The notes beneath the pieces are model-generated. The model did not search any database, was not told the origin of the DNA, and was given only the letters and a program-made list of their open reading frames with translations. Below, one piece after another: positions 1 to 64,000 of a stretch of DNA of 64,000 nucleotides. Where the stretch lies: contig CAMCVH010000001.1 of NCBI GenBank assembly GCA_945881875.1, forward strand, positions 434,001-498,000, read 5' to 3'. Position 1 is the stretch's first letter. Each line of letters starts with the position of its first letter. Origin of the DNA: Polynucleobacter meluiroseus (GTDB taxonomy: Bacteria; Pseudomonadota; Gammaproteobacteria; Burkholderiales; Burkholderiaceae). The translations under genes and the position numbers were made by a program.

Positions 1-180
1 GTTGAGAGCGGCTAATTTATCCGACAAGCTCATTAATTCTGCAACTTCTTGCAAAGATAGTTTTTTTAGATCGCTGACTAATTTAGCCGACTCATTGATG
101 AAGATCGGCAAAGTATGCTGATCTGTTGATGGCGGGGTTTCATAGTCCAAACTTTTAGCAGGCGATAGTACGATTAACAT
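1..180 (-). CDS. yaaA: Peroxide stress protein YaaA (UPF0246), N-terminal part, truncated by window edge
   Basis: Reverse-strand translation begins MLIVLSPAKSLDYETPPSTDQHTLPIF, the typical YaaA N-terminus; runs off the left edge. Confidence 0.88.
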   Translation of the reverse strand, partial: MLIVLSPAKSLDYETPPSTDQHTLPIFINESAKLVSDLKKLSLQEVAELMSLSDKLAALN

Positions 181-285
181 GGCAAAATGATCTCTTGTTA
201 TTGATGACTTAATGTTTGAATCATACCGCTTTGGAATTAATCCTGCCATTAACTAAATAAGCAAGAAAATAAGAAAGTTCCAGTT

Positions 286-1011
286 ATGCCAAATAAAACA
301 AAAGAGATGATTGATATTTATAGTTGGGCTACACCCAACGGTCATAAAGTACACATCATGATGGAAGAATGTGGCTATCGCTTAGGTCGCGATTGGTTAG
401 CCCACCCTGTTGATATCAGTGCCGGAGATCAATTTACAAAAGAATTCTTAAGTATCAGTCCCAACAATAAGATTCCAGCGATGGTGGATCCTCATGGTCC
501 AGATGGTAAACCCATGGCTCTTTTTGAATCTGGTGCCATTTTGCTTTACTTAGCCAGTAAAACAGGACGCTTTTTACCGAAGACCACTCGAGGAAAATTT
601 GAAGTGATGCAGTGGTTAATGTTCCAAATGGGTGGCGTGGGCCCTATGTTGGGTCAAACCCACCACTTCCGTATCTATGCCCCGGAAAAAGTGCCTTACG
701 CCATTGATCGTTACACCAATGAGACTCGACGTTTATATGGCGTGATGGATAAAGAGTTATCCAAAAAACGTTTCATCGCCGGCAAGGATTACAGCATTGC
801 TGACATCGCTATTTTCCCTTGGACACGTTCATGGAAAAACCAAGGCATTACTTTGGAAGAGTTCCCGAATGTCAATAGTTGGCATGAGGAAATCGCAGCA
901 CGCCCGGCTGTGAAGCGTGGCGTTGAAGTTTTAACCGCTTTAAGAAAGCCGCTGACCGATGACAAAGCTAAAGAAAATCTATTTGGCAAAGCACAGTATC
1001 AAAAGCGCTGA
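286..1011 (+). CDS. Glutathione S-transferase family protein (YghU/YfcG-like)
   Basis: ORF with GST N-domain (IDIYSWATPNGHKVHIMMEE...NNKIPAMVDP) and C-domain (YSIADIAIFPWTRSW). Confidence 0.9.
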   Translation: MPNKTKEMIDIYSWATPNGHKVHIMMEECGYRLGRDWLAHPVDISAGDQFTKEFLSISPNNKIPAMVDPHGPDGKPMALFESGAILLYLASKTGRFLPKTTRGKFEVMQWLMFQMGGVGPMLGQTHHFRIYAPEKVPYAIDRYTNETRRLYGVMDKELSKKRFIAGKDYSIADIAIFPWTRSWKNQGITLEEFPNVNSWHEEIAARPAVKRGVEVLTALRKPLTDDKAKENLFGKAQYQKR

Positions 1012-1030
1012 AGCTTAGGGCTTTGTAGTT

Positions 1031-1690
1031 TTAGTTGTTTGGAGTTGGCTTGGCAAACTTCTGATATAAAGCTTTAGCAAAAACCCAGGCAGCAGGTAAC
1101 CCTGGGATGATGATCATGGCCAAAGCGACTATTGAGAAATTGGCTTTTACCCAAGGGTGATCGCCAATGAGATATCCCAAAGTTGTTAAGCTACCAACCC
1201 ACAAAATGCCACCAGCAATATTGAATGCGGTGAACTTTGAATAAGACATTTGAGCAACACCTGCTACAAAAGGTGCAAAGGTTCTTATGAAAGGTAAAAA
1301 GCGTCCAATCACAATCGTGATGGGACCGTGCTTTTCGTAAAACTCATGGGTTTTATCAAAGGCATCTTTATTAAACCAGCGAGAATTCTGCCACCCAAAA
1401 ACTTTCGGTCCAATCCAACGTCCAATCGAGTAGTTAAGAGCATCACCCGTAATGGCTGCAATGATCAAAAGAATCATCAGTAAAGGTAAGCTCATACCGC
1501 CAACTGCCGCGATAGCTCCAGCAACAAACAGTAGTGAGTCACCAGGTAAAAATGGCATAACTACCAAGCCTGTCTCAACAAAAATGATCGCAAATAGTAA
1601 TGCGTAAACCCAAGGACCCCAGGCATCTACAACTGTGATCAGATGCTTATCAAGGTGAAGAAATAAATCAATGAGATTTGGAAAATCCAT
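1031..1690 (-). CDS. DedA family membrane protein
   Basis: VETGLVVMPFLPGDSLLFVAGAIAA and GRFLPFIRTFAPFVAGVAQM motifs. Confidence 0.92.
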   Translation of the reverse strand: MDFPNLIDLFLHLDKHLITVVDAWGPWVYALLFAIIFVETGLVVMPFLPGDSLLFVAGAIAAVGGMSLPLLMILLIIAAITGDALNYSIGRWIGPKVFGWQNSRWFNKDAFDKTHEFYEKHGPITIVIGRFLPFIRTFAPFVAGVAQMSYSKFTAFNIAGGILWVGSLTTLGYLIGDHPWVKANFSIVALAMIIIPGLPAAWVFAKALYQKFAKPTPNN

Positions 1691-2565
1691 TACTGAAATA
1701 CCACCGTACTTTTACCGTTTAATAAAATGCGGTGCTCAGCATGCCAGCGAACAGCTCTTGATAAAGCCATGCATTCGACATCGCGACCTACTGCTGCCAA
1801 TTCATCCGGGTTCATAGAGTGATTGACACGCTCTACGCCTTGCTCAATGATCGGACCCTCGTCCAATTCGGTCGTGACATAGTGAGCAGTAGCCCCAATT
1901 AGTTTGACACCCCTTTGATGGGCTTGCCAATAAGGTTTAGCGCCTTTGAAGCTTGGTAAGAATGAATGATGAATATTAATAGCTCGACCTGATAATTTTT
2001 TGCAAACCTTAGTTGAAAGAATTTGCATATATCTAGCTAAAACAACCAAATCAATTTTTTCGTCATCAATTAGTTTTAGTAACTGGTCTTCTTGTTCTTC
2101 TCTCCTAGCATCAGTCGCGCTGCTTAGAGGCATGTAATGAAATGGAATATTGTAAGACTTGGCTAATGGCGCGAAGTCATGATGATTAGAAACAATGCCA
2201 GCGATCTCAATCGGTAGATAACCGCTATGCGTTCTAAATAGCAAATCATTCAAACAATGCCCTAACTTAGAAACCATGATCAAGACTTTAGGTTTTCTTG
2301 CGGCGTCAAATAACTCCCACTCCATTGCAAAAGTGGTACCGATATCTTTGAATGCTGTGTGTAAATGATCGAGATTGAGGTCTTGACTAGTTTTGGCAAA
2401 ATGCACGCGCATAAAAAAGCGATGTGTAAACGTGTCACTAAATTGCGCAGAATCCAAAATGTTAGCAGTTTGAGCTAATAAAAACTGGCTCACAGCATGA
2501 ACAATACCCGGACGGTCAGGGCAAGCTATTTTGAGGATATAACCTTGTGTAGACATAACCGCCAT
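1690..2565 (-). CDS. purU: Formyltetrahydrofolate deformylase
   Basis: N-terminal ACT domain (CPDRPGIVHAVSQFL) plus formyltransferase domain (NIHHSFLPSFKGAKPYWQAHQRGVKLIGATAHYVT). Confidence 0.93.
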   Translation of the reverse strand: MAVMSTQGYILKIACPDRPGIVHAVSQFLLAQTANILDSAQFSDTFTHRFFMRVHFAKTSQDLNLDHLHTAFKDIGTTFAMEWELFDAARKPKVLIMVSKLGHCLNDLLFRTHSGYLPIEIAGIVSNHHDFAPLAKSYNIPFHYMPLSSATDARREEQEDQLLKLIDDEKIDLVVLARYMQILSTKVCKKLSGRAINIHHSFLPSFKGAKPYWQAHQRGVKLIGATAHYVTTELDEGPIIEQGVERVNHSMNPDELAAVGRDVECMALSRAVRWHAEHRILLNGKSTVVFQ

Positions 2566-2711
2566 TATCCATAATCAAAGGCTAACTGTCGAAAATCTAT
2601 CGCCATTCAGGTGAAAAAGACAGATCTTTATAAAAAATGGCGAAAAATCATTTTTCACAGTCACACACGCTTAAACTTATACTTTAGATACTTCATCAAT
2701 AAGGCTAAGAA

Positions 2712-3563
2712 ATGAGTATTCAGTCAGTGGGGATTATCGGTGCGGGCACTATGGGTAATGGTATAGCCCAGGCATGCGCTATTGCTGGTCTTCAAGTAGT
2801 AATGGTGGACATTAACGACGCTGCCACTCAAAAGGGTCTTGCTACCATTACAGGTAGTCTTGATCGTCTCATTAAGAAGGAAAAAATGACTGAGGCTGAG
2901 AAGTCAGCGGCCTTAGCTAGAATCAAAATCAGTACAAACTATCAAGACTTCACAAGCACTCAAATGGTGATTGAAGCCGCCACTGAAAACTATGAACTCA
3001 AACTGAAGATCCTCAAACAGCTTGATGGCATTGTTTCGAAAGATATCATCATTGCGAGCAATACTTCATCGATATCGATCACACAAATGGCAGCTGAAGT
3101 TAGCCATCCTGATCGTTTCATTGGTATGCACTTTTTTAATCCGGTGCCACTCATGGCTTTGGTTGAAATTATCCGCGGGCTTCAGACCAGCGATCAAACC
3201 CATCAGTTTGTTAATGCCATGGCTAAAGCACTCGGCAAAGAACCGATCACAGTCAAAAATGCTCCAGGCTTTGTAGTTAACCGAATCCTTGTACCCATGA
3301 TCAATGAGGCTTTTTTTGTTCTTGCAGAGGGTTTGGCTAGTCCAGAGGATATCGATGCGGGGATGAAATTAGGTTGCAATCACCCCATTGGTCCTTTAGC
3401 TTTGGCAGACATGATTGGTCTAGATACTTGCTTAGCCATCATGGATGTTTATTTTAAGAATTTCAGTGATTCTAAATACCGCCCTTGCCCTCTCTTACGC
3501 GAAATGGTCGCTGCTGGCTACCTAGGACGTAAAACGGGTAGAGGTGTTTATCAATACGATTAG
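2712..3563 (+). CDS. 3-hydroxybutyryl-CoA dehydrogenase
   Basis: Rossmann motif VGIIGAGTMGNGIAQACA; HFFNPVPLMALVEIIRG; C-terminal GLGRKTGRGVYQYD-like end. Confidence 0.92.
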   Translation: MSIQSVGIIGAGTMGNGIAQACAIAGLQVVMVDINDAATQKGLATITGSLDRLIKKEKMTEAEKSAALARIKISTNYQDFTSTQMVIEAATENYELKLKILKQLDGIVSKDIIIASNTSSISITQMAAEVSHPDRFIGMHFFNPVPLMALVEIIRGLQTSDQTHQFVNAMAKALGKEPITVKNAPGFVVNRILVPMINEAFFVLAEGLASPEDIDAGMKLGCNHPIGPLALADMIGLDTCLAIMDVYFKNFSDSKYRPCPLLREMVAAGYLGRKTGRGVYQYD

Positions 3564-3585
3564 ATACAAATAAAAACAATCATTC

Positions 3586-4053
3586 ATGCTCGCACCCATT
3601 ACAAAATTTATCAGTTACGCAGGCCTCATTCCGTTCATTCTTCTATCAGGTCTCATTCAGTTGATGGAATCCCCTTGGGATTTTTGGGCAGCCAACTCCT
3701 TACTTCTATATAGCGCAAGCATTACGTCTTTTGTAGGTGCTCTGCATTGGGGTCCATTGCTGATGCCAAAGTCCAATCCGCATAGCCATCAGTTTTGGCG
3801 CGATAAGGGTGCTTGGATTTGGGGTGTTACGCCATCACTTCTGGCTTGGATGGCACTCCACATGAGTTTTTCATATGGCTATTTTGTGATTGCTGCTACG
3901 CTGATTGCGACCCTTATCGTTGATAAGATGCAATTTCGTCATTTGATTGAAGATCAAGCTTACCTCAATGATTTTTTAAAGATGCGCACTGTTCTGACAG
4001 TTGTAGCTTCAGCCAGCCTCATTTGGGCTGGTCTTGCTATTCGGCAGTTTTAA
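3586..4053 (+). CDS. DUF3429 family membrane protein
   Basis: ORF with several TM segments and the FVGALHWGPLL motif typical of DUF3429. Confidence 0.75.
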   Translation: MLAPITKFISYAGLIPFILLSGLIQLMESPWDFWAANSLLLYSASITSFVGALHWGPLLMPKSNPHSHQFWRDKGAWIWGVTPSLLAWMALHMSFSYGYFVIAATLIATLIVDKMQFRHLIEDQAYLNDFLKMRTVLTVVASASLIWAGLAIRQF

Positions 4054-4079
4054 ATAGGCCGCCGCTAAGGGATTAATTC

Positions 4080-4625
4080 TTAGTGCTGTTTTTTTGCCTG
4101 AGCTAAGATTTTCTCAGTGTAAGCAATCGCTAGAGCAGACACCACAAATGTTAAGTGAATGATTGTTTGCCACATGAGCGTTTTGTCATCCATACTCTCT
4201 GCATTGATAAATGTCTTCAATAGATGTATTGAAGAAATACCAATAATCGCCGTAGCAAGCTTTACTTTCAGAACGCCCGCGTTCACATGAGACAACCACT
4301 CCGGTTGATCCGGATGTTTTTCAAGCTCCAAGCGAGAAACAAAAGTCTCCCAACCACCGACAATCACCATCACCAATAAGTTGGAGATCATTACGACGTC
4401 GATCAGACCCAAAACAATCAACATGATCTGGGTTTCAGTAGTGCCGCCATGAGTCATCAACATAGAAATGAGATGTACCAACTCTTGCCAAAACTGAACT
4501 ACATAGACTCCTTGCGCCACGATCAAACCGATATACAAGGGAGCCTGTAACCAACGGCTCATAAATATCCAACGAGGAAGAGTGCCTAATTTTTCTGATG
4601 ATGGTGTGTTGGTGTTTTCGCTCAT
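4080..4625 (-). CDS. YqhA / TIGR00645 family membrane protein
   Basis: [18 protein letters not shown]...[25 protein letters not shown] family signature. Confidence 0.88.
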
Positions 4626-4740
4626 TTTGATCTTTTTAGGTAATTGATTCAGTTAAGGATGAGAACAAGTTCTTGACAGTCGACGATTGTAATAAATAAA
4701 TGATATTTCGAGCAACATGCGACAATTTGCTGATTAAACC

Positions 4741-6048
4741 ATGTCTTTGTTACCCATGACCGAAAAGTTCATTCCCCTAGCCGAAGCTCTAAGACCCAAG
4801 AGCCTTGATGAGCTAGTTGGACAAAAACATTTATTTGGTGAGGGTAAGCCACTGGCTACTGCCTTTATTTCTGGCAAACCCCATTCCATGATCCTATGGG
4901 GGCCACCCGGTGTCGGTAAAACAACCATAGCTAGGCTGGCTGCGACTGTATTTGATTGTGAATTTATTCCCTTGTCTGCCGTTTTAGCGGGAGTGAAGGA
5001 AATTCGTCAAGCTATCGAGATGGCTGAGCAAAATCTTCAGCAATTTGGACGGCAAACCATTCTTTTTGTCGATGAGATACATCGCTTTAATAAAGCTCAA
5101 CAAGATGCTTTATTACCGTTTGTTGAATCTGGCTTAGTGACCTTTATTGGCGCCACCACAGAGAATCCTTCTTTTGAAGTGAATTCAGCCCTGCTTTCTC
5201 GCTCTCAAGTTTATGTTCTAAAAACTTTATCTGAATCTGAACTTTTAGATTTATTAGAAAAAGCTAAGAAAACTATTTTTCAAGGTATGTCTATTGAGTC
5301 ATCAGCTGAGCAAATGCTCGTTCATCTTGCAGATGGCGATGCTAGAAAATTTCTGAATCTTCTTGAGCAGGCCGATCATGCCGCACAAATTAAAAAATTA
5401 AAAGAAATAACAGAAGCCTTTTTGAAAGAGTCTCTAGGCAGTCATAACCGCCGCTTTGATAAAGCCGGTGATTATTTTTATGACCAAATTTCAGCTCTTC
5501 ATAAATCAGTCAGAGGCTCTAATCCAGATGCAGCACTTTATTGGTTCTGTCGAATGATTGATGGTGGTGCAGATGCTAGATATCTAGCTAGACGAATTGT
5601 CAGAATGGCTTGGGAAGATATTGGCTTAGCTGATCCAAGAGCTATGCAATTAGCGAATGATGCGGCAAGTACTTATGAACGTTTAGGAAGTCCAGAGGGA
5701 GAGTTGGCATTAGCTGAAGCTCTTATCTATCTTGCTGCAGCACCTAAAAGTAATGCGGCTTACACAGCTTACAACCAAGCTAAAGCCTTCGTTGCCAATG
5801 ATCAAACTAGAGAGGTGCCAAGTCACCTTCGCAATGCTCCAACCCAACTCATGAAACAGTTAGGGCACGGTCATGCATACCGCTATGCTCACGACGAGCC
5901 TCATGCTTATGCTGCTGGAGAAGATTATTTACCGGAGGGTATTAATCAGCCCAATTGGTACCAACCGACAGATCGAGGGCTAGAAGTAAAAATTAAAGAA
6001 AAATTAGCATTCTTAAAATCTCTCGACGATCAGAAGAAAAAGAAATAA
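4741..6048 (+). CDS. rarA: Replication-associated recombination protein A (MgsA/RarA AAA ATPase)
   Basis: [21 protein letters not shown]; Walker [28 protein letters not shown]. Confidence 0.95.
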
Positions 6049-6072
6049 AGAAATAAAGAGACTTTTAGTAAT

Positions 6073-6106
6073 AAAAAAGCCTGTTAAAAATTAGCAGGCT
6101 TTTTTA
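6073..6106. terminator. Rho-independent terminator (AAAAAAGCCTG..CAGGCTTTTTT), possibly bidirectional
   Basis: GC stem flanked by A/T runs between convergent genes. Confidence 0.8.
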
Positions 6107-6149
6107 TTTATTACGTTGTTGCGTTGTTTTCTTCGTGCTTAATTACTCT

Positions 6150-7427
6150 TTACACCAACATGTCTGCCCAAATATTACGAGCCCATGCATGAGCGTAAAC
6201 GCCCTCTAGTGGATTGGCAGCAGCGGAAACACCACCTGATCCAGGCACAGTCACCATCGTGCGTTTTCCAGCATCGTAGATGTGAACGCTTGCAACGTGA
6301 ACGACATCTGTTGAATTAACAAAGCTGTAGCAAGTGTTGTTGTAGAGAGGCATTTGACTGACATCATTACCACTTAAGATTGCCACAATGGCTGCAGCAC
6401 AAGTTTTACCGTGTTGGTTAGCCATGTGACCAGACTTAGGCATACCTGGAGCAATTTGAATAGCATCACCTAATACGTGAACATTCGGCGCAACTTTTGA
6501 TTCGAAAGTTAAGAAATCAACTTCACACCAACGGGCATTCATATTAGCTAAGCCAGTTTTAAGAGCAATGGTACCTGCACGCATCGGTGGTAGTACGTTC
6601 AAAACGTTAGCTTTGATGTCATCATTAAATTCAAACTTTAAAGTTTTGTTTTTAACGTCAACATCAGTCAAGCTGTGTTTTGGTCGATAGTCAATCATTC
6701 CGGTATAGCGTGTTGACCATGCAGCTTTAAATAAACCTGGCTTTGATGTCACATCATCGTTGGCATCCAAAATCAAAATCTTGCTCTTAGGTTTATTCTG
6801 CTTAAAGTAGTCAGCTACCTGACAAACGCGCTCATATGGTCCAGGAGGGCAACGATAAGGAGCCAGTGGAATGGTAATAGCGAAAACGCCGCCGTCTTTC
6901 ATAGACTCTAATTGCTGTCTAAGAGCAACAGTTTGTGCACCTGCTTTCCAAGCGTGAAGAACTGAGTCTTGAGCTGCTTGAGACTTCATGCCTGGCAAGC
7001 TTTCGTAATTCAAATCAACACCTGGTGAAACGATCAAGCGATCGTAGGCCAGAGTTGCTCCACCAGCGAGCTTAACTTGGCGTTTTGCTACATCAACGGA
7101 AACTACAGAATCTTTAACTAAATTAATACCATGATTTTTCTTAAGGCCATCATAGGAAATAGTGAGGTCTTCAATCTTTCTGCTTCCGCCAATAACTAAG
7201 TTGGACATGGGGCAAGAAATAAAGTTCTGACTAGGCTCGATCAAGGTGACGTCAGCCGTGTAATTTGAGAACTTACGAACATACTTAGCTGCTGTTGCGC
7301 CGCCATAACCTCCACCGACTACAACAACCTTGCCACCTTTGGCGTTGATCGGGGCTGAGGCACAACCCACAAGAGCACTAGCTGCTGCACCTGCACCCAC
7401 CATTTGTATAAATTGACGTCTTTGCAC
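6150..7427 (-). CDS. fccB: FAD-dependent sulfide dehydrogenase flavoprotein (FccB/SoxF-like), Tat signal
   Basis: N-terminal RRQFIQMVGAGAAASALVGCASA; GKVVVVGGGYGGATAAKYVRK; C-terminal CYSFVNSTDVVHVASVHIYD as in flavocytochrome c sulfide dehydrogenase. Confidence 0.82.
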   Translation of the reverse strand: MQRRQFIQMVGAGAAASALVGCASAPINAKGGKVVVVGGGYGGATAAKYVRKFSNYTADVTLIEPSQNFISCPMSNLVIGGSRKIEDLTISYDGLKKNHGINLVKDSVVSVDVAKRQVKLAGGATLAYDRLIVSPGVDLNYESLPGMKSQAAQDSVLHAWKAGAQTVALRQQLESMKDGGVFAITIPLAPYRCPPGPYERVCQVADYFKQNKPKSKILILDANDDVTSKPGLFKAAWSTRYTGMIDYRPKHSLTDVDVKNKTLKFEFNDDIKANVLNVLPPMRAGTIALKTGLANMNARWCEVDFLTFESKVAPNVHVLGDAIQIAPGMPKSGHMANQHGKTCAAAIVAILSGNDVSQMPLYNNTCYSFVNSTDVVHVASVHIYDAGKRTMVTVPGSGGVSAAANPLEGVYAHAWARNIWADMLV

Positions 7428-7440
7428 GATGAGCTCCTAA

Positions 7441-7788
7441 TTATTTAGTTTTAGCAGCTGGTTTAACAGCTGGCAATGCGGCGAAGTAAGCTGAGATGAT
7501 TTCTATCTGCTCATCTGTATAGCCTTTGCTCAATTGATGCATGATGGTGGCTTCGCGCTTACCTGTTTTGTACTCATTCATTTTTTTGATCAACTCGTTT
7601 TTATCTTGGCCCGCAAGACTGACTAATCCACCGCCCTCTGAGTAACCATCTGTTCCATGACAGGCAGCACAGGATGCTGCCCATTGTTTAACCTGAAGTG
7701 ACTGCGCTTGAGCTGCTGTAGCAAAGCATAAAGCTGTCATTAAGCTGGACAATACTAATATTGGTCGACGAATAATTGAATAAGTCAT
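7441..7788 (-). CDS. Periplasmic c-type cytochrome (single CAACH), probable partner of the flavoprotein
   Basis: Signal peptide plus SCAACHGTDGYSEGGG; immediately upstream of the flavoprotein in the same direction. Confidence 0.85.
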   Translation of the reverse strand: MTYSIIRRPILVLSSLMTALCFATAAQAQSLQVKQWAASCAACHGTDGYSEGGGLVSLAGQDKNELIKKMNEYKTGKREATIMHQLSKGYTDEQIEIISAYFAALPAVKPAAKTK

Positions 7789-7996
7789 GATTCCTCCCTC
7801 TTGGATGGTGATTGATTCTATGGTGTTTTTTTAGTCTTCACCCTTGGGGTTTCCCCCCATAGTTACTTACTTTTGCTAACTGTTGTCATTGTTGACAATT
7901 TTTGATGGATTAGCAAATCACAATTAGGTATGTTCTTAGATACTTAAGCTATATAGAAAAATATCAGGGCTTGGGGAGCGCTCTTTGAGCCTAACC

Positions 7997-8536
7997 TTAC
8001 CTGGTGACTTTTGGTGCTGTCGGAGATGTATTGACTGATTTGGCGTGTCTAGCCAGGTCGAAAAAGTCTGCGTTAACCATTAATCCGAAGTCTTTTTGGA
8101 TCACTCGACCATCCCTATCCAGAATATACAGCTCAGGAACGCCTCTTCGCTTACCAATAGCCGCTGACAGCCGAGCATCTATCATGACCACAGGAAAATC
8201 ATATTGGTGGTCTTTTAAGTAAGCTCTCACTGGCTCAACTCGTCTATCAACAGAAATGGTGATGATATTCATGGAATCTGGAGAGATTTTTTTAGTTAAT
8301 TGATCCAAGTTTTTATTCTGCTGATGACAGTAGCCGCACCATGTTGCCCAAATCTGGACGAGTGTATTTCTTTTGGTCCAATCAGATTCATCAAAAGATT
8401 GACCCTGGATACTTTGTAATTTACCTAGCGGTAAATAGTCGCCAACTTCAATCGCTAAAATGGAGTGGCTATAAAAAACTATCAGTAGACAAAAAATCTT
8501 GTTCAACAGAAATTTAGGATTTTTCATCAGGGTCAT
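7997..8536 (-). CDS. TlpA-like thioredoxin-fold protein, exported
   Basis: WATWCGYCHQQNKNLDQL active site after an N-terminal signal. Confidence 0.87.
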   Translation of the reverse strand: MTLMKNPKFLLNKIFCLLIVFYSHSILAIEVGDYLPLGKLQSIQGQSFDESDWTKRNTLVQIWATWCGYCHQQNKNLDQLTKKISPDSMNIITISVDRRVEPVRAYLKDHQYDFPVVMIDARLSAAIGKRRGVPELYILDRDGRVIQKDFGLMVNADFFDLARHAKSVNTSPTAPKVTR

Positions 8537-8565
8537 AAAGGTATCGGAATATGAATGATCCTCAA

Positions 8566-9261
8566 TTATTCAAAGAAATGCGTATAGCTCTCAGCTGAAG
8601 CTCTTTCAGTGACCAATGTATTTTCAATTTTTGTTGTGTCGGCGTAGCCCAAAGACATGCCACAAACCAATTGCTGCTCAGGCTTTAGATCCAAATGCTT
8701 GGCGATCACTCGGTGGAATTGTGTGAAAGCAGCTTGCGGACAAGTGTCTAGGCCGCGTGCTTTGGCTGTAAGCATGACGTTTTGAATAAACATGCCATAG
8801 TCCAACCAACTACCCTGCTGCATCACTCGATCAATGACAAAGAAAACGCCGACTGGTGCATCAAAAAATATGTAATTACGAGCAGTCTGGGCCTGCATTT
8901 TTTCTTTATCGCCCTTACCTAGGCCAAGCAATCCGTACAAATCGAAACCAACCTTACGACGGCGAGAGATGTATGGGTCAATCCAAGTAGACGGATAGTA
9001 ACTGTATTCTTCTGTGTGCTCCTTCAATGCCTCAGGATCATTAGAGATGCTAATGATCTCGTAAGATATAGCCTTCTTCTTTTCACCAGTGACGACATAG
9101 ACTTGCCATGGCTGAGTATTTGTTCCTGATGGCGCACGACCAGAAACCTCAATAAGATCTAAAAGATCTTGTTTAGCAACCGGTTTTGGTAAAAAAGCAC
9201 GAATAGAACGACGGGCTTTAATATTGTCATCAACAACTTTTGTTATGTCTGCAGAATTCAT
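8566..9261 (-). CDS. Nitroreductase family protein
   Basis: RRSIRAFLPKPVAKQDLLDLIEVSGRAPSGTNTQPWQVYVV. Confidence 0.9.
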   Translation of the reverse strand: MNSADITKVVDDNIKARRSIRAFLPKPVAKQDLLDLIEVSGRAPSGTNTQPWQVYVVTGEKKKAISYEIISISNDPEALKEHTEEYSYYPSTWIDPYISRRRKVGFDLYGLLGLGKGDKEKMQAQTARNYIFFDAPVGVFFVIDRVMQQGSWLDYGMFIQNVMLTAKARGLDTCPQAAFTQFHRVIAKHLDLKPEQQLVCGMSLGYADTTKIENTLVTERASAESYTHFFE

Positions 9262-9688
9262 TGAGTAGGTCTCTATGGTTTTTATTGGAAGTCGTAAGAA
9301 TAAAACAGCCCTAAACTTTATGCCTTAAGTAATTGACATGAGAGACAGTGAAAGTAAGTTCAAAAACTCTGACCATCTTGTAAGTTAATGTAATTTAATA
9401 TCATTAAGACTCTATTTAGACTATACATAGCAGCTTTTAACCTAAATTAATGTCATTAATGGCTTAAAAGGTCTTTTGAGCCTGACAGGCTTTTCAAGAC
9501 TAGTAGAAGCCCTTATGAAATAAAGATATCTATTTCTATAAACTATGCGATACTTCAAAAGTAGGTCTTTAAGTAGCTTCCGTCGTATTCCATTTTCAAT
9601 AATGGGTGATTCGGTTAGTTGAATCTTCCAGCCCTGCAAAGAAAAGGTGAGCAATCACCACGTTTAATTTTTTTAAGGAACTTCAGTA

Positions 9689-9892
9689 ATGGCAACAGGT
9701 ATTGTAAAGTGGTTTAACGACGCAAAAGGTTTTGGTTTTATTACTCCTGATGGTGGTGGTGAAGATTTATTCGCTCACTTCTCAGCTATTCAAGGCAACG
9801 GCTTTAAAAGCTTGAAAGAAAACCAAAAGGTTAGCTTTGAAGTAACAACAGGCCCTAAAGGCAAACAAGCATCAAACATCAACCCAATGTAA
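9689..9892 (+). CDS. Cold shock protein (CspA family)
   Basis: [35 protein letters not shown]. Confidence 0.97.
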
Positions 9893-9912
9893 TTTTGGTT
9901 GTATGTCATGAG

Positions 9913-9936
9913 AACCCGACTTCGGTCGGGTTTTTT
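9913..9936 (+). terminator. Rho-independent terminator of the csp gene (ACCCGACTTCGGTCGGGTTTTTT)
   Basis: Stem with TTCG tetraloop followed by T-run. Confidence 0.9.
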
Positions 9937-10004
9937 ATTACCTAAAATTTAGTCGTTAAAAAAGGAAGCCATAGTCTTCCTTTTTTATTTGATTGTTAAC
10001 TGTG

Positions 10005-11087
10005 TTAATTAACTACCTTACCTTCTTCAAGACGAAGACTTCTGGCTTGATCATTGCTGTAACGAACAGGACGTCCTTGAAAAAACATCACAAGATGACT
10101 CAGGCCTGAACTTAAAACGGTGAATGGAGCTTTACCTGTAAAAGTGTGAGAACCGCCCACGTCCAAAGACATAACAGTTACTTTTCCATTAGCATCGGTG
10201 ACACAAATTGTTTGCTTGATCTTTGACTGAATAAAAACAAAGTTACCTGGTTTAGTTGGCTCATAAACCAAGTGTGATGCAACAGTAGCATCTGATTTAG
10301 GACAGCTTGCTTCGCTGGGTAAAGAGGGTGTTGAGGTTGTTGGTACCACGACAGTTGCTGGTGCTGCAGGCGTTGGTACGACGGGCTGAGTGGCGGGAAC
10401 GACAACTGGTCCCTCACTCTGCTTCCCCTCTAAATTTTCAGGGACAAGCTCAATGGCTGTGGCAACTGGTAAAGACTTAGGATTGATTAGTTTAAAAATT
10501 ATGTCTTTGGTACTGAATAAACCAATCACAACTGATAGGATCAAGAAGTAAGGTAATAAATCTTTCCAACTTTTTTTAGTTGATGCTTGTGAGGAAAGAT
10601 TGTTTTGTGCAAGGCTTTCTAAGCTAACAATATTCTGGGGTTCTGAAATTTTGAGAGGTTTGGCATTTTTTAAAATCTTGTCAATTTCAAAATCTTCTAA
10701 AACAGCCGCTGTTGTTTCTGACTTTTTTGTCACTGCCAAAACTGAATTTAATTGTTTAATATCCTCGGACGGAACTTCATCAAAGCGCAAGGATTCTTGT
10801 TTAGCCAGTTCACCACTTGGATAAAATAGGGCTTGATTTTCATCGAGTCCAAGTAAAAGAGAAACTTTTTTAGCAACCTTGATTTTTAAATCTGTAGAGT
10901 AAAAACTGCTAAGCCCGCCCTGCTCAAGTTCTATGATGTGCTTTTTGGACAAACAGGCTTTTTTTGCAAGGTCAGCATGAGTAAGACTGAGCTTTTCACG
11001 CGCGACCCTTAAGACATCCCCTTGAATCTCAGGAATGACTTTCGATTTATTTTTTACCTCTCCTTCCACGCTGCCCCCAGAGTACAT
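10005..11087 (-). CDS. RodZ-like protein: N-terminal helix-turn-helix, TM segment, Pro/Val/Thr-rich linker, DUF4115-like C-domain
   Basis: LRVAREKLSLTHADLAKKACLSKKHIIELEQGG; TM PYFLILSVVIGLF; low-complexity PVVVPATQPVVPTPAAPATVVVPTTSTP linker. Confidence 0.72.
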   Translation of the reverse strand: MYSGGSVEGEVKNKSKVIPEIQGDVLRVAREKLSLTHADLAKKACLSKKHIIELEQGGLSSFYSTDLKIKVAKKVSLLLGLDENQALFYPSGELAKQESLRFDEVPSEDIKQLNSVLAVTKKSETTAAVLEDFEIDKILKNAKPLKISEPQNIVSLESLAQNNLSSQASTKKSWKDLLPYFLILSVVIGLFSTKDIIFKLINPKSLPVATAIELVPENLEGKQSEGPVVVPATQPVVPTPAAPATVVVPTTSTPSLPSEASCPKSDATVASHLVYEPTKPGNFVFIQSKIKQTICVTDANGKVTVMSLDVGGSHTFTGKAPFTVLSSGLSHLVMFFQGRPVRYSNDQARSLRLEEGKVVN

Positions 11088-11160
11088 CTTTTAACATTTA
11101 GTTTGTTATCCAAAACTGTACTGCTATTTAATGTCATTTTGATTAACTTATTAATAATTT

Positions 11161-11823
11161 TCACTTATTTTTAATCAAAGCAGATTGGCGCACCAGCTCT
11201 TGTAAAGAATCTGCCTTCATTTTGTCCATCACTCTTGATTTATGAACTTTGATAGTGGCATCGGTTGTTCCCAACTGAACAGCGATATCTTTGTTCATCA
11301 ACCCCTGAACCAATAAGACGAAAACTTCTTTTTCTCTTGGCGTCAAACTGTCAAATTTCTGCTTAACAGACAGTGATTGAGTTAATGATTCGAAAACTAA
11401 CTTATCTCTTTCAATAGCATTTCCGATTGACTTTAAAAGATCATCTAAATTAAAAGGCTTAAGTAAAAAGTCAATCGCGCCCTGTTTCATACTCGTCACG
11501 ATCTCATGAGGCATGGACTCCCCAGAGATAAAAATAATCGGTGTCTGACGACCCATGCTATTGAGTTTCATTTGTAACTCAATACCCGTCATGGTTGGCA
11601 TCCTCATGTCAAGAAGCACTGCAGCTGGAGAGACCGGGATTGATTGCTCTAGGAAGTCTTCAGCCCTTTCATGAGCCTCTGAGGAATAACCGTAGCTATC
11701 TAGCATTCTAGATAAAGAGCTTCTCATGGAAGCATCATCGTCAATGATGTAGATATGGCCCAAATTATTCAAAATAATCAATCTCTTATATGTATTAAGC
11801 GTGATATTAGATATATTTAGCAT
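11161..11823 (-). CDS. FixJ-type response regulator (REC + LuxR HTH)
   Basis: IYIIDDDASMRSSLSRML...LLDMRMPTMTGIEL; FDSLTPREKEVFVLLVQGLMNKDIAVQLGTTDATIKVHKSRVM. Start uncertain. Confidence 0.9.
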   Translation of the reverse strand: MLNISNITLNTYKRLIILNNLGHIYIIDDDASMRSSLSRMLDSYGYSSEAHERAEDFLEQSIPVSPAAVLLDMRMPTMTGIELQMKLNSMGRQTPIIFISGESMPHEIVTSMKQGAIDFLLKPFNLDDLLKSIGNAIERDKLVFESLTQSLSVKQKFDSLTPREKEVFVLLVQGLMNKDIAVQLGTTDATIKVHKSRVMDKMKADSLQELVRQSALIKNK

Positions 11824-11905
11824 ATCAAGCTATTAGCTTATAAGCTAATTTTTGAGAGCAATACCTTTAAAGCCCTGATCTTGACAAGATCAATACCTAG
11901 TGAGG

Positions 11906-12457
11906 TTATGAATGATCTGGCGTCACATCAAGAGCCACGAGAAATCTAGAAACCATGTTGTAAGTGGCAATAACACCCACTAACTCAACCAGTTGCCTAT
12001 CTCCCAAGGTCTTTTTTAAACGCTTCATGAGCTCAGGATCGACCTTGATCGAGCGTGTCATTTGAATAGTTAATTCAATAGCATCCTCCTCTAACGAAGA
12101 GAATAATCCGCTTAGAACAGCATGATTCGCTATATTTTTTAATGCATCAACCTGAGCTTGCGTGCCACCTGCTTTAATAAAAATTGGAGCGTGATGTAAA
12201 AACTCGTAATCTGCTTGATTAATAACAGCAACACCACACATAGCTAATTCGCGTAGCTTGAAGTCTAACTCTAGGTTAGCTCTTACCTCACTTAAGAATG
12301 CATTCCAACCAGTAGCAAATGGTGTGCTGTGCAGTAGCATCCTATCAAGGTTGATCAACTCACCACCACGACGCTGCCTGATGGCAGAAACCAAAGCCGC
12401 TGGCTCTTGAAGATCCAGCGGCTGATAGGGAACTAAACGATCTAGATCTGACAACAC
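11906..12457 (-). CDS. Carboxymuconolactone decarboxylase / AhpD-like family protein
   Basis: LDFKLRELAMCGVAVINQADYEFLHH...; alpha-helical AhpD-like pattern. Confidence 0.75.
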   Translation of the reverse strand: MLSDLDRLVPYQPLDLQEPAALVSAIRQRRGGELINLDRMLLHSTPFATGWNAFLSEVRANLELDFKLRELAMCGVAVINQADYEFLHHAPIFIKAGGTQAQVDALKNIANHAVLSGLFSSLEEDAIELTIQMTRSIKVDPELMKRLKKTLGDRQLVELVGVIATYNMVSRFLVALDVTPDHS

Positions 12458-12463
12458 TAAGAA

Positions 12464-13435
12464 TTAACTACTTTCTTTAATATCGTTTTCTTTAACAAAT
12501 TTACCCCAAATATCGATCTGCTTATTAACAAATTCTTGAGCAGGCTTTGGTCCAAGTGCTTGCACGTCAATGCCTTGAGCTTTTAAGCGAGCAGCCACAT
12601 CTGGAGTACGCAATGCTTTAGCAACTTCTTCGTGCATTTTGTTAACAATAGCTGCTGGTGTTTTTGCTGGTGCAATAACCGCCCACCATGCTGGTGCCTC
12701 AAAGTTAGGATAGCCGCTCTCAGCAATGGTTGGAACGTTTGGCATTTCTGGTGATCTCTTAAGGGTAGTCACTGCCAAAGGAACAATACCGCCAGCGTCA
12801 GCATGAGGCTTCACTAAGAACATTGAACCAATTGATAGTGGCACGTGACCAGCTAAAGCATCTTGCATCAATGGGCCACCACCTCTGTATGGCACGTGCG
12901 TCCAATCAAACTTAGCATCTTTAGATAAGGATGCTAAAGCTAAGTGACCTAAACTACCTGTTCCAATTGAGCCGTAGCTCTGAGCCTTCTTATTTTTGCT
13001 CTCGTCAATCAATTGTTTAAAGCTCGTTATGCCTGAGTTCTTACCAGCAGAAATCACCATTGGAGATGTGCCGACCATAGTCACCGTAATGATGTCTTTT
13101 TTAGTATCAAATGCTAACTGCTTGAGACTTGGATTGACTCCGTGCGTATCGAACACTACTGCAAATGTATAACCATCTGGAGCTGCTTTAACCAGAGCTG
13201 TTGTACCAATCATGCCTGAAGCACCACCGATGTTTTCCACGATAACGTTTTGCTTGAGTTGGGTCTGAAGCACTGGAGCCAAGATTCTGGAAACTGCATC
13301 TACCGATCCCCCTGGTGGGAAAACTGAAATTAATTTGATAACTTTTTGGTTAGGCCAGTCACTGCTTTGTGCCTGAACTGCGCCTGTCAAACATAGGGCT
13401 GTCATCACGCCCGCTAAAATCTTTTTTCTCATCAT
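12464..13435 (-). CDS. Tripartite tricarboxylate transporter substrate-binding protein (Bug/TctC family)
   Basis: WPNQKVIKLISVFPPGGSVDAVSRILAPVL...ENIGGASGMIGTTALVKAAPDGYTF; start placed at MMRKKILAG rather than the longer ORF start. Confidence 0.9.
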   Translation of the reverse strand: MMRKKILAGVMTALCLTGAVQAQSSDWPNQKVIKLISVFPPGGSVDAVSRILAPVLQTQLKQNVIVENIGGASGMIGTTALVKAAPDGYTFAVVFDTHGVNPSLKQLAFDTKKDIITVTMVGTSPMVISAGKNSGITSFKQLIDESKNKKAQSYGSIGTGSLGHLALASLSKDAKFDWTHVPYRGGGPLMQDALAGHVPLSIGSMFLVKPHADAGGIVPLAVTTLKRSPEMPNVPTIAESGYPNFEAPAWWAVIAPAKTPAAIVNKMHEEVAKALRTPDVAARLKAQGIDVQALGPKPAQEFVNKQIDIWGKFVKENDIKESS

Positions 13436-13539
13436 GTCTCCTAGTATTGAGGGGTGTCTGGCATTTTCGCTCTGTGACCACATAAATATCCCACACTCCT
13501 ATAATCAATGCAATAAAAAACAAAAAGGCCCTTTTCAGA

Positions 13540-14505
13540 ATGCGTAAAAAAATTGTTGTTCTAGATGATCTTGAAAATTCTTATAAAAAATTAGCTGATT
13601 GGTCTAAGGTAGAAGCCCAAGCGGATGTTCATATTTTTCAGGAACCACTTCATGGTGATGCTCTTTTAAAAGTGCTCAAAGATGCACAAGCCGTTGTTTT
13701 AATGAGGGATAGGACAACATTTAAAGAGGACGTCATCAAGCAACTCCCCTTGCTTAAATACCTTGTATTTACTGGCACACGCAATGCTGCACTTGATGTG
13801 GAGGCACTAAGACAGCGCCAAATCCCTATTAGCCACACTGGTTGGGGTCCTTCCAAGAACAGCACATCTGAGCTAACTTGGGCGCTAATACTTGGGTTAA
13901 AAAAACAGCTGATTAATCAAAACAATCTGATTAATCATCAACAGTGGCGCAATGAGCTCTCGTTGCTTCCTGTCTTACAAGGGCAAACCCTAGGTTTGAT
14001 CGGTCTTGGTGAAATTGGTCAGCGAGTCGCACAAGTTGCTGTAGCCTTTGGTATGAAAGTTATCACTTGGAGTCCTAATATGAGTTCAGCAAGAGCAGAA
14101 GCAATTGGTGCCCAGTCAGTGAGCTTAGATGAGCTACTTCAACAGTCAGATATTGTTTCATTACACATCATTGCAAGCTCAAGCACGAAGGGCATGATCA
14201 ACAAAGAAAAATTGGCACTCATGAAAAAAGATGCCATTCTTGTGAATACGTCACGCGCAGTGCTAGTCGATACCGCTGCACTCGTTGATAGTCTTAATCA
14301 GGGCTCTATTGGTGGAGCTGCTGTGGATGTGTTTGATATCGAGCCACTGCCGGCTGATCATCCTTTAAGAAAAACCCCAAACACCCTATTAACCCCACAC
14401 TTGGGATTTGTAGCAGAACCAGTATTTACGACATTTGCAAAAGATGTTGTTGAATGTCTAGAGGCATGGCTCAATGGTCAACCGACTATCCGTCCTCTGC
14501 CCTGA
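13540..14505 (+). CDS. D-2-hydroxyacid dehydrogenase family protein
   Basis: GQTLGLIGLGEIGQRVAQVAVAFGMKVITW; NTSRAVLVDTAALVDSL; TPHLGFV. Confidence 0.9.
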   Translation: MRKKIVVLDDLENSYKKLADWSKVEAQADVHIFQEPLHGDALLKVLKDAQAVVLMRDRTTFKEDVIKQLPLLKYLVFTGTRNAALDVEALRQRQIPISHTGWGPSKNSTSELTWALILGLKKQLINQNNLINHQQWRNELSLLPVLQGQTLGLIGLGEIGQRVAQVAVAFGMKVITWSPNMSSARAEAIGAQSVSLDELLQQSDIVSLHIIASSSTKGMINKEKLALMKKDAILVNTSRAVLVDTAALVDSLNQGSIGGAAVDVFDIEPLPADHPLRKTPNTLLTPHLGFVAEPVFTTFAKDVVECLEAWLNGQPTIRPLP

Positions 14506-14938
14506 TTGCGGTAATCCAAGAGGGGCGTTAGAAAAAACGTGTCCTTTTTGCGGCTCGACTGATTTACCCCCAGTTCCTAAAAAAGCTGCGGGTATTTACA
14601 CGCTCAACTTAGAAGTTGATTTGCCGACGGTAGATCAGGCTATCGAACAGTTTGACCGAGCCTTAAATGAGCTATCTGGTACGGCCATTAAGTTAATTAA
14701 GGTCATCCATGGATATGGGTCTCGAGGTAAAGGTGGTCGTATTAAAGAAGCCATACGCCAAGAGCTCATTTACCAAAGAAGAGGTCATGTCATCCATAGT
14801 TTTATAGCTGGAGAGGACTTAGAGCTAGGCAAGGAAGCCTATCAAGAGTTACTTAGGCAAAATCCAGTTGTTAAAAAGGTGTTAACTAGGGATATGTTCA
14901 GTAATCCCGGTATTACCCTGATCATCCTCAAAAAATGA
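14474..14938 (+). CDS. Zinc-ribbon plus Smr-domain protein
   Basis: N-terminal CPDCG..CPFCG, then LNLEVDLPTVDQAIEQFDRAL...KVIHGYGSRGKGGRIKEAIRQEL. Overlaps upstream gene by 32 nt. Confidence 0.75.
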   Translation: MVNRLSVLCPDCGNPRGALEKTCPFCGSTDLPPVPKKAAGIYTLNLEVDLPTVDQAIEQFDRALNELSGTAIKLIKVIHGYGSRGKGGRIKEAIRQELIYQRRGHVIHSFIAGEDLELGKEAYQELLRQNPVVKKVLTRDMFSNPGITLIILKK

Positions 14939-14970
14939 ATCCAATAAATCAAAACTGTTTTATTCAGAGC

Positions 14971-15093
14971 TCACTCTGAGCGGCTGCAAACCCACTCTTT
15001 ACGTTGCCATTCACCTGGTTTTTCAGCAAAAACCATCCAAATAACCAAACCTGAAATAGCTGACCAAATTGGGTTTAAAATCAATGTTTTCAT
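14971..15093 (-). CDS. 40-aa small membrane protein, candidate SOS-regulated peptide (MKTLILNPIWSAISGLVIWMVFAEKPGEWQRKEWVCSRSE)
   Basis: Manual reverse-strand translation; GGAG Shine-Dalgarno 8 nt from ATG; hydrophobic residues about 4-23; LexA-box promoter immediately upstream. Confidence 0.68.
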   Translation of the reverse strand: MKTLILNPIWSAISGLVIWMVFAEKPGEWQRKEWVCSRSE

Positions 15094-15160
15094 ATAAATC
15101 TCCTATTTATTAACTGATCATCACCTGTACAGCACCTGTATATATGGCTAAGACCATATA

Positions 15161-15176
15161 CTGTATAAATATACAG
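15161..15176 (-). promoter_or_regulatory. LexA (SOS) box CTGT-N8-ACAG overlapping a sigma70 -10 element
   Basis: Plus strand CTGTATAAATATACAG; minus strand has TTGACA (15190..15195), 16-nt spacer, TATATT (15168..15173). Confidence 0.82.
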
Positions 15177-15327
15177 TATTTTTAGGACTTGTCAACAAAA
15201 TCCATAAAAAATCCTTAAATAGGTCATTTCAGCTAAATTGGGCGATCGAATCAATCAGCCCGTCTTTTTAACCTCTCAATAGGTTTATCCTGTTGTCATT
15301 AAGAGTCGAACTCGGAGCAGGTTTTGG

Positions 15328-15804
15328 ATGAAAAGTATGTCTTTCATAAGAAATAATAAGAATAAGCACTTGAATTGGTCAAATCTCAAATGGCTATCAA
15401 TGCTTGGGCTATGTTTATTCATAAGCACCCTTTCAATTGCCCATGCGCAGGGAGATATCCCGGATAGTAAGAGATATCAAGATATCCAGTACATCAGCGG
15501 TGGTATTGGTAGTGAAGAATCTGATGCCATGCTGTTACTTGGGAAAAAATGGCCCCTCACTTTAGAGTTTGCTCAAGATCATCCTCAACGACCTTTATGG
15601 GTTGCCGATGTTCAAGTCAAAATTACCAACTCCAAGAAAAAAGTAATCTTTGATGCTTTGAGTGATGGCCCCATCATGCTGATTGAATTGCCAGCTGATC
15701 AATATGAGATAGAAGCTAAGTTTGAAGAACGTACTTTGAAAAGAAAAATAAAACTAGAGCAAGATAAATCTGTCAAGTTACCCATCATATGGCCGATCCG
15801 ATAG
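15328..15804 (+). CDS. Hypothetical exported protein with signal peptide
   Basis: Signal peptide WLSMLGLCLFISTLSIAHAQ; overlaps the downstream acyltransferase by 16 nt. Confidence 0.75.
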   Translation: MKSMSFIRNNKNKHLNWSNLKWLSMLGLCLFISTLSIAHAQGDIPDSKRYQDIQYISGGIGSEESDAMLLLGKKWPLTLEFAQDHPQRPLWVADVQVKITNSKKKVIFDALSDGPIMLIELPADQYEIEAKFEERTLKRKIKLEQDKSVKLPIIWPIR

Positions 15805-16847
15805 TTCTACAAAATCAACGCATCAATTTCATTGATAACTTAAAAGGCATTGCATGCCTTTTAATCTTATTCCACCATTTAGCTTTTTATGGTCCGATGT
15901 CAGATGTTGCAATCAACATCATTCCTAAGACCATTGATTTTTTATACGAATATGGCCGAATGGCTGTTTCAATCTTTTTAGTGATTGGGGGATTCCTCAC
16001 CGGTCATAAATTAAACCAGTTAGATTTATTTAAAAAATACTCCATCACTGATTTAATTATTCAGAAATACTTTCGTTTAGTGATCCCCTACTTAGCTGCT
16101 ATCGTTTTGGCAATTCTCTGCTCATGGATTGCTAGTCATTGGATGACCCATGACTCCATATCTCAACCACCTCATTTGGCACAATTAGTCAGTCATCTAT
16201 TTTTTCTAAAAAATATCTTGGGGTATGAGTCTCTCTCTGCAGGACTTTGGTATGTCGCTATTGATTTTCAATTATTTACCTTTACCATTCTTCTCATTTA
16301 TTCAATTACACGCCTCAGTCCTAAAAACTGGAAAATAGCACATGTTAAGTTGTTAGCATTTGTAATGGTGGCCGTCTTAACGGCTAGCTCTTTGTTTGTA
16401 TTTAATCTGAATGAGCAATTAGATGTATTTTTTATATACTTTTTTGCAGCATACGGTTTGGGATTTTTAAGCGCTTGGATCATTCAAGATAAAAATGCGA
16501 TCTTGTATGTATTTATTTTGATAGATATCCTTGCACTCGCCCTGTATGTCGAATATCGAGAACGAATACTTTTTTCTGGATTAACAGCTGTCATACTTTG
16601 CATGGCTTATACCTATGGCTGGAAAGATTGGGCCATCTGGAAAAATCCTTTTTCCAAATTAGGTGAAATGTCTTATTCGATATTTTTAATACATTTCCCA
16701 ATTTCATTATTAGTAAGTGCTTTGTGGATTAATCTTTATCCTCACGAAGCTTGGATGAATGTATGGGGCATGACCTTTTCTGCTTGTATTAGTCTTGCTT
16801 TAGCCGTTCCCTTTTATCACCTGATAGAAAAACGTAAATTTATTTAA
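15789..16847 (+). CDS. Acyltransferase family 3 membrane protein
   Basis: INFIDNLKGIACLLILFHHLAFYG; multiple TMs; GEMSYSIFLIHFPI. Confidence 0.88.
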   Translation: MADPIVLQNQRINFIDNLKGIACLLILFHHLAFYGPMSDVAINIIPKTIDFLYEYGRMAVSIFLVIGGFLTGHKLNQLDLFKKYSITDLIIQKYFRLVIPYLAAIVLAILCSWIASHWMTHDSISQPPHLAQLVSHLFFLKNILGYESLSAGLWYVAIDFQLFTFTILLIYSITRLSPKNWKIAHVKLLAFVMVAVLTASSLFVFNLNEQLDVFFIYFFAAYGLGFLSAWIIQDKNAILYVFILIDILALALYVEYRERILFSGLTAVILCMAYTYGWKDWAIWKNPFSKLGEMSYSIFLIHFPISLLVSALWINLYPHEAWMNVWGMTFSACISLALAVPFYHLIEKRKFI

Positions 16848-16944
16848 GCCCTTTTCAAAATAAGTTTTAGAAAGCTATTTCAAATTGCTTATATTTTTTA
16901 TAAAATGTTTTGCCGACACCTAACTAAAGAAAAAATTGACCACT

Positions 16945-17499
16945 ATGGCATTCAGCAACTTAGATTTTGTAAAGAACCTAAGATCCTCAGGCTTAACAAT
17001 AGAACAATCAGAAGCGATTTCTAAAGGTGTCTCTGATCTGAAAGAAGATATGAATCATCTAACAACTAAAGAAGACTTTAAAGAATTGAAAACCGACTTT
17101 AAAGATTTAAAAAATGATGTGAAATCCATCAAAGATGAAATTGATAATCAAAACTCTGCAATCAATAGTTTAAGGATTGAGATGACAGATCAACGTTATG
17201 AAATCTTAGAGAAATTTAATAATTCAAGAGTAGAGATGCATGATGAATTTAAAAATATCCGGACAGAGATGCATGGTGAATTTAAAAGTGTTAGAGCAGA
17301 AATGAATCAAGGATTCAGAGAACAAAAAATGGATATGCATGAATTGAAAAATGATATGCGTGAAATGAAAAATGACTTACTAATTTATTTTGATCGTTTT
17401 CAGTCTGATATACAAAATAGGCTAATTAGCTATTCCTCAGCAATGTTCATCATATGTACAGGGATTGTGATTAGCGTCATTGTTTTTCAGCATAGATAA
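16945..17499 (+). CDS. Coiled-coil protein with C-terminal TM anchor
   Basis: Repeated charged segments (KELKTDFKDLKNDVKSIKDEI; EMHDEFKNIRTEMHGEFKSVRAEM) then SSAMFIICTGIVISVIVFQ; ATG at 16945 preferred to TTG at 16936. Confidence 0.75.
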   Translation: MAFSNLDFVKNLRSSGLTIEQSEAISKGVSDLKEDMNHLTTKEDFKELKTDFKDLKNDVKSIKDEIDNQNSAINSLRIEMTDQRYEILEKFNNSRVEMHDEFKNIRTEMHGEFKSVRAEMNQGFREQKMDMHELKNDMREMKNDLLIYFDRFQSDIQNRLISYSSAMFIICTGIVISVIVFQHR

Positions 17500-17505
17500 C
17501 AAACA

Positions 17506-17733
17506 CTAACTCCAACCCTGCTGCCATTTCAATCCATTGGTTAAGTCTCGCCAGTGGATTGTTTTTTGGCGCTTAGTCATCACCGCCTCAATAACAACTT
17601 GCTGGATCGGATCTTGAGGGTCGTCAGGCTGAATAACTTTCACAACCATAAAGTGCTTTTCTTTATTCTGCGGCGCAAGATCTGTCCACTTACTCAAAAG
17701 TAGCTTTTTAGGATGTAGTGGATTTTTGGTCAT
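17506..17733 (-). CDS. Trp-rich small protein, TIGR02450 family
   Basis: MTKNPLHPKKLLLSKWTDLAPQNKEKHFMVV...IHWRDLTNGLKWQQGW. Confidence 0.85.
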   Translation of the reverse strand: MTKNPLHPKKLLLSKWTDLAPQNKEKHFMVVKVIQPDDPQDPIQQVVIEAVMTKRQKTIHWRDLTNGLKWQQGWS

Positions 17734-17801
17734 TGTGTCTTTTAAGTTGGGTTAAAGTTTCATGACTTTAATTTTTTTGTTTTTCAGTACATACTGACTA
17801 T

Positions 17802-18182
17802 ATGACAAATTTATGGCAAGAAACTAAAACTATTGCTGTCGTGGGGCTATCTGAAAAGCCTTCACGACCATCTTATCAAGTTGCCCAATATATGCAATCT
17901 GTTGGCTATCGCATTATTCCCGTCAATCCACTTTGTTCAGAAATACTAGGAGAGCGTTGTTACCCTGATCTCCTGAGCATTCCAGAACCAATAGATATGG
18001 TCAATGTTTTTAGAAAATCTGAAGATTGCCTCCCTATTGCTCAAGATGCCGTCAAAATTGGGGCTAAGTCTCTTTGGATGCAACAAGGTGTCATCAATCA
18101 AGAAGCTTATGACCACGCCCAATTTGAGGGCTTAGAGGCTGTGATGGATAAATGCCTCATGATCGAGCACATGCGTCAGTAA
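17802..18182 (+). CDS. CoA-binding domain protein (YccU-like)
   Basis: IAVVGLSEKPSRPSYQVAQYMQSVGYRIIPVNP. Confidence 0.92.
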   Translation: MTNLWQETKTIAVVGLSEKPSRPSYQVAQYMQSVGYRIIPVNPLCSEILGERCYPDLLSIPEPIDMVNVFRKSEDCLPIAQDAVKIGAKSLWMQQGVINQEAYDHAQFEGLEAVMDKCLMIEHMRQ

Positions 18183-18254
18183 TACCGCCCGACCCCACCT
18201 CTAGCGCTTTAAATAGTTCAAGCAGAAATACTGTTTCTGTTTTAAGCTAGAAGT

Positions 18255-19232
18255 ATGAAAAAAGACCTGCTAACTAATTACTCTAAAGATATTGAGCCTA
18301 GCTCAATTACCCCTAAAAAGATCTTTGAACAGCGCCGCCAATTGATACAAATGGCTGCTTTAGGTGCCTTTGGATTATCTGATATGAGCTTTTTTAGTCG
18401 GCAAGCATTTGCAAGTGCCGGTACTAAGCTACCCTCTAAAAAGAATCCAAGCTTTTTTCTACCAGACAAAATAACCAGCTATAAAGATGTCACTACTTAT
18501 AACAACTTTTATGAGTTTGGCACTGATAAAGCAGATCCTGCGCGCAATGCGCACACTCTGAAAACTAGACCCTGGACTGTTAGTGTTGGGGGCTTAGTCA
18601 AGAAACCTAAAGAATGGGACATTGATAGTCTATTAAAGTTATCAGCCATGGAAGAGCGTGTGTATCGCTTCCGTTGTGTTGAAGGTTGGTCTATGGTCAT
18701 ACCTTGGAATGGCTATGCCCTGTCTCATTTAATCAAAGCATGTGAGCCTCTTGGATCTGCCAAGTATGTTGAATTCGTTAGCTTGGCTGATCCCGCGCAA
18801 ATGCCTGGAGTCAGAAGTCGAGTTCTTAATTGGCCCTACACAGAAGGTCTTCGTTTAGATGAGGCCATGAATCCTCTCACTCTCTTAAGCTTTGGCCTTT
18901 ATGGCGAAATACTCCCCAATCAAAATGGTGCACCAGTTCGTCTAGTAGTGCCTTGGAAGTATGGCTTCAAAAGCTCTAAATCTATTGTGAAGATTAGATT
19001 TACGGATAAAGAACCAGCAACAAGCTGGAAAGTTTCTGCTCCTTATGAATATGGCTTTTACTCGAACGTTAATCCCGATGTGAATCACCCTCGCTGGAGT
19101 CAAGCAACAGAGCGGCGTATCGGTGGCGAAGGCGGTATTTTTGCTCCCAAGATTAAAACACTGCCATTCAATGGCTATGCTGAGCAAGTAGCGCACCTTT
19201 ACAAAGATATGGATTTAAGAAAATTCTATTAA
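18255..19232 (+). CDS. msrP: Protein-methionine-sulfoxide reductase catalytic subunit MsrP (YedY)
   Basis: Tat-like [34 protein letters not shown] molybdopterin-binding signature. Confidence 0.95.
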
Positions 19233-19790
19233 GTGATTAAATTTCTAATTTTGGTTATCGGGCTATTGCCCTTGGTTAGATTAGTTGCTCTCGGCTTCCA
19301 GGATGATTTAACTGCCAATCCAATTGAGTTTATTACGCGCTCCACTGGAACTTGGGCATTGGTCTTTTTATGCTTAACATTAGCTATCACTCCTTTAAGA
19401 CGTTATACCGGCTGGAATCAACTGATTCAATATCGCAGGATGCTGGGTTTGTTTGTTTTTTTCTACGCCCTCCTTCATTTTTCTATTTGGTTCTGGTTAG
19501 ATCACAACCTTAGCCTGTCAGAGATGTGGCAGGATGTGCTCAAACGTCCATTCATCACATTAGGTTTTATTGCTTTTATGTGTTTATGGCCTTTAGCCCT
19601 GACATCGAATCAATGGGCTTTAAGGAAACTAAAGAGGCGCTGGGGTCAATTGCATCGATTAGTTTACTTAGTTGCAATATTGGTGATCTTGCATTACTTT
19701 TGGCATAAATCGGGTAAAAATGATTTTCAGGAAGTCGGCACTTACGCTGTGATTATTTCTTCATTACTCTTATTAAGACTTAAAAAATGA
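19233..19790 (+). CDS. msrQ: Heme-binding membrane subunit MsrQ (YedZ), GTG start
   Basis: TGTWALVFLCLTLAITPLRR...YRRMLGLFVFFYALLHFSIW; adjacent to msrP. Confidence 0.93.
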   Translation: MIKFLILVIGLLPLVRLVALGFQDDLTANPIEFITRSTGTWALVFLCLTLAITPLRRYTGWNQLIQYRRMLGLFVFFYALLHFSIWFWLDHNLSLSEMWQDVLKRPFITLGFIAFMCLWPLALTSNQWALRKLKRRWGQLHRLVYLVAILVILHYFWHKSGKNDFQEVGTYAVIISSLLLLRLKK

Positions 19791-20554
19791 AAAACACAAA
19801 TTTATTTGCATCATCTTTTCTAGCTTGTCTTATCTCAAGCGTTTTTTTGGTCAGTCCTTTAAAAGCTCAAAATCAAGCGACTGAGAAAACCACTCGTATC
19901 GGTAACTTAGAGTGGGATCTCCATGAGGTAACGGTTGGCACTGTTAAAGCTTATGCCGATAAAACCAACTTTGTCAGCTCCGGCGAAAAGGAAGGTGGTA
20001 GCTTTATCTATGAAGGGGGTTGGACCAGGAAGAGTCAATGGAATTGGCGCCAACCTTTCGGTGTATTGGCTAAAAATAATGAACCAGCAGTCCACTTAAA
20101 CTTTCATGAAGCAAAAGCGATCTGCTCATTCTTTGGTAAAAGATTACCAACTGACGCCGAATGGACATCAGCAGCTTTTTTAGAACAACGTAACTCTCCT
20201 CCACAGCCATTTATAAAGGGTAAAAGATATACTTATCCCAACGGTGACACTGCCAAGGATTCGCACTGCTTGAATGGCTGTGCAGGTTTAAAAGGTACGG
20301 CACCCGCAGGCTCAATTTCCAGAGGTAATGGCCATGTACCAGTCATGACAACCCAAGCCGGAGTGAATGGTCTTTATGACATGGGCGGCAATGCATGGGA
20401 ATGGGTAGATACTGCTCAGGGCTCAGAGAAAGTGACACGTGGCGCATCTTGGTGGTACGGACCTGAAAATCAATTGGAATCAAATCTTGCCAGCAAAGCG
20501 CCAGACACGAAGGTGGCTTATGTCGGCTTTAGATGTGTCACAGATATTAAATAA
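19787..20554 (+). CDS. Secreted formylglycine-generating-enzyme (SUMF1)-fold protein
   Basis: Signal peptide; GNLEWDLHEVTVGTVKAYAD; ICSFFGKRLPTDAEWTSAAF; GLYDMGGNAWEWVD; YVGFRCV. Overlaps msrQ by 4 nt. Confidence 0.85.
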   Translation: MKNTNLFASSFLACLISSVFLVSPLKAQNQATEKTTRIGNLEWDLHEVTVGTVKAYADKTNFVSSGEKEGGSFIYEGGWTRKSQWNWRQPFGVLAKNNEPAVHLNFHEAKAICSFFGKRLPTDAEWTSAAFLEQRNSPPQPFIKGKRYTYPNGDTAKDSHCLNGCAGLKGTAPAGSISRGNGHVPVMTTQAGVNGLYDMGGNAWEWVDTAQGSEKVTRGASWWYGPENQLESNLASKAPDTKVAYVGFRCVTDIK

Positions 20555-20556
20555 TT

Positions 20557-20916
20557 ATGAACGAAGAGGAAATCCTCCATAAAATGCGGGCAGTCTTTCA
20601 AGATTGCCAAAAGCAAGCTCTTGCCTTGACGCAACAACACCCTAGCCTTCATAAAGGCTTCGTAGCGGACATGCAATTTGCAAGTACTTACGGGGCTTTT
20701 TTGGGAGAGATCAAGATCAACCACGGTGTTGATCTTGAAAAGGATTCAATCGCACAAAAATTGGTCGATGCACTTGCAAAGACCGACTCTCATGCAATTG
20801 GAATACTTAGGGAAGAGATTTATCTTGCCCTGGATCAAATGCAGCCAGAGCACTATGCAAGTTATATCTTTTTAACTTGCTTCCCAAGCATTTATAAAGC
20901 TATGGGTGAAAAATAA
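20557..20916 (+). CDS. Hypothetical protein downstream of the FGE-like gene
   Basis: ORF starts 3 nt after the preceding stop; no family recognised. Confidence 0.65.
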   Translation: MNEEEILHKMRAVFQDCQKQALALTQQHPSLHKGFVADMQFASTYGAFLGEIKINHGVDLEKDSIAQKLVDALAKTDSHAIGILREEIYLALDQMQPEHYASYIFLTCFPSIYKAMGEK

Positions 20917-20938
20917 AGCTTAAGCTTTCGCTTAAGCT
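20917..20938. terminator. Strong hairpin AGCTTAAG-CTTTCG-CTTAAGCT between convergent genes
   Basis: 8-bp perfect stem; no long T-run, so terminator role is tentative. Confidence 0.45.
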
Positions 20939-20943
20939 CTTAA

Positions 20944-21015
20944 TCATGCCTTAGGTGCTGGTGCTTTCTTAGGCTTTTTAGCTTCTTTAGTTTTACGTTG
21001 TTGACCTTTAGCCAT
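20944..21015 (-). CDS. 23-aa Lys-rich small protein MAKGQQRKTKEAKKPKKAPAPKA
   Basis: Reverse-strand ORF with GGAG Shine-Dalgarno (GGAGAAAAACATG) and TGA stop; composition is coherent. Confidence 0.75.
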   Translation of the reverse strand: MAKGQQRKTKEAKKPKKAPAPKA

Positions 21016-21085
21016 GTTTTTCTCCTAGTAAAAGAATTTATATCTTATCGCCTATTTAGCGATTTGAGGATTTTATTTTAGCTCT

Positions 21086-21544
21086 TTAATGGGTATCTGA
21101 GCGCCTAGAATCTGTCCAATACTTCTGCATCTCTAAGAACAAGAATGATGCCGACCAAGCCACTAACAGTAAACCAACCAAACCCTCAACACCTGTTAAG
21201 TACCGAATATAACCCTGCGCTGCAAAATCTCCATAGCCCACTGTTGTAAACGTGATGAATGAAAAATAGACATAATCAAGAAAGACACCATGCCCTGCAG
21301 AGACTCCAACCAACTGACCCATTCCTGGAAATTGCAATGTTACAAAGTAGCCTAATGCAAATAACCAAATCTCAACAACGTGCGTCATAAAAATAACTGT
21401 TATGCCAATTAATACCCGATAGCGAGAGTGAATGTGTGAGATACGCGGTAATAATCTATCCAATCTCAATAGCGCTTCGTAATGGATCAAGATCGCAGCG
21501 AAGATCAAAAAAGTATTAAATATAAAAGCAAAGGCTAGCAACAT
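21086..21544 (-). CDS. Two-TM ion channel (potassium channel pore) family protein
   Basis: YFSFITFTTVGYGDF selectivity-filter motif between hydrophobic helices. Confidence 0.88.
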   Translation of the reverse strand: MLLAFAFIFNTFLIFAAILIHYEALLRLDRLLPRISHIHSRYRVLIGITVIFMTHVVEIWLFALGYFVTLQFPGMGQLVGVSAGHGVFLDYVYFSFITFTTVGYGDFAAQGYIRYLTGVEGLVGLLLVAWSASFLFLEMQKYWTDSRRSDTH

Positions 21545-21572
21545 AGTTACCTTTAAAAAGAATGGCTCAAAT

Positions 21573-21605
21573 AAAAAAACCCCAAGACGATGATTGGGGT
21601 TTTTT
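21573..21605. terminator. Rho-independent terminator downstream of ilvD (AAAACCCCAAGACGATGATTGGGGTTTTTT)
   Basis: CCCCAA/TTGGGG stem with T-run. Confidence 0.8.
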
Positions 21606-21623
21606 GTTTATTCAGCTAATCGC

Positions 21624-23489
21624 TTAACCAAGAAGTTCGAGGTTTCTGACAGCACCACGATCAGCACTGGTAGCTAACATCGCATACGCCTTGAGGGCAG
21701 CAGAAACTTTGCGAGGACGAGGCTTGCTTGGTTTCCAGCCAAGCTTATCTTGCTCAACGCGGCGCTTAGCCAACTCTTCATCACTGACTAAAACATCAAT
21801 TCTGCGGTTCGGAATATCAATACGAATGCGATCACCGTTACGAACCAAACCAATCGCACCACCGGCAGCAGCTTCAGGTGAACAATGGCCAATGGATAAA
21901 CCAGATGTGCCGCCTGAGAAGCGGCCATCTGTTAACAACGCGCACGCTTTACCTAAACCTTTTGATTTGATGTAACTGGTTGGGTACAACATCTCTTGCA
22001 TACCCGGACCACCCTTAGGACCTTCGTAGATAACAACAACGATATCGCCTGATTTAACTTTATCCGCCAAGATGTTCTCTACTGCTTCATCCTGACTTTC
22101 AACAACGTGTGCAGGGCCCTCAAATACCATCAAGTTGTCATCAACACCAGCTGTCTTAACAACGCAACCGTCTAAAGAAATATTGCCACGCAATACTGCC
22201 AAACCACCATCTTGGCTAAAGGCATGCTCGACTGAGCGTATACAGCCACCAGCACGATCAATATCTAAACTTGGCCAACGACTGTCTTGACTAAAAGCTA
22301 CCTGTGTCGGCACGCCTCCTGGACCAGCCATGTAAAACTTCTTGACTGTTTCACTTGGATTGCGAGCTATATCCCATTGATCTAGGGCATCTTTCATGGT
22401 TTTAGCGTGAATCGTTGGTACATCAGTATGTAACTTACCGCCGCGATCCAACTCACCCAAAATGGCCATAATGCCGCCGGCACGATGAACGTCTTCAATG
22501 TGATATTTGTCCGTATTCGGAGCTACCTTACAAAGCTGTGGGACTGTTCTAGAGATACGATCAATATCAGCTAATGTGAAATCAATTTCAGCCTCAAGAG
22601 CGATTGCCAACAAATGCAAAATTGTATTTGTAGAACCACCCATTGCCACGTCCAATGTAATAGCGTTCTCAAAAGCTTTTACGCCACCTGAACGAGGTAA
22701 TACTGATTCGTCATCTTCTTCATAGTATTTTTTGCAAAGCTCAACAATTTGACGACCTGCATTTTTAAATAATTTCTCACGGTCGGCGTGGGTAGCAACA
22801 ATCGTGCCGTTACCAGGTAAAGAGAGGCCTAAAGCTTCAGTTAAACAGTTCATAGAGTTAGCAGTAAACATGCCAGAGCATGAGCCACATGTTGGGCAAG
22901 CTGAGCGCTCTACTTCTGCTAAATCAGCATCTGAAACTTTACTATCTGCAGCCATCACCATTGCGTCAATCAAATCAATCTTTTTGATTTCAACTGTTTG
23001 AGTCTTTGGGTTAAGTAATTTGGCTTTACCGGCTTCCATCGGGCCGCCTGAAACAAATATCACAGGAATGTTTAAGCGCATCGCGGCCATCAACATACCC
23101 GGGGTAATCTTGTCACAGTTAGAAATACAAACTAAAGCGTCAGCACAGTGTGCATTGACCATGTATTCTACCGAGTCCGCAATGATGTCGCGACTTGGTA
23201 AGGAATACAACATACCATCATGACCCATAGCAATGCCGTCATCAACAGCAATGGTATTAAATTCTTTTGCCACACCGCCTGCTGCCTCAATTTCGCGAGC
23301 CACTAACTGACCTAGGTCTTTTAAGTGCACATGACCAGGAACAAACTGCGTAAATGAATTAGAAATAGCGATGATGGGTTTGCTGAAATCATCATCCTTC
23401 ATGCCAGTAGCGCGCCACAAAGAGCGTGCGCCAGCCATATTACGGCCAGCTGTAGAGGTCTTAGAACGGTATACGGGCATGGTGAGCAA
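21624..23489 (-). CDS. ilvD: Dihydroxy-acid dehydratase
   Basis: [72 protein letters not shown]. Confidence 0.97.
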
Positions 23490-23613
23490 CTCCTTGATTA
23501 TTTATCTAACGACAATTTTGGTATTTTATACCTTTAGAGCGATCATGAACCGCGATGGATTAGCTGTCAAAAGCCCCTCCCAAAACCAATGGATTAGTTA
23601 AATATTGAGCTTT

Positions 23614-23916
23614 TTATTGAGCGTCAAAGATCTGGTTCATAGCTTTAGCCAAATCGAGGTCTTTTTGGGATAAGCCACCAATATCATGGGTGCTTAAATG
23701 GACTTTGACGAGACTGTAGCAGTTAAACCAATCAGGATGGTGATTGATTTGCTCAATGATCGGGTAACAAGCAGTCATGAATTTAAATGCTTGTTCAAAG
23801 TCTTTGAATTTGAATTCTTTGCTGATCTTCAATCCATCTTGACTGAGAACCCACCCAGGTAAATGAATCAAATCTGAGGCTTGTAGCTGAACTTGAATTG
23901 GCTTAGAGCTTGACAT
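23614..23916 (-). CDS. 4a-hydroxytetrahydrobiopterin dehydratase (PCD/PhhB-like)
   Basis: KFKDFEQAFKFMTACYPIIEQINHHPDWFNCYSLVKVHLSTHDIGGLSQKDLDLAKAMN. Confidence 0.9.
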   Translation of the reverse strand: MSSSKPIQVQLQASDLIHLPGWVLSQDGLKISKEFKFKDFEQAFKFMTACYPIIEQINHHPDWFNCYSLVKVHLSTHDIGGLSQKDLDLAKAMNQIFDAQ

Positions 23917-24421
23917 GGGATTCTTTCAAACGTTGAGAGCAATAAAATAGGAAAGGCGTCACTAGCAACCAAATAAATGAAAGTGCCACCATGGCTGTGC
24001 TGAAGTCATTAAATGTACCCGCCCCCATCCTAGTACCAGCCCAATAGGCAAACGGTCCACTGATGGCACCTAAAACTGCAGCTATTTTTAAACGACCAAG
24101 CAACCAAGACATAGATGACTGAATCGTCATAGCCAGTGCAGCCCAAGTAAATGGCATCCAAATAGGAGTGAAGCTTATCCAAAACTCAGATTTGAAACTC
24201 ATCACGCCCAACCAAATTAAGCTTGTATCCGCCACAATGCCGATTGCAATCGCAATCATGACCAACTGTTGGTCATGCTGTCGATCCTCTGAGACAAACC
24301 AAGCCCACACCAGTATCAAACTGGAAAGCAAAATAGCTTGCCACTCATAGCCATGCGCTGCACCTAAGATACACAGGAACCAGATTGCCTGAAACTGGAT
24401 AAAGTTAATCAGTTTTTTCAT
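23903..24421 (-). CDS. DUF2878 family membrane protein
   Basis: INFIQFQAIWFLCILGAAHGYEWQAILLSSLILVWAW pattern. Confidence 0.8.
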   Translation of the reverse strand: MKKLINFIQFQAIWFLCILGAAHGYEWQAILLSSLILVWAWFVSEDRQHDQQLVMIAIAIGIVADTSLIWLGVMSFKSEFWISFTPIWMPFTWAALAMTIQSSMSWLLGRLKIAAVLGAISGPFAYWAGTRMGAGTFNDFSTAMVALSFIWLLVTPFLFYCSQRLKESHVKL

Positions 24422-24465
24422 AATGAATAAGTAAATAAAAAATGATGCTAAAGCGAGCTAATAAA

Positions 24466-25017
24466 TTAAGGTCGCTTGTAGAAAGCCAAGGTTACTTCAC
24501 CTAGGTAAATACCAAATTTACTCATTTCTGCTTTGTTGAGCATGACCTTATCATCCATCTGATACATCCAGTCATTGAACTTGACGTTATATATCTTTCC
24601 ATCTACTGGCAAAGCTAATGTGTAGGACCAATTAAGAGCATTACCTGAGACTTCTCCAATTGCCTCACCGACAACATCAGATGCAGTTCCTTGGTAGCGC
24701 TTGGGTGCTACCTCAGTCAAGGTCCAGACTCTGCGTTGAGTCGTGCCATCTGAATAGGTAAAAGCCTCATCCAGTACGCCTACTTTTTTACCATCTTTAA
24801 CAGTCCAGTTAGCTTCAATGACAACTTTAAATCTTTTGACAACTTTGCCACTTCTATCGGTAAAGATTCCATGAGCATCAATCGTGCCATTGAAATAAGT
24901 TGCTAAATCCAAAACTGGGGTTTCTTGGGCGTATTCATTAACTTTCACACTTGAACAGCCTAATAACATTGAAATGCTCATTAAACCAACTCCTAATATT
25001 TTAATCCATTTACTCAT
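24466..25017 (-). CDS. DUF3833 family lipoprotein
   Basis: Lipobox LLGCSS; DLATYFNGTIDAHGIFTDRSGKVVKRFKV. Confidence 0.85.
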   Translation of the reverse strand: MSKWIKILGVGLMSISMLLGCSSVKVNEYAQETPVLDLATYFNGTIDAHGIFTDRSGKVVKRFKVVIEANWTVKDGKKVGVLDEAFTYSDGTTQRRVWTLTEVAPKRYQGTASDVVGEAIGEVSGNALNWSYTLALPVDGKIYNVKFNDWMYQMDDKVMLNKAEMSKFGIYLGEVTLAFYKRP

Positions 25018-25618
25018 TGCAATATGCCTCTAAATTAAGTCTCGGGCAGCTATTACCAAGAAGGCTCTGCCTAAGTTTGGGAACGCTGGTGCGAGGATGT
25101 AACCAAATACTAAAAAATGCTTTTGATAGTTCATCACCACGAATTTCACTAAACAAAAGACCATTATGGAATAGTTGAGTGACATCACGAGACTTTTTGA
25201 TCGCCGTGATGGAGTCTCCCTTTTTAACAGTTTTAAATGCTTTACTCAGTTGGGGATCCCACAATGCTCGCTTTTCTTTGGTAACTCCCATTTTTTCCAT
25301 TTCTTCTACTGTTTGCTTGTATAGGTCCTGCGCTTCAAACTGACGCAAATATTGAAGATCTAAAGCGTACCCTCCTTGAGCCTCTCTACTCGCAAATAGT
25401 TGAGCATCGTAAAGCTTAAAACCCCAGTAAATCAATCTACCCTCACCCACCACCTCAGCTTGGGCGATTTGCTGGTTGACCAAAGCAGCGTTCTGAGTAC
25501 CTGTTGCTCTAGCCTGACTCATTGATAGAAACAATGATGTTGTCAAAAAACCTAGAGTAAAGAGTAGCTTTAATAGGCGGGGTTTTTTTGACAAAACTGA
25601 ATAAGAAATTATGTTCAT
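25010..25618 (-). CDS. Chalcone isomerase-like exported protein
   Basis: Signal peptide; VVGEGRLIYWGFKLYDAQLFAS...LSKAFFSIWLHPRTSVPKLRQSLLG. Confidence 0.82.
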   Translation of the reverse strand: MNIISYSVLSKKPRLLKLLFTLGFLTTSLFLSMSQARATGTQNAALVNQQIAQAEVVGEGRLIYWGFKLYDAQLFASREAQGGYALDLQYLRQFEAQDLYKQTVEEMEKMGVTKEKRALWDPQLSKAFKTVKKGDSITAIKKSRDVTQLFHNGLLFSEIRGDELSKAFFSIWLHPRTSVPKLRQSLLGNSCPRLNLEAYCNE

Positions 25619-25727
25619 CTTCTAAGCTTACTCCTGATATTTAAATCTCTCTTGAAGTTAAAAGTAAGTATCCAATGAATGGGGTTATTTTTTATAAATA
25701 AAAGATTTTTAAAGTAGTATCCAACAC

Positions 25728-27146
25728 ATGCAATTCGCTAACGAAATCTTCTTTTTGGTTGTTGCCATCATTGTATGGGGGCTATTTTTCGGGTCGAATT
25801 TATTATTTAGACTAAGGAAGATCAATCAGCCAGAGGCATTTTGGTTGATTGCGCTGGCTTTAAATGCCACTTCAATGACCCTATTTGCGCTTGCAAGCAG
25901 TACTCACTTAGTACTTGTCACTTTGGGCAATACTTTTCTGATTGCCAATATTGTTTATTTAGCCTTATTTTGTCGATCTTTAAGAAGCCCAGTTGATCAA
26001 GGATTAAAAATCGTTGCACCAATAGGTATTTTGATTTTTGGCCTGATATTTGAGTATCTGAGACATAACGGCACCTTTACAGAGCGGGTGACATTTGTCA
26101 GCGTTGGTGCAAGCATCTGTCTTATTTGGGAACTAATAGAGCTGAAGAATTTAAGAAAGTCTCATCCTAAACAACTGACATTTTTATTCTTTACGATTGG
26201 TGCAGAATTAGCTTTAACTTTTGCAAGATTATTTATTTTGTACAACAGCAGCACAGACTCAATAAACAATCTATATCAAGAGGCCCCATTAAGTACAGCG
26301 GTAAGATGGTCATGGGTAGGTGTTTCAATCCTATCTTATATCGCCATTATTGGCTATTGGATGGAAAGGCTCAGTATTGAAAATGCTCAAACCATTCGAG
26401 AAAATTTAGAAATTACTTCGCTTCTAAAAGAGAAGGAGCAATTGATCTACGGCTTGATGAAAGCTAACAAGACTTCCGCAACCGGTGCCTTGTCTGCTTC
26501 GATTGCTCATGAGTTAAATCAACCTCTTGGTGCTTCCAATTTAAATATTCAATTGCTTAAGATGAAATTGGAGCAAGGAACATTAAATCCAGAGCTAGGG
26601 AAAGAAATTTTAGAGTCCCTAGCAAACGACAATCAGCGAGCAGCCACCATCGTTAAATCTCTAAGATCTATTTTTAATGAAGATAAATCTCAATCCGAAC
26701 ATGTTCACATCAGTAATTTAGTCACTCAGGTTCTTGACATCGTTAATCCTGAAATCAAGTTTAACAATATCAAAATTGAAGAAAATATTAATAGTAAATA
26801 TTATGTTGAAGTTAATTCTGCTGAAGTCATTCAGGTGCTTCTCAATCTTCTTAATAATGCCATTCAAGCACTTAGCCAATTAGATCAGCCCCACAAGATG
26901 ATTGTTTTAGAAGTTTTGGATGGTTTAGATTTTGTTGAAATAAGTGTTACTGATAATGGCCATGGCGTTACATCTGAATACCAACCTCAACTGTTTGAAC
27001 TTCTCAATACCACTAAGAAAACAGGTATGGGTCTAGGTCTTTGGTTATCTAGACATATTGTTACTCGGCACAAAGGATCTATCCATTATGAAGATGCTGT
27101 AGGTGGTGGCGCTAGATTTGTGATTAGATTTCCGTCGACTACTTAA
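25728..27146 (+). CDS. Sensor histidine kinase with multi-TM N-terminus
   Basis: N-terminal TMs; ASIAHELNQPLGASNLNIQLL H-box; NLLNNAIQAL N-box; TGMGLGLWLSRHIVTRHKGSIHYED. Confidence 0.92.
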   Translation: MQFANEIFFLVVAIIVWGLFFGSNLLFRLRKINQPEAFWLIALALNATSMTLFALASSTHLVLVTLGNTFLIANIVYLALFCRSLRSPVDQGLKIVAPIGILIFGLIFEYLRHNGTFTERVTFVSVGASICLIWELIELKNLRKSHPKQLTFLFFTIGAELALTFARLFILYNSSTDSINNLYQEAPLSTAVRWSWVGVSILSYIAIIGYWMERLSIENAQTIRENLEITSLLKEKEQLIYGLMKANKTSATGALSASIAHELNQPLGASNLNIQLLKMKLEQGTLNPELGKEILESLANDNQRAATIVKSLRSIFNEDKSQSEHVHISNLVTQVLDIVNPEIKFNNIKIEENINSKYYVEVNSAEVIQVLLNLLNNAIQALSQLDQPHKMIVLEVLDGLDFVEISVTDNGHGVTSEYQPQLFELLNTTKKTGMGLGLWLSRHIVTRHKGSIHYEDAVGGGARFVIRFPSTT

Positions 27147-27184
27147 TGGTCGACCGTCGAGAGATTGGGACTGATCTAGAAATA

Positions 27185-27210
27185 AATAAAGGGCTTCTAA
27201 GCCCTTTATT
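27185..27210. terminator. Hairpin AATAAAGGGCTTCTAAGCCCTTTATT between kinase gene and tRNA-Ser
   Basis: Perfect GGGCTT/AAGCCC-based stem flanked by A/T. Confidence 0.7.
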
Positions 27211-27222
27211 TATTGAGTATAT

Positions 27223-27314
27223 TGGCGGAGAAGAGAAGATTCGAACTTCCGATCCAGGTTTCCCCAGATGCTCCCTTAGCAGGGGAGTGCCTTCGACCAC
27301 TCGGCCACTTCTCC
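27223..27314 (-). tRNA. tRNA-Ser (anticodon GCT), CCA encoded
   Basis: Reverse strand GGAGAAGTGGCCGAGTGGTCGAAGGCACTCCCCTGCTAAGGGAG...GTTCGAATCTTCTCTTCTCCGCCA; long variable arm. Confidence 0.95.
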
Positions 27315-27358
27315 GTATCATTTCACTGAATTAAATCAGTGAAGTTGATGATTTTAGA

Positions 27359-28609
27359 TTACTTTTGGTCTAACTCAAAAGCTTTATGTAGAGCACGTAC
27401 TGCTAATTCCATGTATTTCTCATCAATTAAGACAGAAATCTTAATTTCGCTAGTTGAGATCATCTGAATATTGATGCCCTCTTCTGACAATGTGCGGAAC
27501 ATTTTGCTGGCAATACCAACATGAGAACGCATACCAACACCCACAACAGATACCTTAGATACTTTAGGATCACCTAAGATTTCTTTAGCCTGAATGTGTG
27601 ATTGCACTTGGCTCTTTAAAAGATCAAAGGCTTTTTGATATTCAGCACGCGGCACTGTGAATGTGAAATCAGTCTTACCATCAACAGATTGGTTTTGAAT
27701 GATCATGTCCACATCAATATTGGCATCCGCAATCGGTCCCAAAATTTGATAAGCAATACCCGGTTTGTCAGGCACACCTAAAACGGTGATCTTTGCTTCG
27801 TCGCGAGCGAAAGCAATACCCGAAATAACAGCAGCTTCCATAGTTTCTTCTTCCTCGAAAGTAATCAAAGTACCCGAATTCATTTCTTGTTCGAGTGACA
27901 TCAGTGGATCAGTTAATGATGAAAGTACACGTGTCTTCACACGATACTTGCCAGCAAATTCAACTGAACGAATTTGTAATACTTTTGAACCTAAGCTAGC
28001 CATTTCTAGCATTTCTTCAAAAGTGATTTTATCTAAACGACGAGCATCTTCACAAACACGCGGGTCGGTGGTGTAAACACCATCAACATCGGTATAGATG
28101 AGGCACTCATCAGCCTCAAGAGCTGCTGCAACAGCAACTGCTGAAGTATCAGAACCACCGCGACCTAAAGTCGTGATGTTGCCGTTTTCATCAACACCCT
28201 GGAAACCAGTAATAACAACTGCTTTGCCTGCATTAAGATCGGCTAAAACTTTTTTACCATCAATACCCTGAATACGAGCTTTTGTGTATGAAGAGTCTGT
28301 TTTGATAACTACTTGCCAGCCAGCATAACTAACAGCAGGAACACCCTGTGATTGCAAGGCAAGTGCTAATAAACCAGAACTCACCTGCTCACCAGTTGAA
28401 GCAATCTGATCCAACTCACGAGGATCAGGATTGGCATTAATTTCTATGGCAAGACCGATGAGACGGTTTGTTTCTCCAGACATCGCTGAAGGCACCACAA
28501 CAACTTGGTGACCAGCTTTCATCCACTTAGCAACTCGCTTGGCAACGTTTTGGATGCGCTCCACTGAGCCCATCGACGTACCACCATATTTATGAACAAT
28601 TAGAGCCAT
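27359..28609 (-). CDS. lysC: Aspartate kinase
   Basis: MALIVHKYGGTSMGSVERIQNVA; TTLGRGGSDTSAVAVAAAL; C-terminal ACT domains; internal ATG preferred over ORF start 28636. Confidence 0.95.
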   Translation of the reverse strand: MALIVHKYGGTSMGSVERIQNVAKRVAKWMKAGHQVVVVPSAMSGETNRLIGLAIEINANPDPRELDQIASTGEQVSSGLLALALQSQGVPAVSYAGWQVVIKTDSSYTKARIQGIDGKKVLADLNAGKAVVITGFQGVDENGNITTLGRGGSDTSAVAVAAALEADECLIYTDVDGVYTTDPRVCEDARRLDKITFEEMLEMASLGSKVLQIRSVEFAGKYRVKTRVLSSLTDPLMSLEQEMNSGTLITFEEEETMEAAVISGIAFARDEAKITVLGVPDKPGIAYQILGPIADANIDVDMIIQNQSVDGKTDFTFTVPRAEYQKAFDLLKSQVQSHIQAKEILGDPKVSKVSVVGVGMRSHVGIASKMFRTLSEEGINIQMISTSEIKISVLIDEKYMELAVRALHKAFELDQK

Positions 28610-28852
28610 GTGTATGAAATATCGTAAAAATCGCACCCAAGAGGTGCGTTAACTGACAAAAGTATGATTTTACACGTTTACGAGGAAGGTCTTATAAGTA
28701 TTTCAATAGAAGACTTCACAGCCATCTCACTTAAAAAAATTTCAGGGCTTTTAATTTGGCACTTAAGTTATTTTTAGAACTTCTATTTCCTTACTTGCAA
28801 AATAGGTGCAATATATACGCAACTTACGTACAATTAAAAGCAAGGAGTAAAT

Positions 28853-29167
28853 ATGAAAAAACGTAATTTATTTTTAGAGTTGTCAGAAGGAGTAGTCGCT
28901 CTAAAAAAAGAGCGGGCCGGTAAATTAACGCTAAAAAAATATAAAGTTCCTATTAAGCCAGCCCCAGATATTACGGCTGATGAGCTAACATCCCTTCGCG
29001 AAAAACTGGGTCTCTCACGACCAGTATTTGCTAGCTTCATACGTACCAATCCAAGAACAGTTGAAAATTGGGAGCAAGGTCGAGCTAAACCAAATGCTCA
29101 AGCTGCCTTGATTATCAAATTGGTTTCTAGATATCCTCAAACATTTGAGATGCTAGCAAGTATCTAA
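28853..29167 (+). CDS. HigA/NadS-like XRE-family HTH protein, no adjacent toxin ORF
   Basis: LREKLGLSRPVFASFIRTNPRTVENWEQGRAKPNAQAALIIKLVSRYPQTFEML. Confidence 0.85.
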   Translation: MKKRNLFLELSEGVVALKKERAGKLTLKKYKVPIKPAPDITADELTSLREKLGLSRPVFASFIRTNPRTVENWEQGRAKPNAQAALIIKLVSRYPQTFEMLASI

Positions 29168-30546
29168 GTTGCTTGCCACTCTGGGCTAATTCTTGGGCCA
29201 TGATCTGTAACCCAATCAGCGCTGATGCCAATTCCTGCGACAGCAACTAGCTCTGTTCCAATATAAAGTAATAGCAGATCTCTTTGCCATGGAGGAATGC
29301 CTGCTTCTTGGTAAAGATTTTTGAGGGTTTTTCTAGGTCTTCCCGGATGTACTTTGAACTTCTCACCACCATCACGTGCCATCGTATTAACTAAACCTTT
29401 TTTCTTGGCCTCATCAAAGCGATCTTTGGGAATACCTAGTTTTTTAGTATTGCTTGGTAATTTTTTGAAGACCCACTCACCCGCCTGATTAGCTTCAGTG
29501 TTTTTATTTTGCTTCTCTTGATTCGATTGCTGAGCATTAATTGTTAAGACGCCTCGCCACAAGCGGATAAGGTGGTCATCATGCTGCCATTGAAGCTGGG
29601 CATCAGTTCTTACTTCTAATAAATCTTGCCACCAAGATGCAAGTCGCTCAGCGCTTGGATGGCTCAATTGATTTTGATGTAACCAACGGCGCAGAGCATT
29701 AGAGGCTCTGGCTTGATTGGTTTTGTAAAGCCTCACTAAGTTGGTTTTAGATAAACCTTCTTTAGTGACAATTAAACCTAAATCAATATCCGCCAATTGA
29801 TTGAGTAACTCTTGAGCCTCAGCGATGTGTTTAGCACTCCTAGCTAAATTGGCAATAGCACCCTGCTGAGTTTTTTCTAATTGAGGTAAGAGTGTTTTTC
29901 TAATAGCATTTCTGCGATAGCTCTCATCCTGATTGCTAGGATCTTCGATCCATTTCAAACGATGTTTTTTAGCGTAAGCCTCAAGCTCTTCTCGACGCAT
30001 CTCTAAAAAAGGTCGCCAAATATGAATATTGATTGGGAGATTTTTCTTTGTATTTTTTGTTGTGATTTTTTTAGTGTTATTGCTTTTATTAGCAGGCATG
30101 CCGGATAAGCCAGCTAGCCCGGCTCCGCGCATCATCTGAATCAGAATGGTCTCTGCTTGATCATCTAGATGATGAGCTACCAGAAGATCTTCAATTTGGT
30201 GTTCATGGCACATTTCGTAAAGAGCTTGGTATCTAAGGTCTCTTGCTTGAGACTCAATATTGGAGGCTTGTTGAAGTTGTACGTTTCTAGTGTCGAAATG
30301 ACAACTCCACTTTTTTGCTAACTGTTGACAATGCTTCTGCCATAGATCAGCCTCTTTCTGTATCCCGTGATGCACATGAAATGCGTAAACATTTTCTGGG
30401 CCCTGAGCTTGGATGCTTGCATGCAACAAAACAGCAGAATCCAAACCCCCACTAAAAGCGACAGCCAAACGAGTTGGCTGTTTTGTGATCGCTTTTTTAA
30501 TGAGTTTGGTTTTACTTGTCTTTGTTGGTGTCTTTAAATTTGCCAT
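29164..30546 (-). CDS. tilS: tRNA(Ile)-lysidine synthase
   Basis: [17 protein letters not shown] (SGGxDS); [26 protein letters not shown]. Confidence 0.93.
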
Positions 30547-31483
30547 AGCTCATTAAGCGCTCATGACGACGCTCGAGGAGTTCATCCACACCCATGGTTT
30601 GGAATTGACGAAGTGAATCAGCCAAGGCGCGCTTTAATAGTGCAGCCATGCCTGCGTGATCACGATGAGCACCACCTAATGGTTCACTGACGATCTTGTC
30701 AATTAAACCTAAAGCTTTTAAACGCAATGCAGTTAAAGCCAGTTGCTCTGCTGCTTCCGGTGCTTTTTCAGCAGTTTTCCAAAGAATCGAGGCACAACCT
30801 TCTGGAGATATCACCGAGTAAGTTGAGAACTGAAGCATTTGCACCATGTCGCCCATTGCAATGGCTAAAGCACCGCCCGAACCACCCTCACCAATAATGG
30901 TTGAGATGATAGGTACTCTGAGTTCAGCCTGAACATAAAGGTTATGACCAATTGCCTCTGACTGATTGCGCTCTTCTGCATCAATGCCCGGGAAAGCACC
31001 TGGCGTATCGACGAAGGTGAAAACTGGAATATTGAATTTTTCTGCCAAACGCATCAAGCGTTTAGCTTTTCTGTAACCCTCTGGGCGACTCATACCAAAG
31101 TTACGCATGGCACGCTCTTTGGTGTCTCGGCCTTTTTGATGACCAATGATCATGCAAGGCATGCCGTTAAAGCGGGCTAAGCCACCAATCATAGATTGAT
31201 CATCTGCAAAGTTTCTGTCGCCGTGTAACTCGTGGAAGTCTGTGAAGATGTGGTTCACATAATCCATCGTGTAGGGGCGTTGTGGGTGTCGTGCAATTTG
31301 CGCTACCTGCCAAGGAGTCAAGCGAGCGTAGAGATCTTTCGTGAGTAACTGACTTTTTTCAGAAAGTTTGCCGATCTCTTCTGAGATATCAACAACAGAC
31401 TCATCTTGCACAAATCGTAATTCTTCAATCTTTTGTTCGAGCTCAGCGATGGGCTGTTCGAATTCTAGGAAAGTTATTTTCAT
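30512..31483 (-). CDS. accA: Acetyl-CoA carboxylase carboxyltransferase subunit alpha
   Basis: [50 protein letters not shown]. Confidence 0.97.
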
Positions 31484-31654
31484 GGACTCTATTCTAATAT
31501 CTCTTAGGGCTTATACCTAATGTTTTGACACCCCAAGCGTTAATGCTAAAAAAGCTACTTTTGAGTATTTTCTTAGGTTTTTACTCGGTTTTTTGCTGTT
31601 TTATGGTGTTTTTTGCTGTATTTGAATATTTTCAGCAGTTTTTCGCTGATGGGG

Positions 31655-32419
31655 TTATGCGAGTAACGGATCAATGCTGCGCCACATATACCAAGTAGCA
31701 ATGGTTCGGTAAGGCTCCCAGTTAGCGGCGACCTCTTTTGCTTCATTTCTAGAAACTGGCTCTCCACTGAAGTAGGCCTGTGAGATAGCTTTGATTAAAC
31801 CAACATCATCTAAGGGCAAGATATTAGGTCTCATGAGATAGAAGATGAGAAACATCTCAGCTGTCCAGCGGCCAATACCCCTGATAGCCGTTAATTCAGC
31901 AATCACAGTTTCGTCATCCAACTTATCCCACTGTGCGCAATGAAGACCGCCGTTATCAAAGTGAATAGCTAAGTCACGGATGTACTCTACTTTCCTAAGA
32001 GAAAGGCCAGCATCTCTTAATTCCATTAACTCCAGCTTAAGGATGGCCTGAGGATTAAATTTTCTACTTTTCTTTTTAGTAGCATCCAGTACTTTGTTCC
32101 AAATCGACTGCGCAGCCTTCACTGAAATTTGCTGCCCAACGATGGCTCTTGCCAGCGTTTGAAATGCATCACCACGAGTTGTTAAAAATCCAGCATTGGG
32201 ATACTTCGGAATGAGCTTTCGCAACATGCGGTCTTGCTTCATTAAAGCAGCACAGCCAGCGTCCCAATAATCGGGAGCTATTAAATTAATTGGTTCTACT
32301 AACTCCAATGGCTCTTTTGGCTCAGTTGATTTGGCTGAGCTTGTTACCTTAGCTAGCTTAGTTGGCTTGAGCAGCTTTGTGTGTTGAGCTGTTTTAGCCA
32401 CTTTGGAGATATATGGCAT
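31655..32419 (-). CDS. DNA-3-methyladenine glycosylase II (AlkA-like HhH-GPD)
   Basis: AIVGQQISVKAAQSIWNKV; IRGIGRWTAEMFLIFYLMRPNILPLDDVGL; start overlaps cysS stop (TAATG). Confidence 0.9.
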   Translation of the reverse strand: MPYISKVAKTAQHTKLLKPTKLAKVTSSAKSTEPKEPLELVEPINLIAPDYWDAGCAALMKQDRMLRKLIPKYPNAGFLTTRGDAFQTLARAIVGQQISVKAAQSIWNKVLDATKKKSRKFNPQAILKLELMELRDAGLSLRKVEYIRDLAIHFDNGGLHCAQWDKLDDETVIAELTAIRGIGRWTAEMFLIFYLMRPNILPLDDVGLIKAISQAYFSGEPVSRNEAKEVAANWEPYRTIATWYMWRSIDPLLA

Positions 32420-33825
32420 TAAGCCCGTCTCCATAGAGTGATGCCATCTGGCTTGTCTTCCAAGACAACTCCCTGCGCCAATAAGTCTTGGCGGATTTGA
32501 TCAGCTTTCGCAAACTCTTTGGCTTGCTTAGCAAGAGCTCGCACTTGTATCGCAGCTTCAATAGCGATCGCATCCGTTGCTTCGGCATCACGACCGCCAC
32601 TGCCCTGCAGAAAGTCTTGAGGTGTTCGCTCTAACAGGCCTAGGAGCTTGGCTAATTGCTTGAGCTCTCTGGCTAAGTCACGCTGGGTATCACCCTCTGC
32701 TTTATTGATCTCATTGGCCAATTCGAAAAGAATCGCAATCGCTTCTGGGGTGTTGAAGTCATCCCCCATCACTTTGACAAAGCGTGTGCGCCACTCACTC
32801 TGCTTGCTGTAACTAGGTATATTTTCAACACTTGAAAGTGCGTTATATAAACGCGTTAATCCTTGCTTAGCTTCCTCAAGGTGGGCATCAGAGTAATTAA
32901 GCGGGCTGCGGTAATGGGCCTTAAGGATGAAGAATCTCACCACCTCAGGATCGAACACTTTTAATACTTCTCGAATCGTGAAGAAGTTACCCACTGACTT
33001 AGACATTTTCTCTTCATTCACACGCACAAAGCCATTGTGCATCCAGGTGTTCACAAAAGGCTTACCATTCTCATCCGGGAAAGCGCCTTCACTTTGTGCG
33101 ATTTCATTTTCATGATGAGGGAACTGTAAATCCGCACCACCCCCATGAATATCAAAGTGATGTCCAAGTAATTGACAACTCATGGCTGAGCACTCAATGT
33201 GCCAGCCAGGTCGACCCACTCCCCAAGGAGACTGCCACTTGGTATCTTCTGGCTCTTCTGCTTTAGCTGACTTCCAAAGAACAAAATCAAGAGGATCTTG
33301 TTTGCTGCTGGCAACCGCTACACGCTCACCTGCGCGCAGGTCATCTAGAGTCTTACCAGACAAGCGGCCATAGTTTTTAAAATTTCTAACGGCGTAGTTC
33401 ACATCACCATCAGTGGCTTGATAGGCATAGTTGTTATCGATGAGTCGGGTGATGATGTCTTGCATCTGCGGCACATAATCAGTAGCTCTTGGCTCATAAG
33501 TCGGCTTCTCAATACACAAAGCATCGGCGTCCTCATGCATGGCATCGATAAAGCGCTGGGTTAATTCTTTAATAGTTTCTTTATTTTCAACAGCTCGCTT
33601 GATGATCTTGTCATCAATATCTGTGATATTTCTGACATAGGTCACTTCAAAGCCAGATGCTCTTAACCAGCGCTGCACCATGTCAAATACCACCATCACA
33701 CGGGCATGGCCAATATGACAAAAATCATAAACTGTCATACCGCAAACATAGAGCTTGACCTTACCCGGCACGATAGGGGTAAATGGCTCTTTTTGGCGCG
33801 TTAAGGTGTTAAAGATTTGGAGCAT
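32419..33825 (-). CDS. cysS: Cysteinyl-tRNA synthetase
   Basis: [42 protein letters not shown]. Confidence 0.97.
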
Positions 33826-34004
33826 GGGAGCTTGTTTTAATAGTTATTGTTTGAGACTAATCGAACTGAGTTTTAACTGAGTTTGAACGAACAGGGCATC
33901 ATTTGTTAGACTGAATGTGAAGTATAGCGAATTCAGTACCCACCCAATCAATCATTGCGCTTAAAATCATGCTTTTACTGACTCAACCAGCGAGACCACA
34001 AAAT

Positions 34005-34700
34005 ATGCAAATCAAAACTCTTGGCAAGCTAGTCCAAGCCAGCATGCTTTCTCTCGCTTGCGTTTACTCAGTCAGCGCCCTTTCACAAACAATGCCTAGT
34101 GCTCCAAAACCCACGCGTGAGAGTATTGCTGCCAAATCTGACCCCTCGCCTTTTGAATTAGGACCCAATGCTGTTCAATCTGCTCAAATGCAACCATCAC
34201 TTGCAACACCATTTATCGTTTTACAAAAGGTGCCTGAGCCAAAGAATAAAAATGCTATACCTGGGGATATCTATAAATTAATCAGTGATAAAAAATATCC
34301 TGAAGCTATCAAAGCAATTGAGGATGAACTTAAAGTTAACCCTCGTAACATTCAACTTCGCTTTATTCGCTCAAGAATCGAAATCGAGACAGGTAATTTA
34401 CCAGCGGCCAAGGCCGCTCTTTTAGAAATCACTCAACAGTTCCCAGAGATTCCAGAACCCTACAATAATCTAGCAGTACTTGAAGCAGAAACTGGTCGTC
34501 TAGAGGAAGCTCGAGAGTATTTAGAGATGGCTCTTAAGGTACAACCCAACTTTGCAACTGCTTATGAAAATTTAGGTGACGTGTATACACGACTTGCAGC
34601 AAGATCCTACGGTAAAGCATTGACGCTTGACAGAAAGTTAATACAAAACCGTCGCAAGATGAAGTTGGCTGAGGACATATTAAAACCGGTATCAAATTAA
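34005..34700 (+). CDS. Exported TPR-repeat protein
   Basis: Signal-like N-terminus; TPR units (NPRNIQLRFIRSRIEIETGNLPAAKAAL; PEPYNNLAVLEAETGRLEEAREYLEMAL). ORF could start at 33969. Confidence 0.82.
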   Translation: MQIKTLGKLVQASMLSLACVYSVSALSQTMPSAPKPTRESIAAKSDPSPFELGPNAVQSAQMQPSLATPFIVLQKVPEPKNKNAIPGDIYKLISDKKYPEAIKAIEDELKVNPRNIQLRFIRSRIEIETGNLPAAKAALLEITQQFPEIPEPYNNLAVLEAETGRLEEAREYLEMALKVQPNFATAYENLGDVYTRLAARSYGKALTLDRKLIQNRRKMKLAEDILKPVSN

Positions 34701-34810
34701 TAGTTATCTGGTTTTATCTAATTTTTTAGTTCAGTATTTCAGTTACATTTTTAGAGTTATTTTTATTTATTACATTGAAGTTTATTTAGTCGAGAGAAAA
34801 AGGAGCTAGC

Positions 34811-35314
34811 ATGGCCAAAGTGCAACTACAAACCAGTATGGGCAACATCACATTAACTTTGAATGATGAATTAGCGCCTAAATCTACTGAAAATTTCTTA
34901 GCCTACGTTCGCTCAGGACATTACAACGGCACTATTTTTCATCGCATCATCGCTAACTTCATGATTCAAGGCGGTGGCATGACTTCAGGTCTCAAACAGA
35001 AACCAACCTTAGCAGCTATTGATAATGAAGCAGACAATGGCCTAAAAAATACAAAGGGTTCGGTTGCAATGGCTAGAACGGGTGACCCTCACTCAGCTAC
35101 ATCTCAGTTTTTTATCAACACAGTTGACAACGATTTTCTTAATTTCACAGCACCCACCTCTCAAGGCTGGGGCTATGCAGTTTTCGGTGAAGTCACCGAA
35201 GGTATGGATGTTGTTGAGTTGATTCGTCAAGTGAAGACTGCTAGCTCAGGATTCCATCAAGACGTACCCAAAGAGGATGTGACAATTATTGAAGCCACCA
35301 TTCTTGAAGAGTAA
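34811..35314 (+). CDS. ppiB: Peptidyl-prolyl cis-trans isomerase B (cyclophilin)
   Basis: [42 protein letters not shown]. Confidence 0.95.
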
Positions 35315-35317
35315 TTA

Positions 35318-36100
35318 ATGCACGCTAGCGCCGTCTTTATTTCTGATTTACACCTAACACCATCGATGCCAAGAACGGCGGCGAGGTTTTTTGAGTTTTT
35401 GGAAAAAGAGGCGCGCGCGTATGAAGCTCTGATTATCTTAGGTGACCTTTTTGAGTTTTGGGTGGGAGATGATGCTAAAGCACGCTCCCCCTTCCATCAA
35501 GAAGTAGCCCTAGCGATTAAGGCAGTGAGTCAAGCTGGCATAAAGGTTTACTTCATGCCAGGCAATCGAGACTTTTTGCTGGGTCAGCAATACGCTCAAA
35601 AAGCACAGATGACTATTTTGAGAGATCCAGAAGTGATGGTGATTGCTGATCAACCATGGCTATTAACTCATGGTGATGCTTTGTGTACTGCTGATAGTAA
35701 TTATCAAATGTTTAGGAAGGTAGTCCGTTGCCCCCTAGTGCAAAAGTTGTTTTTATTACTTCCAACATTTTTTCGGATACAAATTGCTAGCTCGTTGAGA
35801 AGCAAGAGCACTGCTAAATATCAACGAACTCAAAAGTTCACACCTGAAGTCAATAAAGTTAAGGGTGACGTAACGCTCAGTGCAACAGCCGCTCTGGTAA
35901 CTTCTCTTGATTGTCAAAAAATGATTCATGGGCACACGCATCGTCCCGGTTATCACCAAGAGACATCAGGTGGTCGCTCATGGGAGCGCTGGGTTTTATC
36001 AGATTGGGATTTTGATCACCCAGAAACAATTTTACCCAAAGGTAATGCGTTGAGCATTACCTCTGAAGGTATCCGTTCTCTGGATTTAGTTAGCTCTTAA
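35318..36100 (+). CDS. lpxH: UDP-2,3-diacylglucosamine diphosphatase
   Basis: FISDLHLTPSMPRTAARF; LGDLFEFWVGDD; MPGNRDFLLG; IHGHTHRPG. Confidence 0.95.
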   Translation: MHASAVFISDLHLTPSMPRTAARFFEFLEKEARAYEALIILGDLFEFWVGDDAKARSPFHQEVALAIKAVSQAGIKVYFMPGNRDFLLGQQYAQKAQMTILRDPEVMVIADQPWLLTHGDALCTADSNYQMFRKVVRCPLVQKLFLLLPTFFRIQIASSLRSKSTAKYQRTQKFTPEVNKVKGDVTLSATAALVTSLDCQKMIHGHTHRPGYHQETSGGRSWERWVLSDWDFDHPETILPKGNALSITSEGIRSLDLVSS

Positions 36101-36106
36101 AGTTAA

Positions 36107-36910
36107 CTAAGCTTGAGAGTGACTTCGTAGTTGAGTCACCAGTTGGGCGAACAAGCGTGGGTTACCCGCCATGATCTCTCCCGTATTGAGATAAGACTCT
36201 TCGCCAGCGTAGTTGCCTACCAAACCACCAGCTTCAGTAATCAGTAAGGCACCTGCTGCCATATCCCAAGGCTTTAAACCTTGTTCAAAGAAAGCATCTA
36301 AACGACCAGCAGCAACATAAGCCAAGTCCAAAGCAGCAGCACCAGGACGACGTAAACCCGCACATTGGCGTGTCATTTTGGCAAATATCTCAAGGTAAGC
36401 ATCCACATCTTGATCTTCACGGTACGGAAAACCAGTACCGATCAACGCTTCAGACATTCTGAGGCGCCCTGCAACACGTAAACGACGGTTGTTGGCATAG
36501 GCACCTGCACCACGTGTGGCTGTAAAGAGTTCATCACGATTAGGATCATAGATAACAGCTTGCTGTGTCACGCCATCTACTGCTAGTGCGATTGATACAG
36601 CGTAATGTGGAAAGCTATGGATGAAATTTGTAGTGCCATCTAATGGATCAATGATCCATACATGACTAGGTTGACCCTCAAGGCTCGCACCTTGGATCTT
36701 GCCACCCTCTTCAGCTAGAAAACCGTGATCAGGGAAAGCATCTTTTAAAGTGTCGATAATGGCAGATTCAGCAGCCTGATCCACCTCAGTGACAAAATCG
36801 TTGTGTTGTTTGCGGGTAACCTGAATACGCTCGCTATTCAAGGAAGCTCGGTTGATAATATTTCCTGCGCGACGAGCAGCCTTAGTGGCCACATTAAGCA
36901 TGGGGTGCAT
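36107..36910 (-). CDS. suhB: Inositol monophosphatase family protein
   Basis: [48 protein letters not shown]. Confidence 0.93.
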
Positions 36911-36949
36911 AGTATTTTTTTAAGTAACACAACGAATTGGAGAAGAGCA

Positions 36950-37783
36950 ATGTCCAGCGATCAAGCTGTACGACGAAAGCAGATTTTAGCTCGAAATGAG
37001 GAATCCTTGGAGCTTTTAAAGAAAAACTGGCCCATTCGTTGGGTGATGGTTCGTACTAGCCATCCCGGAAATGTCGGCTCAGCAGCAAGAGCGATTAAAA
37101 CAATGGGCTTCTCTAGCCTGCATTTAGTTAATCCTGCTTATCAGCACATGGCTAAAAAAGCTGAGGCCATTTCCTTATCCAGTGGTGCGTTTGATGTTTT
37201 AGAAGGCGCCCAAAATCATGAGTCATTAGTTGAGTCGGTTGGTTCCAGCCAATTAGTTTTTGGACTAACCACCCGTGATCGAGAATTCGGACCACCTGCT
37301 ATACCGCTCAATGAAGCGATTAATTTAGCAAGTCATGCACTTTTGGCAGATAAACCAGTTGCATTTGTTTTCGGCACAGAGAGAACTGGTTTAGATAATG
37401 ATGATTTGAAGCATTGCACCCACAGAGTATGGATTGATGCCAATCCTGACTACCCTTCCCTCAATCTAGCTCAGGCCATGATGATCGTTGCTTATTCCAT
37501 GAGACAAGGTCTCATGAATGTTCTTGAGATTGATTCAAAGACCACTTACGCAGAAATGTCTTCTTCTGATGATGTGGAGTTAGCTGATCAAGCTGCTATC
37601 ACAGCCATGTTGGATCATTGGCAGCAGGGTCTTGAAGCTATTGGCTATTTAGATCCTATGAACCCCAAAAAGCTCATGCCTCGATTGCAAAGCTTGTTTG
37701 CCAGAACTTCCTTACAAAAAGAAGAAATTGATCTTTTGCGTGGCATTGCGAAACAAATGCTTCAACACGGTAAAATCAAATAA
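36950..37783 (+). CDS. trmJ: tRNA (cytidine/uridine-2'-O-)-methyltransferase TrmJ-like
   Basis: [45 protein letters not shown]; start placed at MSSDQ. Confidence 0.9.
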
Positions 37784-38349
37784 TGTCTTTATTCGAACAC
37801 GTCGACTCCATCATCGCCCGCGATCCTGCGGCCCGCAATCGCCTAGAGGTCATTCTTTGCTATCCAGGCTTGCATGCCGTTTGGTTACACCGAATTGCCC
37901 ATTTTCTATGGCAAATCGGCTTAAAACTTATCGCTCGATTCTTATCCCACATATCTCGCTTTCTTACTGGTATTGAAATACATCCAGGCGTTGTTGTTGG
38001 TAAGCGGGTATTCATCGATCACGGCTTAGGCGTTGTGATTGGCGAAACAACTGTCATCGGTGATGATTGCACTATTTATCAAGGTGTGACACTGGGTGGT
38101 ACCTCTTTACATAAAGGGACTAAACGCCACCCGACTTTAGAGTCAGGTGTTGTGGTCAGTGCCGGAGCAAAAGTATTAGGTGGCTTCGTTGTCGGAAAAG
38201 GTGCTCGCATCGGCTCCAATGCTGTTGTTCTAAAAGCTGTTCCAGCGGGTGCGACAGCAGTCGGTATTCCAGCAAGAATTGTTGAAACCACGGATTCTCA
38301 ACATTCATTCACAGCTTACGGCATCACACCCGAAGATCTCAGCAACTAA
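37783..38349 (+). CDS. cysE: Serine O-acetyltransferase
   Basis: Hexapeptide repeats; [38 protein letters not shown]. Confidence 0.93.
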
Positions 38350-41000
38350 TGAACCCTAGTGAGTTGGCCAAGCATACGCCTGCGATGCAACAGTTTTTGG
38401 GCATCAAGGCGGAGCACCCCCACTCTCTAGTTTTCTTCCGTATGGGTGACTTTTACGAGCTCTTCTTTGAAGATGCCGAAAAAGCATCTAAGATTTTAGA
38501 CATCACTCTCACTCAACGCGGTCAGTCAGCCGGCAATCCCATCAAGATGGCGGGCATTCCCTACCACGCTGCTGAGCAATACCTAGCAAAGCTCATTCAA
38601 GCAGGGCAATCTGTTGCAGTTGCCGAGCAAGTGGGTGACCCTGCCACATCTAAAGGTCCTGTTGAGAGACGCGTGATGCGCGTCATTACTCCAGGCACTC
38701 TGACTGATTCAGCCTTGATGAGTGATCGACAAGACGCACCTTTATTGGCTATCGTGCCATCGGCTAAAAAAAATAGCTGGGGCTTGGCTTGGTTAACTAT
38801 TACCAGCGGCAATCTAAAGCTAACTCAATGTGCTGATCATGAATTAGCCCAGTACTTAGCTCGCATTCAACCAGTTGAAACCTTGTGCTTGCCAGGTTCT
38901 GAAAATCAAATCAAGGAACTTCTACTTGAATCAAGTGGTGGTGATATTCATTTAACAGGTCATTCGATCCCTGATTGGGTGTGGACTCATGATGAAGGGC
39001 ATCGTCGCTTGACCGATATCTTCCAGATGAGTAGCCTCCAAAGTTTAGGCATTGATCATGAAGAAAATCAGGCATCTGCATTAACAGCCGCCGCTGCAGT
39101 GCTGGCATATGGTGCCAATACACAAGGTCTTGGTTGGCATGGCAAGTTGCCGCATATTCAACAATGTCAATACGAAGAAGATCAAAACTATATTGGTATT
39201 GATGCAGCTACCAGACGCAATTTAGAAATCACTGAAACATTACGCGGTGAAACAGAGCCCACTCTTTTCTCCTTGTTAGATAACTGTTCAAGCGCTATGG
39301 GTAGCCGCCTACTGCGTCACTGGCTGCATCATCCTTTACGCCAACAAGCAATCGTCATCTCGCGCCACCAAGCGATTGAAACACTTCTCGCTCACCCGTT
39401 TGTTCTTCAAGATATACAGCAGGTTCTTAAGCAGGTAGCTGATGTCGAACGTATCAGCGCACGCTTAGCCTTAGGTAGCGCTCGACCAAGAGATCTGAGT
39501 AATTTGCGTGACACTTTAAAAGCTCTTCCTGAGCTAGCTCATAAGTTAGCACACTTAGGATCTTCCAGTCCTTTATTAAAACAATTGAGTGAGGTGTTGG
39601 TATCCGCACCTCCAGTTTTAGATTTATTAGAACGAGCTATTGCACCAGAGCCATCGGTTGTAATCCGTGAAGGTGGCGTGATCGCTTATGGCTATCATGC
39701 AGAACTGGATGAACTCAGGCGTTTAGGTGATGATTGCGGACAGTTTTTATTGGAGCTAGAAGCTCGTGAACGCGAACGCACAGGTATTGCCAATCTTCGA
39801 GTTGAGTTCAATCGTGTTCATGGCTTCTTCATTGAAGTAACGAATGGTCAAACAGATAAAGTTCCCGAAGACTATCGTCGCAGACAAACTCTTAAAAATG
39901 CAGAACGCTACATCACGCCAGAACTGAAGGCATTTGAAGATAAAGCTCTATCTGCTAAAGAGCGTAGCTTTGCTCTAGAAAAGCAGTTGTATGAAGCTTT
40001 ACTGATTGAGCTACAAGCTCACGTAGCAGCTTGCCAAACAACAGCTCAAGCATTAGCACAAACAGATGTTTTAGCCTGTCTAGCAGAAAGAGCACAAACC
40101 TTAGGTTGGGTCCGCCCTGCTCTTCACGAATCTGCTGGTCTTGAGATCAAAGCAGGTCGCCATCCCGTGGTAGAAGGTCAGTTGGCCAAACGTTCCGAGT
40201 CATTTGCGCCCAACGATGTGCAATTCGATAACGGTAGACGCATGTTGCTGATCACCGGTCCCAATATGGGTGGTAAATCAACTTATATGCGCCAAATCGC
40301 ATTAATTGTTTTACTGACTTATGTAGGTTCTTACGTGCCAGCTGCAGAGGCAAAAATTGGTGTTATTGATCGCATCTTCACACGCATTGGAGCCGCCGAT
40401 GATTTAGCCAGTGGGCGTTCAACCTTCATGGTTGAGATGACTGAGGCCGCTGCGATCATGCATCGCGCCACACCTCAGTCCTTGGTATTGATGGATGAGA
40501 TTGGGCGCGGCACCTCTACTTTTGATGGTTTAGCCTTAGCATGGTCCATTGCTCAGCAATTGCTGACTAAGAATCGCTCATGGACTTTGTTTGCGACCCA
40601 TTATTTAGAATTGGCCAGCTTGCCTGGTAAATATCCGCAATGCGCCAACGTTCATTTAAGCGCTGTTGAAAAAGGCCATGGAATTGTTTTTTTACATACA
40701 GTTCAAGCGGGGCACGCCAACCAGAGTTACGGCCTACAAGTTGCTCAACTAGCAGGTGTTCCACAAGAGGTCATCAAAGATGCTCGCAAACATTTACAGC
40801 GTTTAGAAGACTCTGCCAATCAAGAAAGTCGAGCTACTCAGCAATCAGATTTATTTAGTCAAGCGGCATCAAATGAGTTAGAACTTGATCCTTTAACGGA
40901 AAAAGCTTTAGCACTCCAAAAAGAAATTGAGGCCATCCAATTGGATAGCCTCAGCCCGAAAGACGCGTTAGATCTTCTTTATCAATTAAAGAATAAATAA
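38349..41000 (+). CDS. mutS: DNA mismatch repair protein MutS
   Basis: [66 protein letters not shown]. Confidence 0.98.
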
Positions 41001-41026
41001 TCTTTTTAGATTTTATTATTTTTAAA

Positions 41027-41635
41027 TTAATGAAGTGTTGGACGTTGCTCGGTCTGACGAATAATCTCTTCGAGCTCAGCCTCATCATCCTCAATATCTG
41101 AACCAAAGGCACCCAGTGGATGACCATCTTCCAACTCTTCCTCGGATGCTTCACGGACATCAGCAATTTGTAACCAAAACTTCAAAGCTAAACCTGCTAG
41201 GGGATGGTTGCCGTCAAGAACGACCTTATCTTCAGCCAAATCCGTCACTGTATAAATAAGAGTGTCTTCATCCTCATCATCTTGGTCCGCTTTGAGATCT
41301 GGATCCAGCTCTGTATCAGTATCAGATACAGGCTCATCGTCATCCAGCAAGCCCTCAAATTGCATACCTACTTCAATAGGCTCTGGAAATCTTGAGCGTG
41401 CTTCAATTTTTAGCAAATCAGGATCATACTCACCGAAGGCATCGGTAGGTTCCAATTGAATCGTGGTCTCATAACCAATATTTTGGCCATCAACCGCTTC
41501 TTCAATCTTTGGGAATGTACCCTCATAGCCCCCGTGCAAATAAACCATAGGGCCAGCAGATTCCTCAATAAGATTGTCCTGAGCGTCAGTTAGACGGTAT
41601 TTAAGAGAAACAATAGTATTCTTTTGTACTTTCAT
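41027..41635 (-). CDS. FKBP-type peptidyl-prolyl isomerase (SlyD-like), acidic tail
   Basis: VQKNTIVSLKYRLTDAQDNLIEESAGPMVYLHGGYEGTFPKIEEAVDGQNIG. Confidence 0.88.
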   Translation of the reverse strand: MKVQKNTIVSLKYRLTDAQDNLIEESAGPMVYLHGGYEGTFPKIEEAVDGQNIGYETTIQLEPTDAFGEYDPDLLKIEARSRFPEPIEVGMQFEGLLDDDEPVSDTDTELDPDLKADQDDEDEDTLIYTVTDLAEDKVVLDGNHPLAGLALKFWLQIADVREASEEELEDGHPLGAFGSDIEDDEAELEEIIRQTEQRPTLH

Positions 41636-41695
41636 AATGATGGTATTTTACGTGAGTCTTTGCACAAGCCTACTGAAGTGAGTTTTAATCGAGCT

Positions 41696-42937
41696 ATGAA
41701 ACATATTTTATCAAGCCCTTACAAGCCTCCAGAGGTTCCGCAGCCATTACCTATTGACCAAGCTTGGGCCCTTTTAGGCGGCATCAGCCCCAAGCGCTTC
41801 ATGAACGAATATTGGCAGAAAAAACCACTATTGGTCAGGGGGGCTATCCCTGCTTTTAAGTTGGCACAAGCTGCTGGTCAAAGATTAACCAGCCCTCTTT
41901 CTTTTTCCGATCTTCAATCACTGGCCGGTCAGAATAATGTGGAATCTCGCTTGGTCAAGAGTCAACCATGGACTCTGAGTCGGAGCCCCCATAAAAACAA
42001 TACTATTCCAAGCATCGATCAGCCAGATTGGACTTTATTGGTTCAAGGCGTCAACACTCATCATTCTGCGGCAAGTACGGTCATGTCATGGTTTAGATTT
42101 ATTCCAGAGGCGCGCCTCGATGACTTAATGATCAGCATTGCTGGAAATGGTGGCGGTGTTGGTCCGCATGTAGATTCTTACGATGTTTTTCTATTACAGA
42201 TGGAAGGACGTCGTCATTGGAAGATTTCTTCACAAAAAGATCTCTCTTTTAAAGAAGATCTTCCACTAAAGATTTTGAAGAATTTCAAAGCAAGCGATGA
42301 TTGGGTTTTAGAGCCTGGGGATATGCTGTATCTCCCCCCGAATATTGCCCATGACGGCCTTGCCCTTGATGGAGGCTGTCAAACTTGGTCCATTGGATTT
42401 AGATCACCTAATTACAAAGAGCTCATTAATGAAATCTTATGGCGAACCACGGAGGCTCTTGAGAGTAACTCAACTTTAACTGAGCTTTATAAAGATCCAA
42501 GTCAAAAAGCTACCCTTGACCCGGCACTTGTTCCTGAGCAACTTGTTGAAGCGGTTCAAAAACACTTAAACCAGTTGAAATGGAGCAAGAGCGATATCTC
42601 TTGTACTTTGGCTAGTATTTTGAGCGAACCCAAGCCACAGACTGTATTTAGCCCACCTCATACCCTGTTAGATTTACTAAGCTTTAAGAAAGCCATCTCC
42701 CAATCTGGAATTATCCTGGCGCCAGCATCTAAGTCACTGTATGACATGGACTTTTTTTACCTGAATGGCGAGAGTGTGAGTGACTCTGATGAGCCTGACT
42801 GGATTTATTGGTGCCAGCTAGGTCAGCATCAACAACTATCAGCCCTACAGAGCATGAAGCTCGCTAAGCTCATCAAGAGCGAGGATGATCCATGGTTTGA
42901 AGCCTACCAAGCTGGTTGGCTTTACATCAAGACTTAG
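41696..42937 (+). CDS. Cupin/JmjC-like ribosomal oxygenase (YcfD/RoxA-like)
   Basis: FMNEYWQKKPLLVRGAIP; GGGVGPHVDSYDVFLLQMEGRRHWKI; LEPGDMLYLPPNIAHDG. Confidence 0.9.
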   Translation: MKHILSSPYKPPEVPQPLPIDQAWALLGGISPKRFMNEYWQKKPLLVRGAIPAFKLAQAAGQRLTSPLSFSDLQSLAGQNNVESRLVKSQPWTLSRSPHKNNTIPSIDQPDWTLLVQGVNTHHSAASTVMSWFRFIPEARLDDLMISIAGNGGGVGPHVDSYDVFLLQMEGRRHWKISSQKDLSFKEDLPLKILKNFKASDDWVLEPGDMLYLPPNIAHDGLALDGGCQTWSIGFRSPNYKELINEILWRTTEALESNSTLTELYKDPSQKATLDPALVPEQLVEAVQKHLNQLKWSKSDISCTLASILSEPKPQTVFSPPHTLLDLLSFKKAISQSGIILAPASKSLYDMDFFYLNGESVSDSDEPDWIYWCQLGQHQQLSALQSMKLAKLIKSEDDPWFEAYQAGWLYIKT

Positions 42938-43082
42938 ATAATTTGTCAAACCAAGATTAGGGTTAACTCTAGTAATTTCTATAAATCTATTTATAATCCT
43001 CAGCTGATCCAAATGTTAATTTACTAACGGATCCGGTCTAAATCACCGTTAGATGATTAGCTAATCTTTTAAGGAAATAAAA

Positions 43083-43295
43083 ATGACAAAATCACTATTA
43101 ATCGCATCATTGTTAGCAATTTCATTGGCAGCTTGTGGCAAAAAAGAAGCACCAGCTCCAGTAGCTCCTGCAGCAGCTCCAGCAGCTCCTGCTGATACAG
43201 CAGCTCCAGCAGCAGCACCTGCGGCTCCAGCAGCACCAGCAGCAGCTCCTGCACCAGCAGCACCTGCTGCTCCTGCAGCTCCAGCTAAGAAGTAA
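43083..43295 (+). CDS. Small Ala/Pro-rich lipoprotein
   Basis: Lipobox SLAACGKKE after a signal sequence, then Ala/Pro low-complexity tail; AAGGA SD and downstream terminator. Confidence 0.8.
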   Translation: MTKSLLIASLLAISLAACGKKEAPAPVAPAAAPAAPADTAAPAAAPAAPAAPAAAPAPAAPAAPAAPAKK

Positions 43296-43308
43296 TTCTT
43301 ACTGAAAT

Positions 43309-43337
43309 AAAAAAGACCACCTTCGGGTGGTCTTTTT
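43309..43337 (+). terminator. Rho-independent terminator (AAAAAAGACCACCTTCGGGTGGTCTTTTTT)
   Basis: Perfect stem with TTCG loop and T-run. Confidence 0.92.
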
Positions 43338-43383
43338 TTATCGCAATTTCTTTAAATGAGTGACTACTTAATACCTTATTTCA

Positions 43384-44535
43384 TTACTTACCAATTTGTA
43401 GATCTAACAAACTAAGGATTTGTACAGACACACCATCAGTCTCAGCAGCGCCTTTTTCATCCTGAACTGTCACAGTAATAGTTCCGGTCGTATCTTTCAC
43501 TAGAACACGATAGCGTTTTGCTTTTTTCATATCCTCGTCAGTTTTCTTACTAAAAAGCTTACCGAAAAAACTTCGCTCGTTGGAAAGATCTGTGGTGTTG
43601 ACGAAACGCACAAAGTAAATGCCTTTGCTGCGATCACGATCATCTACTGTGAAATTAGAACGATCAAGACCAACACCAACATCTCTCCAAGCACGATCAA
43701 AGTTTCCAACAAACTCTAAGCGTGGACTTGGTGTTTTCTTAAGATAAGAAACCTTTGGTGCACCAGATGCAGTTTTTGCAGCAGCCATCGATGCTTTAGT
43801 AGATTCCTCAGCGTAACCTAAACGCTGCATCAAACGAGCCAAGAACTCAGCCTCTAGTTCTGGATCATTCGCACGTGTTGTCCAGATTGCTTGTGATTTA
43901 TCTGTTCCCGTTAATTCTTCAGTGGCACCACGGTGAGTGATAAATATCTCTGTCTCACCTTTACTGTTCAATTCTAAACGTGTGCGGAACTTATCACGCT
44001 CACCAGTTGAGTAAATAGAATCTAATACTTTACCAAGAGTTCTTCTGATCAAGTCTTGTGGAATCTTGGCACGATTTTCTGCCCAATCAGTTTCCATGAT
44101 GCCAGTCTCAGGAGAATCCACCATCAAGATAAAACCGGTCTCTTGCCAGAAATCACGAATACTTGGATAGAGTTCTTTAGCAGGCTTACTTACCACCAAC
44201 CAACGACGGTTGCCATCACGCTCAACACGCATTCCTGCAACTGCTGGAAGAATGGCTTCCTTGCCAGTAGGTTTTGTTTGTACTGCATTGCTGTAACCAG
44301 ATAAAGTAGCGCCACCGTCAGGCACCACATAACGCTTATCACCACCAGTTACTGTCATATCAGGAGGGAAAGCTAAGTTAGGACCTTTTTTCTCACCAGC
44401 TGATTTGTAATCAATCGTGTCGCCTGAAAATGTGCTTGCACAAGCAGTTAGCAAGATACTGATGCTAAGAGTTCCAATAAGAAATAATCTTGACTGAGAA
44501 GGTACGCGACGCATATTTTTTCCTAAGTTGTCCAA
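43384..44535 (-). CDS. bamC: Outer membrane protein assembly factor BamC
   Basis: Lipobox LLTACAS; NLAFPPDMTV; RWLVVSKPAKELYPSIRDFWQETGF. Confidence 0.88.
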   Translation of the reverse strand: MDNLGKNMRRVPSQSRLFLIGTLSISILLTACASTFSGDTIDYKSAGEKKGPNLAFPPDMTVTGGDKRYVVPDGGATLSGYSNAVQTKPTGKEAILPAVAGMRVERDGNRRWLVVSKPAKELYPSIRDFWQETGFILMVDSPETGIMETDWAENRAKIPQDLIRRTLGKVLDSIYSTGERDKFRTRLELNSKGETEIFITHRGATEELTGTDKSQAIWTTRANDPELEAEFLARLMQRLGYAEESTKASMAAAKTASGAPKVSYLKKTPSPRLEFVGNFDRAWRDVGVGLDRSNFTVDDRDRSKGIYFVRFVNTTDLSNERSFFGKLFSKKTDEDMKKAKRYRVLVKDTTGTITVTVQDEKGAAETDGVSVQILSLLDLQIGK

Positions 44536-44583
44536 CTGTTAACTGTTTTGAATCTTGCTGTATTTCATTTTCTTAAAACTTCA

Positions 44584-45495
44584 TTACTTATTTATTAATC
44601 CGGCTTCTTTAAGAGCTAAAAGAACTTGCTCTTGAGCACCTGCAGTGAGTGTTGTTAAAGGCAAACGAATACCAGTAGACATCAAACCCATTGCATGAAG
44701 AGCCCATTTAACAGGAATTGGGTTAGCTTCAATAAACATTGATTTGTGAACGGCTAATAACTTGTATTGAATTTCTTTAGCTTTCGATGAATCACCTGCT
44801 ATCGCTGCCACACATAATTCATGCATCAATCGAGGTGCTACGTTAGCAGTGACTGAAATATTGCCATGACCGCCCATCAACATGAGTAGCAAGGCCGTTA
44901 GATCGTCACCAGAATAAACAGCAAAGTCAGAGCAACCCGATCCATTTAAACCAGCAATCAGTTGCATGCCACGCTCTAAATTACCTGTTGCGTCTTTAAC
45001 ACCTACAACACCTGGTACTTTTGCCAAGCGCAGAATGGTTTCATTACTCATATCAGCAACTGTGCGGCCAGGTACGTTGTACAAAATAACTGGCAGATCT
45101 ACTTTTTCTGCGATTGTTTTGAAATGAAGATACATGCCCTCTTGAGTGGGCTTGTTGTAATAAGGCACCACTTGCAAACTAGCATCTGCCCCTACTTTTT
45201 TAGCAAATGCCGTCAGTTCAATCGCCTCACTCGTTGAATTACCACCAGTACCAGCAATGATCGGAATACGTTTAGCAGTGTGCTCAACCGTGACTCGAAT
45301 CAGTTCGCAGTGCTCTTCAACAGAAACAGTCGGAGACTCTCCAGTAGTACCAACAATCACAATACCGTCAGTACCTTCTGCAATATGCCAGTCAATCAGT
45401 TGACGTAATCCTGGCAAATCTAGACTGCCATCAGGGTGCATCGGCGTCACGATGGCTACCAAACTTCCGGTGATTTTTTTAGCTAATTTAGTCAT
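44584..45495 (-). CDS. dapA: 4-hydroxy-tetrahydrodipicolinate synthase
   Basis: [47 protein letters not shown]; start overlaps upstream stop as ATGA. Confidence 0.97.
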
Positions 45496-46031
45496 GGTTT
45501 TGATTGTAGCGGAACGGCACAGACTCTCTGAACGCAAGCTGGTTTAGGCGTCTGAATAATCAGGTCTTCATAAGCCAATATTTGCATATTTTCAGCAAAG
45601 CTTAAGAGTTCATTAGGTTTAAGTAAAAAGTCAGGATTGCTAGGTTTACCATAAGCTTCATTACCAACAGCAAAGGTCTCATAAACTAAAAATCCATTTT
45701 TATTCAACAACTTAGGGAGTTTATGAAGGTGTGGGCGGTATAAGTAATTGGTCACAATAAGTGCATCAAATTGGCCTAATGAATCCAAGTCCCAGAGCTC
45801 CCCTTCAAGATCTAAACAGACTGTTTTGATCGATCCAGTTGGTATATTTTGGGCTTTTTCTTGAATCAGATTGAGCGCCTCTTGGTCACGATCAATGGCA
45901 ACAATCTCAAAACCTTGCTGAGCCAACCACATCGTATGACGGCCACTGCCACAGGCATAGTCCAATACTCTAGCTTTCGGCTTAAAACTTTTAGAATGAG
46001 TAACCACCCAAGGGGATGGCGGCACACTCAC
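45492..46031 (-). CDS. Class I SAM-dependent methyltransferase
   Basis: [36 protein letters not shown] start near 46031 inferred because the longer ORF overlaps trpS. Confidence 0.8.
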
Positions 46032-46047
46032 TAAATCATGATGAGAT

Positions 46048-47250
46048 TTAGTTGTAGTCAAGCCCCATCGCCTCGCGAACATCACGCATAGTTTCTTGAG
46101 CTGATTTACGAGCCTTATCGCAACCATCGGCAATGATGGCGCGCAACAAACTTGGATCATCTAAATATGTTTGAGCTCTCTCCATCATAGGCTGTTGCTC
46201 TTTTAAGATGCCATCAATCACTGGTTGTTTACATTCGAGACAACCAATACCAGCACTCTTACAACCTTTTTCAGCCCAGGCACGAGTTTCATCGCTCGTG
46301 TAAACCTCATGTAATTGCCACACTGGGCAGCGCGCAGGATCACCTGGATCAGTTTTACGAACTCGTGCTGGATCCGTTGGCATCGTACGAACCTTCTTCT
46401 CAACAGAAGCAGCATCTTCTCTTAATGCGATAGTGTTACCGTAAGACTTAGACATTTTCTGGCCATCTAGTCCTGGCATTTTTGACTGTTGAGTCAACAA
46501 AGCTTGTGGCTCTAGAAGGATGATTTTTCTAGAACCTTCTAGGTAACCAAATAAACGTTCACGATCACCCATGGATAAGCTTTGAGCATCAGCCAAAACA
46601 GCTCTAGCCTGCTCCAAAGCTTCCTCATGACCTTTTTCTTGATACTCAGCACGAAGCTCGAGATATAACTTAGTCCGCTTGCTACCAAGCTTCTTAGCGG
46701 CTTCTATAGCTTTCTCTTCAAAGCGAGGCTCGCGACCATACAAATGATTAAATCGACGGGCTACTTCTCGTGTCATCTCAACGTGTGGAATCTGATCCTC
46801 ACCAACAGGCACGTGCTGGGCGCGATACATCAAGATATCAGCAGCTTGCAGTAATGGGTACCCCAAGAATCCGTAAGTTTGGAGATCTTTCTCTTTGAGC
46901 TTTTCAATCTGATCTTTATAGGTCGGCACTCGTTCTAACCAACCTAGCGGTGTTCCCATAGAGAGCAATAGGAATAATTCTGCATGCTCAGGTACTTTGC
47001 TCTGAATAAACAAGGTCGCCTGAGTTGGATCAATGCCTGCAGCCAACCAGTCAATGACCATATCCCAAACAGACTGCTCAATAACCCCAGGAGTTTCATA
47101 ATGAGTTGTTAGCGCATGCCAATCAGCCACAAAAAAGTAACACGGGTATTCAGTTTGAAGATTGACCCAATTCTTAAGCACACCATGGTAGTGACCTAAG
47201 TGCAGAGCGCCGGTTGGGCGCATACCTGATAAAACTCGTTCAGAAAACAT
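46048..47250 (-). CDS. trpS: Tryptophanyl-tRNA synthetase
   Basis: RVLSGMRPTGALHLGHYHGVLKNWV; GQKMSKSYGN; start placed at MFSERV. Confidence 0.96.
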   Translation of the reverse strand: MFSERVLSGMRPTGALHLGHYHGVLKNWVNLQTEYPCYFFVADWHALTTHYETPGVIEQSVWDMVIDWLAAGIDPTQATLFIQSKVPEHAELFLLLSMGTPLGWLERVPTYKDQIEKLKEKDLQTYGFLGYPLLQAADILMYRAQHVPVGEDQIPHVEMTREVARRFNHLYGREPRFEEKAIEAAKKLGSKRTKLYLELRAEYQEKGHEEALEQARAVLADAQSLSMGDRERLFGYLEGSRKIILLEPQALLTQQSKMPGLDGQKMSKSYGNTIALREDAASVEKKVRTMPTDPARVRKTDPGDPARCPVWQLHEVYTSDETRAWAEKGCKSAGIGCLECKQPVIDGILKEQQPMMERAQTYLDDPSLLRAIIADGCDKARKSAQETMRDVREAMGLDYN

Positions 47251-47257
47251 ATATCTC

Positions 47258-48097
47258 TTATTGAAACACCGACCAAACAGGTCGTAATTGTGACGGTAAG
47301 TCTGGTAACTGACCCAGATCAACATAGCTTTCTTTAGGATCATGAAAATCAGACCCACGAGATGCCATAAAACCGTACTCTAATGCTACTTTAGCAAATA
47401 TTTGATACTCCGCTGGTCTATGACTGCCTGTCACGACTTCAATGCCCTCACCACCCAGATCTTTAAACTGGTCAAAAAGTGCAGTCATTTCTCGGGGGGT
47501 AAAGCGATAACGACCCGGATGAGCAATCACAGCAACCCCTCCTGCCCTTTTGATCCATCCGACAGCGTCCATTAAAGTCGCCCATTCATGAGCGACATAA
47601 CCAGGCTTTCCCTCAATAAGATAATTAGCAAAAACCTCATTGGTATTTTTACAAACACCAGATTCCACCAGAAATCTGGCAAAGTGAGTTCTGGAGATTA
47701 GTTTTGGATTACCTACAAATTTAAGAGCCCCTTCATAGGCGCCTTTGATACCGACCTGCTCAAGCTGTGCAGACATGGCTTTAGCACGATTGGTTCTTCC
47801 GTTACGTGTTTGATACAAGCCCTCTAAAATTTCAGCATTGTTGGGATCTATCCCCAATCCAACAATATGAATCGTGTCTTGACACCAAGAAACCGATATT
47901 TCTACACCGGGGATGTATTTCATACCAAGTTCTTCAGCAGCTACCTTGGCTCGCTGCTGACCGCTGAGTTCATCATGATCTGTTAGTGACCAAATCTCAA
48001 CACCATTTGAGTGGGCACGCTTTGCCAAAGCTTCTGGGGTCAAAGTCCCATCAGAAACCACAGAGTGGCAGTGCAAATCAGCGTTGATTTTGTGCAT
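47258..48097 (-). CDS. PHP-domain phosphoesterase (YciV/RnmAM-like)
   Basis: INADLHCHSVVSDGTLTPEALAKRAHSNGVEIWSLTDHDELSG. Confidence 0.92.
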   Translation of the reverse strand: MHKINADLHCHSVVSDGTLTPEALAKRAHSNGVEIWSLTDHDELSGQQRAKVAAEELGMKYIPGVEISVSWCQDTIHIVGLGIDPNNAEILEGLYQTRNGRTNRAKAMSAQLEQVGIKGAYEGALKFVGNPKLISRTHFARFLVESGVCKNTNEVFANYLIEGKPGYVAHEWATLMDAVGWIKRAGGVAVIAHPGRYRFTPREMTALFDQFKDLGGEGIEVVTGSHRPAEYQIFAKVALEYGFMASRGSDFHDPKESYVDLGQLPDLPSQLRPVWSVFQ

Positions 48098-48145
48098 TTG
48101 TCCATTTTACTTGGCAATAGTGGATGATGCTTGAAGAATTAACCC

Positions 48146-48283
48146 TCAATGATTCTGCTCATCTTGTTTCTGCTTATTTTTAAATTGATAGTATTCAAGA
48201 CATCTTGCTAAAAAAACAAAAACTACTATAAATACTCCAACAATAGTTAACCTAATTTGCTCTTCCGTTAGAGGATCCATCAT
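48146..48283 (-). CDS. 45-aa single-TM small protein MMDPLTEEQIRLTIVGVFIVVFVFLARCLEYYQFKNKQKQDEQNH
   Basis: Manual reverse translation; ATG overlaps the TGA stop of the upstream 61-aa ORF (ATGA). Confidence 0.6.
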   Translation of the reverse strand: MMDPLTEEQIRLTIVGVFIVVFVFLARCLEYYQFKNKQKQDEQNH

Positions 48284-48465
48284 TTGCCCTTAGGTTTTAT
48301 TGAAAAACTCGTTAATAAAATTAATAATATGCTTATAGAAATTATAAGTGATATCGCATACCAATCACGAAACCCTTTTAAAAAATAAGATAAGAATATT
48401 TCAGCCAACATCACAGAGCTCATCGCTCTAAAGACAAGTAAAAAATTTACCAAATCAATCATCAT
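48280..48465 (-). CDS. 61-aa small membrane protein (about two TM segments)
   Basis: GGGAGA SD upstream of ATGATG; strongly hydrophobic translation; overlaps downstream small ORF by 4 nt. Confidence 0.6.
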   Translation of the reverse strand: MMIDLVNFLLVFRAMSSVMLAEIFLSYFLKGFRDWYAISLIISISILLILLTSFSIKPKGK

Positions 48466-48559
48466 TTCGTTCTCCCAATAAAGGGATAGATTAATGATTA
48501 GGGAAATATTTGTATGTCAGCCTGTGGCTGAAAATTTGTAGGAAAGTTCTGATTTTTTC

Positions 48560-49660
48560 TTAGGTTAAGCGAGCGTCGACGATGCGACGAGGTGCCTCTA
48601 GGTACTCTTTTGATTGCATCTCAACAATGCGTGAAACTGTTCGATGAAATTCATTAGCCATAGGTCCCTCGGTATAAAGCATCTCAGGAATGACTGCAGC
48701 AGAAATGATCAGCTTGACCTTGTGATCATAGAAAACGTCAATGAGCCATGTAAAGCGCCGTGCCTCACTAGCGAACTTTGGCGGCATGTATGGAACATCT
48801 GATAACAAGACTGTATGAAATAGATGAGAGATTTCTAAATAATCATTTTGGGATCTTGGGCCTGCGCACAGGGTATTAAAATCAAACCAAACTACACCAC
48901 CAGCGCGTCTGATCGATTTAATCTCTCGATTTTCAATGTAAAGCGTTGAATCCTCTTGATCATGAGCTTCTTTAATTCTATTGAATATGCCATCCATGAT
49001 GGCATCTGTCTCTGGTCCTAAAGGTGTGTAATAAGCTTGAACTTTCTCCATCGCTTTTTGGCGATAGTCGATCCCAGCATCAAGATTCATGATGTCTAAT
49101 TTTTCTTCTAACAAAGCAATTGCGGGCAAGAGTCGATCACGATGTAAACCATCGGGGTACAAAAGATCAGGACGATAGTTGGAGGTCATCAAGAACTGCA
49201 CACGGTGCCTAAATAGGGAATCTAATAACTTGTACAAGATCATGGCATCAGCTACATCGCTGATATGAAACTCATCAAAACAAATCAGACGGTATTTTTT
49301 AGCGATGTTTTTACCAAGCTCTTCGAGGGGGTCAGCTGTACCATGCAAATCATGCAATTCACGGTGTACTTCACGCATGAATTCATGAAAATGTAATCGG
49401 GTCTTTTTTTCTAGAGGAGAGGCTTCATAAAAGCAATCCATCAAAAATGATTTTCCTCGGCCCACACCACCCCACAAATAAATGCCTCGGGGAAGATCTG
49501 GATAAAAAACCATTTTAGATATGGTGCCACTGCGCACTTCTTTATAAGACAGCCACTCATCTTGGCAAGTCTGCAAGCGATCAATCGCGGCTTGTTGAGC
49601 AGGGTCAGTACCATAACCACGCTTAACCAACTGTTCTTTGTAAAACTCTGTGACTTTCAT
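48560..49660 (-). CDS. zapE: Cell division protein ZapE (AFG1-like ATPase)
   Basis: GIYLWGGVGRGKSFLMDCFYEASP; RLHFHEFMREVHRELHDLHG; CFDEFHISDVADAMIL. Confidence 0.95.
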   Translation of the reverse strand: MKVTEFYKEQLVKRGYGTDPAQQAAIDRLQTCQDEWLSYKEVRSGTISKMVFYPDLPRGIYLWGGVGRGKSFLMDCFYEASPLEKKTRLHFHEFMREVHRELHDLHGTADPLEELGKNIAKKYRLICFDEFHISDVADAMILYKLLDSLFRHRVQFLMTSNYRPDLLYPDGLHRDRLLPAIALLEEKLDIMNLDAGIDYRQKAMEKVQAYYTPLGPETDAIMDGIFNRIKEAHDQEDSTLYIENREIKSIRRAGGVVWFDFNTLCAGPRSQNDYLEISHLFHTVLLSDVPYMPPKFASEARRFTWLIDVFYDHKVKLIISAAVIPEMLYTEGPMANEFHRTVSRIVEMQSKEYLEAPRRIVDARLT

Positions 49661-49737
49661 GGGTCCATTTAATCAAATGATTGGGGATCTCAAAACATTT
49701 AGCGTTTGTTGATCCCCAATTTTGTGACTTAAAAAAC

Positions 49738-51174
49738 TTACATATTCAATGCGCGTTTATCTGTCGCTAAAGCAGCTTCCCTCATCACTTCAGATAAACT
49801 TGGGTGTGGATGGCAAACGCGACCGATATCTTCAGCGGCCGCTTTGAACTCCATAGCAACAGCAGCTTCAGCAATCAAATCAGAGGCAGCAGCTCCAACA
49901 ATGTGCACGCCTAAGATCTCATCAGTCTGAGCATCTGCTAACACCTTCACGAAACCATCTGCCTGACCCATACCCAATGCACGACCATTAGCCCCAAATG
50001 GGAATTGGCCTGGTTTGTAGGCACGGCCCTCTGCTTTAAGCTGTTGTTCTGTTTTACCAACCCAAGCAATCTCTGGAGATGTATAAATGACCCATGGAAT
50101 ACAGTTGTAATCAATATGCGGCTTCTGCCCTGCAATCACCTCAGCAACCAATACGCCCTCATCTTCAGCTTTGTGGGCAAGCATAGGACCACGAACCACA
50201 TCACCCACTGCATAAACGCCAGAAGCAGCTGTTTCACAGGTGTGATCATCAACCGGAATGAAGCCACGCTCATCAGTTTTTAAGCCAATTGCTTCAAGGT
50301 TCAAACGATCTGTATTAGGCACACGACCAACAGACACAATCAAACGATCACAATCTAAAGTCTTGGCTGCACCAGTGCTGTCGGTGTAAGCAACTGAAAC
50401 ACCCTTCTTAGAAGTTTTGACATCACCAATCTTGACACCCAGATTAATGTTCAATCCTTGCTTGATAAATAACTTATGAGCTTCTTTAGCAGTGCCCTCA
50501 TCAACTAAACCGAGGAAAGTAGGCAGTGCTTCAAGCACAGTCACTTCAGCACCAAGACGACGCCAAACAGAACCTAACTCTAATCCAATCACGCCAGCAC
50601 CAATCACACCTAATTTTTTAGGCGTTGCACCAAACTTCAATGCACCTTCGTTGTCACAAATTAATTCGTTATCTACAGGCATGCTCGGCAAATGGCGTGC
50701 TTTAGAACCTGTAGCGATGATGATGTTCTTAGCCGTTACAGTACCCGCGTCTTTGCCGTCAATTTTGACTTGATAGCCATCAGTACCCTTGCCAACAAAT
50801 GAAGCATGACCCTTTAACAATGTAATTTTGTTTTTGCGGAATAAGAAACCAATGCCGCCAGTCATCTTTGTCACGATGTCATCTTTACGAGCAATCATTT
50901 TTTTCACATCAATCGTCGCATCTTTCACAGTAATGCCGTGATCAGATACGTGATGTGAAATATTTTCAAACTCTTCAGAGGTCGCCAATAAAGCTTTTGA
51001 TGGAATACAACCCACGTTCAAACAAGTACCCCCTAAACGTGGCTCACCTTTAGGATCATCATAGGCTGCGCTCTCAGCGCAAGCTACCTTAAAACCCAGT
51101 TGAGCGGCACGAATTGCAGCAATGTAACCACCAGGACCACCACCAATAACTACTACGTCAAAATTTTGACTCAT
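49738..51174 (-). CDS. lpdA: Dihydrolipoyl dehydrogenase (2-oxoglutarate dehydrogenase E3)
   Basis: [46 protein letters not shown]. Confidence 0.97.
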
Positions 51175-51202
51175 GTTTTTTCCTTTAGCTCTCTCTTTAG
51201 GC

Positions 51203-52405
51203 TTAGATATCTAATAAAAGACGTGCTGGATCTTCCAACGCTTCTTTCATAGCAACCAAACCCAACACTGCTTCACGACCATCAATGATGCGGTGATCGT
51301 AAGACAAGGCTAAATAATTGATTGGACGCACGACTACTTGACCGTTTTCAACAACAGCACGATCTTTCGTGGCATGAATACCTAAAATAGCTGACTGTGG
51401 TGGGTTGATAATCGGCGTGGACAACATAGAGCCAAAGATGCCGCCGTTAGAGATTGAGAAAGTACCGCCTGATAAATCATCCAAGGTCAGCTTACCATCA
51501 CGCGCCTTATTACCGAAGTCTGCAATCTTCTTCTCAATATCAGCCAAACTCATTTGATCAACATCACGAAGGATTGGTACGACTAGACCACGAGGTGATC
51601 CAACGGCAATACCAATGTCAAAATAACCGTGATAAACAATATCGCTGCCATCAACTGATGCATTCAAGATAGGGTATTTCTTTAAAGCATGAACAGCTGC
51701 TTTAACAAAGAACGACATGAAGCCTAGCTTTACGCCGTGCTCTTTTTCAAACTGATCTTTATATCTGCTACGCATACCCATGACTGGAGCCATATTGACT
51801 TCATTGAATGTTGTCAAAATAGCGTTAGTTTGTTGAGACTGTAACAAACGCTCGGCAATACGTGCGCGCAAGCGACTCATTGGTACACGCTCTTCTGGAC
51901 GTCCACCTGAGCTAATTTGAGGAGTTGCTGGTGCGGCTACTTTAGCAACTGGAGCTGTACCAGACAATGTTGCCAGTACATCACCTTTTGTAACGCGACC
52001 ATCTTTACCTGAACCACCTACTTCGGCTGCTGATAAATTATTTTCAGCCATTAACTTAGCGGCTGAAGGCATCGCTTTGCCACCTGCTGCAGGTGCTGTG
52101 GTTGCCTTAGCTGCCACTGGCGCTGCTACTTGGGCTGTGGCTGCTGCGGGAGCGGCTGCTTTTGATGCGCTATCAATCTTAGCAATCACTTGATCAGAAA
52201 CAACCATACCGCCATCACCAACGACGATTTCAGCTAAAACTCCTGCTGAAGGTGCTGGAACTTCAAGCACAACTTTGTCTGTTTCAATCTCGATCAAGAT
52301 CTCATCTTGGGCAACTGCCTCGCCCGCTTTTTTCTTCCAAGTCAACATCGTTGCCTCAGCAACTGATTCAGATAGTTGTGGAACTTTAACGTCTACGATA
52401 GCCAT
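51203..52405 (-). CDS. odhB: 2-oxoglutarate dehydrogenase E2, dihydrolipoyl succinyltransferase
   Basis: [61 protein letters not shown]. Confidence 0.96.
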
Positions 52406-52470
52406 ATTCTTTCCTTTATTTCTTTTAAGTATTAGTTAGTTTTTTCTTCTATTTCTTTGATGCTGAACTG

Positions 52471-55335
52471 TTATTTAGACAGCACAAAACCTTTGAGCTT
52501 AGTAAATGCGCCGTCCACCAATGACTTCTGTTGATCTTGATGTAAGTGCGAATAACCACAGGCCGGTGACGCTGAAGCTGGGCGACCTGAGTAACCTAAC
52601 TTCTGACCTTCGGTCATGTTCTCGTGAATATTGTGTTGAATGAAGAACCAAGCACCCTGATTTTGTGGCTCATCTTGGCACCAAATAATCTCAGTTGCAT
52701 TCGGATACTTCTTCATTTCAGTTGCGAAAGCTTTGTGCGGGAAAGGATATAACTGCTCCACACGAATCAAAGCGATGTCATCTTGTTTTTTAGCTTCACG
52801 CGCTTTAACCAAGTCGTAGTAAACCTTGCCTGAACAGGCCACAACACGTGTCACTTTTTTAGCTTCAATACTGCTATCAAGCTCACCAATCACTGTTTTG
52901 AATTCACCTTTTGTGAAATCAGAAACCGGTGATGTCGCATCCTTATTTCTCAACAATGATTTCGGTGTCATGATGATCAAAGGCTTACGGAATTGACGAA
53001 TCATTTGACGACGCAACAAGTGGAAGATCTGAGATGCCGTTGTTGGTTGAACAACTTGCATATTCATATCAGCACATAACTGCATAAAGCGCTCAGGACG
53101 AGCAGATGAGTGCTCGGGACCTTGGCCTTCGTAACCATGAGGCAACATCAGCACTAGACCATTGACGCGACCCCATTTCACTTCACCTGAGGCAATAAAC
53201 TGATCAATAACAACTTGAGCACCGTTAACGAAGTCACCGAACTGAGCTTCCCAAATGGTAAGCGTATTAGGTTCAGCTGCAGCGTAGCCATATTCAAAAC
53301 CTAATACAGCCTCCTCTGACAATATGGAGTCAATCACCGTGAACGGTGCTTGATTATCAGCCACATTCTGCAATGGCACATAGGTACCGATATCCCACTT
53401 TTCACGGTTTTGATCATGGATCACAGCATGACGGTGCGTAAAAGTACCGCGACCTGAATCTTCGCCAGATAAACGAATGGGGTAACCACTCGCAACCAAA
53501 GAAGCAAAAGCCATGTGCTCGCCCATACCCCAGTCCACGTTCACCTCACCACGCCCCATTGCTGCACGGTTATTTAAAACGTTATCAACTAAGTTATGTG
53601 GTTTGAAACCTTCAGGCACTTTAGTAATGCGTTCTGCAATACGCTTCCACTCAGCAAGAGGGATCGCTGTATCGGCAGAATCTGTCCATTTTTTATTTAA
53701 AAAAGGCGCCCAATCAACCGCATACTTTCCTTTGAAGTTGGAGATCACTGGGTCAACTGTGTGCTTACCCTCATCCATCGCAGTGCGATAAGCTTTTGAC
53801 ATCTCATCACCACCACCAACTTCTAATACGCCTTGAGCTTCTAACTTATCGGCGTATAACTTGCGAGTACCAGGATGCTGAGCAATCTTTTTGTACATCA
53901 AAGGCTGCGTCAAAGCGGGTGTATCTTGCTCGTTGTGACCTAATTTACGAAAGCAAACAATGTCGATCGCCACATCTTTTTTGAAGGTACTACGATATTC
54001 AACGGCTAACTGGGTAGCAAAAACAACCGCTTCAGGATCATCTCCATTGACGTGCAGCACAGGAGCTTCGATTGTTTTTAAGATATCAGTACAGTAGAGA
54101 GTTGATCGCATGTCACGTGGATCTGATGTCGTAAAACCGATTTGGTTATTGATCACAATATGGATCGTGCCACCTGTGTGATAACCACGAACTTCGGCCA
54201 TCGCTAGAGTTTCTTGAACAACACCTTGACCAGCAATTGCGGCATCACCATGAACTAAAATTGGCATGACCTGATCACCCGTCAAATCACCTCGACGATC
54301 CATACGAGCGCGCACAGAACCCTCAACTACAGGGTTAACAATTTCCAAATGGGAAGGGTTAAATGCTAATGACAAGTGAACGGGACCGCCTGGCGTCGTC
54401 ACATCACTCGAGAAACCTTGGTGATACTTCACATCACCAGCAGGTAGATCTTCGGGAGCCGTATGATCAAACTCAGCAAATAGATCTTTAGGCATTTTAC
54501 CTAAAGTGTTCACTAAAACGTTAAGGCGACCTCGGTGTGCCATGCCGATCACAATTTCTTGAACACCAGCGGTACCGGCTACACGAACAATCTCATCCAT
54601 TGATGCAATAAAACTTTCACCACCCTCTAGTGAGAAGCGTTTTTGACCAACATACTTGGTATGCAGATAACGCTCTAAGCCTTCAGCTGCTGTTAATCTC
54701 TCAAGAACTTGTTTTTTCTTTTCAGGAGTAAATGTTGGAGTCGATCTGGCAGTTTCTAACTTCTCTTGCCACCAACGCTTGATCTTTTGATCAGCAATAT
54801 ACATAAACTCAGCACCAATCGTACCTGAGTAGGTTTGACGCAAGTTCTGCAACAACTCACGCAAAGGCATGCTGTCTTTGCCGAAGAAGGTGTTGCTTGT
54901 ATTGAATATGATGTCCATATCAGCATCACCCAAACCATAGAAAGCTGGGTCAAGCTCTGGAATATCTGGGCGCTCAGTGCGCTTGAGTGGATCTAAATCA
55001 GCCCAGCGATTACCCACGTTACGGTGGGCAGCAATTAACTGCTGAACAGCCACTCGCTTGCGACCTAATTCAGAATCAGCTGAATCATTGACTACTTTAA
55101 TTGGGCCTTGTTTAGCGCGCTCCGCAAATGCATTAACGATTGGAGCATGAGGCACATCATGTTTGGTGGATCCGTCAACAGCAGGCACTAGTTGAACATT
55201 ATCAAAATATTCACGCCAATAATCTGAGACAGAACCTGGATTCTTTAAATAAGCTTCGTAGAGATCTTCTACGTAAGGGGCGTTACCGCCAAAGAGATAA
55301 GAGCTACCCCTGTATGACTGCATCATATTGCTCAC
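52471..55335 (-). CDS. sucA: 2-oxoglutarate dehydrogenase E1
   Basis: SSYLFGGNAPYVEDLYEAYLKNPGSVSDYWREYFDN; GMAHRGRLNVLVNTLGK; GEDSGRGTFTHRHAV. Confidence 0.97.
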   Translation of the reverse strand: MSNMMQSYRGSSYLFGGNAPYVEDLYEAYLKNPGSVSDYWREYFDNVQLVPAVDGSTKHDVPHAPIVNAFAERAKQGPIKVVNDSADSELGRKRVAVQQLIAAHRNVGNRWADLDPLKRTERPDIPELDPAFYGLGDADMDIIFNTSNTFFGKDSMPLRELLQNLRQTYSGTIGAEFMYIADQKIKRWWQEKLETARSTPTFTPEKKKQVLERLTAAEGLERYLHTKYVGQKRFSLEGGESFIASMDEIVRVAGTAGVQEIVIGMAHRGRLNVLVNTLGKMPKDLFAEFDHTAPEDLPAGDVKYHQGFSSDVTTPGGPVHLSLAFNPSHLEIVNPVVEGSVRARMDRRGDLTGDQVMPILVHGDAAIAGQGVVQETLAMAEVRGYHTGGTIHIVINNQIGFTTSDPRDMRSTLYCTDILKTIEAPVLHVNGDDPEAVVFATQLAVEYRSTFKKDVAIDIVCFRKLGHNEQDTPALTQPLMYKKIAQHPGTRKLYADKLEAQGVLEVGGGDEMSKAYRTAMDEGKHTVDPVISNFKGKYAVDWAPFLNKKWTDSADTAIPLAEWKRIAERITKVPEGFKPHNLVDNVLNNRAAMGRGEVNVDWGMGEHMAFASLVASGYPIRLSGEDSGRGTFTHRHAVIHDQNREKWDIGTYVPLQNVADNQAPFTVIDSILSEEAVLGFEYGYAAAEPNTLTIWEAQFGDFVNGAQVVIDQFIASGEVKWGRVNGLVLMLPHGYEGQGPEHSSARPERFMQLCADMNMQVVQPTTASQIFHLLRRQMIRQFRKPLIIMTPKSLLRNKDATSPVSDFTKGEFKTVIGELDSSIEAKKVTRVVACSGKVYYDLVKAREAKKQDDIALIRVEQLYPFPHKAFATEMKKYPNATEIIWCQDEPQNQGAWFFIQHNIHENMTEGQKLGYSGRPASASPACGYSHLHQDQQKSLVDGAFTKLKGFVLSK

Positions 55336-55443
55336 CTTTCATCGGGTATCCCGAGTTTGTAGTGGGTTAAACCTTCCGCGACACGGCTTGACCGATTAGC
55401 GGATTGCGAACGAGTTGTAAGTACTACGGAGAAATCTCCGTAG
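55336..55443 (-). promoter_or_regulatory. Structured 5' leader of sucA, candidate sucA RNA motif
   Basis: Minus-strand leader contains CTACGGAGA/TCTCCGTAG, nested CCGC..CGG..CCG..GCGG and TCGGG-ATA-CCCGA stems just before the SD AAAGGTGAG. Confidence 0.55.
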
Positions 55444-55569
55444 ATATAAGCTTAACACGCCTAAACTCCGTTTTGTTTTACTTTTTTGTGAAAAAACAAT
55501 GTAAACCATATCTTTGAGACACGAAGTTAAGTTTTTTCCCAGCTCAATTAGAGGGTGGCCTACCCCCTT

Positions 55570-55589
55570 TTGTAGGAAATTTCCTACAA
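55570..55589. promoter_or_regulatory. 20-bp perfect palindrome TTGTAGGAAATTTCCTACAA
   Basis: Directly visible perfect inverted repeat 80 bp upstream of the regulator ATG at 55669. Confidence 0.8.
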
Positions 55590-55668
55590 GAAAATCTGAA
55601 ATGTCTGATATTCAAGAGACAAAATCCTATTTACGATTTCATTTCCTTAGATAACTTAACAGGAAATA

Positions 55669-56358
55669 ATGATGAAAATCAGGAACGTAGAAAATCCTAA
55701 GGATTTCTTGAGTACACGCCAAAGCGCGCGTCATCTTCAAGTATCACTGGGTACCGTCCAAAAGATGGTTGAAACTGGCGAATTACTGGCTTGGAAAACC
55801 CAAGGTGGTCATCGTCGAATCCTCATGTCTTCACTTGAGCAACTCCTTAAAAGGAGACGTTTAGGTATTCGTGAGCGTTGCGGCACACAGTTTTTGCTGC
55901 TTGCTGTGTTTAGGCGCCAAGAAAGCTTTGAGGAATTTACAAGCTTAACGACTTCCTGGAAATCAGAAGTTGACCTGCATCTTTGTGCTGATACTCTTGA
56001 AGCATTGATGCAATCAGTGTCTTTAGCTCCAGATGTCATTTACCTAGATTCAGCCATATCACCTGTGGAACAGGTTCACCTACTCCATTACTTGAGTAAA
56101 AATACCCATACAAAACATATTCCTGTTTTGGTGGAGTCTAATTTCTTGAAATTACATCCTCAGGTACTTAAAGTGACTGCAGATGGCTCAATAGATAACA
56201 AGAGTCGAATTGGGAGAAAACCATCTCATAATCCGATGATTAGACCCTATCAAAAAGAAGCTTTGTTACTGGAAAATGGAGAGATTAATCCTAGATTCTC
56301 AGAAAAATTAGAGCATCTGATTTTAGATTGTATGGCCAAGAAATGCGAAAGGACCTGA
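55669..56358 (+). CDS. Excisionase/MerR-type HTH fused to a receiver-like domain, putative regulator
   Basis: FLSTRQSARHLQVSLGTVQKMVETGELLAWKTQGGHRRI; APDVIYLDSAISPVEQVHLLHYLSKNTHTKHIPVLV resembles a degenerate REC domain. Confidence 0.78.
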   Translation: MMKIRNVENPKDFLSTRQSARHLQVSLGTVQKMVETGELLAWKTQGGHRRILMSSLEQLLKRRRLGIRERCGTQFLLLAVFRRQESFEEFTSLTTSWKSEVDLHLCADTLEALMQSVSLAPDVIYLDSAISPVEQVHLLHYLSKNTHTKHIPVLVESNFLKLHPQVLKVTADGSIDNKSRIGRKPSHNPMIRPYQKEALLLENGEINPRFSEKLEHLILDCMAKKCERT

Positions 56359-56401
56359 TCAACAGGCCCTCACATCAAACTAGTTAGTCAATTAACTATT
56401 A

Positions 56402-56686
56402 TTAAATAGTAAATCGACTACGGTCTTGACCTTCTATCCATTTAGGAGCTTTACCGCGTCCAGTCCAAGTTTCACCTGTGGCTGGATTGCGGTATTTTGC
56501 AGTCACCTTACCGCCAGGAGATCCCGCCATACCTTTACGTGCAAATATGTCAGCTGCAGTTAATTTATATTGCTCAATAATAGCTTTTGCTTTTGCGACA
56601 CCTTCAGCTTTTTCACGAGCCTTAACTTCAATAATTTGCTTTTCTAAAGCTTCTTTTTGAGCCATTAACTCTTGATACGTAGCCAT
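56402..56686 (-). CDS. H-NS family nucleoid-associated protein
   Basis: C-terminal KVTAKYRNPATGETWTGRGKAPKWIEG DNA-binding motif. Confidence 0.93.
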   Translation of the reverse strand: MATYQELMAQKEALEKQIIEVKAREKAEGVAKAKAIIEQYKLTAADIFARKGMAGSPGGKVTAKYRNPATGETWTGRGKAPKWIEGQDRSRFTI

Positions 56687-56877
56687 TTATTCTCCGTTTA
56701 ATTACTGTAATCGTTGATTATGTTTATATTAATTAAGATCATTCAATATCTATGAGACTGATTATATACACATAATAAAGATTAACTAATAATTTAGTGA
56801 ATAAATTTTATTAAAGCTTATATTATCTATAGAAACTTTAAATTAATTATTTTCTATATAAATATAAAGCGCTACTA

Positions 56878-57249
56878 TTAACCTCCTGGGCTAGCAGGCA
56901 CAACTTTCCAAGACTCTTGGCAAGTTTGTACATAAGGATAATAAGTTTGACTGGACTGGCAGTAATACCAAACTGGGGGCAAGTTTTGCGCTAAAAAGGG
57001 CTGCGGTGGGGGTGGCGGTGGCGCCAAGACGATCGGAGCTCTCTGGACATAAACTGGTTCAGAATAAACAACTCTAGGCTGAGTGATTGAATAAACAACC
57101 AAACCACCCACAACAGCGGGGAATACCCAATGACCTGAGCTGCGATGAGAATGATGACCGTGATGATGTCTACCCCCAGCAAAGACATTGCCCGATAACA
57201 ATACTCCAATCAAAACAAAGCTACCGAGAATTTTCTTGAAACTGGACAT
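56878..57249 (-). CDS. Exported His-rich / poly-Pro hypothetical protein
   Basis: Signal peptide; GGRHHHGHHSHRSSGH; APPPPPPQPFLAQNLPPVWYYCQSSQTYYPYVQTCQESWKVVP. Confidence 0.8.
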   Translation of the reverse strand: MSSFKKILGSFVLIGVLLSGNVFAGGRHHHGHHSHRSSGHWVFPAVVGGLVVYSITQPRVVYSEPVYVQRAPIVLAPPPPPPQPFLAQNLPPVWYYCQSSQTYYPYVQTCQESWKVVPASPGG

Positions 57250-57354
57250 ATCGACTCCTTATTAGTTAAACCTATAACGAATGGATATTCTTTTTGGTTG
57301 ACTCCTGAAACAAAGATATTCGCCTCAGAGCGACTAAACATTATTAATAAATCA

Positions 57355-58194
57355 CTAATCTATTAGTGAGGTATCGACTTTACCGGTTGAGATGATTCTC
57401 TGAATGGCTGTCATAACCTCTTTTTCTTTACCTCGAAACCCATGCTCAGTAAAAGCATTGCAAGCAGGTCCGCTCATATTGCTACTGCCAGTCACAGTCA
57501 CTAAAACTAGACCAAACTTATCTGTAATACTTTTGGCTCCAGAGTAAGTCGTGAGGTGGCAAGGGTCATCGCGATGGTGGACAAAAATTTGAGGAATTTT
57601 CGATTTCTTGTAATCAAAGCCACCTAGTTCGCGATAAGAATTTCTGCTGTAAGGCTCCGTGATAGATGCTGTATGAATAGCACCGTTATAAATGTAAGGC
57701 TCATAAGTAGACATGAACGATGAAGAAACCGTTCCCATGCTAGTTCCTACAATCCATACATTTTTGATGCTCGGCTTCATTTGTTTAACAAGTTGCACCA
57801 ATTGAGCAACATCTTGATGGCGCATCAAAGAGGCCTGGTAAGAACTTGAACAATAATCACCACTATCAGAGCGACAATCAACTACAAGTGTTGCCATCTC
57901 ATTGTTGATTAAGTGTTGGCGGGCTCTGATTAGAAAATTACCTTTGAGCCTAGATGAGATCATTTCATTATTTTCTACAACCGGTCTCACAACAGAGGGA
58001 TATCCGGGCAGAAGGACTGCAAGATGAGTCGGCTGACTTGAGTTGTTTTTCAAAGATAGAACACCCTCTTGCTTGGTGCCACCTTGCAAATCCACTATGA
58101 CTAACTGCTCATAAGGATTCTCTGATGAGGAAGGTGTCTGAGCATTAACAAAACTACTGATAGTCAAACATAAATAAAAAAATAATTTTTTCAT
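57355..58194 (-). CDS. Exported alpha/beta-hydrolase-like protein
   Basis: Signal peptide; [17 protein letters not shown] (GxSxG); late HGF possible catalytic His. Confidence 0.78.
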
Positions 58195-58223
58195 GGGAAG
58201 TCACCTCAACAAAGAAAATTAGT

Positions 58224-58300
58224 TGGTCGGGACGAGAGGATTTGAACCTCCGACCACTTGCACCCCATGCAAGTACGCTACCAGGCTGCGCTACGTCCCG
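58224..58300 (-). tRNA. tRNA-Pro (anticodon GGG), CCA encoded
   Basis: Reverse strand CGGGACGTAGCGCAGCCTGGTAGCGTACTTGCATGGGGTGCAAGTGGTCGGAGGTTCAAATCCTCTCGTCCCGACCA. Confidence 0.95.
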
Positions 58301-58320
58301 AAAAAACTTCGATTATTGTA

Positions 58321-58671
58321 TCAACTAGAGAGGATGCGGAGAATCGCTTGCAACTCATCACGCAATGATGAATCAGAAGCTGGTTGAGCACTACTATCGC
58401 CCAATCGAATTCTGGCTCCGCTGATCGTAAAACCCTCTTCATAGAGCAACTCTCGGATTCTGCGAATAAGAACTACTTCATGGTGTTGATAGTAACGACG
58501 GTTACCGCGTCGCTTCTGAGGCTTTAGCTGATTGAATTCTTGTTCCCAATAACGGAGTACGTGCGGCTTCACTTCACAAAGCTCACCCACCTCACCAATG
58601 GTGAAGTAGCGTTTCGCTGGAATTGGAGGGAGAGATTCCCCGGCAATCATGCCGTTATCAAGCTTTTCCAT
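58321..58671 (-). CDS. MerR family transcriptional regulator
   Basis: [42 protein letters not shown]. Confidence 0.93.
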
Positions 58672-58683
58672 AATTGAAACTCG

Positions 58684-58983
58684 TTAGAGTTTAGGATCGA
58701 CCTTATCTTTTAGCTTTTGACTGGCGTGGAATGTCACCACACGTCTAGCTGAAATAGGAACTAACTCACCTGTTTTAGGGTTGCGTCCTGGTCTTGCAGA
58801 TTTTTCACGTAACTGGAAGTTACCGAAGCCTGAAATTTTTACATCAACTCCAGAATCCAAAGATGAACTGACCGTTTCAAAGAATGCATCAATTAAATCT
58901 TTCGCTTCACGCTTATTTAAACCAACATGGTCAAATAATGCGTCTGATAATTCTGCTTTAGTAATCGTGCCCGCTTCACTCAT
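58684..58983 (-). CDS. ihfA: Integration host factor subunit alpha
   Basis: [65 protein letters not shown]. Confidence 0.96.
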
Positions 58984-59036
58984 ATCAGGTCTCCGCTTCT
59001 CTTTAGATTCTTAATGGTTAATTAATTATTAGTCTG

Positions 59037-61478
59037 TTAACGAATTCTAACTTGGCATTTTACGCTCATAGCGTCAAGCAAACTAGAAATTACTGGTTCA
59101 ATCTGTGCATCTTGTAATGTACCTGATTCGTCTGCCAAAGTGATACGAAATGCCAAACTCCTCTCAGTCGCAGCCATACCGCCCATGCGCCCCTCTGAAG
59201 GCTTGAACTCGTCAAACAAATCAATTTTCTTAATTAAAGGCTGCTTAGATGATCTCATCGCATCGATTAATTGTGCTACAGAAATAGATTGCTGCACCAC
59301 AACAGCCAAATCGCGAGTCACCTCAGGGAACTTGCTGATAGGAGCAATTGTTGGCAATCCAATATCTTGGATAACTGCCCAATCCATCTCAAACATAACT
59401 GGCGCACTAGGTAGACCATAAGCTTGCTGCCAACGAGGGTGTAACTCACCAATAAAACCTAATGGGATCTCTTTGCCACGCTTTTTAATTGAAATTTGTG
59501 CACTGCGTCCCGGATGTAAGGCTGGGTGCTCTGTTTTATGAGCTTTAAATTCTAAAGGTGCCAAAAGTGCTTCTAGATCACCCTTGACGTCAAAGAAGTC
59601 GATCGCACGACTTGGCGCGCCCCATTGCTCTGGTAGCGCTGAACCATAAGCCAAACCCGCCACTCGCACAGGTTGATCGTAACCAGCAATACTTAATTCA
59701 CCAACTTGAGCTTCTGGATTTCTCTGGAATGTACGGCCTACTTCGAATAAACGAACACGAGTCGCCTTGCGATTTAAATTTTGACGTAAATTTTGTACCA
59801 ATCCACCAATCAAATTACTACGCATCACTGAATACTGGCTAGCAATCGGATTTAAAACTTTAATGGGGTTGGCATTACCAGCTAACTGTACTTCGGTATC
59901 CGCATCAATGAACCCAAAGTTCATCACTTCTTGGTAGGCTCTGCCTGCAAGCGCGTGACGCAATTGATGGATGCCACGCTTGGGCTCTTGAGTGCCTTGC
60001 ATGCGCTGCTCTGCCACCGGTGGGTTAGCTGAAATGTTTTCAAAACCATAGAGTCTGGCAACTTCTTCAATCAGGTCTTCTTCAATTTCAATATCGAAAC
60101 GGTGACTAGGGGCTTTAACTACAAATGCTTCATTGCCTTCACGTTGGTAAGTTAAACCAATGCGATCAAAAAGAGATGCAATGACATCCGCCGTCAATGG
60201 CACGCCAATAACTTTTTGTGCACGAGCAACTCTTAGACGAACCTCAGAGCGTTCAGGAAAGTTAACGATCTGATCATCAACAGGGCCTAACTGACCGCCA
60301 CAAATCTGAGTAATCAATGTAGAAACAAATTCAAGGGCATTGACGGTGCTAGCGGGGTCGACGCCACGCTCAAAGCGATGCGCCGCATCAGTTGAGAAAT
60401 TAAATCTTCTGCTGCGACCTTGGATAGCTGATGGCCACCAGAAAGCAGATTCGAGATAAATGTCTTGTGTGTCTAATGTGACAGAGCTTGGGTTGCCACC
60501 CATGATGCCTGCCATACTTTCTACACCGTTAGCATCAGCAATCACGCCAACACCTTGGCCATTGTTAGGTGCTACAGAAACTGTTTGACCATTCAATAGT
60601 TCTAATTGTTCTCCATCACGACCCCAACGAACAGTCAGATCACCTTTGATTTTGTTCAAATCAAATACATGCGTTGGTTGCCCAATTGCCAACATCGCAT
60701 AGTTTGAAATATCTACCAAAGCAGAAATACTTCTTTGACCAGCGCCTTCTAAACAGTGCACCATCCATTCTGGTGTTTTGGCTTTGGCATTAACGCCTTT
60801 GATCACACGACCAGCGAAGCGACCACAGAGATCTTTATTCTCTATAGTGACTTTAAGAGTGTCTTGAATACCACTCTTTTGAGCCTCAATCTTTGGAGCA
60901 CATAGTTTGGCGCCGGTGATCGCTGAGACTTCGCGCGCTACACCCAAAATAGATAAACAATCGGCTTTGTTGGGAGTTAACTTGATGATAAAAATAGTGT
61001 CATCGAGTTTTAAGTACTCACGAATATCTTGTCCAACTGGGGCATCCGCAGCGAGCTCCATGATGCCTTCAGAGTCTTGACCAACACCTAGTTCGCGACC
61101 TGAACACAACATACCCTGAGATTCAACACCGCGCAACTTACCTAACTTGATAGCGAATGGTTTGCCACCCTCTTCAGATGATGGCAATTGCGCACCGACC
61201 AAAGCACATGGGATTTTTATGCCAACGCGAGCGTTCGGTGCACCGCAAACAATTTGTAATGTTTCGCCACCAGCATTGACTTTGCAAACACGGAGGCGAT
61301 CTGCATCTGGGTGTTGTGCAGCTTCTAAAATTTCTGCAACAACCACTTGTGTGAATGGCGGTGCTAAAGGACGAGTTTCTTCAACTTCAAGACCTGCCAT
61401 GGTTAAAGCATGTGACAACTGCTCCGTTGTCATGTCAGGATTAACGTATTGTCTGAGCCAGGATTCTGAAAATTGCAT
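59037..61478 (-). CDS. pheT: Phenylalanyl-tRNA synthetase beta subunit
   Basis: MQFSESWLRQYVNPDMTTEQLSHALTMAGLEVEE; tRNA-binding and B5 domains. Confidence 0.97.
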   Translation of the reverse strand: MQFSESWLRQYVNPDMTTEQLSHALTMAGLEVEETRPLAPPFTQVVVAEILEAAQHPDADRLRVCKVNAGGETLQIVCGAPNARVGIKIPCALVGAQLPSSEEGGKPFAIKLGKLRGVESQGMLCSGRELGVGQDSEGIMELAADAPVGQDIREYLKLDDTIFIIKLTPNKADCLSILGVAREVSAITGAKLCAPKIEAQKSGIQDTLKVTIENKDLCGRFAGRVIKGVNAKAKTPEWMVHCLEGAGQRSISALVDISNYAMLAIGQPTHVFDLNKIKGDLTVRWGRDGEQLELLNGQTVSVAPNNGQGVGVIADANGVESMAGIMGGNPSSVTLDTQDIYLESAFWWPSAIQGRSRRFNFSTDAAHRFERGVDPASTVNALEFVSTLITQICGGQLGPVDDQIVNFPERSEVRLRVARAQKVIGVPLTADVIASLFDRIGLTYQREGNEAFVVKAPSHRFDIEIEEDLIEEVARLYGFENISANPPVAEQRMQGTQEPKRGIHQLRHALAGRAYQEVMNFGFIDADTEVQLAGNANPIKVLNPIASQYSVMRSNLIGGLVQNLRQNLNRKATRVRLFEVGRTFQRNPEAQVGELSIAGYDQPVRVAGLAYGSALPEQWGAPSRAIDFFDVKGDLEALLAPLEFKAHKTEHPALHPGRSAQISIKKRGKEIPLGFIGELHPRWQQAYGLPSAPVMFEMDWAVIQDIGLPTIAPISKFPEVTRDLAVVVQQSISVAQLIDAMRSSKQPLIKKIDLFDEFKPSEGRMGGMAATERSLAFRITLADESGTLQDAQIEPVISSLLDAMSVKCQVRIR

Positions 61479-61497
61479 GGTGGTTGCTCAGTCTGAT

Positions 61498-62544
61498 TTA
61501 AGCTGGAAATTGAGATAAGAAACGAATGTCGTTTTCAAAGAACAAACGCAAATCGTCAATACCATAGCGCAACATCGTCAAGCGCTCTAAACCTGAGCCA
61601 AACGCAAATCCAATATAACGCTCAGGGTCTAATCCCATATTACGAAGTACGGTTGGATGAACTTGCCCTGCTCCTGAAATTTCTAACCAACGGCCCGCTA
61701 ATTTTCCTGAACCAAAAGCCATATCAATTTCTGCTGAAGGTTCAGTAAACGGGAAATACGATGGGCGGAAACGAACATCAATGGCATCCGTTTCAAAGAA
61801 TGTTTTTAAGAAGTCGGTGTAGACACCTTTGAGATCTGCAAACGAAACATTTTCTGCAATCCATAAACCTTCTACCTGATTGAACATCGGAGAATGCGTG
61901 GCATCACTATCCACTCGATAAGTTCTACCTGGAGCAATAACTTTGATCGGTGGCATCACCGCATCTTTGGCATATTTAGCTACATGAGCACTGGCATATC
62001 GAACTTGCATCGGGCTAGTGTGCGTACGTAACAGCAATGGTTTATTTTTTTCATCGACACCTTCAACATAGAAGGTATCTTGCATTGATCTTGCTGGATG
62101 ATTTTCTGGGCTATTAAGTGCCGTGAAATTGAACCAATCGTTTTCAATTTCAGGACCATCAGCCACATCAAATCCAATGGATCTGAAAATTTGTTCAACA
62201 CGTTCCCAAGTGCGCATGACAGGATGCAAACTACCGACATCTTGACCGCGACCAGGCAAAGTCACATCAATAGCTTCGGCACTTAAACGCGCTTCTAAAA
62301 CGGCATCCGCTAAAGCTTGACGACGCTCATTAAGCGCTGCTTCTACGGCTGATTTAATTTGGTTGATTTCTGCGCCGGCTGCTTTGCGTGCCTCAGGATC
62401 TAACGCACCTAGCGACTTCAGACGCTCTGTGAGAATTCCGGATTTACCGAGGTAGCGTGCCTTGGCGTCTTCGAGGGCCGCCGAATCGGCGGCACCATCG
62501 AAGTCCCGCTTGGCATCCTCGACAACTTGGTCGAGTGAAACCAT
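61498..62544 (-). CDS. pheS: Phenylalanyl-tRNA synthetase alpha subunit
   Basis: [61 protein letters not shown]. Confidence 0.97.
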
Positions 62545-62557
62545 ATGCGGGCCCTAC

Positions 62558-62917
62558 TTACGCTGCTACTACTGTTTTGATACGAGCGACTAAAGCAGCA
62601 AATGCTGGCTTGTCGTTGATCGCCATGTCAGATAGAACCTTACGGTCTAACTCAACACCAGATCTCTTCATACCATTCATGAAGACGCTGTATGTCACGT
62701 CGTACTGACGAACAGCAGCATTGATACGTGCAATCCACAAAGCACGGAATACGCGCTTCTTATTACGACGGTCGCGATAGGCGTACTGACCTGCACGCAT
62801 AACCGCTTGTTTAGCAATACGGAATACATTCTTACGACGGCCACGGTAACCCTTGGCAGCATCGATAACTTTTTTATGACGGGCTCTAGCTGTAACCCCG
62901 CGTTTGACTCTTGGCAT
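62558..62917 (-). CDS. rplT: 50S ribosomal protein L20
   Basis: [51 protein letters not shown]. Confidence 0.98.
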
Positions 62918-62940
62918 TTGATTCTCCTATTCGTCTGAGG

Positions 62941-63138
62941 TTAAGCGTAAGGCATCATAGCGCGTACTGATTTCACATCTGAATCATGTACGGCAACTGC
63001 ACCGCGAAGGTGACGTTTATTCTTCGTCGTCTTCTTGGTAAGAATATGGCGCTTGAACGCTTGACCACGTTTAATAGAACCGCCTGCGCGAACTCTAAAA
63101 CGCTTAGCTGCACCGCTTTTCGTTTTCATCTTGGGCAT
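62941..63138 (-). CDS. rpmI: 50S ribosomal protein L35
   Basis: [46 protein letters not shown]. Confidence 0.97.
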
Positions 63139-63286
63139 AACTGCTCCCTTTTCATTCATATGTACGACTTAGGTGGCAATCGACGATTGCACTTCTCTTA
63201 CCCAGACATACTTCTTAATAAGACTTTCGTCTTTCTCCGGTCAAACTTACATTCGCCGGGTTGCTACAAACTACTGTTACCAGTAA

Positions 63287-63808
63287 TTATTTCTTCTTAA
63301 TGGGAGAAAGAACCATCACCATCTGGCGCCCCTCCATCTTTGGAAACTGTTCTACAGAACCAAACGGCTCCAAGTCAGCTTTCAATCTTTCTAACATGCG
63401 CACACCAATTTCTTGGTGGGCTAATTCTCTACCTCGAAAACGCAAAGTGATTTTAGTTTTATCACCCTCTTCTAAGAACTTCGTTAGATTGCGCAACTTA
63501 ACGTTGTAGTCACCATCATCAGTACCTGGGCGGAACTTAACTTCCTTAACCTGGACCACCTTTTGCTTTAACTTAGCTTCGTGAGCTTTTTTAGCTTCTT
63601 GGTATTTGAATTTGCCGTAATCCATCACACGACAAACTGGAGGTACTGCCGTAGGGGCAATCTCCACCAAATCTAATTCACTCTCTTCAGCCAGTTTTAA
63701 TGCATCAGGTAGAGATACAACACCTAATGGTTCACTGTCGTTGCCAATCAATCGTATCTCGGAGGCAGTAATTTCCCGATTAATACGATGTGTTTTCTCA
63801 GTAGCTAT
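63287..63808 (-). CDS. infC: Translation initiation factor IF-3, apparent AUA start codon
   Basis: (I)[57 protein letters not shown] 8 nt before ATA at 63808..63806; in-frame stop TAA at 63821..63823. Confidence 0.9.
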
Positions 63809-63849
63809 TTCGCGTTTCCTTTAAAAATTTATAAAAAATCCTATACACC

Positions 63850-64000
63850 TCAGGCAAGCTGGGGTCCGACCTTCTGGGAAACATCCTGTTGGAGTCGGGC
63901 AATGAAATCGTCGATCGGCATAACACCTAGATCAAGACCACCTCTGGCGCGTACGGCCACCGCATTTGCTTCAGATTCTTTATCACCTACAACCAACAAA
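63850..64000 (-). CDS. thrS: Threonyl-tRNA synthetase, C-terminal end, truncated by window edge
   Basis: Reverse translation [49 protein letters not shown]; upstream of infC. Confidence 0.92.

Follow-up and report, generated by a model that had tools for sequence, protein, structure and literature searches.

What does a gene of only 40 codons do under a near-perfect LexA operator in Polynucleobacter? Members of this genus, abundant in freshwater, have small genomes and an SOS regulon that strict box counts put at about four units. That one of the four is a conserved protein without a name makes it testable how division stops upon DNA damage in the absence of a recognisable SulA. In the window, the whole 64,000-nt stretch of Polynucleobacter meluiroseus DNA analysed here, the open reading frame runs on the minus strand from 15093 to 14971, stop included, with exactly the sequence proposed by the initial annotation (Table 1). 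The neighbouring Smr-domain gene (14474..14938) lies on the opposite strand, so no co-directional gene follows immediately downstream; the micropeptide is encoded by a stand-alone gene.

Table 1. Features of the micropeptide locus, in window coordinates.
Feature	Position	Strand	Basis
-35 hexamer TTGACA	15190..15195	(-)	TTGAC[A/T/C] and 16-nt spacer in 15/15 group A copies
LexA operator TACTGTATATTTATACAGTA, core CTGT-N8-ACAG at 15161-15176	15159..15178	(-)	identical to the umuDC 20-mer; 29/29 group A and B orthologues
-10 hexamer TATATT, within the LexA operator	15168..15173	(-)	promoter scoring; group A leader comparison
Shine-Dalgarno GGAG, 6 nt before ATG	15100..15103	(-)	present in 15/15 group A leaders
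Micropeptide gene, 40 codons, MKTLILNPIWSAISGLVIWMVFAEKPGEWQRKEWVCSRSE plus stop	14971..15093	(-)	direct read; homologues in 51/187 genus genomes; omega ~0.10
Hydrophobic helix, codons 9-22, IWSAISGLVIWMVF	15028..15069	(-)	AlphaFold2 helix 8-24 or 8-22, block pLDDT 86-89; hydropathy
Conserved tail, codons 23-40, AEKPGEWQRKEWVCSRSE	14974..15027	(-)	family alignment; E24, E33, W34 and C36 invariant

A profile search recovers convincing copies in 51 of 187 Polynucleobacter genomes, a count that leaves out two further weak matches, and the reading frame, on whose conservation the initial annotation had staked its proposal, is kept in the 51. An initial search of the genus returned 14 copies at 83–100% identity (the window's own included) and about 30 more distant ones, with close relatives matching at E = 1e-21 to 1e-24; loci taken from named records place the genus as Polynucleobacter, P. 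cosmopolitanus, P. rarus and P. kasalickyi among them. Variation among the 14 close copies is concentrated at third codon positions (dS ~0.78, dN ~0.094, omega ~0.10), and on this comparison the gene is under purifying selection. Outside the genus, 24 other Burkholderiaceae genera gave no copy, and a search of about 270 genera from the class turned up nothing beyond two marginal matches (E about 0.006–0.01). The peptide had been presented as uncatalogued, and it does lack a match to any known family in Pfam, NCBIfam, PHROGs, PADLOC and PDB sequences; fold comparison gave no match either, and papers on Polynucleobacter and LexA or the SOS response yielded nothing on the gene. Judged by sequence, this is a real, Polynucleobacter-specific gene of 31–40 residues.

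We grouped the genomes on a tree of MraZ plus RsmH (midpoint root, no outgroup). Group A holds 15 copies of 40 aa, including that of the window, and group B 14 copies of 35–36 aa, from larger genomes and at 31–49% identity to the window copy. Diverged as the two groups are, a common CoA-binding-protein-like gene is found close to the peptide in both. Group C, with 19 copies of mostly 31–32 aa, is paraphyletic to group D, the genomes without the peptide. One group B Polynucleobacter-like contig, CALPOM020000114.1 (L147), bears the record title Thermoflexus hugenholtzii, an apparent mislabelling. Toxin or mobile-element cargo was considered as an origin and rejected: neither phages nor viral contigs gave a match, and the gene has a common location in groups A and B. 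A plasmid search gave two weak matches only (E = 8), both within a ParA gene.

The near-consensus promoter and overlapping LexA box that had been described upstream of the frame both hold, with 11 of 12 promoter matches across a 16-nt spacer, the -10 hexamer inside the near-perfect operator (core CTGTATATTTATACAG, 15176..15161) and 67 nt between box and ATG, as given. The GGAG is present as well, spaced at 6 nt and not the 8 nt first assigned. Two other leader elements of the initial annotation were not conserved: the TATATGG..CCATATA hairpin belongs to the window copy only, and the CAGGTG repeats are found in just 3 of 15 group A copies. TTGAC-N16-TATATT is constant in 15/15 group A copies, over leader lengths of 41 to 79 nt. 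A short stem directly after the LexA box, close to where the transcript is predicted to begin, is seen again in many relatives, with an energy mostly no better than that of shuffles.

By itself, CTGT-N8-ACAG is common (1 in the window versus 1.02 expected; 11 in the 1.53-Mb genome). With about one expected per window, the case for the box therefore relies on conservation. An exact box sits on the promoter in 29/29 copies of groups A and B and umuDC in the same genome carries the identical 20-mer, which places the operator beyond chance; the LexA control claimed for this gene is thus strongly supported by comparison. In group B, a second box lies about 50–65 nt further upstream in 13 of 14 copies, the tandem boxes having the peptide on one side and an acyltransferase-like gene on the other (L147-L157, L208-L221).

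LexA itself is encoded in the genome (TIGR00498 match over cut-off, G000:C1:104291-104911) and matched in 148 of 151 genus genomes. The window genome has a box just upstream of the lexA start, another before recA and that of umuDC, whose UmuD is confirmed as Peptidase S24. Strict boxes in the examined group A and B genomes stand at recA, at umuDC or another polymerase gene, and at the micropeptide; others mark transposase-like or mobile elements and one unrelated site. No SulA scored above cut-off in the genome; the best candidate, interrupted by an internal stop, reached 13.7 bits. These alignments give good support for a LexA operator and a promoter that are both conserved, within a tiny SOS regulon, and we regard a real, new, LexA-controlled micropeptide family as nearly certain.

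Some boxes elsewhere in the genus have other settings. A strict box in G116 (L234) is common to two divergent genes, one of them DNA-polymerase-like (MKSVTQTTPTALRALYVDFNSYFASAEQQ...), at a place where relatives have umuDC. Identical LexA-like boxes are repeated before transposase-like genes in G084 (L095) and G881 (L240); these probably mark the ends of elements or SOS sites that are mobile, and we set them aside.

SOS control of the family is not universal, because no LexA box was found upstream of the 19 group C copies, or of three diverged ones outside the A–D assignment (G034, G084, G094). The group C leaders examined carry in its place a GCTCAT-N3-WTGAGC palindrome 50–77 nt upstream of the start (L136-L145, L223, L224; one base off in G075), which the three diverged copies also lack. 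The group C peptide would need another trigger; a search for a regulator of the palindrome in this group identified none. Another gene, whose product M(S)TIRQ(Y/Q)LVFLTGHR... is membrane-protein-like (L164, L107, L167, L259), has a LexA box, and in some group C genomes the same palindrome (GCTCATCCTATGAGC) also stands between that box and the gene. A 110-aa fragment of that protein had no Pfam match; we presume a resemblance to DUF4407.

In most Polynucleobacter that belong to neither group A nor group B, mraZ is preceded by a LexA box at a distance of about 235 nt; the start of mraZ was located with tblastn given divergent N-termini. The leader between box and gene is conserved (L097, L099, L102-L104, L108, L178-L188). 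The exact core is present in 6/6 group C genomes tested and in 4/6 of group D, where one further genome has one mismatch and another two. No such box was found in group A (0/11) or group B (0/7), the window genome among them. On the tree, the pattern fits a single change on the branch to groups C and D, and the alternation of mraZ box and LexA-controlled peptide therefore counts as one event. Comparison of these upstream regions suggests, short of proof, that peptide and mraZ box share one purpose. A possible history, which we offer tentatively, has the LexA-controlled family as the ancestral DNA-damage division checkpoint of Polynucleobacter, with LexA control later moving to the mraZ cluster in one lineage, where the peptide came under a different regulator in group C and was thereafter mostly lost in group D; the alternation would then show the evolutionary re-wiring of a checkpoint.

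The part of the peptide that stays constant is its tail. M1, F22, E24, E33, W34 and C36 are identical in all aligned copies, W19, G27 and E28 are nearly invariant, and the signature F-x-E..GE[W/F]..EW[V/I]C is retained at 31–65% identity between groups. AlphaFold2 models, of low confidence (mean pLDDT 69–70), place a helix at 8–22 or 8–24 and leave the tail uncertain. Library searches with the peptide returned no sequence or fold match to division inhibitors; identity with SulA was rejected, there being no SulA domain (PF03846) and no Pfam match at all.

A role as division inhibitor is plausible, and our best guess, to which we would give about an even chance, is a checkpoint protein like SidA of Caulobacter. 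We arrive at it from four points: no SulA above cut-off, a regulon of very few units, the alternation with the mraZ box and the example set by SidA. In the window's clade, LexA on the promoter would hold the gene off; upon DNA damage, cleavage of LexA under stimulation by RecA would free it, and lexA, recA and umuDC with it. The short N-terminal helix would attach the peptide to the inner membrane, leaving the tail to act on one specific protein partner. That partner would most likely be the division machinery, such that septation is delayed during DNA repair, as with SidA. All four steps of this scheme are ones that we infer: actual induction, membrane attachment, a protein partner, and a target in division.

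The partner could instead lie outside the divisome, the peptide being an SOS-induced small regulator of another envelope or repair target such as a membrane protease, transporter or respiratory complex. Modulation of membrane complexes is common among bacterial micropeptides that have a single hydrophobic helix, and the invariance of the E, W and C residues is suggestive of a specific interface. Yet the remaining SOS genes with strict boxes in the group A and B genomes examined all serve repair and mutagenesis, and in other groups LexA control is located at mraZ, a division-cluster gene. We consider this alternative rather unlikely.

The initial annotation had also proposed a membrane toxin, which after the model of TisB and DinQ would be induced by SOS, insert into the inner membrane, lower the membrane potential and bring on dormancy. 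TisB of E. coli is a tiny hydrophobic peptide regulated by LexA. A source on DinQ, also of E. coli, describes the same combination (PMC3567139). The micropeptide is likewise tiny, hydrophobic and under predicted LexA control, and in its window copy 15 residues form a hydrophobic stretch, marginal as a transmembrane segment, with a predicted helix. The relatives, however, shorten that stretch to about 10–12 residues and place K, D or E close to it, so that groups B and C carry a shorter and more charged version than the window copy, and a hydrophobic membrane helix is not conserved across the family. Summed hydrophobicity makes a membrane span no more than marginal in the window copy and disfavours one in groups B and C, and attachment to the membrane may therefore be peripheral. 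Conservation resides in the polar, aromatic tail and not in the helix; purifying selection on specific residues there points to a protein partner. A TisB-like pore or lytic peptide is unlikely because the tail is invariant while the hydrophobic stretch shrinks. A further apparent difference from TisB and DinQ is that an Rfam search of the region showed no known antisense RNA or other RNA family near the gene, although an antisense RNA outside Rfam may exist. On these sequence features a toxin is less likely than a SidA-like checkpoint, and we hold it improbable.

Least of all do we expect the LexA-controlled transcript to be a regulatory RNA or leader with an incidental frame: the short stem by the predicted start of the transcript is indeed shared by several relatives, but an omega of ~0.10 with variation at third codon positions, a frame that stays constant while leader length and sequence vary, a protein motif that outlasts divergence between groups, the lack of any Rfam family in the region and an Smr-domain gene facing the other way, which leaves nothing immediately downstream to lead, make this highly improbable.

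Several known systems bear on the SidA-like checkpoint. SulA of E. coli and YneA and SosA of Gram-positive bacteria share with the micropeptide the role sought for it, an SOS-induced block of division, with no homology found. SulA is a soluble FtsZ inhibitor, and YneA and SosA are larger than the Polynucleobacter protein. As to homology with SidA, DidA, SulA, YneA or SosA, the peptide had no match of any kind in the Pfam and NCBIfam libraries. LexA boxes upstream of mraZ have been reported in E. coli (PMC3265435), and for an mraZ site from a gut metagenome LexA binding was shown in vitro (PMC3998124). Most Polynucleobacter outside groups A and B resemble these by their box, whereas the window genome has no mraZ box and has the micropeptide instead. 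The nearest likeness is to SidA of Caulobacter crescentus, a 29-aa LexA-controlled inner-membrane inhibitor that acts on FtsW (PMC4211646). Both proteins are very small, LexA-controlled and at home in an aquatic host, and both consist of one short helix plus little else. Action on FtsW has been shown for SidA and would be conjecture for the micropeptide; the conserved polar tail, in turn, belongs to the Polynucleobacter protein.
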